From Bacteroidota bacterium (GTDB taxonomy: Bacteria > Bacteroidota > Bacteroidia > Chitinophagales > Chitinophagaceae), in assembly GCA_024640225.1 (NCBI GenBank), contig JAHEFK010000004.1:1-64000 (forward strand): a DNA stretch of 64,000 nt, read 5' to 3'. Position 1 is the first letter of the stretch. The number at the start of each line of letters is the position of its first letter. The notes beneath the pieces are model-generated. The model was not told where the DNA came from, ran no database searches, and worked only from the letters and a program-made list of their open reading frames with translations. Positions 1-64,000 of the stretch are shown in pieces. Both the position numbers and the translations under genes were made by a program.

Positions 1-2129
1 CGATAATCTAATCCACCTTGAATAACCATTATAGGCGTATTCCAATTCGCTACATAATTACTTGGACTAAATTTCTTATAACTTTCTGGTTTTGAATCTT
101 GCCAGTAATTGCCTCCAATATCCCAATTAGCAAACCATAATTCTTCGGTTGTGCCATACCAACTTTTCAAATCGAATAAGCCGCAATGCGAAATAAAGGT
201 TTTAAATCTATTTTGGTGGATCCCCGCCAACATAAATACGCTATAACCACCATAGCTTGCACCCACACAACCTAATCTGTTTTTATCTACATACGGATGT
301 GCTGCAACTGCATCGATAGCACTTAAATAATCGTCCATAGGCTTACCACCCCAATCGCCACTAATAGCCTCATTCCATTTTGTTCCCCAGCCTGGCATAC
401 CGCGTCTGTTTGGCGCTACCACAATATAGCCTTGTGCAGCCATCAGTTGAAAGTTCCATCTAAAACTATAAAATTGAGATAAAGCAGATTGCGGTCCACC
501 TTGACAATATAACAATGTTGGATATTTTTTATTCGGATCAAAATCTGGAGGATACACTACCCAAACGCCCATTTGTTGGCCATCAACGGTTGTAACATAT
601 TCCATTTTCACATCACTCATTTTGATATGCTCATAGGCTTTTGTATTAGCATTTGAGAGATTTGTAAATTGATTCTTAGTTAAATCATACTTGTAAATTT
701 CATTAGCATGATTCATATCTGTTCTGGTAACGATAACCGCATCAGCAGCAAAGCCCACAATACCATTTACATCAAAATCTCCTTTTGTAATTTGTTGAAT
801 AGCGGCTCCTCTTGTTTGTTCGTCAATAACAGGAACCGTTAAAGCAAACAATTGCTCTGTTCCTTTAGTAGGTGCAATGAAATGCAATGCTTGTTTGGAT
901 TTCCATTTAAACGAAGATACGGTTTCATCGAAATCGCCTGTTAATTTAGCCATCCATTTCGTTTGCGTATTCAACACATAAATATCATTTTTATCCGCTT
1001 CAAACCCATCTCTACGCATTGATGTCCATGCCAACAAGCTACCATCTTCATTATACGCCGGTTGCATATCATAGCCCATCATGCCTTTAGTGATGTTTTT
1101 TGTTTTTGCAGTTGTAAGTGTATAATGGTATAAGTCCGTATTGGTGCTCTGTGCATATGCTTTACCACTTAGCTTTTTACATACATACACCAATTCTTTA
1201 CTATTCGGATGCCACACAAAATCTTCTGCACCACCATGAGGTTTTTGAGGGCAATCGAAGGCTTCTCCTTTCATAATATCGATGGCTGCACTAGGCTTAC
1301 CCATTGGTGCAATGAAGATATGCGAATATGCACCATCTTCCCAAGTATCCCAATGTCTGTAATTTAAATCATGAAAAACATAGGCATTAGCTTTGTTTAG
1401 ATCTTTATATATATCTTTTGCAAGTGTTGGTACTAAAACAACTTCTTGTGCATAAGCAACCCATTGGCCATCATCAGAAACTTTAACTGCAGTAGCTTGA
1501 TCTAAGCCGGTATGTATCACCCTCCAAGTATTGTTTGCCGTCTTTTTATATAAGCTTCCTTTCGCTATTGCATAGGTCGCTTTTTCGTTGCACGCTATAA
1601 TTTCAAAATCAGTAGGAACATTTATCGATGAAGCCATTCCTGTAGTTGCATCTACCACAAAATGCTGTGTAGTTCCTTTTTCTGTTTTGATATCAATGCT
1701 TCGTACATCATAGTACACCTTTGCTGTTTTTGCATTCAGCCCAACGGCAGCAACACGCTTCAATCCCCACAAGCGTTCAGGAGTAAGCAAGTGTTTATCC
1801 TCAATGGAAGCAAGTGGTTTTGCTTCAACAGTTTTTGTGATGGTTTTTTCAATTGTAACTTGCTTCACTACAGGAGCATTACTATTTTTAGTTACGGTAC
1901 GTTTTTTTACTATCGTTTTCTTAATAGTATCTGCTTTAGAAACGGTAGTAGTAGTCGTTGTCGTTTTTACAGTTGTAATCACTGGCGCTTTTGGTGTTGA
2001 TGGCGCTGAGACTGGTTTTGTTGTAGTTGTTTTTGTTACAACAGGTTGTTGTAATTTTCCAGTAGGATACTTAATAGCATACGCTTGCGATGCAATTAAA
2101 AGGCTGGTTACTAAAATTGGATATTTCAT
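1..2129 (-). CDS. S9 family (prolyl oligopeptidase-like) peptidase, C-terminus cut by window edge
   Basis: Secreted serine peptidase of the S9 (DPP4/acylaminoacyl peptidase) type. About 709 codons are visible. The start at 2129 is followed by a signal peptide ending near SQAYA, then a Thr/Val/Lys-rich low-complexity linker (about residues 30-105), a region expected to form the propeller, and the alpha/beta-hydrolase domain. The nucleophile motif GASYGGYS puts the catalytic Ser at residue 625, and the acid is Asp708 in GGLDYR, 2-3 codons from the window edge. The catalytic His must lie outside. The gene starts 9 bases after the stop of the upstream lipoprotein gene, so the two are probably co-transcribed. 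It likely releases peptides from proteins outside the inner membrane. Family is clear; substrate preference cannot be read here. Confidence 0.9.
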   Translation of the reverse strand, partial: MKYPILVTSLLIASQAYAIKYPTGKLQQPVVTKTTTTKPVSAPSTPKAPVITTVKTTTTTTTVSKADTIKKTIVKKRTVTKNSNAPVVKQVTIEKTITKTVEAKPLASIEDKHLLTPERLWGLKRVAAVGLNAKTAKVYYDVRSIDIKTEKGTTQHFVVDATTGMASSINVPTDFEIIACNEKATYAIAKGSLYKKTANNTWRVIHTGLDQATAVKVSDDGQWVAYAQEVVLVPTLAKDIYKDLNKANAYVFHDLNYRHWDTWEDGAYSHIFIAPMGKPSAAIDIMKGEAFDCPQKPHGGAEDFVWHPNSKELVYVCKKLSGKAYAQSTNTDLYHYTLTTAKTKNITKGMMGYDMQPAYNEDGSLLAWTSMRRDGFEADKNDIYVLNTQTKWMAKLTGDFDETVSSFKWKSKQALHFIAPTKGTEQLFALTVPVIDEQTRGAAIQQITKGDFDVNGIVGFAADAVIVTRTDMNHANEIYKYDLTKNQFTNLSNANTKAYEHIKMSDVKMEYVTTVDGQQMGVWVVYPPDFDPNKKYPTLLYCQGGPQSALSQFYSFRWNFQLMAAQGYIVVAPNRRGMPGWGTKWNEAISGDWGGKPMDDYLSAIDAVAAHPYVDKNRLGCVGASYGGYSVFMLAGIHQNRFKTFISHCGLFDLKSWYGTTEELWFANWDIGGNYWQDSKPESYKKFSPSNYVANWNTPIMVIQGGLDY

Positions 2130-2138
2130 ATAGGTGGA

Positions 2139-3557
2139 TTATAAATTACTAAATGGTTTAAAGTCTATTACATATTCCCAAGAGGCTTTCGCATTAATTA
2201 CCTGTTCGTGTTGCCAATACCATTCTGGCTGTTTTTTATGCTCATAATCTCCCGTATCCCACATACCATTTTGATTCGCATCTTCAATGATAGCAAAGGT
2301 ATAGGTGCCTGGAATTAAAAAATTGAAGTTGTAAAGCGTATGGTCTACTGCCAATTGCTTCCATACTTTATCTTGATATTTGATTTCCAACTTACAATGT
2401 CTATGCAAAAAAGAATCTGGAATATGCAACGCTATCGTCGCATAATCTTCCTCACGTTTAGTTTTAAATCTATAAAGTGCTGATGCTGATTTTCGTCCTA
2501 AAGAATCCTCAAACAATCCTTTTTGTAATCGTAATTCATAATGTACATCGGGCAACCAATTTGAAGCAATACGATAATGCATTGGATTTGAGGAATCGGC
2601 TATTAAAGTAGCTGCTGTTTCTACTAAGATGGATGCACTATCTCTGCTTAATAAAAACTGTTTTTTATTAAGTTTAATCGACTTACAAGAAAGTTCCAAT
2701 TCAATGTCCGCATTTAACTCTTGCACTCGTTTACTAAGATCACTAGTATCTATGAATACAGTTGTTATGAAGGCTTTCTTAGCATCTGCAACAGACGGAG
2801 GCTTAGCCGTAATTTTATTATCCTTAAGTGTTTCTTGTTCTTTAAATAAACGTAAAGTAATAGCTTGCTTATAACTAGCTGGATTAATTAATTCATGTAT
2901 ATAAGCAAAAGACTCCCCTTTGTCTATTGTAGCATTATTATTAGCGTCTTTTAGGGCGATGATGGCATACTTATGTGCCGACAAGCCCTCAAATTGAAAT
3001 GCCGCTTTATTATTAACCTTTGTTTGGTAAAAGGGTTTTGCAGAGAACACGGAAGTATCTTTATCAAAATTATATAAGAATACACTCGCTGTTGTGTCTG
3101 GCATGCCTTTTGCTGCATCCCAAACAGTACCCGTCAACTTTAAACTATCAAAATAAGATCCAGTAGAAAATACAAAAGGTTTTCTTTGGTATACATTACC
3201 TTCATTAATATCTTTTATGGCATTACCAAAATTTAATCGATACGTAGTATTGGGTAACAAAACAGAATCGGGCCAAGAAACCGAAATGCTCTTATAAGTA
3301 TACGCTACTTTTAAGGGCACATTAATATTAGGGCTGATCACTATTTCTTTTTGAGCATCTGCCACTGTAATATATTCATCCATAGTTAGCATTATACTAG
3401 TAACGCGGGCATGCAATTGAGAATCTTTTACAGATTGAGCAATCAATTTTGGAGCTTGCACATCTTTATCACCCCCATCGGGAGGAACAATATTAGCGCA
3501 AGCTGCCAAAAAAAGCAAGCAAACGCTTATTCCCCATCTATTGAATCCTAATCTCAT
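2139..3557 (-). CDS. Ig-like domain-containing lipoprotein (SbsA-type Ig fold)
   Basis: A 472-residue exported protein. The N-terminus is a lipoprotein signal with lipobox LAAC, followed by the Bacteroidota-typical CANIVPPDGGDKD start of the mature protein. The first ~130 residues resemble a bacterial Ig-like (SbsA) domain ('PNTTYRLNFGNAI', 'PFVFSTG'); a carboxypeptidase-regulatory-like beta domain ('ALKDANNNATIDKGE') follows and is repeated near the C-terminus ('IIEDANQNGMWDTGDY'). No catalytic motif is visible. It is the first gene of a two-gene unit with the S9 peptidase. The ATG lies only seven bases after an exact TAnnTTTG element. Function unknown; an envelope role is inferred. Confidence 0.75.
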   Translation of the reverse strand: MRLGFNRWGISVCLLFLAACANIVPPDGGDKDVQAPKLIAQSVKDSQLHARVTSIMLTMDEYITVADAQKEIVISPNINVPLKVAYTYKSISVSWPDSVLLPNTTYRLNFGNAIKDINEGNVYQRKPFVFSTGSYFDSLKLTGTVWDAAKGMPDTTASVFLYNFDKDTSVFSAKPFYQTKVNNKAAFQFEGLSAHKYAIIALKDANNNATIDKGESFAYIHELINPASYKQAITLRLFKEQETLKDNKITAKPPSVADAKKAFITTVFIDTSDLSKRVQELNADIELELSCKSIKLNKKQFLLSRDSASILVETAATLIADSSNPMHYRIASNWLPDVHYELRLQKGLFEDSLGRKSASALYRFKTKREEDYATIALHIPDSFLHRHCKLEIKYQDKVWKQLAVDHTLYNFNFLIPGTYTFAIIEDANQNGMWDTGDYEHKKQPEWYWQHEQVINAKASWEYVIDFKPFSNL

Positions 3558-3564
3558 TTCCTTT

Positions 3565-3572
3565 CAAAAATA
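3565..3572 (-). promoter_or_regulatory. -7 promoter element (TATTTTTG) for the Ig-like lipoprotein/S9 unit
   Basis: Minus-strand TATTTTTG matches the Bacteroidota consensus TAnnTTTG exactly. It ends seven bases upstream of the ATG at 3557, so the leader should be only a few bases. No TTG is seen 17-23 bases upstream. Confidence 0.55.
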
Positions 3573-3665
3573 GCAGTAATTATCTATATTTTTAACATTA
3601 AAACCACTAAAAATGAAGTAATTTCATCGAAAATTAATTGAACTACATTAAAAACCTAACAATCA

Positions 3666-4211
3666 ATGAGAATCTTACTTATGGGCTTTTTATTTTCTTT
3701 ATTCAGCAAAACAACGGATGCACAATCCATACCAAAATCTATTTATGATTTTAAGGTAAAAGCACTTGATGAAAGCACTATCGATTTCGCTGCCTTTAAA
3801 GGAAAGAAAATATTGATCGTCAATACAGCATCAAAATGTGGCTATACCCCTCAATATAAAAACTTAGAAGCCTTACATCAGCGCTACAAAGACAAGCTAG
3901 TTATCATTGGGTTTCCTGCCAATAACTTTCTATGGCAAGAGCCAGGCGACAATGCAACTATTGCCAGTTTTTGTCAGAAAAATTATGGTGTCAGTTTTTT
4001 AATGGCATCAAAAATAAGTGTGAAAGGCAGTGATATGGCACCTATTTATCAATGGCTCACGCAAAAGAAATATAATCATGTTGAAAATAGCAGCGTAAAA
4101 TGGAATTTTCAAAAGTACTTGCTTGACGAACATGGACATTTAATACAAATGTTCAGTCCAGGAGTGGATCCACTAGATGCAGCAATCACTAATGCAATTG
4201 ATAAAAAATAA
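3666..4211 (+). CDS. Exported glutathione peroxidase-family peroxidase
   Basis: A 181-residue thioredoxin-fold peroxidase that reduces hydroperoxides. The N-terminus is a signal peptide (cleavage near TTDAQ), so it probably acts in the periplasm. The peroxidatic Cys is Cys58 in NTASKCGYTP. The second Cys, Cys103 in SFCQKNYG, sits where the resolving Cys of thioredoxin-dependent glutathione peroxidases lies, suggesting thioredoxin-like rather than glutathione reduction. The usual FPCNQF motif reads FPANNF here, so the catalytic Gln is Asn87. The WNF motif is present. It stands alone on the plus strand, ending at a strong hairpin terminator and facing the biotin carboxylase gene. Confidence 0.88.
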   Translation: MRILLMGFLFSLFSKTTDAQSIPKSIYDFKVKALDESTIDFAAFKGKKILIVNTASKCGYTPQYKNLEALHQRYKDKLVIIGFPANNFLWQEPGDNATIASFCQKNYGVSFLMASKISVKGSDMAPIYQWLTQKKYNHVENSSVKWNFQKYLLDEHGHLIQMFSPGVDPLDAAITNAIDKK

Positions 4212-4236
4212 AAAAGGGGCTTACGCCCCTTTTTTA
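4211..4236. terminator. Rho-independent terminator, probably bidirectional
   Basis: AAAAGGGGC, a TTAC loop, then GCCCCTTTT, with A and T tracts on either side. It directly follows the peroxidase stop and lies just beyond the stop of the convergent biotin carboxylase gene, so it can serve both. Confidence 0.85.
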
Positions 4237-4252
4237 TTTTATTTTTCCTTGA

Positions 4253-5728
4253 TTATTTAGGAAACTTCTTTTTAGTACCTGATTGTAGTACTGGCACTTT
4301 TTTAGTTGCTAGCTTTTGTTGTTCCCAAATATAGGTAGCAAATTTAGCCAATACTATTTGCATGGCTTCGTCATCCGATTGCAATAAATCACTATTGAAA
4401 TATGTATCAATAAACTTGGTATCGAAATTTCCATTAACAAATGCATCCGTATGAATAGCCCATTTACCAAAAGGCAAGGTAGTTTGAATACCTTTAATAT
4501 AATATTCATCAATAGCTCTACTCATTTTTTGAATCGCTTCATTACGCGTAGGCGCATGCACAATTAATTTTGCTATCATAGGATCATAGTAAATAGGAAT
4601 AGCTTGTCCTTGCTCATAACCATCATCTACACGCACACCCGGACCTTTGGGGCTTATATAAATTTCTAACGTGCCCGTGTCCGGCAAGAAATTATTATAT
4701 GGATCCTCTGCACAAACACGCAATTCTATTGCATGACCATTGATTTTTAAATCTTCTTGTGTGAACGGTAATTGCTCGCCTCTTGCTACTTGTATTTGCG
4801 CTTTTACTAAATCAACTCCTGTAATCATCTCCGTTACACAATGCTCTACTTGTAAGCGGGTATTCATTTCTAAGAAATAGAAATTTAATTGCTCATCAAC
4901 TAAAAACTCCACCGTGCCCGCGCCATAATAGCCGCAAGCTTTTGCTACAGCTACGGCACAATTACCCATTGCTTCTCTAATAGAAGTCGTTAAACAAGAC
5001 GATGGGGCTTCTTCTATAAGTTTTTGATGGCGACGCTGAATAGAACATTCCCTTTCAAATAAGTATACATAATTTCCATGCTGATCACCCATCAATTGAA
5101 TTTCAATATGCTTAGGCGCTGCTACATATTTTTCAATAAACACATCATCATTTCCAAAGGCACTCAATGCTTCGCTTTTTGCCAATTGCATTTGCTCTGC
5201 TAATTCTCCTTCTGAATTTACTACACGCATCCCTTTACCACCACCACCTGCAGATGCTTTAATTAAAATTGGATAACCAATTTTAGACGCAATAGCAACG
5301 GCTTCTTCCACACTTTTTAATGGATCTTCTGTACCCGGCACCATAGGCACGCCAAATTTCTTAGCCGCTTGTTTTGCAGAAATTTTACTACCCATGATTT
5401 CAATAGACTGTGCTGAAGGACCAATAAAGATCAAGCCCGCATCCGAAACCGCTTTAGAAAATTGTGCATTTTCACTTAAAAATCCATACCCCGGATGAAT
5501 GGCATCTGCATTACAATCTTTTGCAACCTGAATAATTTTATCAGCTAATAAATAAGATTGAGATGAAGCTGCTGGACCAATACAATAGGCTTCGTCTGCA
5601 AAGCGGACAAAAGGCATATTACGATCGGCTTCTGAATAGACCGCAACGGTTTTAATATTCATTTCTTTTGCGGTGCGCATAATACGCAATGCAATTTCCC
5701 CTCTATTTGCAACTAGAATTTTATTCAT
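4253..5728 (-). CDS. accC: Biotin carboxylase subunit of acetyl-/propionyl-CoA carboxylase
   Basis: A 491-residue ATP-grasp enzyme that carboxylates the biotin carried on a partner protein, using ATP and bicarbonate. The N-terminal domain starts ILVANRGEIALRI and includes HPGYGFLSENA. The ATP-grasp glycine loop is SAGGGGKGMRVV, catalytic motifs include EMNTRLQVEH, and the C-terminal biotin-carboxylase domain carries the DDGYEQGQ segment. It is about 40 residues longer than classical AccC but has no biotinyl (BCCP) domain, so a separate carrier must be encoded elsewhere. Whether the complex carboxylates acetyl-CoA or propionyl-CoA cannot be decided from this subunit; the symbol is tentative. 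It follows the DUF983 gene by 13 bases and is likely co-transcribed with it. Confidence 0.88.
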   Translation of the reverse strand: MNKILVANRGEIALRIMRTAKEMNIKTVAVYSEADRNMPFVRFADEAYCIGPAASSQSYLLADKIIQVAKDCNADAIHPGYGFLSENAQFSKAVSDAGLIFIGPSAQSIEIMGSKISAKQAAKKFGVPMVPGTEDPLKSVEEAVAIASKIGYPILIKASAGGGGKGMRVVNSEGELAEQMQLAKSEALSAFGNDDVFIEKYVAAPKHIEIQLMGDQHGNYVYLFERECSIQRRHQKLIEEAPSSCLTTSIREAMGNCAVAVAKACGYYGAGTVEFLVDEQLNFYFLEMNTRLQVEHCVTEMITGVDLVKAQIQVARGEQLPFTQEDLKINGHAIELRVCAEDPYNNFLPDTGTLEIYISPKGPGVRVDDGYEQGQAIPIYYDPMIAKLIVHAPTRNEAIQKMSRAIDEYYIKGIQTTLPFGKWAIHTDAFVNGNFDTKFIDTYFNSDLLQSDDEAMQIVLAKFATYIWEQQKLATKKVPVLQSGTKKKFPK

Positions 5729-5741
5729 GGATGTTTAAGAA

Positions 5742-6146
5742 TTATGATTTTAAAGAACTACCCTTGCCATATTTTACAAACATATGCAAATACAATACCC
5801 TGGAATAGCGCATGATCAAAGGCTGTAATACTAATATTAAACTAATGCTGGAACCTAAAGCATAAAAAAAGCTATTGTCTTTATAGGAAAGTCCAAATAG
5901 CAAATGATATAAAACAAATGAAATAGCCAATAATGCTACCGACAACGCATAACTAACATAACCTGTACCATAATAAAATCCAGGTTCTATTTCCATCTTT
6001 TGGTCGCAAACGGGGCAATGATCTGGCATAAGTAATAATCCTTTGAAAGGGAAAATACTTTTTTGTGTGAACATGGAGCCTTTTCTGCAATTGGGACAAC
6101 GCATTTTAAAAATGGAAAGGATATGGGAGGGTGCTGATAAAGGCAT
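5742..6146 (-). CDS. DUF983 membrane protein with two CxxC pairs
   Basis: About 134 residues. An N-terminal CPNCRKG and a following CPVCDQK form two CxxC pairs that look like a zinc ribbon, then two transmembrane helices (around residues 60-110) and a short basic tail, the typical DUF983 layout. An in-frame TTG at 6164 would add six residues, but it lies inside the exact -7 element at 6162-6169, so I chose the ATG at 6146. Function unknown. It lies between uvrC and the biotin carboxylase gene and has its own probable promoter. Confidence 0.85.
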   Translation of the reverse strand: MPLSAPSHILSIFKMRCPNCRKGSMFTQKSIFPFKGLLLMPDHCPVCDQKMEIEPGFYYGTGYVSYALSVALLAISFVLYHLLFGLSYKDNSFFYALGSSISLILVLQPLIMRYSRVLYLHMFVKYGKGSSLKS

Positions 6147-6161
6147 AAGTTGTAATTTACA

Positions 6162-6169
6162 CAAAGATA
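6162..6169 (-). promoter_or_regulatory. -7 promoter element (TATCTTTG) upstream of the DUF983 gene
   Basis: Exact TAnnTTTG match on the minus strand, between uvrC and the DUF983 gene. It gives an approximately 12-base leader to the ATG at 6146 and overlaps the TTG that would otherwise extend the reading frame. Confidence 0.55.
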
Positions 6170-6197
6170 CAAATCATTTGCTTTCTCTTTTAGGTAT

Positions 6198-8006
6198 TTA
6201 TTCTGCTACTTGCTTATTAAAAAACTCCCAAACAAGGCGTGCTTTGGCACTACCTACTGCCAATGCAATTTCTCGTTGGGTGAGTTGTTTTATCTTAGTT
6301 ACTGATTTGAAGGATTGCAAAAGCGCCTCAATTGTTTTCGAACCTATACCCGGTATCGCTTCCAATTCATTTTTAAAAACGCCTTTGCTTCTGGTATTTC
6401 TATGGAACGTAATACCAAATCGATGCACTTCATCTCTAATGGCGCGCACTAATAAATGCTCTGGAGCATCATAGGGTAGCTGCAGCGGCACTTGATCATT
6501 GGGAAAGAAAATGGATTCTTCTCTTTTTGCCAAGCCCACAACCGTTAATTTTCCCATTAATTGAAGCTTTTCTAAAGATTCAATAGCAGCACTCAATTGC
6601 CCTTTACCGCCATCAATTATAATCAATTGTGGTAGGGGCTGTTGCTCGTCGAGCAAGCGCTTATATCTCCGATAAACAATTTCACTCATTGAGGCAAAAT
6701 CGTTGATGCCTTCTACTTCTTTGATATGAAATCTTCTATAGTCTTTTTTGGAGGCTACCCCATTTTTGAAGCAAACCATGGCTGCTACTGGGAAAGAACC
6801 TTGGAAATTAGAATTATCGAAACACTCTATGTGAATGGGCAACTCTTTTAATTGTAATGCTTTTTGCAATAATGCCAACACCTCCATTGGAGCCTGTACA
6901 CCAGCACCCAATACCAAAGCATTTTTCTTTTTTATTTCATGCATAAAAGCAACAGCATTCTTAATACTTAAATCTAACAGTGCTTTTTTATCGCCCGATT
7001 TTGGCACCACCACGGTCACGTTTTCTTCCGTAACAAATGGAATTTGCGCAATAAGCGTGCTTGCATTACTTTGAAATAAGGTACGCATTTGTAAGGCGCA
7101 TTGTGATAGGATCTCTTCCTCTGTCTCGTCAAATTGCACCGTTACCACAACAGATTTAGCATAAAGAATGGCACCCGCTGCCACCATCATATAGTTAACA
7201 AAAACCTGATCGTCCTCTCGGGTTAAGGAAATCACATCCACATTGCCAATAGCTGGATTTACAACTGTTGATTTAGTTTGATAGCGTTGTAAGGCTTCAA
7301 TTTTAGATTTCAACACAGCTGCTTGCTCAAATTTCAAAGCTGCAGCTAGAGTCATCATCTCTTGTTTTAAGTCTTTAATTACTTGCTGTACATCTCCCTT
7401 AATTACTTTTCGTATATGCTGAATGTACTGATCGTAGTCTTCGGCAGTTTGCAATCCCTCGCATGGGCCTTTACAATTACCCAAATGGTATTCTAAACAA
7501 ACCTTATATTTTTTCTTTGCCAATTGCGCAGGCGACAAATTTAAATTACAGGAACGAATGGGTAAATTTTCTTTCAACAAGCTTACCAATTCTCTCGCAG
7601 TGACCACATCAGTAAAGGGCCCTATATATTCCGAGCCATCTTTTGTGTAGCGTCTTGTAAAAAACACCCTAGGAAAAGCCTCTTTCTTTATGACGATATA
7701 AGGATAAGTCTTATCGTCTTTTAATAAAATATTGTATCGAGGTTGATAGTGCTTGATCAAAGAATTTTCTAACAATAACGCATCGTGTTCTGTATGGGTT
7801 ACCGTAAACTCTATAGTATGAATTTGATCTACTAATTTCTTCGTCTTATAATTATCATGATTTTTAGAAAAATAGGAGCGCACTCGTTTGTTGAGACTCT
7901 TTGCTTTGCCTACATAAATCAATTGATTGGCTGCATTGAAGTATTTGTAACAACCGGGACCGATTGGAATTGCGGGGGCAATTTTAGCAAATTCTTCTTT
8001 CGTCAT
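6198..8006 (-). CDS. uvrC: Excinuclease ABC subunit C
   Basis: A 602-residue nuclease subunit of nucleotide excision repair; with UvrA and UvrB it cuts on both sides of a DNA lesion. Domains in order: GIY-YIG nuclease (residues ~10-95, with GCYKYF and IYVGKAKSLNKR), Cys-containing linker (CLEYHLGNCKGPCEG), UVR motif (~200-235, binds UvrB), UvrC RNase H-like endonuclease (~365-510, with CFDNSNFQG and IDGGKGQL), and C-terminal helix-hairpin-helix (IPGIGSKTIEALL). Length is normal. It begins 2 bases after the stop of the upstream lipoprotein gene. uvrA lies at 58785; uvrB is not in this window. Confidence 0.97.
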   Translation of the reverse strand: MTKEEFAKIAPAIPIGPGCYKYFNAANQLIYVGKAKSLNKRVRSYFSKNHDNYKTKKLVDQIHTIEFTVTHTEHDALLLENSLIKHYQPRYNILLKDDKTYPYIVIKKEAFPRVFFTRRYTKDGSEYIGPFTDVVTARELVSLLKENLPIRSCNLNLSPAQLAKKKYKVCLEYHLGNCKGPCEGLQTAEDYDQYIQHIRKVIKGDVQQVIKDLKQEMMTLAAALKFEQAAVLKSKIEALQRYQTKSTVVNPAIGNVDVISLTREDDQVFVNYMMVAAGAILYAKSVVVTVQFDETEEEILSQCALQMRTLFQSNASTLIAQIPFVTEENVTVVVPKSGDKKALLDLSIKNAVAFMHEIKKKNALVLGAGVQAPMEVLALLQKALQLKELPIHIECFDNSNFQGSFPVAAMVCFKNGVASKKDYRRFHIKEVEGINDFASMSEIVYRRYKRLLDEQQPLPQLIIIDGGKGQLSAAIESLEKLQLMGKLTVVGLAKREESIFFPNDQVPLQLPYDAPEHLLVRAIRDEVHRFGITFHRNTRSKGVFKNELEAIPGIGSKTIEALLQSFKSVTKIKQLTQREIALAVGSAKARLVWEFFNKQVAE

Positions 8007-8008
8007 AA

Positions 8009-8593
8009 TTACATAAATATATAACTCGTGGTGCTCTTTTGTGTAACGCCTGATGGCAGAAAAACTTCTTCTTGAATTTGAATTGTCTTAAGTGGTTTGT
8101 ACAATAATTTCTGTACTAAATGCAATCCATTTCTTGTTTTATTAGCGGTAATAAAAATGGATTTGATTTTCTTATTTAGCAAATCAACTACCACTTGAAG
8201 CACCTGTGTTACTAATTGCTCATCCTTAGCTTCATAATACAAGGTCATAGTCTGCATAGTAGCATCTTGAAAGGTATTAACATTGTAGTGCGACTTAAAG
8301 CTACTATCACTAATATCAGTATCCCAAAATTGCACAGCAATGGATCTCCAATTTAAATCTAAGGCAGAAACCATTTGGGTATCTATACCCTTCGCGTCTT
8401 CGGTAATTTTATAAAGCGAGTAGGGCTGCCCCTCGAAAGTACTCCATTGATCTTGAAAAAATTGTTTCACAGAGTAATAGTTACCCTTTAAGGCCGTATC
8501 CTTAACGATTTTATTTTTATCTGCACGGCAAGAAACCATTGATTGTGCAAACAGGAACAACAGTGCAAAGCCTATTAAAGAAGCATATCTCAT
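8009..8593 (-). CDS. Hypothetical lipoprotein upstream of uvrC
   Basis: A 194-residue exported protein with a hydrophobic signal and a possible lipobox ending in SMVSC (Cys22). The mature part is small and mixed alpha/beta with no motif I can place in a named family. It is tightly linked to uvrC (2-base gap) and is the first gene after a two-part promoter, but nothing in the sequence suggests a role in DNA repair; co-expression may be incidental. Function unknown. Confidence 0.7.
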   Translation of the reverse strand: MRYASLIGFALLFLFAQSMVSCRADKNKIVKDTALKGNYYSVKQFFQDQWSTFEGQPYSLYKITEDAKGIDTQMVSALDLNWRSIAVQFWDTDISDSSFKSHYNVNTFQDATMQTMTLYYEAKDEQLVTQVLQVVVDLLNKKIKSIFITANKTRNGLHLVQKLLYKPLKTIQIQEEVFLPSGVTQKSTTSYIFM

Positions 8594-8612
8594 AGTGCGA
8601 ATTTACAAAAAG

Positions 8613-8640
8613 CAAATTTAAAAAGTAGAAAAAAAAACAA
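8613..8640 (-). promoter_or_regulatory. Two-part Bacteroidota promoter (TTG-N17-TAAATTTG)
   Basis: On the minus strand TTG (plus positions 8638-8640) is followed after 17 bases by TAAATTTG (8613-8620), matching the TTG/TAnnTTTG pattern. It drives the lipoprotein-uvrC unit with an approximately 15-base leader. Confidence 0.65.
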
Positions 8641-8645
8641 TAGTG

Positions 8646-8653
8646 TATATTTG
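8646..8653 (+). promoter_or_regulatory. -7 promoter element (TATATTTG) for the ZIP transporter gene
   Basis: Exact TAnnTTTG match. The expected transcript start, near 8657-8661, leaves almost no leader for the TTG codon at 8665 but a normal one for the ATG at 8704. No -33 TTG is visible. Confidence 0.55.
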
Positions 8654-8703
8654 TATACACATACTTGGATAACCTAGTTTTTATAGGCACTTATTTTTTA
8701 TTA

Positions 8704-9432
8704 ATGACGTATTTATACAACCTATTATTATTTTTTATCACACTCATTGGCGGCTTACTTCCGCTAAGAAATAAGGAATTTAATCCAGAAAGAATCAATA
8801 CTATTTTAGCGTTCTCCGGATCTTTTTTGCTTGCCGTAACGCTCTTGCATTTGATACCTGAAACCTTTACCGACATTGGCTCTAAAGCAGGACTCTATGT
8901 ACTCATCGGCTTTTTCATTCAATTGGTGATACAACGTTATACCCATGGTGTAGAACATGGCCATATTCATGTGCATCATCATGGAGAAAAAATGGCGCTT
9001 TCTTCCGTCATTATTGGTTTGAGTTTGCATGCTGCAATGGAAGGCATTCCTTTGGGCTTTAATTATCACTCCAACAGCACCGAACCGGCTTTGTATCTAG
9101 CTATTGCTACGCACAAATTCCCTGAAGCTATACTTGTAGCTTCTTTACTAATAGCTACAGGCAATAGAACTAAGATTATTCCTAACCTTATTTTCTTTTC
9201 AGCCATTACGCCATTAACCGCTATACTAGCACACAATTTGGGTATTTATTTCTTATTTGTTTCTAACATTATTTCTGTGATCATCCCCGTAGTTGCAGGT
9301 GCCTTTTTGCATATTGCTACTACCATATTTTTTGAAAGTGGCACCAAGCATCATATGCTCACCAACAAAAAAATTGCAGCCATCCTTTTGGGCGTTGGCC
9401 TTGGTTTACTTACTACCCTTATCCACGATTAA
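8704..9432 (+). CDS. ZIP family divalent metal transporter
   Basis: A 242-residue inner-membrane protein of the ZIP (zinc/iron-regulated transporter) family, importing Zn2+ or a related metal. About eight hydrophobic segments are visible. A His-rich cytoplasmic loop (HGVEHGHIHVHHHGEK) separates helices 3 and 4. The metal-site segments are HAAMEGIPLG in one helix and HKFPEA in the next, both matching family patterns. I start at the ATG at 8704 because the in-frame TTG at 8665 lies almost on the probable transcription start. The glycosyltransferase gene follows two bases after its stop, so they are likely co-transcribed. Metal specificity is not decidable. Confidence 0.9.
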   Translation: MTYLYNLLLFFITLIGGLLPLRNKEFNPERINTILAFSGSFLLAVTLLHLIPETFTDIGSKAGLYVLIGFFIQLVIQRYTHGVEHGHIHVHHHGEKMALSSVIIGLSLHAAMEGIPLGFNYHSNSTEPALYLAIATHKFPEAILVASLLIATGNRTKIIPNLIFFSAITPLTAILAHNLGIYFLFVSNIISVIIPVVAGAFLHIATTIFFESGTKHHMLTNKKIAAILLGVGLGLLTTLIHD

Positions 9433-9434
9433 TA

Positions 9435-10442
9435 ATGTTAGTGTCTCCTCCTAAACATATAATCATTAGTCGGACAGATAGTATTGGAGATGTCATACTT
9501 ACCCTACCATTAGCGGGGTTAATAAAAAAGGAATTCCCAAATTGCAGTATTAGCTTCATAGGACAGCCCTATACGCAAGCAGTTATTGAACGTTGCAATG
9601 AAGTAGATCAATTTATTAGCAAGGCCGATTTTATTGTTGCATCAGCTACTTTCGAAGCAGATGCAATTATACACGTCTTTCCAGATCTAGCAGTTGCAAA
9701 GGCTGCTAAAAAAATGAATATCCATTTTCGAATTGGCACCACCAACAGATGGTTTCATTGGTTGTATTGCAACCGATTAGTTCGCTTAAGCAGACGACAT
9801 TCTTCCCTACATGAAGCACAATTAAACGCACAGCTGTTAAAACCAATTTTATCAGCAACACATTATACGTTGGATCAACTTGCAGAAGCGGCATCTTTAG
9901 ATACAGCAGCAGCTACTAAATTTCAATTAGATCAATCTAAATACCATTTAATTTTACATCCTACTTCTAAAGGAAGTGCACGAGAATGGGGTATGCAAAA
10001 TTTTGAAAAACTAATACGCTTGCTCCCAAAAAATTTATTTACCCTCTATATTTGTGGATTAAAAAGTGACCGCGCTAAACTTGCACCTTTATTAGACCAA
10101 TGTGATGATGAGCAGATAATTGATTGTACCGGGAAATTCAATCTTAATGCCTATATAGATTTTATTCAAGCTACCGATGGACTTATTGCTAATAGCACAG
10201 GTCCACTTCATATTGCAGCGTTAAGCAATAAAGATGCATTTGGCATCTATCCTCCAATAAAACCTATGCATCCCGGCCGATGGGCTCCAATAGGAAAACA
10301 TAGCCATATTTTTGTCTTAGATAAAAATTGTGAAGACTGCAGACATTCGCAAGAAGCATGCGCTTGCATGTTAGCGATCAGTCCTATAGCGTTAGCTGAT
10401 GCTATTATTAAAGCTAGACAACAAAAATTAGATAAGCGCTAA
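9435..10442 (+). CDS. Glycosyltransferase family 9 (heptosyltransferase-like)
   Basis: A 335-residue GT-B glycosyltransferase related to ADP-heptose:LPS heptosyltransferases. The N-terminus IIISRTDSIGDVILTLPLAG and the C-terminal nucleotide-sugar site NSTGPLHIAA are family hallmarks. It presumably adds a sugar to the lipid A-core or another cell-surface glycan at the inner face of the inner membrane. A Cys cluster near the C-terminus (CEDCRHSQEACACM) is also seen in some GT9 proteins. It follows the ZIP gene by two bases, and its last 15 bases overlap the convergent DUF3050 gene. The exact acceptor cannot be inferred, so I give no symbol. Confidence 0.9.
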   Translation: MLVSPPKHIIISRTDSIGDVILTLPLAGLIKKEFPNCSISFIGQPYTQAVIERCNEVDQFISKADFIVASATFEADAIIHVFPDLAVAKAAKKMNIHFRIGTTNRWFHWLYCNRLVRLSRRHSSLHEAQLNAQLLKPILSATHYTLDQLAEAASLDTAAATKFQLDQSKYHLILHPTSKGSAREWGMQNFEKLIRLLPKNLFTLYICGLKSDRAKLAPLLDQCDDEQIIDCTGKFNLNAYIDFIQATDGLIANSTGPLHIAALSNKDAFGIYPPIKPMHPGRWAPIGKHSHIFVLDKNCEDCRHSQEACACMLAISPIALADAIIKARQQKLDKR

Positions 10443-11192
10443 TATAGCATCCCATAATTGGTAGCGAAACTGAATACTTCTTTTTGCATATTCAGCCGCT
10501 TCTCTCCATTTGTTTTCGTCATCGCCACAAAGTTCCGTTACCATTTCAATAGCCAAATGACTATGATGATCGCCATCTACCTCAATATGTCTTTCTAAAT
10601 AATATTTAAATGGATTTATTTTTTCTGGATGACTAGAAGATAGTTCCTTCACTAAATTCATAAACATTTCTGGAATCAAATCTTCTCTTCCAAAAGTGAA
10701 TACTGCAGCGACAACATGTGCTTTTTGAGTGGCAATTACCTCAAACGTAAATTCAAGAAAAGCTTGCACTTTGGGATGCTCAACGTGTTTCTTAATTACT
10801 TCCTGAATAAGCATTCCTTTTTTCAAATCTTCTAAAAAAGCCGCTATGGCTGCAGTAGATGCACCAAGTTGCTGCATGGCATTAACATACATTTCAAAAT
10901 GACTTCTACGCACACCGTGTTCGTCCACATCCGATTCTTCACCCAATACAATTTCATTAATCAAATAGCGCGTATTAGGATGACCAACGGGCACCCAAGG
11001 GACTTGGACACAGGTAAGTAATTGCTGTAGCGTTTTTAATAGCGACATAAAATCGAACACCGCATATACATGTTGCTCTGTAAACAATTGCAGTTGATCT
11101 AACCGTTCAACTTTTTTATAAAGTGGGTGCGTTAATAAAGCTTGCCTATCGACAGCGATTTCTTTTTTAATTTGTTCTATTGAAGTATTCAT
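10428..11192 (-). CDS. DUF3050 protein (heme oxygenase-like fold)
   Basis: A 254-residue, mainly helical soluble protein of the DUF3050 family. Features matching the family are the N-terminal 'HPLYKKV..LDQLQLFTEQHVYAVFDFMSLLK' region (heme oxygenase-like first helices), a conserved 'WVPVGHPNTRYLINEIVLGEESD' region with metal-ligand-like Glu/Asp/His, and a C-terminal 'LERHIEVDGDHHSHLA'. Repeated E-x-x-H and D-x-x-H patterns suggest a di-iron or heme-oxygenase-like site (inference). It follows batE by two bases and overlaps the convergent glycosyltransferase by 15 bases. No biochemical function is assigned. Confidence 0.85.
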   Translation of the reverse strand: MNTSIEQIKKEIAVDRQALLTHPLYKKVERLDQLQLFTEQHVYAVFDFMSLLKTLQQLLTCVQVPWVPVGHPNTRYLINEIVLGEESDVDEHGVRRSHFEMYVNAMQQLGASTAAIAAFLEDLKKGMLIQEVIKKHVEHPKVQAFLEFTFEVIATQKAHVVAAVFTFGREDLIPEMFMNLVKELSSSHPEKINPFKYYLERHIEVDGDHHSHLAIEMVTELCGDDENKWREAAEYAKRSIQFRYQLWDAILALI

Positions 11193-11194
11193 CT

Positions 11195-11950
11195 TTAAAA
11201 TTTAGCTATAGCGCTTTTTTGCATCCAAGTTTCTATACCATTTGGCAATGCCACTTTATACCAGTTAGATTCACTTTGCAAAACAGAAACAAGGGTGCCA
11301 TAAGGCACTTGTTTGCCTGCTTTTGAAAGCGGTGTTGCATATTGCATTGCCTGATCGGACTGCACAACAAAAACAGCAGTTTTACTTAATTGCGACCAAG
11401 ACAAATAGGCCATAATAAAAAAACAAGTACTTAAAAATAGTGCGGTATTTTTAATGGTACGAAACTGTTTCTTTGTTCGCAATGCCATGGGCAAATACAT
11501 ACACAATCCGACAACAACCAAAATAAAAAGTGCTGCAAAAGCCCAATAATTATGGAAATAAGGATTTATTAAAAGCTTCCACCATCTTAACAAAATAAAA
11601 TCAAAATAGTTGGGTAACCTATCCACTAATCTACTTTGGGCAATCTGCAAATTATCCTCTGCGTCTTTATTAAAGGGATGAAGCAGTAATGATTTTTGAA
11701 AACAAGCAATAGATTCGGCAATTAAATGCTGATTATAATAAACCACTCCTTTGTTAAACCATAATTGATCTTGATAAGGAGCGTATTGCAACATACTATC
11801 TAACATACGGTTGGCAACATCCCATTGATTATCTTGCATAGCCAGCTTAAAACGCTCCTGCAAAGTATTATTAGAAGCTTTACCCCAAACCGTATAACTA
11901 GACAAAACAAGTACTGAGCAAACAATAAAATTGACTACTATCTTTTTCAT
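11195..11950 (-). CDS. batE: BatE-like protein (TPR, two membrane helices, SH3)
   Basis: 251 residues. Order: signal-like N-terminus, TPR-like helices (about 30-105, with WFNKGVVYYNQ), two transmembrane helices (about 130-155 and 165-185), then a bacterial SH3 domain ending ESNWYKVALPNGIETWMQKS. This is the BatE architecture of the Bacteroides aerotolerance gene set. Its ATG overlaps the batD stop by four bases, indicating translational coupling. BatE is thought to act at the inner membrane/periplasm with the other Bat proteins; the process is poorly defined. The usual batA/B/C neighbours are absent. Confidence 0.8.
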   Translation of the reverse strand: MKKIVVNFIVCSVLVLSSYTVWGKASNNTLQERFKLAMQDNQWDVANRMLDSMLQYAPYQDQLWFNKGVVYYNQHLIAESIACFQKSLLLHPFNKDAEDNLQIAQSRLVDRLPNYFDFILLRWWKLLINPYFHNYWAFAALFILVVVGLCMYLPMALRTKKQFRTIKNTALFLSTCFFIMAYLSWSQLSKTAVFVVQSDQAMQYATPLSKAGKQVPYGTLVSVLQSESNWYKVALPNGIETWMQKSAIAKF

Positions 11951-13908
11951 CTTTTACTATTTTCTAGGTGAGTAATAATGGCAATGGTATCTTGGTAGGT
12001 TTGCTGCATTTTATGCTCAGCAATTGAAGGCGCATATAAAGCCATCTCACAATCGTTGATAACGGCGGTTACACTTTCTATTAGCTTTGGCTCTAATGAT
12101 CTTGCGGTCAATTTTTCTAAAGCGGCCTCTTTCGACAAACTTGCTAAATCGATATGTAACGTATCACTTAAGTACAACCAAATAGCTCTAGAGACCTCTT
12201 CATAAAACAACGTCGTTTGTTTTTGTTCTAAAAATACGTTGGCTTTTTTCATGCGTTTCAAAGCCACTTTATTCGATCGGCTATTACGTTTATCTATCCA
12301 AGCAGCCCAAATCGATTGCCATTTATCTTTATTTAATTGAATAATTAAAAATAAACCAACTAAAAAGAGCGCAATCCAATACCAAGTATGATCAAAAGCA
12401 TACAATGGTTGATGTACGTTCAACAAGATTTTTGGACTATGAAATTGAGCAAGCGTATTTTTTTGAGCTCTATTGAGGTGCTTTCCTAAAACTACATGCA
12501 AATGAATTGCTTGCGAAACAAGTTGCTCATATTGTTTGGTTGTGGGGTTAAAATACGAAAAGGTAATTGGAGCTATTTCATAATCGCCAGGTGCGGTCGG
12601 CAATAAGGCGTATTCAAATTGCTTAAACCCTTCAATTGTAGTTGTTCTACCTGTAATAGAATCGATAACAATAGGGTCGTATTTTTCTATGCCTTTTGGC
12701 AATTCAAATAGAGGCGCTTCCATCAATTTTAAATTACCGCTTCCTCTAATTAGCAATTTTAATTTTAAGGCATCATCTGTACTACAGGTTTGTTTATCGA
12801 GCTGTACATCGAATTGAAATTTACCTACAGCACCGGTAAAAGTACTAGGTTTTTTAGCGCTCGGCACATCATTTACCTGAATGACAACAGGCGCACTAGA
12901 AATAGTAACGGGAATATCCTTATAAGCCATTCCAGAAAACATATCGTTGTCAAAAAACGGATCGCCCATAAACAAACTTCCAAATTGACTGAAAAAAGGA
13001 TCGTCAGCAAATGGATTGGAACGCTTCGTTTTTTGAATCACCCTAACTAAGCCCTTAGCTTCAGCAGGATCTAATTGTAATTTGCCTACTTGCTGTGGAA
13101 AAAGTGCAGACTTCTTCAACAAAAAAACTTGATACTTTTTACCATTAATCACTTCTTCTGTGGGCTTCATTTCTTTGGGCAATTCAAAATCTTGCGTCCA
13201 AAAACCATTTAAAGAGGGTAATTTAGATATACTCATTTGCATAGGCAAACGTGTATAGAGCTTGTAACTGGTAGTTATTTGTTCGCCCACATAGGCGCTT
13301 GATTTGTCTACACTTACTTTTATAAAAACATTTTTATTTAAATCAGCTGGAGCCTTTATTTCTTCTGCAGGCTGATTAGCTGGAGGCGCTTGTGCCCTTC
13401 CTCTTCCAGAAAAGAGTTGCTGCATTTGTTGCATCTGCTGACGCATCATTGCCCAAGGATCTTGATCATCATCTCCAAACGGATCGCGACTAGAAGATCG
13501 CTGTTGGGTTACTGAACCATTTACCACCTGAATGCTCAGTGCATTAGAAATATATGTATGATTGGCTGCATCTTTTGCTGTAGCACCTTGCACGGTACAA
13601 ACACCCAAATGCTTTGGCTGTAGCACATAAGATATCGTGATAGCTTTTGACTCCACCATCCTATTCCCTATCATCTGAATATTAGATTGGGAAGATTGAT
13701 AAGGACCGCCAACAATAGTAAAATCGGTATAATTAGGTGGTGATAAACTTTCTATTTGTTGGGCATTCTGTAAGGTATAATCTACTTGCAATTGATCTTT
13801 AATGCCTATCTTTTCTGCACTTACCTGCGTGCTAAAAACCAATTGTTGCGCTTGGGCGACAAGAGTAGTTGAAAAAAATAAAAGCCACAATAATAATGAC
13901 CTTAGCAT
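11947..13908 (-). CDS. batD: BatD family protein
   Basis: About 653 residues. A signal peptide (start MLRSLLLW, cleavage near AQAQQ) is followed by a large beta-rich periplasmic region containing Ig-like BatD modules and a Met/Gln-rich stretch (MMRQQMQQMQQLF, around residues 150-165), then one transmembrane helix ('WYWIALFLVGLFLIIQL', about residue 500) and a cytoplasmic helical tail. The reading frame is open up to 13953, but an exact -7 element at 13926-13933 lies inside that extension and the signal peptide starts at 13908, so I chose 13908. Overlaps batE by four bases. Family is clear; biochemical role unknown. Confidence 0.85.
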   Translation of the reverse strand: MLRSLLLWLLFFSTTLVAQAQQLVFSTQVSAEKIGIKDQLQVDYTLQNAQQIESLSPPNYTDFTIVGGPYQSSQSNIQMIGNRMVESKAITISYVLQPKHLGVCTVQGATAKDAANHTYISNALSIQVVNGSVTQQRSSSRDPFGDDDQDPWAMMRQQMQQMQQLFSGRGRAQAPPANQPAEEIKAPADLNKNVFIKVSVDKSSAYVGEQITTSYKLYTRLPMQMSISKLPSLNGFWTQDFELPKEMKPTEEVINGKKYQVFLLKKSALFPQQVGKLQLDPAEAKGLVRVIQKTKRSNPFADDPFFSQFGSLFMGDPFFDNDMFSGMAYKDIPVTISSAPVVIQVNDVPSAKKPSTFTGAVGKFQFDVQLDKQTCSTDDALKLKLLIRGSGNLKLMEAPLFELPKGIEKYDPIVIDSITGRTTTIEGFKQFEYALLPTAPGDYEIAPITFSYFNPTTKQYEQLVSQAIHLHVVLGKHLNRAQKNTLAQFHSPKILLNVHQPLYAFDHTWYWIALFLVGLFLIIQLNKDKWQSIWAAWIDKRNSRSNKVALKRMKKANVFLEQKQTTLFYEEVSRAIWLYLSDTLHIDLASLSKEAALEKLTARSLEPKLIESVTAVINDCEMALYAPSIAEHKMQQTYQDTIAIITHLENSKR

Positions 13909-13925
13909 AGCAAAAATTTTAGTTA

Positions 13926-13933
13926 CAAATTTA
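13926..13933 (-). promoter_or_regulatory. -7 promoter element (TAAATTTG) for batD-batE-DUF3050
   Basis: Exact TAnnTTTG match on the minus strand, giving an approximately 14-base leader to the batD ATG at 13908. It decides the batD start, because the longer frame would begin upstream of it. Confidence 0.55.
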
Positions 13934-14042
13934 ATAGTTGAACGATTTAACATAGCCTGAAAGTGGTTAAAAATGCGTTAAAACAATCGCTCAATTAGAA
14001 ACAAAATATGTACTTTTAAGGGTATTACCTACAAAATCTACC

Positions 14043-15326
14043 ATGAATAAAATTCAAAAATCTTGGGCCATGTACGATTGGTCTAACTCTGCCTATAACC
14101 TGGTTATCACCTCTACCATTTTCCCAGCCTATTACAAAGCCGTTACACCAGCACACATAAAAATTGGCAATGGTTCGGTTTCTAATAATGTAGTGTTTGA
14201 CTATACCCTTGCACTTGCTTATTTACTCATCGCTTTTATGTCGCCCATATTATCTTCTATGGCAGATGTTGGTGGCAATAAAAAACGCTATATGCAGTTT
14301 TTCACCTATTTAGGTAGTTTGGCTTGTGTAGGTTTATTTTATTTTACCGACCAACATCTTTGGTGGGGTATCGCTTGTTTTGGCATAGCTGCAATAGGAT
14401 ATTGTGGCAGCTTGGTTTTTTACAATGCTTACTTACCCGAAATCGCTACTACGCAAGAACAAGATCGATTAAGTGCCTTAGGCTTTTCGTATGGATACAT
14501 TGGATCCGTTCTATTACAAATCCTATGCCTCACCTTTATTTTGGCACCTACATTTTGGCATATACCCAACGAGGGGATTGCTTCTCGAATATCCTTTTTA
14601 TTAGTCGGAATATGGTGGCTAGGCTTTTCACAAATTCCATTTAGATTTTTACCTAATGCAACTAAACAACAAGTGTCGAAAACAAAAACAAATTTTAGCG
14701 CTGGTTTTAGCGAATTAAAAAAAGTGCTCGACCAAGTAAAAAAGATGCCAACACTGAAGTATTATTTACTTGCTTTTTTCTTTTATAGTTTAGGCGTACA
14801 AACAGTTATGCTTGCGGCTACCCTATTTGGAACGAGTGAAATCACCAAATCAAACGGTGAAAAATTGGGCATGCAAGAATTAATTACCATTATCTTAATT
14901 ATACAATTGGTGGCCATAATAGGCGCCACCTTATTGTCAAAAATATCTGCTCAAATGGGCAATATCAAAGCTTTACTATTAGTGGTAAGTATTTGGATTG
15001 GAGTATGCGTAGCTGCTTACTATACCAAACATGAAACTGCCTTTTATTGCTTGGCAGCTGTAGTGGGTTTAATTATGGGGGGCATTCAATCGTTGAGTCG
15101 CTCTACCTATGCTAAATTGATGCCCCCAACGCAAGATACCAGTTCGTTCTTCAGCTTTTATGATGTGAGTGAAAAAATGGCCATCGTCATTGGTATGTTT
15201 GCTTTTGGATTTATAGAGCAATTAACTGGCAGCATGCGCAACTCCATTTTACTTTTAATTTTATTTTTTATTGTTGGATTTATCTTTTTAACCCGAACTT
15301 TACAACATCAAAAAACAACATCTTAA
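14043..15326 (+). CDS. MFS transporter of the UMF1/Atg22 family
   Basis: A 427-residue inner-membrane protein with about twelve hydrophobic segments. The N-terminus SWAMYDWSNSAYNLVITSTIFPAYY is the hallmark of the UMF1 (Atg22-like) branch of the major facilitator superfamily, and the later GGIQSLSRSTYAKLMP segment is also typical. In yeast Atg22 exports amino acids from the vacuole; bacterial substrates are unknown. The stop overlaps the next start in TAATG, so it is coupled to the metallo-hydrolase. A near-match -7 sequence (TACTTTTA) lies about 30 bases upstream. Confidence 0.9.
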   Translation: MNKIQKSWAMYDWSNSAYNLVITSTIFPAYYKAVTPAHIKIGNGSVSNNVVFDYTLALAYLLIAFMSPILSSMADVGGNKKRYMQFFTYLGSLACVGLFYFTDQHLWWGIACFGIAAIGYCGSLVFYNAYLPEIATTQEQDRLSALGFSYGYIGSVLLQILCLTFILAPTFWHIPNEGIASRISFLLVGIWWLGFSQIPFRFLPNATKQQVSKTKTNFSAGFSELKKVLDQVKKMPTLKYYLLAFFFYSLGVQTVMLAATLFGTSEITKSNGEKLGMQELITIILIIQLVAIIGATLLSKISAQMGNIKALLLVVSIWIGVCVAAYYTKHETAFYCLAAVVGLIMGGIQSLSRSTYAKLMPPTQDTSSFFSFYDVSEKMAIVIGMFAFGFIEQLTGSMRNSILLLILFFIVGFIFLTRTLQHQKTTS

Positions 15327-16168
15327 TGAATCTTTATTCCATACAAACAGGCCTCTTTAAATTAGACGGCGGCGCCATGCATGGCGTTGTACCTAAAAGC
15401 ATGTGGCAAAAATTCAATCCAGCTGATGAAAACAATATGTGTAGCTGGGGCATGCGTTGTTTATTAATAGAACAAGACCATCGCTTAATCTTAGTAGATA
15501 CGGGTATTGGCAACAAACAAGACGAAAAGTTTTTTAGCCACTACTATTTACATGGCGATTATACTTTAGATAACGAATTGAAAAAAGTGGGCTTTTCAAA
15601 AGATGACATCACCGATGTTTTTCTAACTCACTTGCACTTTGACCATTGTGGTGGTGCTATCGAACGACAAGGTGATCGACTAGTGCCTGCTTTTAAAAAA
15701 GCGACCTATTGGAGCAACGAAGATCATTGGAATTGGGCTGTTCACCCCAATGATAGAGAAAAAGCGTCCTTTTTAAAAGAGAATATTTTGCCGATCCAAG
15801 AAAGCGGTCAATTACAGTTTATAACGACTAAAGATGCGGAAGAATGGTTGCCTAACATAGCAATTCGTTATGTATATGGCCATACAGAGGCAATGATGTT
15901 GCCACAAATTAACTATAAAGACAAAACGATTTTATATTGCGCCGACCTTATGCCATCTGTTGCACATATCGCACTACCTTGGGTAATGGGCTATGATATG
16001 CGCCCTTTAGAGACCTTAAAAGAAAAGAAAAGCCTACTTCAAGAAGCCGTAGAAAAAAATATGTATTTATATTTTGAACATGATGCTGTAAATGAATTAT
16101 GCTCCTTGCAACAAACAGAAAAAGGCATTAAGCAACATGAACTTTTCACTTTAAACGAAATGCTTTAG
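15326..16168 (+). CDS. Metallo-beta-lactamase fold hydrolase
   Basis: A 280-residue cytoplasmic enzyme of the metallo-beta-lactamase superfamily. The zinc motif is H102-L-H104-F-D106-H107, followed by a GHTEAMM motif (His) and an ADLMPS motif (bridging Asp) later. The layout resembles lactonase/quorum-quenching-type or generic MBL hydrolases ('LIEQDHRLILVDTGIGN'). The substrate cannot be told. It starts inside the stop of the upstream MFS gene and ends two bases before the fluoride channel gene, so it is mid-operon. Confidence 0.88.
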   Translation: MNLYSIQTGLFKLDGGAMHGVVPKSMWQKFNPADENNMCSWGMRCLLIEQDHRLILVDTGIGNKQDEKFFSHYYLHGDYTLDNELKKVGFSKDDITDVFLTHLHFDHCGGAIERQGDRLVPAFKKATYWSNEDHWNWAVHPNDREKASFLKENILPIQESGQLQFITTKDAEEWLPNIAIRYVYGHTEAMMLPQINYKDKTILYCADLMPSVAHIALPWVMGYDMRPLETLKEKKSLLQEAVEKNMYLYFEHDAVNELCSLQQTEKGIKQHELFTLNEML

Positions 16169-16170
16169 TC

Positions 16171-16542
16171 ATGTGGAAATCAATATTACTTGTAGGATCT
16201 GGTGGTTTTATAGGAAGCACTTTGCGTTATTTAATTGGCATGTGGATTCAAAAAGGAAATAGCTTTTCTTTTCCTTGGGCTACTTTTTTAATTAATATCA
16301 CAGGCTGTTTTCTAATAGGCGTGTTAACTGGTTTTTTACAAAAGAATGTACAACAACATCAACTATTGTGGCTTTTATTAGCTACGGGATTTTGTGGTGG
16401 CTTTACTACGTTCTCAAGTTTCGCACTTGAAAATGTTCATTTAATTAAAAATGCACTCAGTTATTATGCCATGCTGTATACATTAGCAAGTGTTGTTGTC
16501 GGCATCTTACTTTGCCGTTTTGGCATTTGGTTAATCCAATAA
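16171..16542 (+). CDS. crcB: Fluoride channel CrcB/Fluc
   Basis: A 123-residue inner-membrane protein with four hydrophobic helices, which dimerises in antiparallel to form a fluoride exporter. Family motifs are visible: GGFIGSTLRYLIG at the N-terminus, NITGCFLIG in helix 2 (Asn lining the pore) and GFCGGFTTFSSF in helix 3 (the Phe box and TTFS of the central sodium site). Full length. It sits two bases after the MBL-fold gene and nine bases before cdd. No fluoride riboswitch is visible upstream; the gene is embedded in an operon. Confidence 0.95.
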   Translation: MWKSILLVGSGGFIGSTLRYLIGMWIQKGNSFSFPWATFLINITGCFLIGVLTGFLQKNVQQHQLLWLLLATGFCGGFTTFSSFALENVHLIKNALSYYAMLYTLASVVVGILLCRFGIWLIQ

Positions 16543-16551
16543 AAATAAACT

Positions 16552-17031
16552 ATGCCTACTTATTCATTTACCTTCGAGCGCTGCCTACTTAAAGATCTTG
16601 CACCATCCATATCGAAAGCAGTGGCTCTCGCAAAAGATGCCTGTGTAAAGGCTTATGCACCCTATTCGCATTTCAAAGTTGGCTGTGCTGTTTTACTTGA
16701 TGACAACACCTACATCACGGGCTCAAATCATGAAAATGCGGCCTACCCGGCAGGTATTTGCGCGGAACGAGCGGCTTTATCCACTTTAGATATGAGCAAT
16801 CATGAACGCAAGGTACTAGCTATTGTTATCACCTACCAATCAGCAAGCGAAAAGCAAGATCCCTTATCGCCTTGTGGTATTTGCCGTCAAACTATAGCGG
16901 AAATTGAACATTGGCAAAAATCTCCTATTGCCGTGTATATGTGCAGTCCATTAGATGAAATAATAAAGGTAGCAGATGCAAGCCACCTACTACCTTTTGG
17001 TTTTAATAATGAGTATCTAAAAATGGACTAG
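16552..17031 (+). CDS. cdd: Cytidine deaminase
   Basis: A 159-residue zinc enzyme that converts cytidine or deoxycytidine to the uridine form in pyrimidine salvage. The catalytic motif [15 protein letters not shown] contains Cys70 (zinc) and Glu72 (proton shuttle), and PCGICRQ supplies the other two Cys ligands, as in the small tetrameric type. The N-terminal 20 residues are slightly longer than in classic Cdd. It is the last gene of the plus-strand run from 14043. Its TAG stop shares a CTAG palindrome with the stop of the convergent proS. Confidence 0.95.
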
Positions 17032-18503
17032 TAAGCTCTAGCAAATAATACGCGTTGTGTAGACGGATTACCTGTTAAGATGCACTTACCTGCTTCCAAT
17101 TTATTATTCAACGGAATGCAACGAATTGTTGCCTTTGTTAATTCTTTTATTTTTTCTTCAGTCTCTGGAGTGCCGTCCCAGTGCGCTGAAACAAAACCTG
17201 TTTTATTATCTAAAACATCCACAAATTCTTCCCAAGTAGTTACTTCCGTAGTCATGGCTGTTCTAAATTGTTGTGCACGATCAAATAAATTATTTTGAAT
17301 AGCCGATAGCAAATCAACAATATGGCTGTCTAAATTATCCATACTCATCACTTGCTTTTCTTTAGTATCTCTGCGTGCCACTTCCACTTGATTGTTTTCC
17401 ATATCACGAGCACCCAATGCTATTCTCACAGGAATACCTTGCATTTCATACTCTGCAAATTTCCAGCCTGGTCGTGCAGCATCATCTAAATCCATTTTCA
17501 CGCGTACGCCTTTTGCTTGTAGTTGTTTTGCCAATTCTTTAATCTTAGCATCAATCGCTGGTTTAGAATCTGGTCCTTTATATATAGGTACAAATACCAC
17601 TTGTATCGGCGCTATTTTCGGAGGCAATACCAAACCTTCATCATCACTATGTGCCATCACCAATGCTCCAATTAAACGCGTAGATACGCCCCAAGAGGTA
17701 GCCCATACATACTCTTCTGTATTGTCTTTAGTGGAGAACTTTACATCAAATGCTTTTGCAAAATTTTGTCCCAAGAAATGAGAAGTGCCTGCCTGCAATG
17801 CTTTACCATCTTGCATTAAAGCTTCGATACAATAAGTTTCTTCTGCTCCAGCAAAACGCTCGTTCGGACTTTTAATACCGCGAATTACGGGTAAGGCCAT
17901 ATACTCTTCAGCAAAATTAGCATACACATCCAGCATGCGTTCTGTTTCTTCAATTGCCTCTTCTTTACTTGCATGTGCTGTATGCCCTTCTTGCCATAAA
18001 AACTCAGCCGTACGTAAAAACAAACGTGTACGCATTTCCCAACGAACTACATTAGCCCATTGATTAATTAAAAGCGGCAAATCTCGGTATGATTGTATCC
18101 AGTTTTTATAGGTACTCCAAATGATAGTTTCTGAAGTAGGACGAACAATTAACTCTTCTTCCAATTTTGCTTCAGGATCAACAATAATACCTTTTCCGTT
18201 AGGATCATTCTTTAAACGATAATGGGTAACTACCGCACATTCTTTAGCAAAGCCATCTACGTGAGCAGCCTCTTTACTTAAAAAACTTTTAGGGATAAAT
18301 AAAGGAAAGTAAGCATTCTGATGACCTGTAGCCTTAAACTGACGGTCCAATTCATCTCTCATGTTTTCCCACAAAGCATATCCGTATGGTTTTATGACCA
18401 TACAGCCCCTTACAGCAGAATGATCGGCCAATCCCCCTCTGAGAATTAGTTCATTATACCATTGCGAATAATCTTGTTTACGAGTTGTTAATGTCTTACT
18501 CAT
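17028..18503 (-). CDS. proS: Proline--tRNA ligase (archaeal/eukaryal type)
   Basis: A 491-residue class II aminoacyl-tRNA synthetase that charges tRNA-Pro. The sequence has the class II catalytic core ([34 protein letters not shown]) and anticodon-binding domain (IQVVFVPIY). It lacks the ~180-residue editing insertion of the usual bacterial form and ends in the C-terminal zinc-binding-like domain of the archaeal/eukaryal ProRS type, which is common in Bacteroidota. It is monocistronic and converges on cdd. Confidence 0.96.
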
Positions 18504-18550
18504 TAGTCTAATTAAAGTGTTTATGTTGTACTTTTATGTGGTAGTATTTG

Positions 18551-18558
18551 CAAAAGTA
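18551..18558 (-). promoter_or_regulatory. -7 promoter element (TACTTTTG) for proS
   Basis: Exact TAnnTTTG match on the minus strand, implying a leader of about 45 bases before the proS ATG at 18503. The 97-base proS/18601 spacer also serves the divergent gene, for which no clear promoter is visible. Confidence 0.5.
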
Positions 18559-18600
18559 CTTAATTTCTATTTAGCAGTTTGTACCTAAAACCTAATTTTT

Positions 18601-19782
18601 ATGAAACGATCATCATTCACCCTTTTGTGTTGCTTGTTTTTAGTAAGCTTCACAAGTTTTGCACAGAACACCCCTACTGAAGAGGATGACATTTATTTCA
18701 ACAGTACAGATGCGGCTAAGGCTAAATTAAAGCAGAAAAAAAATAATAATACTGCTAACCCAAATACAAGCAATTCCGTTTATTATGCTACTAGTTCGTA
18801 TAACAATAACAATGCTTACAACAATTCGTCATCAAACAATCAGCACTATGACGATGAAGCCTATGTTGATTATGACGACAATGACGATTATTATTATGCT
18901 AGCAACCTACGCAGATTTAATACCCCATTTTACAACCAAAGTTACTACAGCTTTTATGTCAACCCCTATTGGTATAACCCTTATTGGGTAGATCCTTATT
19001 GGAGTTACAATCGATTTTATCAAAACCAAATAAACTATAGTTACGGACCTTATTGGAGTTCTAATTGGTCGTGGAATACCTGGTATGGATACAACAGTTT
19101 TTCTTGTTACAACTACCCCTATTATTCAGGATTTTGGGGTGGCAATATGTATAATAATGGTTTCTGGGATGGCTACTACTACGGCATGAATTATTACCAC
19201 TACAATAATTATTACCCAGGCAATAACAGCAATAATAACAATTATCAATACGGACCTCATGGCTCCATGAATGGAAATTATAGAATACGAAATGATTTTG
19301 CACGCAACAATTACACCTTAAGTGGCATTAATAATGGTCCTCGCAGTGGCTTTAAAATGAGCAATCCCAATATCGGAAATCGCGTGATGGAAAACGGATC
19401 GAATCAAACTCCATTAGATAATAATAGAAGTGGCTATAACAACCTCAACAATAATCCCATCAATAGAGATTTCAGAAATAACAGCGGCAATTACCAGACA
19501 TACGATAGAAATCAACCTATAGCTACGCCTAATCAAAATCCGCCCTCTCGATTTGATCGTTATAACAATAACGAACAACCAAACAACAATAATCCAATTC
19601 AACAAGCGCAGCCTAGTCAGAGATTTAACGAACAAAGAAATCAAGACAATTTCAGACCTTCAATGCCTGCGCCAACTGCAGAACCAAGAAGATTTGAGCG
19701 ACCAATAGAACAAAGGCCAAGAGATATGGGCAACCCAGGTGGTGGCGGCAACAGTGGTAGTGGTGGTTTTAGACCTCGATAA
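18601..19782 (+). CDS. Secreted Asn/Tyr-rich low-complexity protein
   Basis: 393 residues. A signal peptide ends at SFAQ. The mature protein is strikingly low in complexity: an acidic-poly-Asn stretch (~25-100), an aromatic YW/NPYW/DPYW repeat region (~115-190, for example NPYWVDPYWSY), a poly-Asn segment, then an Arg/Asn/Pro/Gln-rich part and a Gly/Arg tail (GGGGNSGSGGFRPR). No catalytic domain or outer-membrane anchor is visible. The 13 bases between its stop and the start of the barrel gene suggest co-transcription. The reading frame is real: signal peptide, regular codon use and in-frame stop are all present. Function unknown; a structural, surface or amyloid-like role is speculative. Confidence 0.75.
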   Translation: MKRSSFTLLCCLFLVSFTSFAQNTPTEEDDIYFNSTDAAKAKLKQKKNNNTANPNTSNSVYYATSSYNNNNAYNNSSSNNQHYDDEAYVDYDDNDDYYYASNLRRFNTPFYNQSYYSFYVNPYWYNPYWVDPYWSYNRFYQNQINYSYGPYWSSNWSWNTWYGYNSFSCYNYPYYSGFWGGNMYNNGFWDGYYYGMNYYHYNNYYPGNNSNNNNYQYGPHGSMNGNYRIRNDFARNNYTLSGINNGPRSGFKMSNPNIGNRVMENGSNQTPLDNNRSGYNNLNNNPINRDFRNNSGNYQTYDRNQPIATPNQNPPSRFDRYNNNEQPNNNNPIQQAQPSQRFNEQRNQDNFRPSMPAPTAEPRRFERPIEQRPRDMGNPGGGGNSGSGGFRPR

Positions 19783-19795
19783 TGTAATAGCATTT

Positions 19796-21283
19796 ATGAA
19801 AAAAATTATAATCAACAGTATTAGCTTACTGCTTTGCTGTCATTTTGCAATGGCTCAAAATGAGCTAGATGCCTTGCGTTATAGTCAAACGCAATTATAT
19901 GGGAATGCACGAAGTGCCGGTTATGGCAATGCCAATGGAGCTATTGGAGCCGATTTCGGAGGATTAAGCGCTAACCCAGCCGGAATTGGACTGTATAGAA
20001 AAAGTGAATTTATTTTCTCCCCTAATTTGAAAATAAATAGTACTAAAGCTACCTATCAAAACAATTCCAGTGGTACAACAACTACCAAATTTAACGTAAA
20101 CACCCTCGGACTAGTTTTCATTTCAAAGGCAGATGAAAATTATCATCAATCTCCATGGGTATCAACAGGTTTCGCGATAGGATATAACAGGGTCAATGAT
20201 TTTAATGTAAATTATACCTATTCGGGTTCAAATAATAGCAACTCAGGCAGTAGCTATTTTAGCAATGGCGCCAATAATACTAATACCATTGATGGCTATT
20301 CTCCACAATATTTAGGATACCAAACCTATTTAATAAATAAAAATAGCGCAGGTCAATTTCAATCGGTAGTAACTCCTGGCATGCCTCTTACGCAAACAAA
20401 AACGTATACGCAAAGTGGCAACATGAATGAGATTGTCCTTTCTTTTGGGGGCAATTACAATAATGTATTAATGCTAGGCGCCACCATAGGTATTCCTTCT
20501 ATTCATTATAATACTACCAAGATTTTTACAGAAAAAGACGCCTCTGGCAATACTAATAATGATTTTGATAATTTTACTTATACAGAGAAATTAAACACTA
20601 CTGCAACCGGTATTAATTTAAAATTAGGGGGTATCGTAAAATTGAGTGATTTAGTACGATTGGGATTTGCCTATCATACAGGATCTAGCTTTGCTATGAA
20701 TGACCTATACGCGGTTACACTACAAACGAATACAGAAAACTTAAAAATAAAATATAACGATCCGACTGGACCAATCTCCTTTGCGCAGCCAGCCAAGGAC
20801 AATAATTTTAGTTACACTTTGATCACCCCTAATAAATTTATTGCCAGCGCCGCCTATTTTTTTAATAAAAATGGATTTGTAAGTGTCGACATTGAAAATG
20901 TAAACTATACAAATATGCGATTTAAATATAGTAGTGAATACGTTTCATATCAGACTGCAGTAAATAATAAAATTTCCATGGCCTATAAAAACAATCAAAA
21001 CTATAGAATAGGTGCAGAATGGAGGATTGAAAATAAAATGTTTAGAGCAGGCGTCAATCTAGTTGGCAACCCTAATAAAACTTCAGAAAGAAATTTTTCA
21101 AGCATCAAGTATGCCCTTGGATTTGGCCTTCGATTTGATCAAGTTTATTTAGATGCCGCTTATGTATTAACTAAAAATTATAGTCAAGAGCAGCCCTACA
21201 CTATAGATGGCGTCAATACACCTATTGCTAGCATTAATAATTCAATGAGTTCTATTATTTTTAGCATTTGCACTAAATTTTAA
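19796..21283 (+). CDS. Outer-membrane beta-barrel protein (OmpP1/FadL-like)
   Basis: 495 residues starting [15 protein letters not shown], with a signal peptide ending MAQN. The N-terminal segment '[48 protein letters not shown]' matches the Bacteroidota family annotated as outer-membrane transport (OmpP1/FadL/TodX-type) proteins. The rest alternates in short amphipathic strands and ends with an aromatic residue (CTKF), as barrels do. The frame extends upstream to 19739, but that extension lies inside the preceding gene, so I start at 19796. Likely transports small hydrophobic molecules; substrate unknown. Confidence 0.8.
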
Positions 21284-21295
21284 GACTTATATTTG
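21267..21295 (+). promoter_or_regulatory. Two-part Bacteroidota promoter (TTTG-N17-TATATTTG) for sod
   Basis: TTTG at 21267-21270 and TATATTTG at 21288-21295 with a 17-base spacer is the full consensus pattern. It overlaps the last codons of the barrel gene and gives a leader of about 15 bases to the ATG at 21315. Confidence 0.7.
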
Positions 21296-21314
21296 TATTC
21301 TAAAAACAAACAAC

Positions 21315-21920
21315 ATGACACATACTTTACCTGCATTACCTTATGCATACGACGCTTTAGAGCCTCATATCGACACTTTAACGATGACCATTCATCACAC
21401 GAAGCACCACCAAGCTTATGTAGACAATTTAAATAAAGCAATTGCTGGTACAGAAGCTGAAAACATGGATATCATTAGCTTAATGGGTGCTATTTCTAAA
21501 TTTCCTGCAGCAGTAAGAAACAACGGTGGCGGCCATTATAATCATACGCAATTCTGGATGGCATTACAACCTAATGCTGGCGGCACACCCGTAGGTGCTT
21601 TAGCAGATGCTATCAATTCCACATTTGGATCAGTAGAAGCATTAAAAGAACAAATGAATGCAGCTGGAGCAACTCGTTTTGGAAGCGGCTGGGCATGGCT
21701 AGGCGTTAAAGATGGTCAATTAGCTATTTGCTCTACACCTAATCAAGATAATCCACTAATGGATATCGCAGAATGCAAATGCCAACCTATTTTTGGAATT
21801 GACGTTTGGGAACACGCTTACTATTTACATTATCAAAATAGAAGAGCTGACTATTTAGCGGCTATATGGAATTTAGTAAACTGGGAAGAATTGAACAATC
21901 GCTTTGTAGCATGTAAATAA
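21315..21920 (+). CDS. sod: Superoxide dismutase (Fe/Mn family)
   Basis: A 201-residue cytoplasmic enzyme that converts superoxide to oxygen and hydrogen peroxide. Metal ligands are seen as HHTKHH (N-terminal His), [12 protein letters not shown] (second His), and [11 protein letters not shown] (Asp and His). Length and motifs are standard. Fe versus Mn use cannot be decided reliably here. It has its own promoter with good consensus and its own terminator, so it is a monocistronic unit. Peroxide produced could be handled by the peroxidases elsewhere in the window. Confidence 0.96.
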
Positions 21921-21921
21921 T

Positions 21922-21947
21922 AAAAAGGAGCTTAGGCTCCTTTTTTT
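21922..21947 (+). terminator. Rho-independent terminator after sod
   Basis: AAAAAGGAGC, TTAG loop, GCTCCTTTTT, followed by a T tract, directly after the sod stop. Confidence 0.85.
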
Positions 21948-22007
21948 ATATCCATTATCGCCTTCTAATTACCATTAGTTTCTAGTAACTTTACAAAAAT
22001 AGGTTAT

Positions 22008-23036
22008 ATGCAATATTGTGAATCTTTTGATGGCAAGGAGGTTGATTATTTTATTAATGAACCTTTTCATATTATTACTACTATTGCGAAGGATAAGCAA
22101 ATAATATACCTAATAGATGCTTGTGTTTTTGAAAAACACGCTTCTTTATTCAAAGCAAGCCCTTATATTCTCATCCCTTCGGGTGAAGCAAGTAAATGTT
22201 GGGCAACCATAGATTTTATCATTCATCAATTATTGGAGCTTAACGCCAACAGACAAACCCTATTAGTTGGTGTTGGCGGTGGAGTAGTCTCTGATATCAC
22301 AGGTTTTGTTGCCGCTATATATATGAGAGGTATCGAATTTGGATTTGTTCCTACTACCCTACTTAGCATGGTTGATGCTGCTATTGGAGGTAAGAACGGT
22401 ATTAATTTTGGCGAACAAAAAAATCTAATTGGAACCTTTAATTTGCCTTCCTTCATTTTAATGGACTATACTTTCTTAAATAGCTTACCTATAGATGAAT
22501 TTAAAAATGGTTTTGGAGAAATTATAAAGTATGCGTGTTTAAGTGATGTTCGTTTTTTTGATATGCTCTTTATGCATACCATTGAAGATTACCAAAAAGA
22601 TATTCATAAAATTGATGCGCTTATTCAACATTGCGTAAGCACTAAAAATAAAATGGTCATGGCTGATTTCAAAGAAAGTCATGTACGTAAATTATTAAAC
22701 TTCGGACACACAATAGGCCATGCAATTGAAAAGGCACACACTATTCCGCATGGACAAGCAGTGGGATTAGGCATTTTATATGCATGCAAACTTTCTGAAA
22801 CACTAAGAAAATTTGATCCTGCTAATACCATAAAAATTAAAAACCTCTTACAACAATATCAATTACCAACGCACATAACTTTTTCCAACGATCTTATTGA
22901 TAGTATGGTGAAACATGATAAAAAAAGCACCGACAAAGGCATTGATTTTATACTATTAGATAGCATAGGCAAACCACACATTCAGAACATATCAATAGAT
23001 CAATTAAAAGAACTTATTGCAGCCAGCACTTTATAA
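22008..23036 (+). CDS. aroB: 3-dehydroquinate synthase
   Basis: A 342-residue enzyme that makes 3-dehydroquinate from DAHP, the second step of the shikimate pathway, using NAD and zinc. Motifs: GGGVVSDITGFVA (NAD loop), PTTLLSMVDAAIGGKNGIN (active site) and LNFGHTIGHAIE (zinc His). Complete, slightly shorter than the E. coli enzyme. First gene of a three-gene aro operon; its TAA overlaps the aroA ATG in TAATG. A near-match -7 (TAACTTTA) lies just upstream. Confidence 0.96.
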   Translation: MQYCESFDGKEVDYFINEPFHIITTIAKDKQIIYLIDACVFEKHASLFKASPYILIPSGEASKCWATIDFIIHQLLELNANRQTLLVGVGGGVVSDITGFVAAIYMRGIEFGFVPTTLLSMVDAAIGGKNGINFGEQKNLIGTFNLPSFILMDYTFLNSLPIDEFKNGFGEIIKYACLSDVRFFDMLFMHTIEDYQKDIHKIDALIQHCVSTKNKMVMADFKESHVRKLLNFGHTIGHAIEKAHTIPHGQAVGLGILYACKLSETLRKFDPANTIKIKNLLQQYQLPTHITFSNDLIDSMVKHDKKSTDKGIDFILLDSIGKPHIQNISIDQLKELIAASTL

Positions 23037-24280
23037 TGCACTTAGCACAACACAAGATATCCGGCACTATACTAATTCCCGCTTCTAAAAGCCTTACGCA
23101 GCGAGCGTATGCATGTGCCTTATTGTTTAATGGCATTACTAAAATACAGTATGCTGGCCATTCACAAGATGAGCAAACAGCCTTGTCTATTGTTCAACAA
23201 TTAGGTGCCTCTGTAAGCATTCAAGATAACAACACTATTATTCGAAGCAATGGAAAACTTTCAACCCTTTCATCTTTACATTGTGGAGAAAGTGGACTAT
23301 GCACTCGTATGTTTTTACCAATCCTAGCTACTACACCTAATTGCTATACCATTACAGGTAAAGGAAGTTTGCTAAAGCGAAAAATGGAGCATATAGATCA
23401 GTTTGCTCATGCGCTTCAGCTTCAATTAAATTCCAATAACGAATACTTACCATTAACGATTCAAGGGCCCATTAAAGGCAGCCATCTTGTTATTGATGGA
23501 AGAGAAAGTTCGCAATATTTAACAGGGCTCCTAATTGCCTTAGCGTATACCTGCACTACCGATATACACATTGAAGTGCAAGGACTGGTAAGCAAACCCT
23601 ATATTGACCTTACGCTACAACTATTGAGTTCCTTAGGCATGCCCATTAAAAATGAGCATTACCAACACTTTTATATTAGTCCAAAGAAAAGCCTCCCAAG
23701 CACTCAAAACATCTCTATCGAAAGCGATTGGAGTAGTGCTAGTAATTTCATAGTACTTGCAGCTATTAAAGGCAAAATACAATTGAAAGGATTACATGCC
23801 GAAAGTGTTCAGGCTGATAAAGCTATTTTAAAAGTACTTGATCAAGTGGGCAGCAACATCGAATGGAAAGCTACTTCTTTACACATTGAACACCATAAAA
23901 AAAATCCATTTGCTATCAACATCGTAGATTGCCCTGATTTATTTCCACTACTATGTGTGCTTGCGGGCACCTGCTCCGGCACCTCAAGCATTAAAGGCAT
24001 TCATCGGTTGACTCATAAAGAAAGTAATCGTTTAGTATCTTGCAGTACCATGATGCAACAATTAGGCATTCCCTTTGCAATACAAGATGATACGGTATTA
24101 ATTGAAGGCGTAACCGCTTTTAATGGAGCCTCAATCGATAGCTGTAATGATCATCGGATAGCTATGGCAGCAAGCATTGCTAGTGTATACGCCAAAGATC
24201 CTATTACTATTATCGGGGAAGATGCCGTCAATAAATCCTACCCTAATTTTTTCAACGACTTAAAGCTATTGATAAACTAA
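23036..24280 (+). CDS. aroA: 3-phosphoshikimate 1-carboxyvinyltransferase (EPSP synthase)
   Basis: A 414-residue enzyme that joins shikimate-3-phosphate and phosphoenolpyruvate to EPSP, the sixth shikimate step. Family motifs: PASKSLTQRAYACAL at the N-terminus, ESGLCTRMFLP, and DCNDHRIAMAASIA plus INKSYPNFFNDL-like segment at the C-terminus. Two inverse alpha/beta domains are implied by length. It starts inside the aroB stop codon and ends five bases before aroC. Confidence 0.96.
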   Translation: MHLAQHKISGTILIPASKSLTQRAYACALLFNGITKIQYAGHSQDEQTALSIVQQLGASVSIQDNNTIIRSNGKLSTLSSLHCGESGLCTRMFLPILATTPNCYTITGKGSLLKRKMEHIDQFAHALQLQLNSNNEYLPLTIQGPIKGSHLVIDGRESSQYLTGLLIALAYTCTTDIHIEVQGLVSKPYIDLTLQLLSSLGMPIKNEHYQHFYISPKKSLPSTQNISIESDWSSASNFIVLAAIKGKIQLKGLHAESVQADKAILKVLDQVGSNIEWKATSLHIEHHKKNPFAINIVDCPDLFPLLCVLAGTCSGTSSIKGIHRLTHKESNRLVSCSTMMQQLGIPFAIQDDTVLIEGVTAFNGASIDSCNDHRIAMAASIASVYAKDPITIIGEDAVNKSYPNFFNDLKLLIN

Positions 24281-24285
24281 TTTTT

Positions 24286-25266
24286 ATGAACGCATTTGGC
24301 AACTTATTTAAAATTCAAATTTTTGGTGAATCGCATGGCGCTGCTATTGGGATTGTAATTGATGGATGCCCTGCCGGAATTGCACTTCAAGAAGATGATT
24401 TTAAATTCGACATTGAAAGAAGAAAGCCCGGTGCTAAAGGCACTACTACAAGAATAGAATCTGACCGCCCACAACTGATTAGCGGAGTGTATAACGGACA
24501 TACCACTGGCGCTCCCATTGCGATACAATTTGCCAATGAAACACAACGCTCTGGCGACTACGAAGCTTTAAAAAACATTCCAAGACCAGGCCATGCCGAT
24601 TTTGTTTTACAAAAAAAACATCATGGATTTAATGATCCTCGTGGTGGTGGTCATGCTTCTGGCCGACTTACCCTATGTTTAGTAGCTGCTGGAGTGATAG
24701 CAAAGAAAATTATTAATCCTATCGCCATACATGCGGAATTAATAGCAGCTGGTGGCAATACAAATATCGACGAAGCCATAGCAGATGCAATAAAAGCAAA
24801 TGATAGTATTGGCGGACTTATAGCTTGTAACGTACAGCAAGTACCCGTTGGATTGGGCGATCCCTTTTTCGATTCTTTAGAATCGCAAATTAGCCACCTT
24901 ATTTTTGCAATACCTGCTGTGAAAGGTATAGCATTCGGAAGTGGCTTTGCTGCAGCAAAAATGATGGGAAGCCAACACAATGATGCCATCATCGATAAAG
25001 AAGGCACTACCAAAACCAATCATGCCGGAGGCATTAATGGCGGCATTAGCAATGGCAATGCTATAGTATTTGAAGTAGCCATTAAACCAACTAGTAGTAC
25101 AGCACAAATGCAGGAGAGTATTAATTTAGAAAGCAATGCTCTGGAAACATTTACAGTAGGTGGTCGCCACGACGTATGTATTGCTTTGCGCGCTCCCGTT
25201 GTAGTAGAAGCTGCTACGGCAATAGCCTTGGCAGATGCTTATTTAAGAAGCAAAGCGCTTACTTAA
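24286..25266 (+). CDS. aroC: Chorismate synthase
   Basis: A 326-residue enzyme that eliminates phosphate from EPSP to give chorismate, using reduced FMN. Motifs: IFGESHGAAIG at the N-terminus, RPGHADF and DPRGGGHASGR in the core, and GGINGGISNGNAI near the C-terminus. It is somewhat shorter than most (about 350-360 residues), with no domain missing that I can see. Last gene of aroB-aroA-aroC; the last eight bases overlap the convergent hexosaminidase gene, leaving no room for a terminator. Confidence 0.96.
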   Translation: MNAFGNLFKIQIFGESHGAAIGIVIDGCPAGIALQEDDFKFDIERRKPGAKGTTTRIESDRPQLISGVYNGHTTGAPIAIQFANETQRSGDYEALKNIPRPGHADFVLQKKHHGFNDPRGGGHASGRLTLCLVAAGVIAKKIINPIAIHAELIAAGGNTNIDEAIADAIKANDSIGGLIACNVQQVPVGLGDPFFDSLESQISHLIFAIPAVKGIAFGSGFAAAKMMGSQHNDAIIDKEGTTKTNHAGGINGGISNGNAIVFEVAIKPTSSTAQMQESINLESNALETFTVGGRHDVCIALRAPVVVEAATAIALADAYLRSKALT

Positions 25267-27562
25267 CTACGATCTCATCAAAAAACAACCAGCCCGTATC
25301 TCCATAACCTGGATGTTCTTTAGGACATGCAGGTAAGGGACCTGCTACAATTTTAATCGTTTTTATTTTTTGCTCAGGGAAACTTAGTTTCACTCTATTG
25401 ATCACTGCTCCTTTTGTTGCTTTCCTTTCCATCATATGCATAGCCAATTCTTTTTGACTACCATCTTTATTAATGGCAAATACTTTTATCCATTCAGGAA
25501 AGAAAATCCACGACGCATAATTTTGTAAACAACCAAGTTCCACTTCATGCACTAATGTGTCTTTTGAAAAGGACAGTGTTGCTACCATATCGGATTTACT
25601 CCATCCCAACCAATTTGCATGATGATCGGTATTGCCAAAAATGCCATCTGTCAAGGTAGCTGCTCCAATGGCTGGATAATAGGTGTTAAAAGGTTTTTCA
25701 AAACTTGGCACTACACCAAAGGCAGCATGCATGGTAAAATGCATAGTACTCGGTCTACCTTTCAATACTTGCTTATGCACTAATTGTGCTTTTACAACAC
25801 AGGTAGAAGAAAGCACTAATGAATCTTTATAAATAGGCGAAAAGAGGCTAGGTTCTGTGCCATCTAAAGAATATACAATGTGATCGTCTTTAGACTCTGC
25901 TTCTAAACTAACTTTCATTATGTTGTTAATAACACGTGGTTGCATTGCTACTTTAAAATTACCTTCACAATAGCGCCAGCCTTGTTGTTCAAATTTGCGT
26001 AGATACGGTTGCAAGCGAGTAATAAAAGATGACCAATCGGTAACTTGTTTCTGCGTCCATAATACTTCTGATAAGGCTTGCATTCTTGGCAAGATCATGT
26101 ATTCAGCTTGTTCTACCGTGGGAATATATTCGGTCCAAAGATTAGCTTGGGCACCTAATACATACTTATGATATGCACTTGGCAATGCAGCTGGTATTGG
26201 CTCGTAACTATACACTTTTTTTAATGTTGTAAATCCACCAATTGCGATAGGTTCACTTTGCGGATCGGCTTGGTAATGATCAAAATAACAATGCGTACCT
26301 GGAGTCATCACTACAGTATGTTTCATTTTAGCAGCATCAATGCCACCTTGCTCACCTCTCCAACTCATCACACTTGCATTAGGTGCTAATCCACCTTCCA
26401 ATATCTCATCCCAACCTATAATACTTCTACCTTTACTAATTACATATTGTTCTATATTGCTGATAAACCAACTTTGTAGTTCTTCTTCATTTTTTAAATG
26501 CTCCTGTTGAATTCTTGCTTGACATTTAGCACAATGTTTCCAATCGGTTTTATCAACTTCATCACCTCCAATATGGATTAGTTTAGATGGGAATAATTGT
26601 ATGACTTCATTCAATACCTCTTTAAGAAATACTAAAACACTATCATTACCCGCACAGTAGTTGGACTGAATACCTTTGGGATATATACCGCCAGGTATTA
26701 CCGCTTGTGGCACTTGCGTGCAAGACAAGTTGGGATATGCTGCTAAGGCTGCAATAGAATGACCCGGCATTTCAATCTCTGGCACAATAGTGATATTTCG
26801 TGCGGCAGCATACGCAACAATTTCTTTTATTTCATCTTGCGTGTAATAACCACCATACGACGCTTTCTCTCCTGCTTGGATAGGTTGTGCATCTCTCCAT
26901 TCCTTATCTCTATCTACTCGCCATGCTCCAATTTCCGTTAACTTAGGATATTTTTTAATTTCAATTCTCCAGCCATGATCATCACATAAATGCCAATGGA
27001 AAACATTCATTTTAAAGGCCGCTAAAAAATCGATATACTCTTTTATAAACTGGGTATTAAAAAAATGCCTACTTACATCTAAGTGCATACCTCTCCAAGC
27101 AAAACGAGGTGCGTCTTTAATAAATACAGTAGGAATTTTTATTGCTTGGTGTGTGGTAGCCAAAGGCAACAACTGCAATAAAGTTTGGGTACCATACAAC
27201 AAACCAGCACTCGTATTCGCTTTTATTTGAATAGCATTTTTATTTATACGCAACTCGTAGGCTTCCTTATTGGAATCTGCCAAATTGCCAATGAGAAACT
27301 CAATACTATTTTTAGGCACCTCTTTATTATTAATCGAAAAATTAAAGCCCGTGCTTTGTTTTAAATAAGATACACACAACGGAATGGTGATCCTGGTTTC
27401 ATTAGTCAAAGAAGCATATCTAATAACCGTTGAAGGTTCTAAAACAAAACTATCAGGACCAATGGCGCAAAAATTTGGGTAGGGCAATAAGTGTAGTTGT
27501 TGTGCTTTTGCTGTAAACTGAAACAATAGCATAGCAACTATTCCTAATACTAAATTTTTCAT
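25259..27562 (-). CDS. Beta-N-acetylhexosaminidase (GH20)
   Basis: A 767-residue secreted glycosidase that removes terminal GlcNAc/GalNAc from glycans or chito-oligosaccharides. Order: signal peptide (to AKAQQ), GH20b domain (~20-140), TIM-barrel catalytic domain (~150-510) with FHWHLCDDHGWRIEIKKYP and the catalytic pair Asp334-Glu335 in HIGGDEVDK, then C-terminal beta domains, including a discoidin-like/F5-8-type region (~620-767, 'TDGIFGNTDHHANWLGW', ends WLFFDEIVVK). It ends convergently with aroC. Likely acts in the periplasm or on the surface; no sugar-utilisation locus surrounds it. Confidence 0.94.
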   Translation of the reverse strand: MKNLVLGIVAMLLFQFTAKAQQLHLLPYPNFCAIGPDSFVLEPSTVIRYASLTNETRITIPLCVSYLKQSTGFNFSINNKEVPKNSIEFLIGNLADSNKEAYELRINKNAIQIKANTSAGLLYGTQTLLQLLPLATTHQAIKIPTVFIKDAPRFAWRGMHLDVSRHFFNTQFIKEYIDFLAAFKMNVFHWHLCDDHGWRIEIKKYPKLTEIGAWRVDRDKEWRDAQPIQAGEKASYGGYYTQDEIKEIVAYAAARNITIVPEIEMPGHSIAALAAYPNLSCTQVPQAVIPGGIYPKGIQSNYCAGNDSVLVFLKEVLNEVIQLFPSKLIHIGGDEVDKTDWKHCAKCQARIQQEHLKNEEELQSWFISNIEQYVISKGRSIIGWDEILEGGLAPNASVMSWRGEQGGIDAAKMKHTVVMTPGTHCYFDHYQADPQSEPIAIGGFTTLKKVYSYEPIPAALPSAYHKYVLGAQANLWTEYIPTVEQAEYMILPRMQALSEVLWTQKQVTDWSSFITRLQPYLRKFEQQGWRYCEGNFKVAMQPRVINNIMKVSLEAESKDDHIVYSLDGTEPSLFSPIYKDSLVLSSTCVVKAQLVHKQVLKGRPSTMHFTMHAAFGVVPSFEKPFNTYYPAIGAATLTDGIFGNTDHHANWLGWSKSDMVATLSFSKDTLVHEVELGCLQNYASWIFFPEWIKVFAINKDGSQKELAMHMMERKATKGAVINRVKLSFPEQKIKTIKIVAGPLPACPKEHPGYGDTGWLFFDEIVVK

Positions 27563-27601
27563 AAGCTTGAATTAAATTGTATTTCTAAATGAATTTGAAT
27601 T

Positions 27602-28273
27602 TCATCGTTTATCATTCTTCCCTTCTAGCATCGGCACAAAAGAAAAACTTCCAAAATGTTCTTCTTGCAAACTACCATCTTCTAATTTTGTAAGTCGCAA
27701 CATTTGCTGTTGTTCATTTTCTCCTAAAGGAATAATCATAATGCCCCCAATTTTTAATTGAGCAACTAACTGTTCAGGGATCTTGGGTGCACCAGCAGTA
27801 ATAATTATTTTATCGAAGGGACCATAGGTTGGCAAACCTGCAAAACCGTCACCATAGAAGCGTTTAATAGTACCGTATTTTTTTAAGTAAAAAAAATGAT
27901 TAGCATAATCATACAATTCTTTTTGACGCTCAATAGAAAAAACCTGCGCACCTAATTCTGCTAATACACAAGTCTGATAAGCACTACCCGTTCCAACTTC
28001 TAGTACTTTATCAAACTTTTTAATAGCTAATAATTCTGTTTGAAAAGCAACGGTATAAGGGTGCGATATAGTTTGATTAGCTAAAATGGTAAAGGCTCTA
28101 TTTTCGTAGGCATAGCGTTCAAAACCAGGCTCTAAAAAAAAGTGTCTTGGTATTTTTTGAATTGCTGCTATTACAGCTGCATCTTTAATGCCTAGCTTAA
28201 CTAGTTCATCAACTAATTTAGCGCGCAAGCCTTTATGTAAAAAGGTATCTTCTCTTGGAATAGATTGTAACAT
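27602..28273 (-). CDS. pcm: Protein-L-isoaspartate O-methyltransferase
   Basis: A 223-residue SAM-dependent methyltransferase that repairs isoaspartyl residues in damaged proteins. Motifs: HFFLEPGFERYAYENRAF (substrate region, with the NQTISHPYTVAFQTELL variant of the usual GQTISQP loop), VLEVGTGSAYQTCVLA (SAM motif I) and FDKIIITAGAPKIPEQLVAQLKIGG (motif IV). Normal length. It follows the DUF5683 gene by three bases and likely shares its transcript. Confidence 0.94.
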   Translation of the reverse strand: MLQSIPREDTFLHKGLRAKLVDELVKLGIKDAAVIAAIQKIPRHFFLEPGFERYAYENRAFTILANQTISHPYTVAFQTELLAIKKFDKVLEVGTGSAYQTCVLAELGAQVFSIERQKELYDYANHFFYLKKYGTIKRFYGDGFAGLPTYGPFDKIIITAGAPKIPEQLVAQLKIGGIMIIPLGENEQQQMLRLTKLEDGSLQEEHFGSFSFVPMLEGKNDKR

Positions 28274-28276
28274 GCC

Positions 28277-28849
28277 TTAATGGGTTTTAAATATCATTGC
28301 AACACCTATTTGTCCTGTTGGCAAAACGGTAGGGCTAATTCTGAAACTTATATCTTTTGAAACATCAAAATTTTTGAGATGAGCCGAAGTCAATGCGTCT
28401 AAGGATTGTAAAGCAAAACCAACAGCGGTAAATAAAATAGTCATATCTGCAAAGCGTTTATAACTATCCTGCAATGTTTTCAAATTTGCATCGGTATACA
28501 AACCTACAAATTCATCGCTTGTTGATGGATTATTATCAATTCTAGCTATGTATGCTTTTTTATACATTTGATAGCGACTGTTATTAAAATCATAAGCCAC
28601 AAAAGCCGCAACCATCCCGGCATATATAATAGGCACTTTCCAATATTGACGATTGTATGCTTGTCCTAAGCCTGGTAAAATGGCACTGTATAAAATTGCT
28701 TTTTTAGGAATTGGCTGAAAACGTTCTTTAGGAGTAGACCATTTCCCTTCCCATCGAATAGTAGTACTATCCGATGCTGCTGTTTGTGCACACACTTGTA
28801 ATGCACACAAAAAACAAAGAAGACCACAAAAAACGAAACGCTTCAACAT
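28277..28849 (-). CDS. DUF5683 membrane protein
   Basis: A 190-residue envelope protein: signal peptide ending VCAQ, then 'PKKAILYSAILPGLGQAYNRQYWKVPIIYAGMVAAFVAYDFNN', the characteristic DUF5683 core with two membrane-associated segments, and a third hydrophobic stretch near 'FADMTILFTAVGFALQSLDAL'. Function unknown; the family is widespread in Bacteroidota. Downstream pcm is three bases away, so both are probably one transcript. Confidence 0.88.
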   Translation of the reverse strand: MLKRFVFCGLLCFLCALQVCAQTAASDSTTIRWEGKWSTPKERFQPIPKKAILYSAILPGLGQAYNRQYWKVPIIYAGMVAAFVAYDFNNSRYQMYKKAYIARIDNNPSTSDEFVGLYTDANLKTLQDSYKRFADMTILFTAVGFALQSLDALTSAHLKNFDVSKDISFRISPTVLPTGQIGVAMIFKTH

Positions 28850-28898
28850 GAATTCAAAAATAAAATAAAATAACTAAAGTTCTAGTTTATACAATAAA

Positions 28899-28927
28899 AA
28901 AAGCTGCATGCAAGGCATACAGCTTTT
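28899..28927 (-). terminator. Rho-independent terminator downstream of rny
   Basis: A 13-position stem, AAAAGCTGCATGC / GCATACAGCTTTT, with one mismatch and an AAG loop. It is followed on the minus strand by a T run and lies 18 bases past the rny stop, separating rny from the DUF5683-pcm unit. Confidence 0.8.
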
Positions 28928-28944
28928 GATTCTTTTTCTTTTTA

Positions 28945-30519
28945 TTATCGAGCAATGTTTACAGCACGTAATTCTCTGATTACCGTAACTTTTATTTGCC
29001 CAGGATATTGCATTTCTTTTTGAATTTTATCGGCAATTTCAAAAGACAAAGTATCGCTCGCTGCATCACTTACTTTATCCGCTTCAACAATAACACGCAA
29101 CTCTCTTCCTGCTTGAATAGCATATGCTTTTTCAACGCCATTGTATGCCATTGCTAATGATTCTAAATCTTTAATACGTTGCAAATAACTTTGCATCATC
29201 TCTCTACGCGCACCAGGTCGAGCTCCGCTTATCGCATCGCAAGCCTGAATGATTGGAGAAATAATATAAGTCATTTCCATCTCATCATGGTGCGCTCCAA
29301 TAGCATTTACAATTGCAGCATGCTCGCCACATTTTTCAGCTAATTTAGCACCTAATAATGCGTGGCTCAATTCTGTTTCTTCATCTGGCACTTTACCAAT
29401 ATCATGAAGTAAACCCGCGCGTTTAGCCAATTTTACTATTTTTTGACCAAGCCCTAATTCAGCAGCCATAATACCACAAAGGTTGGCCGTTTCTTTAGAG
29501 TGCATTAATAAATTTTGACCATAAGAAGAACGGAAACGCATTTTACCAATCATACGTACCAAGTCTTTATGTAAACCATGCACGCCTAATTCAATAATGG
29601 TGCGCTCACCAATTTCCATTACTTGTTCTTCTAGTTGTTTTTTTGTTTTCTCTACTACTTCTTCAATACGAGCAGGGTGTATACGACCATCTTGTACTAA
29701 ACGTTGTAAAGACAAACGAGCAATTTCTCTACGCAATGGATCGAAGCAAGACAAGATAATCGCTTCTGGGGTATCGTCAATTATTAAATCCACGCCCGTA
29801 GCAGCTTCTAATGCTCTAATATTACGACCTTCTCTACCAATGATTTGGCCTTTAATTTCATCACTTTCCAAATTAAATACCGTTATGGCATTTTCAATGG
29901 TCTGCTCTGCAGCAGTACGCTGAATAGTTTGAATAACAATTTTCTTAGCTTCTTTACTAGCATTCAGTTTAGCCTCCTCCATTATCTCTTTCACATAAGA
30001 CATGGCATTGGTACGCGCTTCTTCTTTGACTGCTTCCATCAATTCCGACTTCGCTTCTTCTGCACTTAAATTAGCTACTTTCTCAAGACGTTTTACATGC
30101 TCTTCTTGGTGCTTCTCTAATTCTGCACGCTTTATATTAACCGCCTCTAATTGTTTGTTTAAATGTTCTTTTTGTTGTTCTACTTCATTTACATTTTTCT
30201 GAAATGCAGCCGTTTTATCATTTAAACTTTGTTGTTGTTGCTTAATCTTATTTTCGGACTCAGCAATTTTTTGTACGCGTTGGTTAGCCTCTTTTTCTTG
30301 TTCTGTTTTTAATTGCAAGAAATGCTCTTTAGCTTCCAATAATTTTTTTTCTTTAAGCGTTTCCGCAATTGTTTTAGCATTTTCGATAGTCTTAGCAGCT
30401 TGCTCTTCAGCATCTTTTATCAGCTGTTGTGTATTTTTAGCAAATAATTGTTTTCCCAAAAATATGCCTATCAAAATAGCTGCCACTGCAACAATGGCAA
30501 CAATAATAGTAGTATCCAT
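28945..30519 (-). CDS. rny: Ribonuclease Y
   Basis: A 524-residue membrane-anchored endoribonuclease that starts mRNA decay. Order: N-terminal transmembrane helix (residues ~4-24), long Lys/Glu/Gln-rich coiled coil (~30-200), KH RNA-binding domain (~213-280, [22 protein letters not shown]) and HD phosphohydrolase domain (~335-435, with HSKETANL and LLHDIGK), then the C-terminal domain. Normal length. It stands alone, with a hairpin in its 5' region and a strong terminator. Confidence 0.96.
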
Positions 30520-30551
30520 GTATTCTTCTTTTTATATATTTAAAATATTAC

Positions 30552-30579
30552 AATAAGTACCTGATGTTAAGTGCTTATT
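30552..30579. other. Inverted repeat in the rny upstream region
   Basis: AATAAGTAC and GTGCTTATT, separated by a 10-base loop, pair over nine positions with one G-T wobble. It lies 33 bases upstream of the rny ATG in a 233-base spacer that is otherwise AT-rich and holds no gene I can see. It could form in the rny leader RNA or be an operator; no evidence decides. Confidence 0.35.
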
Positions 30580-30699
30580 ATATTCATAATCAAGATGCAA
30601 GATACTAAAAGATTTTGTTTAATGGAAGTAAAATAACAACCCAATTGTGAACAATCCTTATGAAATAACTAATTACCAATGAATTATTTAGCCTTGCTA

Positions 30700-30730
30700 T
30701 TGAACTAATCATGATTTAATAGTATTTTCG
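30700..30730 (+). promoter_or_regulatory. Possible promoter for the NlpC/P60 gene (TTG-N20-TATTTTCG)
   Basis: TTG at 30700-30702 and TATTTTCG at 30723-30730 match the two-part consensus with one mismatch in the -7 element. The leader to the GTG at 30753 would be about 20 bases. Confidence 0.4.
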
Positions 30731-30752
30731 CTTATTCAATTCATTTTATAAA

Positions 30753-31541
30753 GTGCTAGTACTTTCTTACGCTTATTGTAATGTGCCTGTTATGCCGCTC
30801 CGTGCCGAGCCGTCGCATAGGGCTGAGCAAACCAGTCAAGTACTTTTTGGCGAGAATGTAGAAATTCTTGAATTAGCCCCAAACGAATGGGCTAAAATCA
30901 AAATTGCCTTTGATGAATATATTGGGTACTGCAAAATTTCTCAATTGCAGACTATTGCCTTAAAAGAATACAATAAAGAAAGTAAATACATAGCAAGCAG
31001 CAACAATGATGTTGTCCATTTTGAGGAAGGACAAATGTGGCTACCCATGGGTGCTGAATTAAGAGGCATGAACGGCGTAAGCCTTCCGTATATGGGAAAA
31101 ATTGGGAAATATAAAGGTCGTAAAGAACTGTTTCATCAATTACAGCCTACTTGTGAAAACATACTAAAAATAGCGCAACTATATTTACATGCTCCCTACC
31201 AGTGGGGCGGCAAAACGATTGCTGGCATTGATTGCTCTGGTTTTTCTCAACTTGTCTTCAAATTGAATGGGCTACGCATACAACGCGATGCATATCAGCA
31301 AGCTCAACAAGGCACTACCGTTGATTTTTTACAAAATGCCAAAGCAGGGGATTTAGCCTTCTTTGATAATGCAGATGAAAAAATAACCCATGTGGGTATC
31401 CTCTTAAATGCCAACACCATCATGCATGCAACCGAAACAAGTGGTAAAGTGGTAATAGATCGTATAGATAATGAAGGCATTATTAGTGTAAGCCTTAAAA
31501 AACGCACCCATCAATTACGCTTTGTGAAAAGGTATTTTTAA
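30753..31541 (+). CDS. C40 family (NlpC/P60) peptidase with SH3-like N-terminus
   Basis: A 262-residue cell-wall hydrolase candidate. An N-terminal SH3-like region (residues ~5-65: VPVMPLRAEPSHRAEQTSQVLFGE, NEWAKIKIAFDEYIGYC) is followed by a second beta region and the NlpC/P60 domain. The catalytic Cys is Cys161 in GIDCSGFSQ, and the His is His213 in THVGIL. There is no signal peptide, as in close relatives of the family, so export is uncertain. The start is a GTG; I see no better ATG. It faces the repeat-protein gene at 31554. It probably cleaves peptidoglycan stem peptides, by family. Confidence 0.9.
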   Translation: MLVLSYAYCNVPVMPLRAEPSHRAEQTSQVLFGENVEILELAPNEWAKIKIAFDEYIGYCKISQLQTIALKEYNKESKYIASSNNDVVHFEEGQMWLPMGAELRGMNGVSLPYMGKIGKYKGRKELFHQLQPTCENILKIAQLYLHAPYQWGGKTIAGIDCSGFSQLVFKLNGLRIQRDAYQQAQQGTTVDFLQNAKAGDLAFFDNADEKITHVGILLNANTIMHATETSGKVVIDRIDNEGIISVSLKKRTHQLRFVKRYF

Positions 31542-31553
31542 GTTGTAGTAATA

Positions 31554-32630
31554 TTAATAACTCACACCTTTGTAAAAAACTCTATTGACATTAGCTGCAA
31601 ACTGATATACTAAAACATCATAATTCAATTTATAACTTTCTACATTATTAGCCACTTCATAAACGGTTCCTTCAGTAACCAATTTTAGATTACCCATTTG
31701 ATTAACATAGGCCAAAGAATGATAATGCGCTTGCAATGTTTGTGGATATTGATTTTCTAATGAAATGAAATTGCCTTTATAAAAAACCTTAAAGTAATTG
31801 GCATTATCCTTAAACGCTACCATATGATCAGCAACTGTATAACTTGGACTGAAGAAGCCCACATTTAAAATCTTTCCATCATAGAAAATTTTAAAATATC
31901 CATCACTTGTTACAAATGCCACTAAATCATCGCCCACGCTATACGATGTAGCAGGATAACTATCTAATTGATACGTAGTGCCTTTATAAAATACTTTAAA
32001 TTGTTTATTGATATCGGTATAGGCCACAATGTCTCTCCCCACGGCAAAGTCTTGCACTAGATAATCTTCTTGCTCAATAATCTGTCCATGATAAAACAAT
32101 CGAAACTGATTGGCATAGTTTAAATATGCTACCATATTGTCTGATACTTTAACCGCTTCAATGGCTGTACCAGCTAAAAAATTCTCGATGGGGTAAACCG
32201 TTCCGTTATAATAAGCCTTGTATTCATTACGAACACCATCTAAGAAAAGCAAAACACTATCGCCTAAAAAATATTCAGTACAAAGGCCTGTAAGATTTTT
32301 TATTTTACCATTATCAAATACATTGAGCGATTTAGAATTTAAGTAACTAACTAAATAATCACTAGCCCTAAATTCATTACCAAATACAAAGGGAATAGTT
32401 TGAAATGAATTGTTGTAGTATATTTTAAAATTGCGCGAATTATCTAAATACGGCATGGCAACACGACCCACTTTATAATCTATCGGTATTAGGTTATCTA
32501 CTTTTTTCAAGAGGCCATTATCCCAAATCATCATTTGATTCTGGAAATTTTGAAAAATAGCAATAGGTTGCGCTTGCATGGAAACGAAAGAGACAAGAAG
32601 CAAACAACTAAAGAATAACTTTTTTAGCAT
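31554..32630 (-). CDS. Secreted tandem-repeat protein, probably a beta-propeller
   Basis: 358 residues with a signal peptide ending SMQAQ. The mature protein consists of about eight to nine imperfect units of 35-43 residues. Each has the pattern 'Y.VGDDLVAY...NGYFKIFYDGKI..L', for example YSVGDDLVAFVTSDGYFKIF and YTVADHMVAFKDNANYFKVF. The first and last units are incomplete, which is how propellers close the ring with strands from both ends (inference). There is no catalytic motif, sorting domain or transmembrane segment. Neighbours are not functionally linked. No name known to me; function unknown. Confidence 0.75.
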   Translation of the reverse strand: MLKKLFFSCLLLVSFVSMQAQPIAIFQNFQNQMMIWDNGLLKKVDNLIPIDYKVGRVAMPYLDNSRNFKIYYNNSFQTIPFVFGNEFRASDYLVSYLNSKSLNVFDNGKIKNLTGLCTEYFLGDSVLLFLDGVRNEYKAYYNGTVYPIENFLAGTAIEAVKVSDNMVAYLNYANQFRLFYHGQIIEQEDYLVQDFAVGRDIVAYTDINKQFKVFYKGTTYQLDSYPATSYSVGDDLVAFVTSDGYFKIFYDGKILNVGFFSPSYTVADHMVAFKDNANYFKVFYKGNFISLENQYPQTLQAHYHSLAYVNQMGNLKLVTEGTVYEVANNVESYKLNYDVLVYQFAANVNRVFYKGVSY

Positions 32631-32649
32631 ACGGCAAGTTAGGTAAAAA

Positions 32650-32683
32650 AAATAAAGCCAGTAGTAGGCTACTGGCTTTATTT
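32650..32683 (-). terminator. Strong terminator downstream of infC
   Basis: A perfect 15-bp stem, AAATAAAGCCAGTAG / CTACTGGCTTTATTT, with a TAGG loop. On the minus strand a T run follows the hairpin. It lies just past the infC stop, so transcription should end there. Confidence 0.9.
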
Positions 32684-32695
32684 ATAAGAATTGGA

Positions 32696-33250
32696 TTATT
32701 TTTTCTTTTTAGGTGTGAAAATAGCAATCATTCTTCTACCTTCCATTTTAGGCATAGATTCTAAAGAGCCAATTTCTGCTAATCGTTCAGCAAATTTCAA
32801 CAATAATAATTCACCACGCTCTTGGAACATGATAGCACGACCTTTAAACTGCACATAGCATTTTACTTTGTCGCCATCTAATAAGAACTTTTCAGCATGT
32901 TTAGATTTAAAATCAAAATCGTGCTCATCGGTATTCGGTGTAAAGCGAATTTCTTTTACTTCCGATTGTTTTGATTTTGCTTTTTGCTCTTTATCTTTTT
33001 TCTTTTTCTCGTACAAGAATTTTTTGTACTCAATCACTCTACAAACCGGAGGCACAGCATTAGGAGATACTTCTACTAAATCTACACCCAACTCTACTGC
33101 AAAGGCTAAAGCTTGTTGCAAAGAATAAACAGCTGGCTCAATGCCTTCGCCAATAAGACGCACTTCTGTTGCGGTAATTTCGTTATTTAAACGATGTTCA
33201 TTTTGAGGTTTTCCTCGGTATTGAAACTTTTGATTAGGTTTTCTTTGCAT
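32696..33250 (-). CDS. infC: Translation initiation factor IF-3
   Basis: A 184-residue factor that binds the 30S subunit and ensures correct start-codon and initiator-tRNA selection. The N-domain begins NNEITATEVRLIGEG and ends in the DLVEVSPNAVPPVCRVIEYKKFLYE region; a Lys-rich linker (EKKKKDKEQKAKSKQ) leads to the C-domain with KEIRFTPNTDEHDFDFK and KCYVQFKGRAIMFQERG. An ordinary ATG is used here, whereas many bacteria use a rare start codon for infC. It follows thrS by 54 bases and ends at a strong terminator; rpmI and rplT do not follow. Confidence 0.97.
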   Translation of the reverse strand: MQRKPNQKFQYRGKPQNEHRLNNEITATEVRLIGEGIEPAVYSLQQALAFAVELGVDLVEVSPNAVPPVCRVIEYKKFLYEKKKKDKEQKAKSKQSEVKEIRFTPNTDEHDFDFKSKHAEKFLLDGDKVKCYVQFKGRAIMFQERGELLLLKFAERLAEIGSLESMPKMEGRRMIAIFTPKKKK

Positions 33251-33304
33251 TAATTATTTTTAATGTGATACTACAAAAATAGTTTAAAATATTAATAAAG
33301 CGTA

Positions 33305-35257
33305 TTAAACAGTAGAACTTCTTTTGCCTAGCATTTGCTCTTTAATTTGCACACTAAGCTCGTCAATAAAGTGTTGTAAGGTAAAGCTACCCTTATCGCC
33401 TTCGCCATGTTTACGCACCGATACCACTTTTTCTTCTTGTTCTTTCTCACCCACAATAAGCATATACGGCACTTTTACAATTTCCGTATCGCGTATTTTC
33501 TTACCAATTTTTTCGCTTCTGTCATCTACTTCTGCTCTTATATCTGCTAATTTTAGGGCATGAGCAATGTCATGCGCATAAGCACTAAACTTATCACTTA
33601 TAGGCAATATTTTCACTTGTAAAGGGGTAAGCCATAAAGGGAAATTACCAGCACAATGCTCTAATAATACTGCTAAGAAACGCTCCATAGAACCAAATGG
33701 TGCTCTATGAATCATCACAGGGCGTTTTCTAGAATTATCACTATCTACATATTCCAATTCAAAACGCTCTGGTAAATTATAATCTACTTGAATCGTTCCC
33801 AATTGCCAACTTCTTCCCAAGGCATCTTTCACCATAAAATCGAGCTTAGGACCATAGAAAGCTGCTTCTCCATATTCAATCACGGTATTCAATCCTTTTT
33901 CTGCAGCCGCTTCAATAATAGCTTGCTCTGCTATTTCCCAATTCGATTCTGACCCGATATATTTACTTCTATCATCTTGATCGCGTAAAGAAATTTGAGC
34001 GGTAAACTCTGGAAAATCTAATGAGTTTAATACAAACAACACGAGATCGATTACTTTTTTAAATTCATCTTTTACCTGATCTGGTCGGCAAAATAAATGC
34101 GCATCGTCTTGAGTAAAGCCTCTTACACGGGTCAACCCATGTAATTCGCCCGATTGCTCATAGCGATATACAGTTCCAAACTCAGCTAAACGCAATGGTA
34201 AATCTTTATATGAACGAGGTGCTGTTTTGTATATTTCGCAATGGTGCGGACAATTCATTGGCTTTAGCATAAACTCTTCGCCCTCTTGCGGAGTCGTTAT
34301 CGGACGGAAAGAATCTTTGCCATATTTCTCCCAGTGACCAGAAGTCACATATAATTGTTTGCTACCAATATGCGGTGTAACAACTGGCAAGTAACCACTT
34401 TCTAATTGCGCTTTCTGTAAGAATTGCTGTAAACGCTCTCTTAGCATTGCACCTTTTGGCAACCACAAAGGCAATCCACTTCCTACTTTTTCAGAGAAGG
34501 CAAACAACTCTAATTCTTTACCTAATTTTCTATGATCTCTTTTTTTAGCTTCTTCTAATAAAACTAGATACTCATCCAATTCTTTTTGTTGCGGAAAAGT
34601 AATACCATAAATGCGGGTAAGCATTTTGTTTTTTTCATTACCTCTCCAATACGCACCAGCAATATTGGTTAGCTTAATAGCTTTGATAAAGCCCGTGTGG
34701 GGAATATGGGGCCCTCTACACAAATCGGTAAACCCTCCTTGCGTATAAAAGGTAATATTACCATCCTCTAAACCATCAATTAATTCTAATTTGTAAGGGT
34801 CTTGCTTATCTGTAAAATAAGTTATTGCATCTGATTTAGAAACATCTTTGCGCACATACGAAGCGTTGTTTTTAGCCAACTCTTTCATCTTCGCTTCGAT
34901 TTTTTTCAAATCTTCTTCTGTTATACTGCGGTCGCCCAAATCGATATCGTAGTAAAATCCAGCTTCAATAGAAGGACCTATACCCAACTTTACACCAGGG
35001 AAAAGCGCTTCTAGCGCTTCTGCCATCAGATGTGCAGAAGAGTGCCAAAATGTAGACTTGCCCGCCTTGTCATCCCATGTTATTAATTTCAATGTGGCAT
35101 CTGAAGGAATAGCTCTAGAGAGATCCCAAACCTCTCCGTTAACTTCGGCAGCTAAAACTTTGCGCGCTAAACCTTCGCTAATAGATTTTGCAATGTCTAA
35201 CGCAGATGAGCCAGATTCATACGAGCGAACGGCGCCATCAGGAAATGTAATGTTCAT
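33305..35257 (-). CDS. thrS: Threonine--tRNA ligase
   Basis: About 650 residues from [14 protein letters not shown]. Charges tRNA-Thr and edits misacylated Ser-tRNA. Order: TGS domain (1-60), editing domain with [11 protein letters not shown] (~70-220), class II catalytic core ([36 protein letters not shown]) and anticodon-binding domain ([10 protein letters not shown]). The frame is open to 35335, but the canonical N-terminus starts at 35257 and a near-consensus -7 element lies at 35279-35286 within the extension, so the shorter form is correct. infC follows on the same strand. Confidence 0.96.
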
Positions 35258-35278
35258 TTTATGTATTTTTAATGACTG

Positions 35279-35286
35279 TAAAGATA
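35279..35286 (-). promoter_or_regulatory. Near-consensus -7 element (TATCTTTA) for thrS-infC
   Basis: Minus-strand TATCTTTA matches TAnnTTTG at all but the last base. It sits 21 bases upstream of the thrS ATG at 35257. Confidence 0.4.
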
Positions 35287-35390
35287 CAATTTCTTTAGCA
35301 TTTATTAAATGACCATTCGGCGATAAGTAAAACATAGGTTAAAATAAGTCGGAAATAAATAGAAACGTTCCAGCTAATTGAAATTGCCCT

Positions 35391-35398
35391 TATTTTTG
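35391..35398 (+). promoter_or_regulatory. -7 promoter element (TATTTTTG) for the histidine kinase
   Basis: Exact TAnnTTTG match ending six bases before the ATG at 35405, so the transcript leader should be only a few bases or absent. No -33 TTG at the proper distance. Confidence 0.5.
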
Positions 35399-35404
35399 TA
35401 AAAC

Positions 35405-36685
35405 ATGAAAAAGACCTTTCCATTAATAATTATATTAATAACCCTTTCCGTATTGGGTGTTTTAGGCATTCAAATGCTATGGATCAAAAATGCTATTTGG
35501 GTAAAAAACGACCAATATCAGCAAGATGTAAAATCGTCTTTAGTCGATATCAAAACGGCTTTGTATGAATCTTTTTTATTAAAAAATGGGTATTACAGTT
35601 TTGCACAAGACATGCAAAGCACGGGCTTCTTGCTGGAACATAGCTTTACTACTCAAAACTTAGGAAAAGATGAGATTACTCGTATTATAAGAAAAGAACT
35701 CATTAAAAATAAAATCACGCTCCCTTTTGATTATGCGATAACAAATATTTTCAACATGCCCATTATCTTCTCTGAGGGTTACAATGCAGAATACCTCAAT
35801 AGGAGTATAAATTATATTGTGACTCCTGAGCGAGCAGTACAAGTTGAGACCTTACATCTTTACATACACGAGCCCAGTAATTATATTTTGAGTAAAATTA
35901 GTTGGATGATTATTGCATCGATCATCTTTACTACCATCATTATTGCAGCTTTTACACTTACAATTAGAACGGTATTTAATCAAAAGAAAATTGCAGAAGT
36001 AAAAAATGATTTTATCAATAATATGACGCATGAATTTAAAACCCCCTTAGCTACTATTTCTTTGGCTGTAGATGCGCTCAACAATGAAAAAGTTATTCAT
36101 GATGTAGAAAAGATAAAATACTACAGTGGCATGATTAAAGAAGAAAACAAACGCATGAACAAACAAGTGGAGAAGATCTTGCAAGCGGCGCGCGTAGAAC
36201 GACAAGAATTAAAATTAATCTTACAAGAAGTAGATGCACACGAAACCATAGAACATATTGCTGAAAATGTATTATTGCAAATCCAACAAAAACAAGGCAG
36301 CTTAACCCTTGATTTAGCAGCGCATAATTTTAAACTAAAAGCAGATGAAGTACATTTTTCAAATATTATTTTCAACCTCATCGACAATGCCATAAAGTAT
36401 ACTAATGATGCTCCTACTATAAAAATCAGCACAAGCACGTTGGGGCACTTTTTAGCTATCAAAATTAGCGACAACGGTATTGGGATGAGTAAAGAAACCC
36501 AATCAAGAATTTTTGAAAAATTCTACCGTTCCCATACCGGCAACCTACACAATATAAAAGGATTTGGTTTGGGACTTAGCTACGTAAAAGCCATGACAGA
36601 AGCGCATGGTGGGAAAGTGAAAGTAGAAAGTATAGTAGGCAAAGGAAGCACCTTTACAGTGATGCTCCCTTTACTTACTAGTTAA
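35405..36685 (+). CDS. Sensor histidine kinase (orphan)
   Basis: A 426-residue inner-membrane two-component sensor. Order: TM1 (~6-25), extracytoplasmic sensor region (~26-160) without a recognised fold, TM2 (~165-190), dimerisation domain with phospho-acceptor His209 in MTHEFKTPLATI, and HATPase domain (~300-426) with NLIDNAIKYTN (N box), SDNGIGM (G1), FEKFYR (F box) and GFGLGLSYVKAM (G2). The adjacent minus-strand gene is not a response regulator, and none lies within several kilobases, so its partner is unknown. Own promoter close to the ATG. Confidence 0.93.
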   Translation: MKKTFPLIIILITLSVLGVLGIQMLWIKNAIWVKNDQYQQDVKSSLVDIKTALYESFLLKNGYYSFAQDMQSTGFLLEHSFTTQNLGKDEITRIIRKELIKNKITLPFDYAITNIFNMPIIFSEGYNAEYLNRSINYIVTPERAVQVETLHLYIHEPSNYILSKISWMIIASIIFTTIIIAAFTLTIRTVFNQKKIAEVKNDFINNMTHEFKTPLATISLAVDALNNEKVIHDVEKIKYYSGMIKEENKRMNKQVEKILQAARVERQELKLILQEVDAHETIEHIAENVLLQIQQKQGSLTLDLAAHNFKLKADEVHFSNIIFNLIDNAIKYTNDAPTIKISTSTLGHFLAIKISDNGIGMSKETQSRIFEKFYRSHTGNLHNIKGFGLGLSYVKAMTEAHGGKVKVESIVGKGSTFTVMLPLLTS

Positions 36686-36686
36686 T

Positions 36687-37268
36687 TTATATAATAACAC
36701 AAATACTCTTTATAACAGCTGCTAAACGAATAGCATCATAAATACGAGGCTCCGATGCTCCGTGTTGTTTTACAGACGCTTCATGTGATGTAACACAGCG
36801 CTCGCATCCGTTTACAGCAGACAATACCAGGCTCATTAATTCAAAGAATTCTTTTCCTAATACCGGATTCATCATTACACTCATGCGCATACCTGCCGGG
36901 TGATTTTGATAAAATTCGGTGCCGTGCATGAAATGTCTAAATCGATAAAAGATATTGTTGGTCACCATTACACTCACGCATGCATGAGTTTCTGCAATTT
37001 CTGCTTCGGTAGCTCCGGCGTTTATCGCCGCTTGTTCGAAAGCTTGCATAAGCGCAGTATGCTTTTCATTAATAGCTACAGACAAGGCTAACAGATAGCT
37101 TTCTTTTTTAGAAGTAAAGTTGTTACTCCCAATTACAGCAGTGAAATTTAATTTGATATCACTTAATGTTCTACTATCTACGGCAGCAAGTTTGTTGATA
37201 GAGATCGAATCAATTGAAGTATTCAGTTGGAGTTCGTTTAATAAACTCAGTGCTTTTTCGTTTTCCAT
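36687..37268 (-). CDS. AhpD-like carboxymuconolactone decarboxylase-family protein
   Basis: A 193-residue helical protein of the AhpD/CMD family. The redox motif is Cys155-x2-Cys158-x3-His162 in NGCERCVTSHE, matching the AhpD disulfide-reductase site, and an upstream acidic segment supports a proton-relay role. AhpD-type proteins pass electrons to AhpC; here the neighbouring upstream gene encodes an AhpC with the extra C-terminal Cys pair found in AhpD-dependent enzymes. A hairpin terminator sits between the two genes, 22 bases before this start. I infer reductase function for AhpC; low sequence specificity outside the motif keeps the symbol open. Confidence 0.82.
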   Translation of the reverse strand: MENEKALSLLNELQLNTSIDSISINKLAAVDSRTLSDIKLNFTAVIGSNNFTSKKESYLLALSVAINEKHTALMQAFEQAAINAGATEAEIAETHACVSVMVTNNIFYRFRHFMHGTEFYQNHPAGMRMSVMMNPVLGKEFFELMSLVLSAVNGCERCVTSHEASVKQHGASEPRIYDAIRLAAVIKSICVII

Positions 37269-37289
37269 AGTTTTTATATTTTTTATAAA

Positions 37290-37313
37290 AAAAACGTACC
37301 GAAGTACGTTTTT
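37290..37313 (-). terminator. Intercistronic cUUCGg hairpin between ahpC and the ahpD-like gene
   Basis: On the minus strand AAAAACGTAC, TTCG, GTACGTTTTT plus a longer T run. This gives a C(UUCG)G tetraloop, an unusually stable loop, followed by U residues. It lies 5 bases after the ahpC stop and 21 bases before the ahpD-like start, leaving no visible room for a separate promoter. Confidence 0.8.
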
Positions 37314-37318
37314 AATGA

Positions 37319-37879
37319 TTATTCAGCTGCTAATTTATGTGTTAAGGTTTCTTCTCCTTTTGTCCAATTACATGGGCAAAGTTCATCCGTTTGCAAAGCA
37401 TCTAATACACGTAATACCTCATCTACATTACGTCCTACGCTTAAATCATTGATGTTTACCCAACGTACTATTCCTTCTGGATCAATGATAAAGGTAGCAC
37501 GATACGCTACTTTTTCATCTGCAGTTAAAATACCTAAGGCTTCTGCTAGAGATTTATTGGTATCTGCAATCATTGGGAATTTCAATTCTCTTAAATCAGC
37601 ATGATCTCTTCTCCAAGCAGCATGCACAAATTCAGAATCAGTAGAAGCACCATATAAAACGGTATCGCGATCAACAAAGTTGTTATAATTCTTATTGAAT
37701 TCAGCGATTTCTGTAGGGCAAACGAAAGTAAAATCTTTAGGCCACCAAAACATTACAGCCCACTTACCTTTGAAACTATCATTGTTGATAAAAGCAAACT
37801 CTTTTCCTTTTTCAATTGATACTACTGATTGCTTATTAAATGTTGGGAAAGCATGACCCACTGTTACAAAATTGCTCAT
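37319..37879 (-). CDS. ahpC: Peroxiredoxin (AhpC, actinobacterial-like C-terminal CxC)
   Basis: A 186-residue 2-Cys peroxiredoxin that reduces hydrogen peroxide and organic hydroperoxides. The peroxidatic Cys is Cys54 in DFTFVCPTE; the C-terminus carries Cys168 and Cys170 in ELCPCNWTKGEETL, the arrangement known from mycobacterial AhpC, which is recycled by AhpD. This agrees with the downstream AhpD-like gene. An exact -7 element lies at 37901-37908. It is the first gene of the pair, and a terminator follows its stop. Confidence 0.94.
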   Translation of the reverse strand: MSNFVTVGHAFPTFNKQSVVSIEKGKEFAFINNDSFKGKWAVMFWWPKDFTFVCPTEIAEFNKNYNNFVDRDTVLYGASTDSEFVHAAWRRDHADLRELKFPMIADTNKSLAEALGILTADEKVAYRATFIIDPEGIVRWVNINDLSVGRNVDEVLRVLDALQTDELCPCNWTKGEETLTHKLAAE

Positions 37880-37900
37880 AGTTTAATTTTTTTTATAGCA

Positions 37901-37908
37901 CAAATATA
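37901..37908 (-). promoter_or_regulatory. -7 promoter element (TATATTTG) for ahpC
   Basis: Exact TAnnTTTG match on the minus strand, with a leader of about 18 bases before the ATG at 37879. The nearest upstream TTG is at a poor spacing (12 bases), so a -33 element is not clear. No OxyR-type palindrome was recognised. Confidence 0.5.
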
Positions 37909-37970
37909 TATAGGTTTTGCCAATTAAAATAATCAAAAATGCTATTTATACATAGATATTATCTATAATA

Positions 37971-37999
37971 AAAATACCCTCTATTAAAGAGGGTATTTT
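37971..37999. terminator. Terminator downstream of the gliding-type secreted protein gene
   Basis: A perfect 12-bp stem, AAAATACCCTCT / AGAGGGTATTTT, with an ATTAA loop. It lies 31 bases after the stop of the minus-strand gene at 38031, flanked by A/T runs. Confidence 0.85.
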
Positions 38000-38030
38000 C
38001 CATATATCAAATCTATTTAGTTGTAGTATT

Positions 38031-40055
38031 TTATCGAATCAGGGTTACGTTGCCAGATTTGGTCACCCTCATACCACTGATGCAGAATCCGTCTGCTTCC
38101 CAAACATAGACTCCAAATCCACAAGGTTCGCCATTGAAAGTACCATCCCATGTTTTACTAACATCGGTAGTATAGAATACTTGTTTGCCCCAACGATCAA
38201 AAATTCTAAAGAAATTTAATTGAACTATTTGGTTATTCATGATTCCAAATTTATTTCCCCCATTTACACGTGTTTCTGGAGCAAAAGCATTGGGTAGGTT
38301 TAAATCGTTACAAGTCACTTTTACAACAACTGTATCTTTACTTACACAACCCATAGCATTGGTTACGGTGAAATAATAGGTCATATCATAAGGAGGCAAC
38401 ACATGTGGCGTTGCAGTATTGCTTTCTGTCATGTAATCCGTAGGATACCAAGAATAGGTAAAATTAGGACCTAATGTAGTGCTTGGTCCACCCAAAATAG
38501 TGCGCGCACCATCAAAGATGGTTCTGTCATTTCCCGCATCTGCCTTATTTTTACTTACCGCCACCGTAATAGCTGTATCTACAATACAACCATTAGGGAA
38601 TGAAATAACAACATGATAAGGAACGGTATATTCTGGATAAACATACGTCGTTAAGTTAGCCGTATCTGTAATATTATAATTTGGATACCAGCTATAATGA
38701 TTGGCGTTAAATGCCTGAGCCACTATATTAATGATATCACCTTGACAAATGGTAGTATCGTGGGTTAATGTTAAATCAGGAATTGGCAATACTACAATTG
38801 GTTTGCACAACACTTGAGAAGTAGGCATCCCTTCATCTATTGCACAATACATATTATAAATTCCTGCAGCATTGTACTTTATAGGTTTAGGATTCAATTC
38901 ATACGCATTAGGGGCAAATGCATTATTACAACTTTCGAAACCAATTCGAGTTAAAGTAGAATCACTAACATTTGTTACGAAACCATAGATATTATCATGA
39001 TCTCTTATGAAATTAGAAATAGCACTTGGTTGTAGAAGATTACCAATATTAGACAAGTTGGTAAAGGTAAATCCTGCACCTAAATTAGAAGGCGTAAAGT
39101 CTGCTCTTACTAATTCGTGAGTAGCAGCATTAGTAATAAATGCATGATACGCACCGCAATCTTGCACTACTGAAATAGCGGTTGGGGTATTAAAGGTGCT
39201 TTGAGAAGCAAATTGTGAAGCAAAGAAATTTGGATTCGCTAATTGATTATCTAGCAAAACCGTTGACAAGGTGTTATTTGCAGCATTGGTAACTACTAAA
39301 TACCATTTGCCATTGTCATAAATGCCCGACAAATCACTAGGCCCTGCAAATGAAAAACTTGGATTTCCTAAGTCCACTGCAGTTGGAGTAAGCTGAATAT
39401 TATTACCGATATCAAAACGCACTAAGGTACTCGTGCCAGTATTTACACAATACGCTGTCCAAATACCTGCATCGCGCGCAACAAACACACCTCTTGGATT
39501 GCTCATCACACCACTAACATTACCATAATTAACGCCACTTGGAATACTATTTAAATCTGGTCCGAAGTTTACGCGTGCCATTGAAGAACTTGACGAATCG
39601 GCACCGCCCACTACAAATACAAACCAATTTCCAAACTCATCTTGCACAGGATAAACACTATTGGTAAAAGCTGGAATGGTATTTTCAATCGTACCAAAAT
39701 TAGTTACCGTAGGAATATTGGCCATGCTATTGCCAAATTCTAAACGTAAAAACTCTTGGGTTAAATTATTAACTACAAAGCCAAAATAATTATTGTTGCT
39801 CTTCACAATTTCAATGCCACTTGGATTGACCAAGTTGAAATTGTTTCCAATATTAACTCCTGTAGGCACATTGAGCATGTAACCAGAACAAAAACCCCAA
39901 AATATAGTAGATGGATTGTAAGCCGAAAGATTACTTTTAATATATACGGGTTGGTTTACACATACCGTATCAGGTGCTGTAAACAACACTTGCGCATGAA
40001 CGCTACCCACGATAGACGCCCACAAAACGGAGACAATAAACAGCAGTTTCTTCAT
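38031..40055 (-). CDS. T9SS cargo protein with gliding-motility-type C-terminal domain
   Basis: A 674-residue secreted protein: signal peptide ending VHAQ, a propeller-like region of repeated units (about residues 60-390, pattern 'GNNFNLVNPSGIEIVK..NNYFGFVVNN'), two PKD/Ig-like modules (~425-580), then the type B sorting domain with FRIFDRWGKQVFYTTD and WDGTFNGEPCGFGVYVW. Type B domains direct export by the type IX secretion system. The T9SS machinery itself is not in this window. Likely a surface or adhesive protein; the ligand is unknown. It diverges from the S46 peptidase. Confidence 0.88.
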   Translation of the reverse strand: MKKLLFIVSVLWASIVGSVHAQVLFTAPDTVCVNQPVYIKSNLSAYNPSTIFWGFCSGYMLNVPTGVNIGNNFNLVNPSGIEIVKSNNNYFGFVVNNLTQEFLRLEFGNSMANIPTVTNFGTIENTIPAFTNSVYPVQDEFGNWFVFVVGGADSSSSSMARVNFGPDLNSIPSGVNYGNVSGVMSNPRGVFVARDAGIWTAYCVNTGTSTLVRFDIGNNIQLTPTAVDLGNPSFSFAGPSDLSGIYDNGKWYLVVTNAANNTLSTVLLDNQLANPNFFASQFASQSTFNTPTAISVVQDCGAYHAFITNAATHELVRADFTPSNLGAGFTFTNLSNIGNLLQPSAISNFIRDHDNIYGFVTNVSDSTLTRIGFESCNNAFAPNAYELNPKPIKYNAAGIYNMYCAIDEGMPTSQVLCKPIVVLPIPDLTLTHDTTICQGDIINIVAQAFNANHYSWYPNYNITDTANLTTYVYPEYTVPYHVVISFPNGCIVDTAITVAVSKNKADAGNDRTIFDGARTILGGPSTTLGPNFTYSWYPTDYMTESNTATPHVLPPYDMTYYFTVTNAMGCVSKDTVVVKVTCNDLNLPNAFAPETRVNGGNKFGIMNNQIVQLNFFRIFDRWGKQVFYTTDVSKTWDGTFNGEPCGFGVYVWEADGFCISGMRVTKSGNVTLIR

Positions 40056-40176
40056 ATATTCGTATTGCTATTTCAAAATATTAAATGCTAATATAAGGAA
40101 ATCATTAAAACTTTTCTAATTAAAGTGTTTTTTTATTTAAATATTCCTATTATTTTTAATCAAATAATCAAAACCA

Positions 40177-42354
40177 ATGAACTCCAAAATCAACCCTTCG
40201 TATTTTATTAAGACCGCCTTACTGTGTATTTTAGTTGGCTTTTCATCCTTATCATTTGCAAAAAAGGGCATGTGGATGCCTCCTAACTTAGGTTTGAAAG
40301 AAAGTGACTTGAAAAAAATGGGGTTAAAAATACCTATTTCAAAACTTTATAATGATCAGCAAACAGGTATCAATCAAGCGGTGGTTATTTTTGATAAAGG
40401 CTGCACGGGTGAAGTGATTTCATCTAATGGGTTGATATTAACCAATCACCATTGTGGGTACAGTGCGGTTCAAAAAATCAGTAGCGCTACAAAAGATTAT
40501 TTTGCAAACGGCTTTTGGGCTAAAAATCAGCAAGAAGAAATTCCTTGTCCCGGCTTAACGGTAACATTTGTAAGGAAAATGGTTAATGTAACCGACTTGA
40601 TATTATACGAAATTTACCCTGCAATGAAAAACGAAGAACGCGATAGTATTGTGGATGCTCGTATTCGCGGGTTAGAAAAAGGATATCGCTACACTACACA
40701 CTTAGATGCACAAATAAAGCCTTTTTTTAATGGCAATGAATATTGGGTTACTGTATCTGAAACCTATACGGATGTTCGTCTAGTTGGATTTCCTCAAAAT
40801 GGCATTGGAGCTTTTGGCGGAGATACTGATAATTGGATGTGGCCAAGACACACGGGCGATTTTAGTTTGTTTAGAGTGTATGCTAATAAGCAAAACAAAC
40901 CTGCAAGTTATGCCAAAAACAATAAGGCCTATAAAACAACTAATTTCTTAACTATAAACGCAAAAGGAATCAAAGAGGGTGATTTCACCATGGTTTATGG
41001 TTTCCCTGGTACAACCCAAAATTATATTTCTTCTTATCAATTAGCACAAATTCAAAATATCATTGACCCTATTCGTATTCAAGCTCGTACGGCTCGACTA
41101 GAAGCGATGACCCAAAAAATGAATGCCGATCGAAGTGTGTTTTTGAAATATACGGCTAAAAGAGCAAGCATTGCAAATGGTTGGAAAAAATGGCAAGGAG
41201 AATTGAAAGGCTTACAACAAAATCATGTCTTAGATAAAAAAAGAGATCAAGAAACTCGTTTCATGACCTGGCTCAATCTACATTTAATGGATAGCTCCGT
41301 ATCGGGCAAAGCTTCAGAAATTTTACAAGCTATGGACGCTGTTTGTAATGCTGCCAATCAAAGTATAAAAACCGACGAGTATATTAAAGAGGCGGTATTA
41401 AGCATTGAGCTCATTCAACAAGGCCAATTATTAGAAAAAGTTAGAAAAACGATAAGCGCTTTAAAAGGAAATGCATTAAGAGATTCATTAGCCATTTTAA
41501 AAGCTAATTATTTAGCATTTGAAAAAGATTTTGACCCAGCAACGGACGCTGCCGTATTTAGCGCGTTAATGCCCTTATACTTCAAAAATTGTGCGGGTAA
41601 AATGCCTAAAGAATTTATCAATCAATACAACCAATACAGTGCACAATTTGGGAAATGGTCAAAAGGCCTATATGAAAGAAGTTTACTATCAAACAAAGCT
41701 GATTTTATAGCCTTTTTAGACACTGAAAAACCTTCTTTAGAAACTATTACTAACGATCCCGCATTAAAATTATACAATGCCATAACAGATTATAGAGCAG
41801 TAAAAATCAATCCTTCATTAGCCACCTATAATCAATCAATGCGCTATTGGAATCGACTATACACCTACAATACGCTTCTAATGGGAAGCCGCGCAGATTT
41901 TGCACCAGATGCAAATTTCACCCAACGATTAACCTATGGAACCGTTAAAGGGATGGACCCTGAAGGCGATGCTGGTTATAGCTTTCAAACTTTTTTAGAC
42001 GAAGCTATTGCAAAAGACAATCCAAACGTAGAAGAATTTAAAGTGCCAGAACAACTAAAAGCATTACAGGCAAAAAAAGATTTTGGCAAATGGGGTGAAA
42101 ACAACCGCATGCCTATTGCGTTTATAGCTAGTAATCACACCTCTGGCGGTAACTCAGGAAGCCCTGTGTTAAACGCAAAAGGAGAATTGATTGGCACCAA
42201 CTTTGATCGCGTGTGGGAAGGCACTATGAGTGATTTGTATTACGATGCTTCAATTTGCAGAAACATCACATTGGATGTTCGTTACACCTTGTTTATTATT
42301 GAAAAAATGGGCAATGCTTCCTGGTTGTTTAAAGAAATGAAAATAATTAAGTAG
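40177..42354 (+). CDS. S46 family dipeptidyl peptidase (DPP11-like)
   Basis: A 725-residue exported serine peptidase that removes dipeptides from the N-terminus of oligopeptides. The trypsin-like catalytic set is visible: LTNHHCGY (His91/His92), GGDTDNWMWPRHTGDF (Asp near residue 216-230) and GGNSGSP with Ser660. At Ser+18 the residue is Arg678 in NFDRVW. In Porphyromonas gingivalis, DPP11 has Arg at this position and prefers Asp/Glu at P1, whereas DPP7 has Gly; so I predict acidic P1 specificity. Signal peptide ends SFAKK. A terminator follows. Confidence 0.92.
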   Translation: MNSKINPSYFIKTALLCILVGFSSLSFAKKGMWMPPNLGLKESDLKKMGLKIPISKLYNDQQTGINQAVVIFDKGCTGEVISSNGLILTNHHCGYSAVQKISSATKDYFANGFWAKNQQEEIPCPGLTVTFVRKMVNVTDLILYEIYPAMKNEERDSIVDARIRGLEKGYRYTTHLDAQIKPFFNGNEYWVTVSETYTDVRLVGFPQNGIGAFGGDTDNWMWPRHTGDFSLFRVYANKQNKPASYAKNNKAYKTTNFLTINAKGIKEGDFTMVYGFPGTTQNYISSYQLAQIQNIIDPIRIQARTARLEAMTQKMNADRSVFLKYTAKRASIANGWKKWQGELKGLQQNHVLDKKRDQETRFMTWLNLHLMDSSVSGKASEILQAMDAVCNAANQSIKTDEYIKEAVLSIELIQQGQLLEKVRKTISALKGNALRDSLAILKANYLAFEKDFDPATDAAVFSALMPLYFKNCAGKMPKEFINQYNQYSAQFGKWSKGLYERSLLSNKADFIAFLDTEKPSLETITNDPALKLYNAITDYRAVKINPSLATYNQSMRYWNRLYTYNTLLMGSRADFAPDANFTQRLTYGTVKGMDPEGDAGYSFQTFLDEAIAKDNPNVEEFKVPEQLKALQAKKDFGKWGENNRMPIAFIASNHTSGGNSGSPVLNAKGELIGTNFDRVWEGTMSDLYYDASICRNITLDVRYTLFIIEKMGNASWLFKEMKIIK

Positions 42355-42375
42355 TTCCATCAACAATAATTTTTT

Positions 42376-42410
42376 AAAAAAAACACGTAGTTATTCTACG
42401 TGTTTTTTTT
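42376..42410 (+). terminator. Rho-independent terminator after the S46 peptidase gene
   Basis: A 15-bp stem, AAAAAAAACACGTAG / CTACGTGTTTTTTTT, with a TTATT loop, 22 bases after the stop. Confidence 0.85.
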
Positions 42411-42431
42411 GTATTTTGCATTACTGTTTTT

Positions 42432-42965
42432 ATGAAAAAAATAAACCTTAATTTGTTACTTGTCATACTAATTTCTTTTTTATTAGAAATGCCAACTGCC
42501 TATGCCGTTAACCTCAAAACTCCAATAAAAAAAGATAAGCAGCTATTGATTTTTGAAGCAACTTCACAAACTATTTTTCAAGGCAGAAAAGAAACAAATC
42601 CAATGCAAGAGTTTTTAATGCTTGCAAAATGGCAACAAACATATGCTGCAAGTGAATTTTACTTCAAATCAAATACTATATGGAGAGTTGTAAGAGTCAG
42701 AAAAATAAATCACTACAACAATAAATTGCCAGCCCAACCCAATGATGCAGTCATCGGCTCATCTTATTACAATGCACAACAACTACTTATGGACAGCATT
42801 GCTAAAAATGACAGTATTGAGCTGTATCCCATGCCTAATGGGCGCTATAAAATACCTCACTTTTTCAATAAACTTCCCAAACAATGTATCGTATACTACC
42901 ATAACTTTGTATGGTATTATACTCCAATTCAATTCAAACAATTACCTACCGTTATAACTCCTTAA
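42432..42965 (+). CDS. Hypothetical exported protein
   Basis: 177 residues with a signal peptide ending TAYAV. The mature part has no motif I recognise; it contains a short aromatic-rich segment near the end ('IVYYHNFVWYYTPIQF') but no transmembrane helix beyond the signal. One base separates its stop from the ATG of the next gene, so they form one unit with the T9SS sortilin-like protein. That arrangement suggests a role at the same cell-surface process, but this is inference only. Unknown function. Confidence 0.65.
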   Translation: MKKINLNLLLVILISFLLEMPTAYAVNLKTPIKKDKQLLIFEATSQTIFQGRKETNPMQEFLMLAKWQQTYAASEFYFKSNTIWRVVRVRKINHYNNKLPAQPNDAVIGSSYYNAQQLLMDSIAKNDSIELYPMPNGRYKIPHFFNKLPKQCIVYYHNFVWYYTPIQFKQLPTVITP

Positions 42966-42966
42966 C

Positions 42967-45609
42967 ATGAAAAAACTACTTTGCCTTTTCGGGCTTGCTT
43001 TAATAAGTGAATTAGCACTTGCTCAAGATTGGCTGCAAACTAACAATGGCGCAACAAGAAGCTTAAAAGATATCCTTAACTTTCAAGAAGAGCTAAAAGC
43101 TAAAAACCAATCATTAAATAAGAAAGAGGAGGAAGAAGAGGAGGATAAAGAATTTATTGCGGAAGGCAAGAACTATCACTTCGATAGATGGAAATGGTAT
43201 TGGGAACAACATACAGATACCAACGGAAATTTAGTTGGCCCTGCTGCAAAACAAAGCGCATGGAATAGTATGCAAGCGCAAAAAGCGAAAAGAAATCAAC
43301 TTTCAAAAACAACTTCTGGATTTGACAATTGGTCTTTTCAAGGGCCCAACAACTCTGCTGCTAACGGTAAAGGAATTGGAAGAATCAACACCATCGCATT
43401 TCACCCTACGGAAGTCAATACCTTTTGGATCGGTTCTGCTGGTGGCGGACCATGGAAAACAACCGATGGAGGTTTGTCATGGGCACCCGTATATAGCAAT
43501 ATAGCTACTTTAGGTGTTTCGGATATTGAATTTAACCCTTTAAATCCTTCTAGTATTTTTATATGCACTGGTGATAGAGATGCTGGCGACAATTATAGTA
43601 TTGGCGTCATTAAATCTACGAATGGAGGTTTGAGTTGGGATACTACAGGATTCAAATACAATGCAAGTCAATTAAAACTAACCAATGATTTAGCTATAAA
43701 TTATCTAGACACCAACAAAATGCTTCTAGCAACATCTGAAGGCATTTTTAAATCTACAGACGGTGGTGCTACATGGACACTTAAAACAACGGGACATTAC
43801 AAACAAATTCAATATAATGTTGCCGACACAGCATTGGTTTTAGCTTCTGGCTACAATGACCAATCTGGCAACTTTGTACTGGGCACTGTATTTTATAGCA
43901 CAAATGGAGGTAATAACTGGCAAGCTGCAACAGGTATTACAGGAGGCAAACGTGCCGTATTTGGCCAAACTATTGCAGCGCCTAATTGCATTAAAGCAAT
44001 AGTGAGTAAAACTTCTGATTACGGATTAGATGCCATTTATGCTTCATCCGATTCTGGCAAAACTTTTAGAGTAGTAATGACCGATAGCTCATGTGCAAAA
44101 AATATTTTAGCAAATTCTGCAAATGGGAATGCGTGTAGTGGACAAGGTTGGTATGACTTATCCTTAACGGTTAGTCCACTAGACACCAATAAGATTATTG
44201 TAGGTGGTGTAAATACTTGGTATAGTATTAACGGAGGAAAGAAATGGAATCTAGCAAACCAATGGGCAGGTACTGTACCAGGTATTAAAACAGTACATGC
44301 CGACAAGCACTATCATATTTACCATCCTCTAAATCCAACTACATTATTTGAATGTAATGATGGAGGGGTTTATAAATCTTCCGATGCTACACATCAAATC
44401 TGGACTGACTTAAGCAATGGATTAGGCATCACTCAATTTTATAGAATGGCGCTAAGTCCTGTAAATAATTTTGTTATTGGAGGCGCACAAGATAACGGGT
44501 CTAAAAAAATTGCTCCTAATTTTATTGTTGGCGACTTGACTGGTGGAGATGGTATGGATTGCCAAATGCATAATAGCAAACCTAATATATTCTTTACGTC
44601 CCTTTATTATGGAGCACTATACCGAACAACCAATAGTGGTGGCAACTTCGCTACAATTTCTAATAATATACCTGGCAATCCAACAGGTGATTGGGTTACT
44701 CCATTTGCATTGTGCACTATAGACAATGACATCATGGTAGCAGGCTATCAAAAAGTATACGCTTCGCAAGATAATGGCACGACTTGGTCTGCTATATCAC
44801 CAAATATAGTTAGTGGCTCTTCCTACATTAAGAAAATTGCTATCGCCGATCAGAATCCAAATTATATTTATGTAACTATTGGAACGAGCGTAGTACGTTA
44901 TACTACCGATATGGGTGCTACACCTACCGCAGCATGGAAATATATTTATGCACCATCAAGTGCAAGATTGAATGATGTATGCGTAGATCCAAGTGATCCT
45001 AAAATAATATATGTTGTTTCGAGTGGCTACGGTACTAATTACAGAATGGGTAAATACAATGGCAATGATTCTACTTGGACATGGATGAATGCCGGATTGC
45101 CAAATGTACCTGCAAATAGCATCGAAGTTGATTCTAACACTCATACATTATACTTGGCTAATGATATTGGAGTATACTACAAAGACACCAGCATGAGTGC
45201 TTGGATGCCGTTCAATACTAATTTACCTAATGTGGAAGTTACCGACTTAGATATTAACTATGCTACCAATGAGATTTGGGCAAGCACCTATGGTAGAGGT
45301 ATTTGGAAATCACCAATCGGATTTCCAACAAGCATTTCTGTTGTTCCTTTCTTAACAGACCAATTGCAAGTAGCTCCTAATCCATCGAATGGTGCATTTA
45401 CTATTTCTGCAAAAGACGAACTAAAAGAAAATAGTTATTATGTTTATCTCTATGATGTAACGGGTAAACTATGTTTTAGTGAATTGATAACTAACCAACA
45501 AGGTAATTTGCAAATACAAACTAATGGTTTAGCTAAAGGCCAATACATAGTGGAACTGACTACATCCAATCATGTTACTGTAAACAGAACAAAAATTATA
45601 ATTTACTAA
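42967..45609 (+). CDS. T9SS type A cargo protein with sortilin/BNR-like propeller
   Basis: An 880-residue secreted protein. After a signal peptide (ending LALAQ) is a charged linker with an unusual acidic run KKEEEEEEDKE (~residues 51-61), then repeated BNR/sortilin-type units with 'TDGGLSW', 'STNGGLSWDTT', 'SDSGKTF' and 'DNGTTWSA' Asp-box patterns (~125-790), and the type A T9SS sorting domain (~800-880, with VAPNPSNGAFTIS and LYDVTGKLCF). Expected to be exported by T9SS and attached to the surface or released. Substrate or ligand unknown. Confidence 0.87.
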   Translation: MKKLLCLFGLALISELALAQDWLQTNNGATRSLKDILNFQEELKAKNQSLNKKEEEEEEDKEFIAEGKNYHFDRWKWYWEQHTDTNGNLVGPAAKQSAWNSMQAQKAKRNQLSKTTSGFDNWSFQGPNNSAANGKGIGRINTIAFHPTEVNTFWIGSAGGGPWKTTDGGLSWAPVYSNIATLGVSDIEFNPLNPSSIFICTGDRDAGDNYSIGVIKSTNGGLSWDTTGFKYNASQLKLTNDLAINYLDTNKMLLATSEGIFKSTDGGATWTLKTTGHYKQIQYNVADTALVLASGYNDQSGNFVLGTVFYSTNGGNNWQAATGITGGKRAVFGQTIAAPNCIKAIVSKTSDYGLDAIYASSDSGKTFRVVMTDSSCAKNILANSANGNACSGQGWYDLSLTVSPLDTNKIIVGGVNTWYSINGGKKWNLANQWAGTVPGIKTVHADKHYHIYHPLNPTTLFECNDGGVYKSSDATHQIWTDLSNGLGITQFYRMALSPVNNFVIGGAQDNGSKKIAPNFIVGDLTGGDGMDCQMHNSKPNIFFTSLYYGALYRTTNSGGNFATISNNIPGNPTGDWVTPFALCTIDNDIMVAGYQKVYASQDNGTTWSAISPNIVSGSSYIKKIAIADQNPNYIYVTIGTSVVRYTTDMGATPTAAWKYIYAPSSARLNDVCVDPSDPKIIYVVSSGYGTNYRMGKYNGNDSTWTWMNAGLPNVPANSIEVDSNTHTLYLANDIGVYYKDTSMSAWMPFNTNLPNVEVTDLDINYATNEIWASTYGRGIWKSPIGFPTSISVVPFLTDQLQVAPNPSNGAFTISAKDELKENSYYVYLYDVTGKLCFSELITNQQGNLQIQTNGLAKGQYIVELTTSNHVTVNRTKIIIY

Positions 45610-45622
45610 AGTATATAACTAT

Positions 45623-45657
45623 AAAAAAAAGCGAGTGCTCAGGCACTCGTTTTTTTT
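45623..45657. terminator. Bidirectional terminator between the sortilin-like gene and recN
   Basis: CGAGTGC / GCACTCG stem with TCAG loop, flanked by A and T runs. It follows the plus-strand gene, and its right edge touches the recN stop, so it serves both convergent genes. Confidence 0.85.
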
Positions 45658-47317
45658 ATAAACTCAATAATTCCTTGGCCGTAAGCACAGCTGTATCGCT
45701 TGGGTTTTCTCCTCCAATCATTTTGGCAATAGCTACAATGCGCTCATCCTGATTCAACACCTTCATTTGCGTACGAACCGCACCTGCATTATTTTCTTCT
45801 TTATAAACATAAAAATGCGCATCTCCTTTTGCTGCAACTTGCGGCTGATGGGTAATGCAAATTAATTGATGATGCAATGCTAATTGTTTTAACAAAGCAC
45901 CTACTTGCTTTGCTGCTTCACCGGAGATACCCGTATCTACTTCATCAAAAATTAAAGTAGGTAACGCCAAGGCTGCGGCTGTTTGTGATTTTAAACAAAG
46001 CATGATCCTACTCATTTCTCCACCCGAAGCGGCCTTATGTAATGGTAAAAATTGCCCGCTCTTATTGGCATCTAGCAAAAACTGCACAGCATCATTTCCG
46101 TATGTATTGTATTGATCATTAGAATCGATTCGCACTTTAAAACGTGCATTAGGCATACCTACAGCACTTAAAAGTGTATTGGTTGCTTGCTCAAATGTAG
46201 CAATCACACCTACTCTACCTTCATGAATTAACGAGGCTACATTACTTACTTCTGAAGTTAAAGCAGCAAGTTCTTTTTGCAACGTCTCTATTTGAACATG
46301 TATATGCTCCGATGCTCCAACAGATGCTTGCAATTGTTTTTGAATTGCCAATAACTCATCTGTAGTAGTTACTTGATGTTTCTTTAATAATTTATATCCC
46401 AAATCTACACGCTCTTGCAATTGCTCCAAGGCTGCAGGATTTAAACTAATACTATCTTGTAAACTGCTCAATTCAGTTGCTATATCTTTAAGCTCAATAT
46501 AAGCAGATTCGACACGTTCTGTAATTGGTGCAACTTTCGGATACACGGCATGAATACCCTGCAATTGCTGAAGTACTTTTTTCAGTTCTAAATTTAACGC
46601 TTGATCACTTTCCAATAATGCATGTTGCGCATATTGCAACGCTTGTTGTATGCGCTCAACATTTGAAAGCTCTTTCAATTGATTTGCCAATTCCTCAATT
46701 TCCATCGATTTGAAATTAGCCTCTACTAGCTCATTTAATAAAAAAGAATTATAGGCAAATTCTTTATCCCAATTCGCTTGTTGCGTTTGCAATTGTTGCA
46801 ATTGCTGTTGTGTTTTTTTGTAAACACTAAATAATTTTTGATAGGATTGTAACAAGGTGGCATGCTGTGCTAAGGCATCTATAATATCAATTTGAAAAGT
46901 ATCTTGTTCTAATGCCAAATGACCAAACTGTTGTTGCAAATCCACCAAAAAAGGAGTCAACTCATTTAATACTTGCAAGGTCACCGGAGTATCATTTATG
47001 AAAGCACGCGATTTGCCTGATACTGCTATTTCGCGTCGAATAATACAAATAGGCTCTATCTCTAAATCATGCGCTTGCAATTGCAATTTAAATGCTTCAT
47101 TTTTTGCAACATCAAAATAGCCTTCTACTACACATTTTTCTTCTTTGTTAATCAACACCGAAGTATCTGCTCTTTCTCCTAAAATTAAAGATAAAGCTCC
47201 CAATACAATACTCTTTCCAGCACCTGTTTCTCCGGTGATGGTATTTAAATGAGCATCTGGCAGTAATGTCAAATGATCAATAATAGCATAATTATGAATA
47301 AGTAATTTCTGAAGCAT
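45656..47317 (-). CDS. recN: DNA repair protein RecN
   Basis: A 553-residue SMC-like ATPase that gathers DNA ends during double-strand break repair. The N-terminus MLQKLLIHNYAIIDHL leads to the Walker A motif GETGAGKS (residues ~29-36). A long Gln/Leu/Glu coiled coil spans the middle (~150-400), and the C-terminal half has the ABC signature-like SGGEMSR, Walker B LIFDEVDTGISG and H-loop CITHQPQVAA. Normal length. It has its own two-part promoter and diverges from the rlmI-like gene. Confidence 0.96.
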   Translation of the reverse strand: MLQKLLIHNYAIIDHLTLLPDAHLNTITGETGAGKSIVLGALSLILGERADTSVLINKEEKCVVEGYFDVAKNEAFKLQLQAHDLEIEPICIIRREIAVSGKSRAFINDTPVTLQVLNELTPFLVDLQQQFGHLALEQDTFQIDIIDALAQHATLLQSYQKLFSVYKKTQQQLQQLQTQQANWDKEFAYNSFLLNELVEANFKSMEIEELANQLKELSNVERIQQALQYAQHALLESDQALNLELKKVLQQLQGIHAVYPKVAPITERVESAYIELKDIATELSSLQDSISLNPAALEQLQERVDLGYKLLKKHQVTTTDELLAIQKQLQASVGASEHIHVQIETLQKELAALTSEVSNVASLIHEGRVGVIATFEQATNTLLSAVGMPNARFKVRIDSNDQYNTYGNDAVQFLLDANKSGQFLPLHKAASGGEMSRIMLCLKSQTAAALALPTLIFDEVDTGISGEAAKQVGALLKQLALHHQLICITHQPQVAAKGDAHFYVYKEENNAGAVRTQMKVLNQDERIVAIAKMIGGENPSDTAVLTAKELLSL

Positions 47318-47335
47318 AGTAAGTTAGAGTCGCTA

Positions 47336-47366
47336 CAAAAATACATAAGAATTCAACAATCTTCAA
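47336..47366 (-). promoter_or_regulatory. Two-part Bacteroidota promoter (TTG-N20-TATTTTTG) for recN
   Basis: On the minus strand TTG (plus 47364-47366) is followed after 20 bases by TATTTTTG (47336-47343), giving an approximately 15-base leader to the ATG at 47317. No LexA-like box was recognised. Confidence 0.65.
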
Positions 47367-47389
47367 TCGAAAACTTATTGAATTATGCC

Positions 47390-47397
47390 TACTTTTG
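47390..47397 (+). promoter_or_regulatory. -7 promoter element (TACTTTTG) abutting the rlmI-like start codon
   Basis: Exact TAnnTTTG match that ends three bases before the ATG at 47401. The expected start of transcription is at or next to the A of the ATG, so the mRNA is predicted to be leaderless. No -33 TTG is seen. Confidence 0.5.
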
Positions 47398-47400
47398 CAC

Positions 47401-48573
47401 ATGGCAAAATTTTATTTAAGAAAAAAAATTGGAGACCGCGTTGTAAATGGCCATCCTTGGGTATTTGCAAATGAATTGGGCGACAGCGAAGGCGACTATA
47501 AAGCAGGTGATATCGTAGATGTACATAGTAGTAATGGTACCTATATTGGTAGTGGCTACATTAACCCATCTTCTTTAATTCGAATAAGAATTCTAACCCG
47601 AAATAAACAAGAACCAATAAACGAGGCATTCTTCTACAACAAATTAGTGGCAGCCTGGGAATACCGAAAACAATTGGGCTATGTAGAAAATTGCCGATTA
47701 ATTTTTGGAGAGGCGGATGGCATGCCTGCTTTAATCATTGATAAATTCAATGATTATTTTGTCATTCAGTCTATGGCCTTAGGCATCGATCTTTGGAAAC
47801 AAGCAATAGTAAATGCCTTACAAAAAATCTTTAATCCTAAAGGTATTTATGAACGCAACGATGTGCCTGTAAGAGAATTGGAAGGCATGCAGCAAATAAA
47901 AGGATTTTTATCAGAACCTTTTGATACAAATATTATCATTAATGAAAACGGCTTACAGTTTCATGTAGATATTGCTAATGGTCAAAAAACGGGTTATTTC
48001 CTCGACCAACAAGATAACCGAAGAGCCATTCAGCATATTGTAAAAGGAGCTAATGTATTAGAAGCTTTTTGTTATACCGGCACCTTTTCTGTTCATGCAG
48101 CTCATTATGGCGCCAAAAAAGTTCTAGGTTTAGACATTTCTGAACAAGCCGTAGAAAAAGCTAAAGCCAACGCACGCTTAAATGGCTATCAAGATATATG
48201 TGATTTTAAAGCCGTAAATGCCTTTGATTATCTAAAACAAATTAGTAAAGAGCAGCAACAATTTGATGTGGTTATTTTAGATCCACCTGCTTTTACAAAA
48301 AGCAGAGAGCATATTCAAAAAGCAGTTACTGGCTATAAAGAAATCAACTTAAGAGGTATGAAACTCGTAAAACCGGGTGGTTTTCTTGTTAGTGCTTCTT
48401 GTACCAATCTTGTGCCTCCAGATTTATTTTTAAAAACCATTGAAATGGCAGCAAAAGATGCTAAACGAAAATTGCGTCAAGTTACATGGCAAACACAAGC
48501 GGCTGATCACCCTATTGTTTGGCACATACCCAATACGCAGTATTTAAAGTTTTTAATCGTTCAAGTGCTGTAA
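47401..48573 (+). CDS. Class I rRNA methyltransferase (RlmI-like)
   Basis: A 390-residue enzyme that methylates a cytosine C5 in 23S rRNA, by family. Order: PUA domain (residues ~1-75, ...RVVNGHPWVFANELG), EEHEE-like domain with MPALIIDKFNDYFVIQ (~100-170), then the Rossmann domain with SAM motif EAFCYTGTFSVHAAHYG and catalytic motif ILDPPAF; an SASCT motif near the C-terminus carries the catalytic Cys. The frame extends upstream to a TTG at 47395, but the -7 element overlaps it, so I start at 47401. Specific rRNA position cannot be determined. Confidence 0.9.
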   Translation: MAKFYLRKKIGDRVVNGHPWVFANELGDSEGDYKAGDIVDVHSSNGTYIGSGYINPSSLIRIRILTRNKQEPINEAFFYNKLVAAWEYRKQLGYVENCRLIFGEADGMPALIIDKFNDYFVIQSMALGIDLWKQAIVNALQKIFNPKGIYERNDVPVRELEGMQQIKGFLSEPFDTNIIINENGLQFHVDIANGQKTGYFLDQQDNRRAIQHIVKGANVLEAFCYTGTFSVHAAHYGAKKVLGLDISEQAVEKAKANARLNGYQDICDFKAVNAFDYLKQISKEQQQFDVVILDPPAFTKSREHIQKAVTGYKEINLRGMKLVKPGGFLVSASCTNLVPPDLFLKTIEMAAKDAKRKLRQVTWQTQAADHPIVWHIPNTQYLKFLIVQVL

Positions 48574-48575
48574 AT

Positions 48576-48606
48576 AAAAAAGACCTGCTTTAGCAGGTCT
48601 TTTTTA
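48576..48606. terminator. Bidirectional terminator after the rlmI-like gene
   Basis: AAAAAAGACCTGCT / AGCAGGTCTTTTTT with a short TT loop, immediately after the stop. The convergent gene ends at 48625, so it may serve both. Confidence 0.85.
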
Positions 48607-48624
48607 TTATTTTAAAATCAATGA

Positions 48625-49161
48625 TTATAATTGATTGTAGATGAACACATCTGCAGCTCTTTGAATACCATAAAACTGGAATGTTTTACGACCATATCCT
48701 TTTTTGAAATAAGCGTCTGTTTTACCTTCTTCAGGAATTGTAACCCAGTCATGATCGCCTCTTAACCAACGATAAACAGGAATGTAGTTATTGCCTCTTT
48801 TTAAAGATGCATAAAATTGTACGTGTTTACCTTCGTAACCCATTTTCATCATAGCATTATCGCTAAATTCATCTTCAATGACACTTACATGATCTTTAGT
48901 ATGTGGGTTGTACCAACCATATACAGCAACACGGCCTTCACCTGGATTTCTGTATGCTGTGAAAATAGGCTCTTTATCTGTCCATTTCCAATGCAACATT
49001 TGTCCTTCTTGGTATTCGCCTTCGGCAACTGTTACATATTCTTTATCATCTGTATTATACCAACGATATACTTTTACAAGTTCATCACTTTGTGCTTGAG
49101 CAGTAGTTGTTTTTAATAAAGAAACTAGTGCGATGGTCAGTAAGCTGAATGTTTTTTTCAT
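48625..49161 (-). CDS. Exported protein with three tandem repeats (DUF5648-like)
   Basis: 178 residues with a signal peptide ending TAQAQ. The mature protein is three copies of a ~42-residue unit with the pattern 'VYRWYN..DKEYVTVAEGE' and a following 'FTAYR/FYASLK/FQFYGIQ' segment: units begin VYRWYNTDDKEYVTVAEGE, VYGWYNPHTKDHVSVIEDE and VYRWLRGDHDWVTIPEEG. This resembles repeats of DUF5648-type lectin-like proteins (recognition by eye, unverified). No catalytic motif. Sits alone between terminator 48576 and the secA upstream region. Function unknown; carbohydrate binding is a guess. Confidence 0.68.
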   Translation of the reverse strand: MKKTFSLLTIALVSLLKTTTAQAQSDELVKVYRWYNTDDKEYVTVAEGEYQEGQMLHWKWTDKEPIFTAYRNPGEGRVAVYGWYNPHTKDHVSVIEDEFSDNAMMKMGYEGKHVQFYASLKRGNNYIPVYRWLRGDHDWVTIPEEGKTDAYFKKGYGRKTFQFYGIQRAADVFIYNQL

Positions 49162-49417
49162 AATCAGTTATTAATATTTTCAAAATCTCCAACAAAATAC
49201 ATAAAAAAATCATTTAAAAACAACTGATTTACTACTTTTTTTATAAATCTTTAAAAAATTGCCAATTCGGTTTGTTCAAATGCGGCATTTGGCATAGTTT
49301 TGGAGCCCTTTTCAGACGAGTTGACATATTTTAGGCGAATGCACGAAATTTGATACCTCTATAGTGTGAAAACGAATAATTTATAATTCAACCTAAACCT
49401 TAATAAACTTATTTTAA
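49162..49417. other. Spacer between the triple-repeat gene and secA
   Basis: 256 bases. I find no gene, tRNA or hairpin of note. The left part is very AT-rich; nothing in it matches TAnnTTTG exactly, so the secA promoter is not identified. Confidence 0.4.
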
Positions 49418-52400
49418 ATGATTGGCTTTATATCTAAACTTTTTGGCGGAAACAAATCTGATAAAGACGTAAAAAAACTATTACCCATCGTTAGCGAAAT
49501 CAATGCTCATTACGAAAGCTATAAGCAACTAAGCAATGATGCATTAAGAAATAAAACAGTTGAATTTAAAAGCCGCATACAAAATCACATCAGTACTATA
49601 AATGCAGCAATCAGTTCGAAAAAAGAGGAAAGCTCAACTATAGCAAGTACAGATATGCATGCCTTAGAAACTGTATTTACAGAGATAGACACCTTAATTA
49701 AAAAGAGAGATGAGCAAATAGAAGAAATATTAAACCAAATACTTCCAGAGGCATTTGCAGTAATAAAAGAAACAGCTCGTCGTTTTAAAGAAAATACTAC
49801 AATTGAAGCAACAGCAACCAATTTAGATAGAGATTTATCAATTAATCGCGAATACATCCGCATTGAAGGCGACAAAGCATACTTTAATAATTCATGGAAA
49901 GCAGCCGGCAGCCAAGTTACTTGGAACATGTTGCACTATGATGTTCAGTTAATTGGGGGTATCATTTTACATCAAGGAAAAATTGCCGAGATGGCTACGG
50001 GGGAAGGTAAAACCTTGGTTTCTACGCTCCCTTCTTACCTTAATGCCTTAGCTGGCGAAGGCGTTCACTTAGTTACTGTAAATAATTACTTAGCTATCCG
50101 TGACCAAGAATGGAATGGCCCAATATTCGAATGGTTGGGATTGAGAGTAGATTGTATCGACAAACATCAACCTAATACAGAAGCTCGAAGAAATGCCTAT
50201 TTGGCAGACATTACCTACGGAACTAATAATGAATTTGGCTTTGACTACTTAAGAGATAATATGGTGCACAGCCCAGAAGAAATGGTGCAACGTAAACATC
50301 ATTTTGCCATGGTAGATGAAGTAGATAGTGTATTAATTGATGACGCTCGTACACCATTAATCATATCAGGGCCCGTACCTAAAGGTGATCAACAACAATT
50401 TCACTTATTAAAACCACGTATCGAATATTTACTTGCAGAACAACGAAAAATTGTCAATAACAGTTTAACAGAAGCGAAAAAATTAATTAGCGAAGGGAAA
50501 ATTGATAAAGAAACGGGTGGTTTAGCACTATTTAGAGCCTACAGAGGATTACCTAAGAATAGTGCCTTAATCAAATTCTTAAGTGAAGATGGGAATAAAC
50601 AAATTTTGCAAAAAGTAGAAAATTACTATTTAGGAGAGCAACAAAGAAATATGCCTATTGTAGATAGTGAACTTTATTTCACCATCGATGAAAAGAACAA
50701 TAGTGTAGACCTTACACAAAAAGGCTTGTCGTTGATCACCGGCAATGGTGAAGACGCCAACTTCTTTGTTTTGCCAGATATTGCAACCATGCTTACCGCT
50801 ATTGAAGAAACAGCTACAAGCCCTGAAGAAAAAACACAACAAAAAGAAGCCTTACTTCAAGATTATGCTACCAAAGCTGATCGTATCCATTCCCTTCAAC
50901 AATTATTAAAAGCTTATACGCTTTTTGATAAAGATGTGGAATATGTAGTGATGGATGGAAAAGTAAAAATAGTTGACGAACAAACGGGCCGTATTCTAGA
51001 TGGTCGCCGATACAGTGATGGATTACATCAAGCAATTGAAACAAAAGAAAATGTAACGGTAGAAGCAGCTACGCAAACATTTGCAACCGTTACATTACAG
51101 AACTTTTTTAGAATGTACCACAAACTATGTGGTATGACCGGTACGGCGGAAACAGAAGCAGGCGAATTCTGGGAAATTTATAAATTAGATGTTGTATCCA
51201 TACCTACGAATATTCCAATTTCTAGAAAAGATCAACAAGATTTAGTTTACAAAACAAAACGTGAAAAATATAAAGCCGTAATAGACGAAATAGAACAATT
51301 GCGAGAAAAAGGAAGACCTGTTTTAGTGGGTACTACCTCTGTAGAAGTTTCTGAATTGCTAAGTAGAATGTTGCAACAAAAGAAAATCCCACACAATGTT
51401 TTGAATGCAAAACAACACGAACGGGAAGCGCAAATTGTTGCTGAGGCTGGTTTGGCTGGAGCCGTTACCATTGCTACCAATATGGCTGGGCGTGGTACCG
51501 ATATTAAATTAGGTGCAGGCGTAAAAGAAGCTGGTGGATTGGCAATTATTGGTACAGAACGACATGAAAGTCGTAGGGTCGATCGCCAATTACGTGGTCG
51601 TGCTGGCCGTCAAGGTGACCCCGGATCTTCTCAATTCTTTGTTTCTTTAGAAGATGATTTAATGCGTTTATTTGGTTCAGAAAGAATTGCTTCTTTGATG
51701 GATCGTATGGGCCATAAAGATGGAGAAGTATTGCAACACAGCATGATTACCAATTCTATTGAGCGTGCACAGAAAAAAGTAGAAGAAAATAACTTTGGTA
51801 TTCGTAAAAACCTATTAGAGTATGACGATGTAATGAATACACAGCGTAATGCTATTTACAAAAGAAGAAATCATGCTCTATTAGGCGAGCGCTTATCGAT
51901 CGATATCGACAATGCTATGTATGATGTTTGTGCCGATTTTGCGCAGCAATTTGACAACCAAAGAGATGAGCAAGCATTTAAATTAGAGGTAATTAAGCAC
52001 TTAGCGATAGAACCTTCTTTAGATGGCATTAATTTTGCTAAAGCCGATACGCAACAAATTGCAGAGCATTTATATCAGCAAGTAGCTGCTTTTTACGAGC
52101 ATAAATGGAACAGTATTCAACAGCAAATGTTGCCTTCTTTAAAACAAATCTACAATGATAATCATCAAGCACCAGGCAATATTGTAGTGCCTTTTACAGA
52201 TGGTATTCGTGGCTTACAAATCTACTTGCCTTTGCAAGAAAGCATAGAACAAGAAGGGAAAACAGTTTCTAAAACCTTAGAAAAAAATATCACATTAGCC
52301 CTTATTGATGATGCATGGAAAGATCATTTAAGAGGCATGGATGATTTGCGTCAATCTGTTAGAAATGCTACGTACGAACAAAAAGATCCATTGTTGATAT

Positions 52401-52726
52401 ATAAATTTGAAGCATTCAAGTTATTCCAACAAATGATGTTGGATACCAACAAAACGATTATTTCTTTCTTAATGCGTGCGGGTATTCCAGTCGAAAACGG
52501 CCCGGAAACTGTAAAGTCAATTCCTAATCAGCATACCGATATGAGTCGTATGCGTACAGAGCACGAGCAATTTGGCGACGACCAAGCAGAGCATGATGCT
52601 AGCTACACCAACACAGAAGCGCCTAAACGCATGCCTATAGAAGCAGCGCCAAAAATTGGCCGAAACGATGTTTGTCCATGTGGAAGTGGCAAAAAATTCA
52701 AGTCTTGTCATGGGCGAGGTGCTTAG
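49418..52726 (+). CDS. secA: Preprotein translocase ATPase SecA
   Basis: A 1102-residue motor that pushes unfolded preproteins through SecYEG. The Walker A motif TGEGKT lies at residues 194-199, DEVDSVLIDDARTPLI follows in NBD1, the preprotein-binding and helical scaffold regions are present, RGRAGRQGDPGSSQFFVS is in NBD2, and the C-terminal zinc site is Cys1086, Cys1088, Cys1097 and His1098 in CPCGSGKKFKSCHG. It is about 200 residues longer than E. coli SecA because of an N-terminal extension with a ~45-residue insertion (~65-115) and insertions in the preprotein region, typical of Bacteroidota. It has its own terminator at 52752. Confidence 0.97.
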   Translation: MIGFISKLFGGNKSDKDVKKLLPIVSEINAHYESYKQLSNDALRNKTVEFKSRIQNHISTINAAISSKKEESSTIASTDMHALETVFTEIDTLIKKRDEQIEEILNQILPEAFAVIKETARRFKENTTIEATATNLDRDLSINREYIRIEGDKAYFNNSWKAAGSQVTWNMLHYDVQLIGGIILHQGKIAEMATGEGKTLVSTLPSYLNALAGEGVHLVTVNNYLAIRDQEWNGPIFEWLGLRVDCIDKHQPNTEARRNAYLADITYGTNNEFGFDYLRDNMVHSPEEMVQRKHHFAMVDEVDSVLIDDARTPLIISGPVPKGDQQQFHLLKPRIEYLLAEQRKIVNNSLTEAKKLISEGKIDKETGGLALFRAYRGLPKNSALIKFLSEDGNKQILQKVENYYLGEQQRNMPIVDSELYFTIDEKNNSVDLTQKGLSLITGNGEDANFFVLPDIATMLTAIEETATSPEEKTQQKEALLQDYATKADRIHSLQQLLKAYTLFDKDVEYVVMDGKVKIVDEQTGRILDGRRYSDGLHQAIETKENVTVEAATQTFATVTLQNFFRMYHKLCGMTGTAETEAGEFWEIYKLDVVSIPTNIPISRKDQQDLVYKTKREKYKAVIDEIEQLREKGRPVLVGTTSVEVSELLSRMLQQKKIPHNVLNAKQHEREAQIVAEAGLAGAVTIATNMAGRGTDIKLGAGVKEAGGLAIIGTERHESRRVDRQLRGRAGRQGDPGSSQFFVSLEDDLMRLFGSERIASLMDRMGHKDGEVLQHSMITNSIERAQKKVEENNFGIRKNLLEYDDVMNTQRNAIYKRRNHALLGERLSIDIDNAMYDVCADFAQQFDNQRDEQAFKLEVIKHLAIEPSLDGINFAKADTQQIAEHLYQQVAAFYEHKWNSIQQQMLPSLKQIYNDNHQAPGNIVVPFTDGIRGLQIYLPLQESIEQEGKTVSKTLEKNITLALIDDAWKDHLRGMDDLRQSVRNATYEQKDPLLIYKFEAFKLFQQMMLDTNKTIISFLMRAGIPVENGPETVKSIPNQHTDMSRMRTEHEQFGDDQAEHDASYTNTEAPKRMPIEAAPKIGRNDVCPCGSGKKFKSCHGRGA

Positions 52727-52751
52727 TACATGTTGATTTTATAAATTGTTG

Positions 52752-52779
52752 AGGCATTTCTTAGGAAATGCCTTTTTTT
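52752..52779 (+). terminator. Rho-independent terminator after secA
   Basis: AGGCATTTC / GAAATGCCT with a TTAG loop and a T run, 25 bases past the secA stop. Confidence 0.85.
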
Positions 52780-52855
52780 ATTAACTAAAAAATGGCAACT
52801 TATTAACAAAATAAATTTAGATAGCTAATAGTCTTTTTAATCATTTCCTTTTTAC

Positions 52856-52863
52856 TATTTTTG
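52856..52863 (+). promoter_or_regulatory. -7 promoter element (TATTTTTG) for the DUF6580 gene
   Basis: Exact TAnnTTTG match. It overlaps the TTG at 52861 that would otherwise extend the frame, so the ATG at 52897 is the start; the leader is about 30 bases. Confidence 0.5.
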
Positions 52864-52896
52864 CTTACCCAAAAAAGGATAAATACTCTAAATTTC

Positions 52897-53487
52897 ATGA
52901 AAAACAATAACCACTCACTCCTACTTGCCGTATTATTAATTATAGCTGCAGCAGCGCTTCGCGTTGTAAATGCAGAAATGCATTTATATGCATTGGCACC
53001 AATAGCAGCATTAGGCATTTTTGCTGGCGCAACCATTCGCAATCGTTCAAATGCGTTTATCGTTACGCTTGCCGCTCAATTTTTATCGGATTGTTATTTC
53101 CAATTTTTCACTAATACGCCAGGGTTTTATGGCATATCACAATTGTTCAATTATGGTGCAATGGCCTTAGTTACTTTTATTGGCATGCAGATGCAAACTA
53201 GAAAAGCACTATCCGTTCTTGGCTATACCCTTTCAGGATCTCTAGTATTCTTTGTATTGTCAAATTTTGGCGTTTGGATTCATGAGTGTTTTGCAAACCC
53301 GGCAACACGCATGTATAGTGCGGATCTTAGTGGTTTGGCTCAAACATTCTTAATGGCCTTACCTTTTTACACACCAACAGGCACAAACTTATTTTTCAAT
53401 GCACTCGTAAGCGATTTATTTTGCAGCGGTGTATTGTTTGGCGCTTTTGCATTATTACAAAAAAGAGCAAGCGTTAAAAGCATTTAA
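52897..53487 (+). CDS. DUF6580 family integral membrane protein
   Basis: 196 residues, five to six hydrophobic helices. The pattern 'ALAPIAALGIFAGA', 'FGVWIHECFANPATRMYS' and 'LPFYTPTGTNLFFNALVSDLFCSGVLFGAFAL' matches the DUF6580 family, thought to be ECF-transporter-like (annotation from family knowledge). The frame runs upstream to a TTG at 52861, but the -7 element overlaps that codon, so I use the ATG at 52897. Substrate unknown. It ends 26 bases before the acyl-CoA dehydrogenase gene. Confidence 0.8.
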   Translation: MKNNNHSLLLAVLLIIAAAALRVVNAEMHLYALAPIAALGIFAGATIRNRSNAFIVTLAAQFLSDCYFQFFTNTPGFYGISQLFNYGAMALVTFIGMQMQTRKALSVLGYTLSGSLVFFVLSNFGVWIHECFANPATRMYSADLSGLAQTFLMALPFYTPTGTNLFFNALVSDLFCSGVLFGAFALLQKRASVKSI

Positions 53488-53513
53488 CTAATTTTTCACG
53501 CATAGTTTAGTAT

Positions 53514-54653
53514 ATGAATTTTCAATTAACAGAAGAGCAAATTGCTGTGCAAATGGCAGCAAGAGATTTTGCCAAAAATGAATTATTACCAGGCGTTATC
53601 GAGCGCGATGATCAACAAAAATTTGCTACCGATCAAATCAAGAAATTAGGTGAGTTAGGCTTTATGGGCATGATGGTAGATCCTAAATATGGTGGATCTG
53701 GCATGGATACCATTTCTTATGTATTAGCAATGGAGGAAATTTCAAAAGTAGATGCATCGGTTTCTGTATGTATGAGCGTAAACAACTCCTTAGTATGTTA
53801 TGGCATTGAGAAATACGCAAATGAAGAACAAAAACAAAAATACTTAGTACCCTTAGCAAGTGGACAAAAAATTGGTGCGTTCTTATTAAGCGAACCAGAA
53901 GCAGGATCAGATGCTACTTCACAAAGAACAACCGCAGAAGATAAAGGTGATTACTACTTATTAAACGGTACAAAAAACTGGATCACGAATGGCAATTCGG
54001 CATCTTATTATTTAGTAATTGCACAAACCTATCCAGAAAAAGGCCACAAAGGTATTAATGTATTTATAGTTGAGAAAGAATGGGCTGGGGTAACAGTAGG
54101 TGCTAAAGAAAATAAAATGGGTATCCGTAGTAGTGATACACACAGCATCATGTTCCAAGATGTGAAAGTACCTAAAGAAAATAGAATAGGCGAAGATGGC
54201 TTTGGTTTCAAATTTGCTATGCAAACACTTTCAGGTGGACGTATAGGCATTGCTGCCCAAGCGTTAGGTATTGCAAGTGGTGCTTACGAATTGGCCTTAA
54301 AGTATTCAAAAGAACGTAAAGCGTTTGGAACAGAAATTTCAAATCATCAAGCTATTGCATTTAAGTTAGCCGATATGGCAACGGAAATTGAAGCGGCTCG
54401 TTTACTATGTTTAAAATCAGCATGGGAAAAAGATAATCACATGGATTATGCTCAATCTTCTGCTATTGCTAAATTGTTTGCATCAGAAATTGCACAACGT
54501 GTTACTAATGAAGCCGTACAAGTACATGGCGGCTATGGTTATGTAAAAGAATTCCACGTGGAGCGTCTTATGCGTGATGCAAAAATTACGCAGATTTATG
54601 AAGGTACTAGTGAGGTACAAAAAATTGTAATCAGTAGAAGTATTCTTAAATAA
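53514..54653 (+). CDS. Acyl-CoA dehydrogenase (short/branched-chain type)
   Basis: A 379-residue FAD flavoprotein that introduces the alpha-beta double bond into acyl-CoA thioesters. Order: helical N-domain, beta middle domain with LLSEPEAGSDA and WITNGNSASYYLV, and C-domain with QALGIASGAYE, ERKAFGTEISNHQAIAFKLADMAT and HGGYGYVKEFHVERLMRDAKITQIYEGTSE. The catalytic base is Glu363 in YEGTSE, as in short/medium-chain enzymes. Electron transfer flavoprotein genes are not adjacent. Chain-length preference is not decided. Confidence 0.94.
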   Translation: MNFQLTEEQIAVQMAARDFAKNELLPGVIERDDQQKFATDQIKKLGELGFMGMMVDPKYGGSGMDTISYVLAMEEISKVDASVSVCMSVNNSLVCYGIEKYANEEQKQKYLVPLASGQKIGAFLLSEPEAGSDATSQRTTAEDKGDYYLLNGTKNWITNGNSASYYLVIAQTYPEKGHKGINVFIVEKEWAGVTVGAKENKMGIRSSDTHSIMFQDVKVPKENRIGEDGFGFKFAMQTLSGGRIGIAAQALGIASGAYELALKYSKERKAFGTEISNHQAIAFKLADMATEIEAARLLCLKSAWEKDNHMDYAQSSAIAKLFASEIAQRVTNEAVQVHGGYGYVKEFHVERLMRDAKITQIYEGTSEVQKIVISRSILK

Positions 54654-54671
54654 AATAAAATTAAGACAAAT

Positions 54672-54707
54672 AAAAAAGAAGCCAATCAGATGATTGGCTT
54701 CTTTTTT
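54672..54707. terminator. Bidirectional terminator after the acyl-CoA dehydrogenase gene
   Basis: A 17-bp stem, AAAAAAGAAGCCAATCA / TGATTGGCTTCTTTTTT, with a two-base centre. The convergent lipoprotein gene ends at 54727. Confidence 0.85.
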
Positions 54708-54726
54708 ATGTTGCAAGGTTTGTAGT

Positions 54727-55539
54727 TTATGGCAAAGTAATAGTAGTTACTACCCCATTATTAGTTAAAGTTGCTTGATTGTCACAAGCACCATTACCAT
54801 AATCAATAATGCGAATAGTACCATTCGGCACCGTCACTTGTACCGTACCCTCTTTAATCCAATTACAAGAGCGCGCAATTGATAGCCCTTTAGTTATTAA
54901 ATGCGTTACTTGAGTGCCATTTGGACGTGTTACGATCCAACTTCCTGTAACATTATAACTATCATCAGTTTTTGTAGTAGTTGCATATCCTGTAATCCAA
55001 GTGCGGGTTTTTGAACCTGATACTTGAATCGTCCCTGCACCGCTTGCTAAGATAATAGAAGCGTTGGTGTTAACCGTACAATAGATTTGATTATTTGCAT
55101 TTAAACCCATGTTGGTGACTGTTTTAGTACCAATCACTTGATTGTTATTAACGAAATAATTGCTGAATGTAATGGTATGTATAGATCCACTGTCTTTATA
55201 TTTCCCAGTATAACTTACTAAAATTGTACCTCTTCTATACTTTCCATCACTGCATAAACAATTGGTTGTACCAAAATTAATAGTAATCGTATGTGGGACA
55301 GCAATCGTATCTCTGGTAATAGTAGCACACTGGCTAGTAGTTTTGAAAGTGCTCAGTGAATTACTTTCTGATGCTTGGTCAGCAATATCCAATATATCGG
55401 AGAATGTTTGCTCTGCAGTTGCATGTTCGGTAGCAAATCCGGTATCTTCTACGCTTGATGTTTTTTTACATGCAGTTAGATAAACAGCTGTACTCCATAG
55501 CATTATACCTGCGAGTACAATAAAAAAATGTTTTTTCAT
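54727..55539 (-). CDS. Hypothetical lipoprotein
   Basis: 270 residues with a lipoprotein signal and lipobox LTAC, so the Cys is residue 24. The mature part is Thr/Asn/Ser-rich and predicted mostly beta ('TINFGTTNCLCSDGKYRRGTILVSYTGKYKDSGSIHTITFSNYFVNNNQVIGTKTVT'). Four Cys in the mature part may form disulfides. The type is widespread in Bacteroidota as an uncharacterised lipoprotein. It sits alone, diverging from the DEAD helicase gene. Function unknown. Confidence 0.7.
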   Translation of the reverse strand: MKKHFFIVLAGIMLWSTAVYLTACKKTSSVEDTGFATEHATAEQTFSDILDIADQASESNSLSTFKTTSQCATITRDTIAVPHTITINFGTTNCLCSDGKYRRGTILVSYTGKYKDSGSIHTITFSNYFVNNNQVIGTKTVTNMGLNANNQIYCTVNTNASIILASGAGTIQVSGSKTRTWITGYATTTKTDDSYNVTGSWIVTRPNGTQVTHLITKGLSIARSCNWIKEGTVQVTVPNGTIRIIDYGNGACDNQATLTNNGVVTTITLP

Positions 55540-55650
55540 AGTTACTTAGTTTTAATGTTGTTGATTTGACTTTTTATTTACTTAATAGTTTAATGATACA
55601 CGTAATTATCCTAAATTAAGGTTAAAACACCAAAATAGCCAAATAATGCG

Positions 55651-55658
55651 TACCTTTG
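55651..55658 (+). promoter_or_regulatory. -7 promoter element (TACCTTTG) for the DEAD-box helicase
   Basis: Exact TAnnTTTG match about 26 bases upstream of the ATG at 55685. No TTG at -33. Confidence 0.55.
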
Positions 55659-55684
55659 CGCTTCAATAATATAAGTTCTTACTA

Positions 55685-57574
55685 ATGATTTCTTTTTCAA
55701 CGCTCTCCATGAGAGCTGAATTAACACGTGCTGTCACGGAAATGGGCTTTGAAACACCCACCCCAATACAGCAATTAGTTATACCACATCTTATCTCGTC
55801 TCCGGCTGATATCATAGGCCTTGCACAAACAGGAACTGGTAAAACTGCAGCGTTCGGATTACCACTCCTTCATCACACCGATGTTTCCGTAAAGCACGTA
55901 CAAGGACTAATTCTTAGTCCCACTCGCGAACTTTGTATGCAAATACAAGTAGAGCTCGCTAAATATGGTCAATACATGCCTGGACTGCGCACTTGCGCTG
56001 TTTATGGTGGCGTGCCTATTACCAATCAAATACGGGAGGTAAAAACCAACCCTCAAATCATCGTTGCTACTCCAGGTCGCTTAATCGATTTATTGGAGCG
56101 TAAAGCTATTTCTCTAGACCATGTTGAATATGTGGTATTAGATGAGGCTGATGAAATGCTAAATATGGGTTTTAGAGAGGATATTGATTTTATCCTTGGA
56201 ACTACTCCTATGCGTAAATATACTTGGTTGTTTTCGGCAACCATGAGTAATGAAGTGCGTGGCATAGCTAAGCGCTTTATGACGAAATGGGAAGAGTTTT
56301 CTGTTGCAGCAGCCAATGCTACCAACGAAAATATCGACCATCAGTATTATGTAACCCAACATCGTAATCGTTTTGAGACCCTACAACGTTTGTTAGATTT
56401 TACGCCAGGTATTTATGGTATCATCTTTACGCGTACGCGCCAAGATTGTCAGGATATTTCTGAGAAACTAATGAAGCAAGGCTATCACGTATCTCCATTA
56501 CATGGCGATATGGATCAGAAAATGCGTAGCAAAGTTTTAGAGCGTTTTAAAAACAGAACCTTACAAGCTATAGTCGCTACAGACGTAGCTGCTCGTGGTA
56601 TTGACGTAAATGATATTACACACGTAATCAATTATGAATTACCTGATGATCCGGAAGTGTATACACACCGAAGTGGTCGTACGGCACGTGCTGGTAAATC
56701 TGGTATTTGCATCTCTATTGTTTCTCCAAAAGAAGTAGGTAGCATTCGTACCATTGAACGTATTGTAAAAAATAAATTCAATAAATGTGATATTCCAGAT
56801 GGTGCAGAGATTGTACGCAAACGTTTATTCCATTTCTTAGAGCAAATAGAAAATGTACAACCAGAAAGCGAATTTGCAGATGTATATCTTAATATGATCC
56901 ATGAGAAGTTTGAAACAATGGAAAAAGATGAGTTAATCAAACGACTTATCTTCTTACAATTGCAAGAAACCATTCAAACCTATCAAAAATCACATGACCT
57001 CAACGCGGTTGGTGGTGATGGTAAAAATGCAGGCGTTGCTGTTCGTGGTGCTGTTTGGACCCGTATGTTCTTGAACATTGGTCAGAAAGATGGCTTTAAC
57101 GAAGCAAGTCTAACACAATTTATCTGCGACCAAACAGATTTAAAACCAGAAGTTTTGGATCGTGTAACGGTAAGAGATTTGAGCAGTTTTTACAATGTTA
57201 AAACAGATGTTGTAGATTTGATCATTGAAAGTATCAGTTCTAAAAAATTCAAAGGACGTAAATTACGTACTGAAGAAGCTGATAAGAAAGATGCATCTCG
57301 CGGACCAAGTCGTGGTGGATATGGTGGTGGCCGACCAGGTGGAGATAGAAGCGGCGGTGGCAGAAGTTATGGCGGTGGCGACCGAGGCGGAAGAGGCTAT
57401 GGTGGTGATCGTGGTAACAGTGAGCGCAGTGGTGGTGGCAGAAGCTATGGCGGAGATCGCCCTAGTGGTGGTGAACGAGGAGGCTATTTCAAATCGAGAG
57501 ATGAGAAAGCTGGTCGTTCAAGTGGAGCAGGAAGAGGCGACAGCTACAGAGGCGGTGGTCGTAGTCGCGACTAA
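55685..57574 (+). CDS. deaD: DEAD-box RNA helicase with DbpA-type RNA-binding domain and RGG-like tail
   Basis: A 629-residue ATP-dependent RNA helicase of the DeaD/CsdA class (ribosome assembly, cold-stress RNA unwinding). Walker A AQTGTGKT (47-54), DEAD at 153-156, SAT (LFSATMS), and HRSGRTARAGKSG in the second RecA domain. A DbpA-type RNA-binding domain (~450-530) is followed by an 85-residue Gly/Arg/Ser/Tyr-rich tail (GGGRSYGG repeats, ends GGGRSRD). Such tails bind RNA and can drive condensates. Own promoter; the RlpA-like gene follows after 33 bases. Confidence 0.94.
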   Translation: MISFSTLSMRAELTRAVTEMGFETPTPIQQLVIPHLISSPADIIGLAQTGTGKTAAFGLPLLHHTDVSVKHVQGLILSPTRELCMQIQVELAKYGQYMPGLRTCAVYGGVPITNQIREVKTNPQIIVATPGRLIDLLERKAISLDHVEYVVLDEADEMLNMGFREDIDFILGTTPMRKYTWLFSATMSNEVRGIAKRFMTKWEEFSVAAANATNENIDHQYYVTQHRNRFETLQRLLDFTPGIYGIIFTRTRQDCQDISEKLMKQGYHVSPLHGDMDQKMRSKVLERFKNRTLQAIVATDVAARGIDVNDITHVINYELPDDPEVYTHRSGRTARAGKSGICISIVSPKEVGSIRTIERIVKNKFNKCDIPDGAEIVRKRLFHFLEQIENVQPESEFADVYLNMIHEKFETMEKDELIKRLIFLQLQETIQTYQKSHDLNAVGGDGKNAGVAVRGAVWTRMFLNIGQKDGFNEASLTQFICDQTDLKPEVLDRVTVRDLSSFYNVKTDVVDLIIESISSKKFKGRKLRTEEADKKDASRGPSRGGYGGGRPGGDRSGGGRSYGGGDRGGRGYGGDRGNSERSGGGRSYGGDRPSGGERGGYFKSRDEKAGRSSGAGRGDSYRGGGRSRD

Positions 57575-57607
57575 AAAAATAAAATTCACCCAAACTAATT
57601 ATTAGGT

Positions 57608-58258
57608 ATGCAAAAAGCTACACTCATAATTGGATTCAGTTTAATGCTTTTTATGAGTTGGAGCGCACAAGCTCTAACTCATAAAAAAAAGCATGTAAAA
57701 AGCACATCTTCCAAAGATAAACACGTTAGCCATCATACAAACTATTCAAATGAAATAGAAGGGATTGCCAGTTATTATCATAAAAAATTTGAAGGTAGAA
57801 AAACAGCTACTGGCTCCATATTTAAACACCATTTGTACACGGCAGCATCGAACCGATTTCCCTTAAATACGTATGTAAAAGTCACCAATTTAAGTAATCA
57901 GAAAGAGGTATATGTTCTCATTAACGATAGAATGAGTGCACACAACAAACGTGTTATAGATCTCACGCATGCTTCCGTAAAAAGACTAAATTTTAAAGGC
58001 AGCGGATTGGTAAAAGTAAGATTAACAAAAGTGACCAAAGCGCGCGCCGAGGAGATTATTGCATCGTATGCAGACGAAATAAAAGAAGAGGATACGGCAT
58101 CAACTAAAAATAACAAAGCAGCTACTAAGGTGCATAAAAGAAAGTTGACAACAAAAAAACAAAAAAATACATCTACAAAAAAATCCTCCAAAAGCAATAC
58201 AAAAAAACAAGCGGTAAAGCCCATCCCCAAAAAGCCCATCAAAAAAACAGTAAAATAA
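57608..58258 (+). CDS. rlpA: RlpA-like septal ring protein (double-psi beta-barrel)
   Basis: 216 residues: signal peptide ending AQAL, then the RlpA double-psi barrel with GIASYYHKKFEGRKTATGS and VYVLINDRMSAHNKRVIDLTHASVKRL (~45-145). E. coli-type RlpA adds a SPOR domain; here instead is a Lys/Thr/Ser-rich tail (~160-216) with no SPOR. RlpA acts on peptidoglycan at the septum; whether this one is a lytic transglycosylase is inferred. It starts 33 bases after the helicase stop and ends five bases before the SET-domain gene, so it is probably in a shared unit. Confidence 0.88.
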   Translation: MQKATLIIGFSLMLFMSWSAQALTHKKKHVKSTSSKDKHVSHHTNYSNEIEGIASYYHKKFEGRKTATGSIFKHHLYTAASNRFPLNTYVKVTNLSNQKEVYVLINDRMSAHNKRVIDLTHASVKRLNFKGSGLVKVRLTKVTKARAEEIIASYADEIKEEDTASTKNNKAATKVHKRKLTTKKQKNTSTKKSSKSNTKKQAVKPIPKKPIKKTVK

Positions 58259-58263
58259 ATAGC

Positions 58264-58650
58264 ATGAATATTCTATTTGCCATACAAGAGATTCCGGGCA
58301 AAGGACGAGGTATTGTTTCATTACAAGATATTGAAGCAGATTGCATCATTGAAGTTGCACCCGTACTGGTTATGACGAAAGAAGAACGATTGCATTTAGA
58401 CCAAACTAAATTACACGATTATATTTTTGAATGGAAAGCAAATGGCAAAGATCAATGCTGTGTTGCCTTAGGGCATGTCTCTATGTATAATCATAGTTAT
58501 CAATCCAATTGCGAGTATTTCATGGATTATGAGCAGGAACTGATGTTCATAAAAACCGTTAGTGCTATAAAAGCAGGAGAAGAATTACTTATCAATTATA
58601 ATGGCGATTGGAATAACGAAACACCCCTATGGTTTGAAGCCATACAATGA
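58264..58650 (+). CDS. SET-domain protein (putative protein lysine methyltransferase)
   Basis: A 128-residue compact SET domain. Motifs: GRGIVS (SAM-binding N-terminal), YNHSYQSNCEYF (the NH..x..N motif), and KAGEELLINYNGDW (C-terminal E-E/Y catalytic region). There is no post-SET Cys cluster or other domain. Bacterial SET proteins methylate lysine side chains, but the target is not known. It begins five bases after the RlpA stop, so it is co-transcribed with RlpA, an unusual partner. A GC-richer repeat-like patch follows its stop. Confidence 0.85.
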   Translation: MNILFAIQEIPGKGRGIVSLQDIEADCIIEVAPVLVMTKEERLHLDQTKLHDYIFEWKANGKDQCCVALGHVSMYNHSYQSNCEYFMDYEQELMFIKTVSAIKAGEELLINYNGDWNNETPLWFEAIQ

Positions 58651-58687
58651 TCCCCAACGCACAGCTGCACAAGGGTGCGACGCAACG
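58651..58687. repeat. GC-rich patch with small inverted repeats
   Basis: Between the SET gene and uvrA, a ~35-base segment is clearly richer in G+C than its AT-rich surroundings. It contains CGCAC/GTGCG (58658-58662 and 58675-58679), the internal hairpin GCAC-AAGG-GTGC (58667-58678), and the palindrome CAGCTG. The sequence resembles dispersed intergenic repeats I vaguely recall from other Bacteroidota (unverified). Confidence 0.35.
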
Positions 58688-58763
58688 AAAGCTACATAGC
58701 ATTCCCCTTGTTTGTTTACAAAAAATAAAACAACAAATTCTAGTAGAATTCTGTTATATAGAA

Positions 58764-58771
58764 TAGATTTG
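58764..58771 (+). promoter_or_regulatory. -7 promoter element (TAGATTTG) for uvrA
   Basis: Exact TAnnTTTG match 13 bases before the uvrA ATG at 58785, giving a short leader. It lies in the 134-base spacer after the SET gene. No TTG at -33 and no LexA-like box were seen. Confidence 0.5.
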
Positions 58772-58784
58772 TAGATCAATAAAC

Positions 58785-61595
58785 ATGGCGAAGAAAAAAC
58801 CAATTGCGGCAACAACAACAAGTTCTGAAATCAATACAAGCATCTTTGTAAAAGGCGCGCGTATGCACAATCTTAAGAATATTGATGTGCATTTTCCTAA
58901 AAACAAATTAATCGTTGTAACTGGTGTTAGTGGATCAGGCAAATCTTCGCTCACTATGGACACCTTATTTGCAGAAGGGCAACGACGCTATGCAGAAAGT
59001 TTAAGTTCTTATGCGCGACAATTTTTAATGCGATTAGATAAACCAGATGTTGACTATATACAGAATATTTGTCCAGCTATTGCTATTGAGCAAAAAGTAA
59101 GTGCACGCACGCCGAGAAGTACGGTAGGTAGCATAACAGAATTGAGTGATTATATTCGTTTGTTGTATGCACGAATTGGCAGAACCTATTCTCCGAAAAC
59201 GGGCATGGAAGTAAAACGCGACCGTGTAGAAGATGTAGTGAACTATATAAAGCATCTTACACCGTCAACTAAAGTTTTTATTCTTGCTAGTTTTAAAACA
59301 CATTACGAACGCAGTGTAACAGAAGAAATACAAGTATTAATTCAAAAAGGCTTTACGCGTTTATACATTCCAAAAAAGGGAATTGTAAACATGGAGGCAA
59401 TAGAAGATTACAAGGCTATCCTTGAAAAAAAAGGAAGTGTTGCCTACATTTTAATTGATAGAATTGTAGTGAACGAATTCGACGAAGACACCTTGCATCG
59501 CATTGCAGACAGTATACAACTTGCTTTTTACGAAGGGGAAGGAGCGTGTGAATTGACAATAAATGAAGATGCCTTTATTTCTTTTAGCAACAAATTTGAA
59601 CGTGATGGCATTCAGTTTTTAGACCCAACACCACAGTTGTTTTCCAACAACAACCCCTACGGTGCATGTCCTGTTTGTGAAGGGTTTGGAACGGTTTTAG
59701 GTATAGACAAAGACCTTGTAATACCCGACACCAGCTTGAGTACTTATGAAGGTGCAGTAGCCTGTTGGAAAGGAGAAAAAATGAATAATTATCTTGTTCA
59801 GTTTATAAAACAAGCAAGCGCTTTCGATTTCCCCATTCATAAACCAATAGCTCAGCTAAGCGAAGCACAATATCAACTATTATGGGAAGGCAATGCCAAA
59901 GTAAGTGGCATTCAAGATTTCTTTACCATGGTAGAACAAAACTTATATAAAGTTCAATACCGAGTGTTGCAAGCTCGCTTTAGAGGCCGAACAGCTTGTT
60001 ATGCATGCAATGGTAGCAAACTAAGAAAAGAAGCCAGCTATGTAAAAATAGCTGATAAAACAATAGATCAGTTAATGCAAATGCCTATACAACATTTGCA
60101 AACTTGGTTTGATACCCTCTCTTTAAACCAATACGATGCAGAAGTAGCTAAGCGAATTTTCATCGAAATCCATCAGCGTTTAAGAACCATGATGGATGTA
60201 GGCTTGAGCTATTTAACACTAGAGCGATCTTCTGCAACACTGAGTGGCGGTGAAAGTCAACGAATACAACTTACTAAGTTCTTAGGCAGCAATCTCTCCG
60301 ACTCTATGTACATTTTAGATGAGCCCAGCATAGGATTGCATGCAAGAGACACAGCACGCTTGATAAAAGTATTAAAAAATTTACGCGACTTAGGTAATAC
60401 TGTTATTGTAGTAGAACACGACGAGATGATGATGCGCGAAGCAGATTATATCATCGATATGGGACCATTTGCTAGTTATCTTGGGGGAGAAGTAATTGCA
60501 AGTGGCACATTTAAAGAATTGATAGCTAACCCAAAGAGCTTAACGGGCGCTTATTTATCAGGTCAAAAACAAATTGCGCAACCAAAACAAAAAAGAAAAG
60601 CACAAGGCACTATTGTAGTGGAAGGCTGTAGACAACACAATTTAAAAAATATAGATGTTAGTTTTCCTTTGGGTGTTTTATGTGTTGTAAGTGGTGTAAG
60701 TGGATCTGGCAAAACAAGTTTGGTAAAACACACTCTTTTGCCTGCTATAGAAAAAGCCCTTCATATCAATCCATCTAAAGCTGGTATTCACAAACAATTA
60801 TCAGGCGATCTTGCTATGATTCAACATATAGAAATGGTGGATCAAAACCCGATAGGTAAATCTTCGAGAAGCAATCCTGTAACCTATATTAAAGCCTACG
60901 ATGAAATTAGAGCCTTGTATGCAAAGCAAGGACTTTCAAAAATTAATGGATTTGAACCTAAGCATTTTTCCTTTAATACCGATGGTGGGAGATGTGATAC
61001 CTGTCAGGGCGAAGGTAGTATTTTAGTAGAAATGCAATTCTTAGCCGATGTGCATTTACCATGTGATAGCTGTAAAGGGAAACGCTTTAAGGATGAAGTA
61101 TTAGAAGTGCGTTATAATGAAAAGAATATTTATGACGTATTATGCATGAGCGTTGATGAAGCCATCGACTTTTTTAAAGAAGAAAAGAAATTAGTTAAAA
61201 ACCTACAGCCCTTAGCAGATGTGGGATTGGGCTATGTGAGCCTTGGCCAAAGCTCTAATACCTTAAGTGGAGGCGAAGCGCAGCGTATAAAATTAGCTTC
61301 CTTTTTAGGGAAAGGGGCACATAAAGAAAAAGTCTTATTCTTATTTGATGAACCCACTACAGGATTGCATTTTCATGATATTGAAAAATTACTAAAATCA
61401 TTTGATGCATTAATCCAACAAGGACATTCTATTGTTGTTATCGAACACAATACAGATGTAATGAAATATGCCGATTGGCTGATTGAAATTGGTCCGGAAG
61501 GGGGCGAAGAAGGGGGCTATCTTATATATGAAGGTCCGCCAGAACAATTGCATAAAAGCAAAAAAAGCGTAACGGCTACTTATTTGAATTTTTAA
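58785..61595 (+). CDS. uvrA: Excinuclease ABC subunit A
   Basis: A 936-residue damage-recognition ATPase of nucleotide excision repair. Two ABC ATPase halves are visible: GVSGSGKSSL with LSGGESQR and ILDEPSIGLH in the first, GVSGSGKTSL with LSGGEAQR and LFDEPTTGLHFHD in the second. Zinc sites: CPVCEGFG and ACYACNGSKL in the first half, and CDTCQGEG with CDSCKGKRF in the second. Complete and of normal length. Its TAA shares a TTAA palindrome with the convergent ABC gene. uvrC is at 6198, so the genes are not clustered. Confidence 0.97.
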   Translation: MAKKKPIAATTTSSEINTSIFVKGARMHNLKNIDVHFPKNKLIVVTGVSGSGKSSLTMDTLFAEGQRRYAESLSSYARQFLMRLDKPDVDYIQNICPAIAIEQKVSARTPRSTVGSITELSDYIRLLYARIGRTYSPKTGMEVKRDRVEDVVNYIKHLTPSTKVFILASFKTHYERSVTEEIQVLIQKGFTRLYIPKKGIVNMEAIEDYKAILEKKGSVAYILIDRIVVNEFDEDTLHRIADSIQLAFYEGEGACELTINEDAFISFSNKFERDGIQFLDPTPQLFSNNNPYGACPVCEGFGTVLGIDKDLVIPDTSLSTYEGAVACWKGEKMNNYLVQFIKQASAFDFPIHKPIAQLSEAQYQLLWEGNAKVSGIQDFFTMVEQNLYKVQYRVLQARFRGRTACYACNGSKLRKEASYVKIADKTIDQLMQMPIQHLQTWFDTLSLNQYDAEVAKRIFIEIHQRLRTMMDVGLSYLTLERSSATLSGGESQRIQLTKFLGSNLSDSMYILDEPSIGLHARDTARLIKVLKNLRDLGNTVIVVEHDEMMMREADYIIDMGPFASYLGGEVIASGTFKELIANPKSLTGAYLSGQKQIAQPKQKRKAQGTIVVEGCRQHNLKNIDVSFPLGVLCVVSGVSGSGKTSLVKHTLLPAIEKALHINPSKAGIHKQLSGDLAMIQHIEMVDQNPIGKSSRSNPVTYIKAYDEIRALYAKQGLSKINGFEPKHFSFNTDGGRCDTCQGEGSILVEMQFLADVHLPCDSCKGKRFKDEVLEVRYNEKNIYDVLCMSVDEAIDFFKEEKKLVKNLQPLADVGLGYVSLGQSSNTLSGGEAQRIKLASFLGKGAHKEKVLFLFDEPTTGLHFHDIEKLLKSFDALIQQGHSIVVIEHNTDVMKYADWLIEIGPEGGEEGGYLIYEGPPEQLHKSKKSVTATYLNF

Positions 61596-63202
61596 AATTG
61601 TGCGGCGATTAGTTGTTTAGTATAAGGGTGTGTAGCCTGATTATACAACTGATTAGCAGCAATGCGTTCTACAATTTCGCCATTCTGCATAACAAGTATA
61701 TGATCACTCATATATTGCACCACTTGCAAATCATGACTTATAAACAAATAGCTTAAAGACAACTCTCGTTTTAGCAATAAAAACAAGTCTAGAATTTGTG
61801 CTTGTATATGCACATCCAGTGCGGCTACACTCTCATCACATATCAATAATCTAGGTTCGAGTGCAAGTGCTCTTGCAATACCAATTCTTTGTCGCTGACC
61901 TCCAGAAAACTGATGTGGATATTTGTCAAGCGTATCAGTCGGCATTTGCACCAAATCCATCAAAGAGTGCATTCTTTTTTCTATCGTTGATTTATCATTA
62001 TGAAGATGAACCTGTAATAATTCACCAAGCACCTCTTTGATAGTAAGCTTAGGATTTAAGGATGCTAATGGATCTTGGAAAATAAGTTGGATACCTTTTC
62101 TAATGTTCAACCAATCTGCTTTTTTGGCTTTTACTAAATCGTATCCTTCAAAAGTAGCTGTACCTTTACTAAATGGCACCAACCCCAGCAACGCTTTTGC
62201 TAAAGTGCTTTTACCACAACCACTCTCGCCTACTAAACCTAAAACCTCGCCCTGATGAATAGAAAAGCTAATATCTTTTACGGGTTGAATAGTAGGTTTT
62301 GTAGTAGTGAAAAAAGAAGAGGGCATTTTATAAGCAATACCTACATTCTTTAATTCAAGTATTAGCTTAGAAGACACTACGCATGGATATTGTAATGCAT
62401 ACGCTTCTTTTTTAGCTACCGTTGGGACTGCATTTAAAAGTGATTTAGTGTAGGTAGCTTGTGGGTTTTCAAAAATTGCTTTTGCATTACCCTGCTCCAT
62501 TACCAAACCTTTTTGAAGCACTATTATTTCATCAGAAAAATACTTAGCTAATTTTAAATCATGCGTTATAAAAATAAATGCCGTTCCATGCTTTTCTTGC
62601 AATTGTTTCATCAACAATACAATTTCTTTTTGTACTTGAGCATCTAAAGCAGTAGTAGGTTCATCAGCGATTACGATTGCAGGCTTATTACACATAGCCA
62701 TTGCAATCATTACTCGTTGTTTTTGGCCACCAGAAAGCTGATGCGGATATTTATAAAACAAAAGATTGGCATCTAAATGAACTTCACTTAAGGCCTCTTT
62801 TGCAAGAAGCACAGCTTTATGAGCATCACATTGTTGATGCACTAAGATGGCTTCTTTGATTTGATTACCAATAGTCATACTAGGATTTAATGCACTCATA
62901 GGCTCTTGAAAAATAAGCGCTATTTGCTTTCCTCTTATCGACTGCCACTGGTTAGCGTGGCATTGCAATACATTTATAGATTGGGCATCTACCTGTAAGC
63001 ATGCAGAACCCGACACAACTAACGAATTAGGTAAAAGCCCCATTAAAGCCAACGCAGTAATTGATTTCCCAGATCCACTTTCGCCAACAATAGCAAGCGT
63101 AGATTGAGGATAAAGCGTAAATGACAAATCCTTAACTACACAATTATGTGGAGGATTAGCAAAGCTAATTTGTAATGCATCAACTGAAAATACTGGAGTC
63201 AC
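61592..63202 (-). CDS. Double-ATPase ABC transporter protein (peptide/nickel type, YejF/DppDF-like)
   Basis: A 536-residue fusion of two ABC ATPase domains, equivalent to DppD+DppF. Domain 1: GESGSGKS, LSGGQKQRVMIAM, IADEPTTALD; domain 2: GESGCGKS, FSGGQRQRIGIARALA, ICDESVAALD. Each is followed by the oligopeptide-type C-terminal segment. It probably powers uptake or export of oligopeptides, though no permease or binding-protein gene is adjacent. The start is a GTG at 63202, seven bases after the AMP nucleosidase stop. It overlaps uvrA by four bases at the 3' end. Confidence 0.9.
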   Translation of the reverse strand: MTPVFSVDALQISFANPPHNCVVKDLSFTLYPQSTLAIVGESGSGKSITALALMGLLPNSLVVSGSACLQVDAQSINVLQCHANQWQSIRGKQIALIFQEPMSALNPSMTIGNQIKEAILVHQQCDAHKAVLLAKEALSEVHLDANLLFYKYPHQLSGGQKQRVMIAMAMCNKPAIVIADEPTTALDAQVQKEIVLLMKQLQEKHGTAFIFITHDLKLAKYFSDEIIVLQKGLVMEQGNAKAIFENPQATYTKSLLNAVPTVAKKEAYALQYPCVVSSKLILELKNVGIAYKMPSSFFTTTKPTIQPVKDISFSIHQGEVLGLVGESGCGKSTLAKALLGLVPFSKGTATFEGYDLVKAKKADWLNIRKGIQLIFQDPLASLNPKLTIKEVLGELLQVHLHNDKSTIEKRMHSLMDLVQMPTDTLDKYPHQFSGGQRQRIGIARALALEPRLLICDESVAALDVHIQAQILDLFLLLKRELSLSYLFISHDLQVVQYMSDHILVMQNGEIVERIAANQLYNQATHPYTKQLIAAQF

Positions 63203-63209
63203 CGAACAA

Positions 63210-63980
63210 TTAAAAATGTAAGTGTTTAACTGTTAGCCCTTGATTAATTAATTGCTTGAGCGATTCAATACCTATTTGTAAATGATTGTCTACATAAGTT
63301 GCCGTTACTTGCGAATCACTTTCTGCTGTTTTAACACCTTCGGGAGTCATTGGCTGATCAGAAACTAATAATAAAGCGCCAGTAGGAATTTGATTATAAA
63401 ACCCAGTTGTAAAAATAGTAGCTGTTTCCATATCAATAGCCATAGCCCTAATTTTAATTAGATATTCCTTAAATTCATCATCATGTTCCCAAACTCTTCT
63501 ATTGGTAGTATATACAGTACCTGTCCAATAATCTATATTAAAATCACGAATAGTTGTAGAGATAGCTTTTTGTAAAGCAAAGGATGGTAGTGCCGGAACT
63601 TCTTGCGGGAAATAATCGTTAGAAGTACCCTCTCCTCTGATAGCTGCAATTGGTAAAATTAAATCGCCCACTTCATTTTTTCTTTTTAATCCACCACATT
63701 TGCCTAAAAACAAAACGGCTTTTGGATTGATGGCACTCAACAGATCCATCATAGTAGCAGCACTTGCGCTACCCATTCCAAAATTAATAATGGTTATGCC
63801 ATTGGCCGTAGCACACTGCATGGGCTTATCTATACCCACAATAGGTACATTAAACTGTTTCGCAAACATATTGACATACTTGCTAAAATTGCATAGCAGA
63901 ATATAACTACCGAAATCTTTCAACTCTTGGCCGGTATACCTTGGCAACCAGTTTTTTACAATTTCTTCCTTTGTTTTCAT
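63210..63980 (-). CDS. amn: AMP nucleosidase (short form)
   Basis: A 256-residue enzyme of the PNP/UDP phosphorylase superfamily that hydrolyses AMP to adenine and ribose-5-phosphate. Motifs: FGMGSASAATMMDLL, VLFLGKCGGL, the AIDMETATIF (MET, nucleoside binding), and LVSDQPMTPEGV with the catalytic Asp. E. coli Amn is longer because of an extra N-terminal domain; the short form is typical in Bacteroidota. It is probably the first gene of a unit with the ABC protein; only 20 bases lie upstream within the window. Confidence 0.88.
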   Translation of the reverse strand: MKTKEEIVKNWLPRYTGQELKDFGSYILLCNFSKYVNMFAKQFNVPIVGIDKPMQCATANGITIINFGMGSASAATMMDLLSAINPKAVLFLGKCGGLKRKNEVGDLILPIAAIRGEGTSNDYFPQEVPALPSFALQKAISTTIRDFNIDYWTGTVYTTNRRVWEHDDEFKEYLIKIRAMAIDMETATIFTTGFYNQIPTGALLLVSDQPMTPEGVKTAESDSQVTATYVDNHLQIGIESLKQLINQGLTVKHLHF

Positions 63981-64000
63981 AAAAAAGATTTTAATAAAGT

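Follow-up and report, generated by a model that had tools for sequence, protein, structure and literature searches.

The gene on the minus strand at positions 31554-32630 of the window (the whole stretch of 64,000 nucleotides that was analysed) encodes a protein that is best explained, with a probability of about 0.55, as a soluble beta-propeller with ten blades that is exported and belongs to Pfam family PF21734 (10_blade); it would reside in the periplasm as an O-glycosylated, non-enzymatic scaffold ring; the function is what we infer. Ten repeat units fill the whole mature chain, and no domain besides these propeller repeats was found.

The 10_blade gene and its surroundings

The reading frame starts with an ATG at 32630, comprises 358 codons and ends with a stop codon at 31554-31556. 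Translation of the plus strand between 31554 and 32630 gives many stops; the coding strand, left unstated in the initial annotation, is minus. The features assigned are the following.

31554..32630, minus: 10_blade (PF21734) gene, predicted exported protein of 358 amino acids (open reading frame, Pfam match)
32571..32630, minus: predicted signal peptide, residues 1-20 (MLKKLFFSCLLLVSFVSMQA), cleaved before Gln21 (read by eye; Gln conserved in relatives)
32484..32570, minus: unit 1, residues 21-49, lacking the inner strand A and made up of B, C and D (DSSP of model, unit cut)
32385..32483, minus: unit 2, residues 50-82 (this and the following units by DSSP, unit cut and blade profile)
32280..32384, minus: unit 3, residues 83-117
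32160..32279, minus: unit 4, residues 118-157, the longest (40 amino acids)
32253..32261, minus: exact match to the Bacteroidota O-glycosylation motif at Asp124-Ser125-Val126 (blade 4, A-B turn), the site that is most conserved in the family (alignment, entropy ranking)
32055..32159, minus: unit 5, residues 158-192
31953..32054, minus: unit 6, residues 193-226
31848..31952, minus: unit 7, residues 227-261, bearing the motif quoted in the initial annotation
31746..31847, minus: unit 8, residues 262-295
31644..31745, minus: unit 9, residues 296-329
31557..31643, minus: unit 10, residues 330-358, with strands A to C and D very short
32650..32683, minus: terminator-like hairpin with T run, between infC and the 10_blade gene (terminator scan, sequence)

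The two genes upstream on the same strand are, judging from their sequences, presumably infC and thrS. On the 3' side lies a convergent SH3-NlpC/P60 gene (window 30753-31541, PF00877), and a gene further downstream we take to be rny. The stem of the hairpin at 32650..32683 ends about 20 bases before the 10_blade ATG; two terminator-like sites were observed in the region against 1.0 expected in shuffles. A tRNA between infC and 10_blade was considered and rejected: the window and 20 of 21 loci were without any tRNA, and the lone tRNA (locus L026) sits elsewhere.

Many genomes of the window's own family have a noncoding element that either precedes 10_blade or follows infC, at one to four copies per genome (among others L029:9148-9325; L036 around 9402 and 11844). 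It is nearly invariant over about 50 bases, a 5' box (GTTTTCATRGTGATAGGGTTTATAGGGG) leading into a terminator hairpin and a T run, and in the stem of the G447 copy a C-G pair is replaced on both sides, to give G-C. An exact 24-mer of the element occurs in 20 of the 177 loci examined and is absent from the window. With up to three mismatches it was found in 12 of 96 own-family genomes, all 12 of them holders of 10_blade, a co-occurrence that may be explained by shared clade. Rfam gave no match at the gathering cut-off, the weak matches including those to the FopS paralogous sRNA (21.7 bits, cut-off 56) and the L20 leader (20.5 bits, cut-off 58.7); the element is possibly a paralogous sRNA.

Family assignment and predicted fold

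The initial annotation recognised no annotated family. This does not hold, as Pfam PF21734, "10-bladed beta propeller domain", is named for exactly such a fold and matches residues 18-358 (profile positions 2-345 of 345) with E 5.2e-118 and 394.8 bits against a cut-off of 27; the fold was thus already catalogued. A search of NCBIfam with the protein gave no family at E up to 10, and kinship with WD40 or PQQ propellers was rejected, as Pfam matched neither of them at E up to 10. Among PDB sequences a single chance match (E 1.1) was obtained with the single sequence, and the profile yielded nothing at E up to 1. A literature search by the family name PF21734 or 10_blade found no paper; the literature on ten-bladed propellers, among the matches listed, dealt with sortilin, design and other work and in no case with PF21734, and no experiment or solved structure for the family was found.

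The structure prediction that the initial annotation had proposed as a check was run and gave a blade-repeat propeller, the only Pfam family matched being a propeller as well. The AlphaFold2 model of the window protein (pLDDT 87.9, pTM 0.83) and that of a relative with 29% identity from a Salinivirgaceae-titled assembly (pLDDT 85.7, pTM 0.80) are both all-beta after the signal peptide, the former being a confident repeat model. Both models were made from the same five proteins, which for the relative were arranged in a different sequence and included two that had been extended by a few residues, and so do not represent independent alignments.

Foldseek returned 882 PDB matches at E<=0.001; among the best 50 of these the designed Tako8/Ika8 propellers lead, UVR8 and RCC1 are included, and the query-normalised TM-scores are low (0.22-0.36). 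In VIA-align, ranks 1 to 5 were occupied by eIF3 complexes, eIF3b or eIF2A (Z 11.4-12.1), and ten-bladed sortilin aligned with Z 8.8-9.5 over 314-325 residues at an rmsd of 5.8-6.3, these values being above, though not far above, the Z of 7-8 typical of no clear match. The rmsd was mostly 6-8 A. The model of the relative produced a similar list, with sortilin at Z 9.2-9.4 over 320-325 residues and SorLA at Z 8.8 over 331. The low TM-scores and high rmsd fit a differing blade count but are weak proof of ring geometry. Since the VIA-align Z values are modest, the fold call rests on the Pfam match, the repeat and the models jointly; on these predictions and fold comparisons the window protein is almost certainly a beta-propeller.

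Ten repeat units and the ends of the predicted ring

The repeat architecture that had been proposed is real. When the protein was compared with itself, the mean BLOSUM62 score reached z 6.0-7.6 (500 shuffles) at offsets 178, 69, 143, 35 and 104, whereas over all offsets below 250 none of the 500 shuffles surpassed z 4.74; offsets 247 (z 4.6) and 212 (z 4.45) were high, yet below this maximum. The best off-diagonal self-alignment scored 272, while 40 shuffles averaged 41 and reached 76 at most. A single-blade profile gave 217.8 bits on the mature protein and at best 6.2 bits on shuffles, 96 of 200 of which matched at E up to 100; this profile was built from the family with the window protein included and is not independent, whereas the offset and self-alignment test is.

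The number of units is ten, of 33-40 residues with a period of about 35, rather than the eight to nine of 35-43 residues initially suggested. The strand-C anchors (DSSP of the AlphaFold2 model) are at residues 33, 68, 101, 136, 176, 211, 245, 280, 314 and 348, with spacings of 35, 33, 35, 40, 35, 34, 35, 34 and 34, and the blade profile also counts ten. Among 61 relatives it found ten units in 52, nine in 8 and eight in 1. The pattern that had been offered as shared by the units is present, but it is that of unit 7 (SVGDDLVAF..YFKIFYDGK).

Incomplete end units had also been expected. This is true of the N-terminal end, where the mature chain starts at strand B, and of the C-terminal end only in that the last strand is short. 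The classic velcro requires a spare C-terminal strand that completes blade 1. Because unit 10 is nearly complete (A-B-C and a short D), no spare strand seems to be left for blade 1, and of the ring-closed propeller claimed at the outset the propeller stands (Pfam, two AlphaFold2 models, fold comparison) and the velcro closure is doubtful. In the model, blade 1 is without strand A and no strand is seen as a substitute, which would also suit an open or differently closed repeat. Such an arrangement is nevertheless very improbable, taking into account that the model confidence exceeds 85 across most of the mature chain, that the Pfam name itself is ten-bladed and that the models align over nearly their full length to the propellers of sortilin and eIF3b.

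More than ten blades had been suspected from split matches in L171 and L174, but L174 has 10 blade-profile matches. The relative in L171 (3666-5078) is 471 amino acids long, with a large mid-ring insert and 11 partial blade matches. Long frames that could be taken for 10_blade fusions (e.g. L170, L176) were dismissed, as their additional residues seem to stem from an upstream frame that is unrelated or from a start set too far upstream.

Export and location

The residue at +1 after cleavage is Gln in 60 of 61 relatives; in a wider set of sequences this holds for 103 of 109. The Q-rule of Bacteroidetes, as described in PMC5837995, states that SPI substrates start with pyroglutamate, and the mature protein would carry an N-terminal pyroglutamate. 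The sole lipobox-like string, FFSC (residues 6-9), falls within the signal peptide, and there is no lipobox at the cleavage site. That the protein has no sorting domain was borne out by NCBIfam, where no match, TIGR04183 and TIGR04131 included, was obtained at E up to 10. The genome itself uses type IX secretion (SprA present, 48 TIGR04183 matches), and the protein, having no such tail, is thus not a T9SS cargo of the usual kind.

A signal peptide with Gln at +1 and no sorting domain make a soluble periplasmic protein most likely, and the corresponding proposal of the initial annotation is plausible in view of the SPI-type site and the cleavage site free of a lipobox. We regard periplasmic location, as indicated by the signal peptide, as probable; the protein would stay in the periplasm or in the lumen of vesicles, secretion past the outer membrane being a less probable alternative.

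Distribution and gene neighbourhood

A 10_blade gene was detected in 3 of 395 genomes across the phylum, the window's own genome included, which has one copy. Within the own family it is present in 20 of 98 genomes; its absence from the other 78 of the 98 sampled (a few of them incomplete) implies that its role is dispensable in much of the family. In the order, own family included, 99 of 248 genomes have it, and some of these give two or three matches. A family of another order (the second family below) has it in 99 of 100 genomes, with one match each, the lone miss being a 79%-complete genome. None of 14 control genomes had it. The nearest named relative (L023, 96%) is in an assembly titled Chitinophaga pinensis, a title that may be wrong, and the 10_blade protein of L026, a Salinivirgaceae-titled MAG contig, is 29% identical to the window protein, compared with 19-25% for the second family.

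Neighbours were clustered in 20 own-family loci (window included), 21 of the second family, 20 of the order and 1 titled Salinivirgaceae. Several loci are cut by contig ends, so that the counts are lower bounds, and cluster names were tested on one representative each, the names infC and rny being presumptive. In the own family, infC was found in at least 13, NlpC/P60 in at least 11 and rny in at least 10 of 20 loci. The second family has a subtilase upstream in at least 9 and DUF4494-PdxH directly downstream in at least 8 of 21, and the order has Mrp downstream in at least 7, OmpA/TPR in at least 5 and PorP/SprF in at least 4 of 20. No neighbour is common to all three groups examined and the context names no partner; 10_blade therefore probably acts via a product encoded elsewhere.

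A conserved site in blade 4

Of 145 loci with a match, L171 and L174 with their split matches were left out and 110 distinct sequences remained; after removal of a sequence with withheld letters and of a copy of the window gene, and with the window protein added, the alignment held 109 distinct full-length relatives. Mean identity is 29% (1500 sampled pairs); seven row pairs are more than 90% identical, and the rows are related by descent. Asp124 is invariant (109/109), and D-S/T-[AILVMT] is found at 124-126 in 104 of the 109 rows: 24/24 in the own family, 40/43 in the second family, 39/41 in the order and 1/1 in Salinivirgaceae, spanning thirteen families of the sample (ten tallied within the order). 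The five exceptions, which also keep Asp124, read DSF, DDI (three) and DNV. DSV at 124-126 is the sole D(S/T)(A/I/L/V/M/T) motif of the window protein. The next-best column has the motif in 15 of 109 rows and no other exceeds this; Ser or Thr is found at the equivalent turn of blades 3 and 5-10 in 0-8 of 109. This near-invariant D-S-[LIVM] site is new here, no description of it having been found under the family name.

Ranked by entropy among all positions, Asp124 is first, Asn165 second and Ser125 fourth. Asn165 (unit 5) is kept in 106 and Gly233 in 105 rows, compared with 104 for Ser125, and neither has a glycosylation motif. The lowest-entropy positions are D, N, G or S of turns, Q21 and D131, and form no recognised catalytic pattern. 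A catalytic pair of Asn165 and Asp131 was considered and found unsupported: Asp131 belongs to a B-C loop but Asn165 to an A-B turn, which by the topology are expected on opposite faces.

D(S/T)(A/I/L/V/M/T) is the motif of the O-glycosylation system of Bacteroidota (PMC8729774, PMC12871550). As stated in a 2025 review, it is present in about half of the non-cytoplasmic proteins, with almost complete occupancy of common sites (PMC12871550), and for P. gingivalis most inner-membrane and periplasmic proteins are described as modified (PMC8729774). The window protein combines the two features by which a Bacteroidota O-glycoprotein is recognised, the motif and export, the latter judged from the signal peptide. 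Ser125 would bear one O-glycan, and on the sequence we consider its presence probable. It is rather doubtful that this is a single obligatory glycan needed for folding, placing or partner binding of the ring. The conservation in blade 4 may instead reflect structure or a binding patch, because Asp124 is kept without the motif and Asn165 and Gly233 are equally conserved.

Possible functions

The same conservation could mark a ligand-binding or sensor propeller (glycan, peptide or metal) with its site on the rim of blades 4 and 5. Asp124, Asn165 and Ser125 rank first, second and fourth by entropy and occupy A-B turns of adjacent blades; however, Asp or Asn is found at the same turn in most blades, so that the conservation is partly turn geometry, and a sensor leaves the match to the O-glycosylation motif unexplained. 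We consider this reading unlikely. It is quite improbable that the propeller works with a peptidoglycan-linked partner, the adjoining NlpC/P60 endopeptidase. Of 20 own-family loci, 11 have the convergent enzyme next to 10_blade (at distance two in one, cut by a contig end in another), and it is the single PF00877 match of the own genome. Locus L028, of another family, has an NlpC/P60 gene that starts at 9165 with a signal-peptide-like stretch and overlaps the stop codon of 10_blade. Yet the cluster gene is found in only 1 of 21 second-family loci and in none of 20 in the other families of the order, and the closest NlpC relatives also lie away from 10_blade (e.g. G427, G395). The own-family enzyme has SH3_16 from residue 16 and no visible signal peptide, and may thus be cytoplasmic. 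SH3_16 was not matched in the enzyme of L028, so that the two are probably not orthologues. An overlapping pair as in L028 (8084-9869) was not found in the 20 other loci of that family examined.

An accessory of type IX secretion or of cell-surface machinery is likewise improbable. In favour of it, the OmpA/TPR-cluster gene stands before 10_blade in 5 of 20 order loci, in 4 of them in the order PorP/SprF cluster, OmpA/TPR cluster, 10_blade (L154, L159, L165, L166). In L159, the only locus in which the names were tested, PorP/SprF is TIGR03519 above the cut-off and OmpA/TPR resembles CHU_0125_OmpA and PorE (256 and 248 bits, below the cut-offs of 620 and 600). A giant protein is encoded upstream of the pair in L154, L159 and L166, that of L159 with TIGR04131 (type B tail). 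On the other hand, L155 and L157 of the same order keep the Mrp neighbour without PorP/SprF and OmpA/TPR, and SprA is present in 96 of 96 own-family genomes (94 above the cut-off), with or without 10_blade, so that co-occurrence with T9SS is uninformative.

In the preferred reading, that of an O-glycosylated periplasmic propeller, the ring would act non-enzymatically, binding or scaffolding a partner in the envelope in the manner of PQQ-type propellers during the assembly of outer-membrane proteins; by this analogy the scaffold role is a tentative suggestion. Natural ten-bladed propellers with solved structures are few, and among the structure matches listed they were sortilin and SorLA. With blades of only 35 residues, a bacterial ten-bladed ring would offer a compact model of what determines the number of blades; a fragment with five blades, from which a ten-bladed ring had been expected by pairing, is described as not having formed one (PMC6805158). 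The near-invariant motif offers a direct test of the role of O-glycosylation in Bacteroidota, the function of which is called unclear by the 2025 review (PMC12871550). If the glycan were indeed obligatory, selection on one site of the general Bacteroidota O-glycosylation system would be stronger than on nearly all other residues of the protein carrying it.

Comparison with known propellers

With its whole-length match to PF21734, its ten units and a Q+1 signal peptide that its relatives share, the window protein is an ordinary member of the family. In Vps10p/sortilin the propeller is followed by a cysteine-rich 10CC domain; the window protein has none, its chain ending at unit 10 with one Cys in the mature protein. 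It also differs from sortilin in having no Asp-box ([ST]xDxGxx[WFY]) and in its length of 358 amino acids versus 590-662 residues of the sortilin target chains. Ten blades, as in the window protein, are described for sortilin/Vps10p of eukaryotes (PMC9356209). The two have the same shape, with no sequence match and no sign of kinship.

BamB and other PQQ-type periplasmic propellers have eight blades. They are exported propellers like the window protein, which differs from them in its ten blades and in having no PQQ-type motif, no BamB match (NCBIfam, E<=10) and no lipobox at the cleavage site. PQQ propellers are described as binding proteins in outer-membrane assembly (PMC9218822). BamI of the Bacteroidota BAM complex, as presented in PMC12578637, is an envelope propeller too, but a surface-exposed lipoprotein with six blades and an N-terminal domain.
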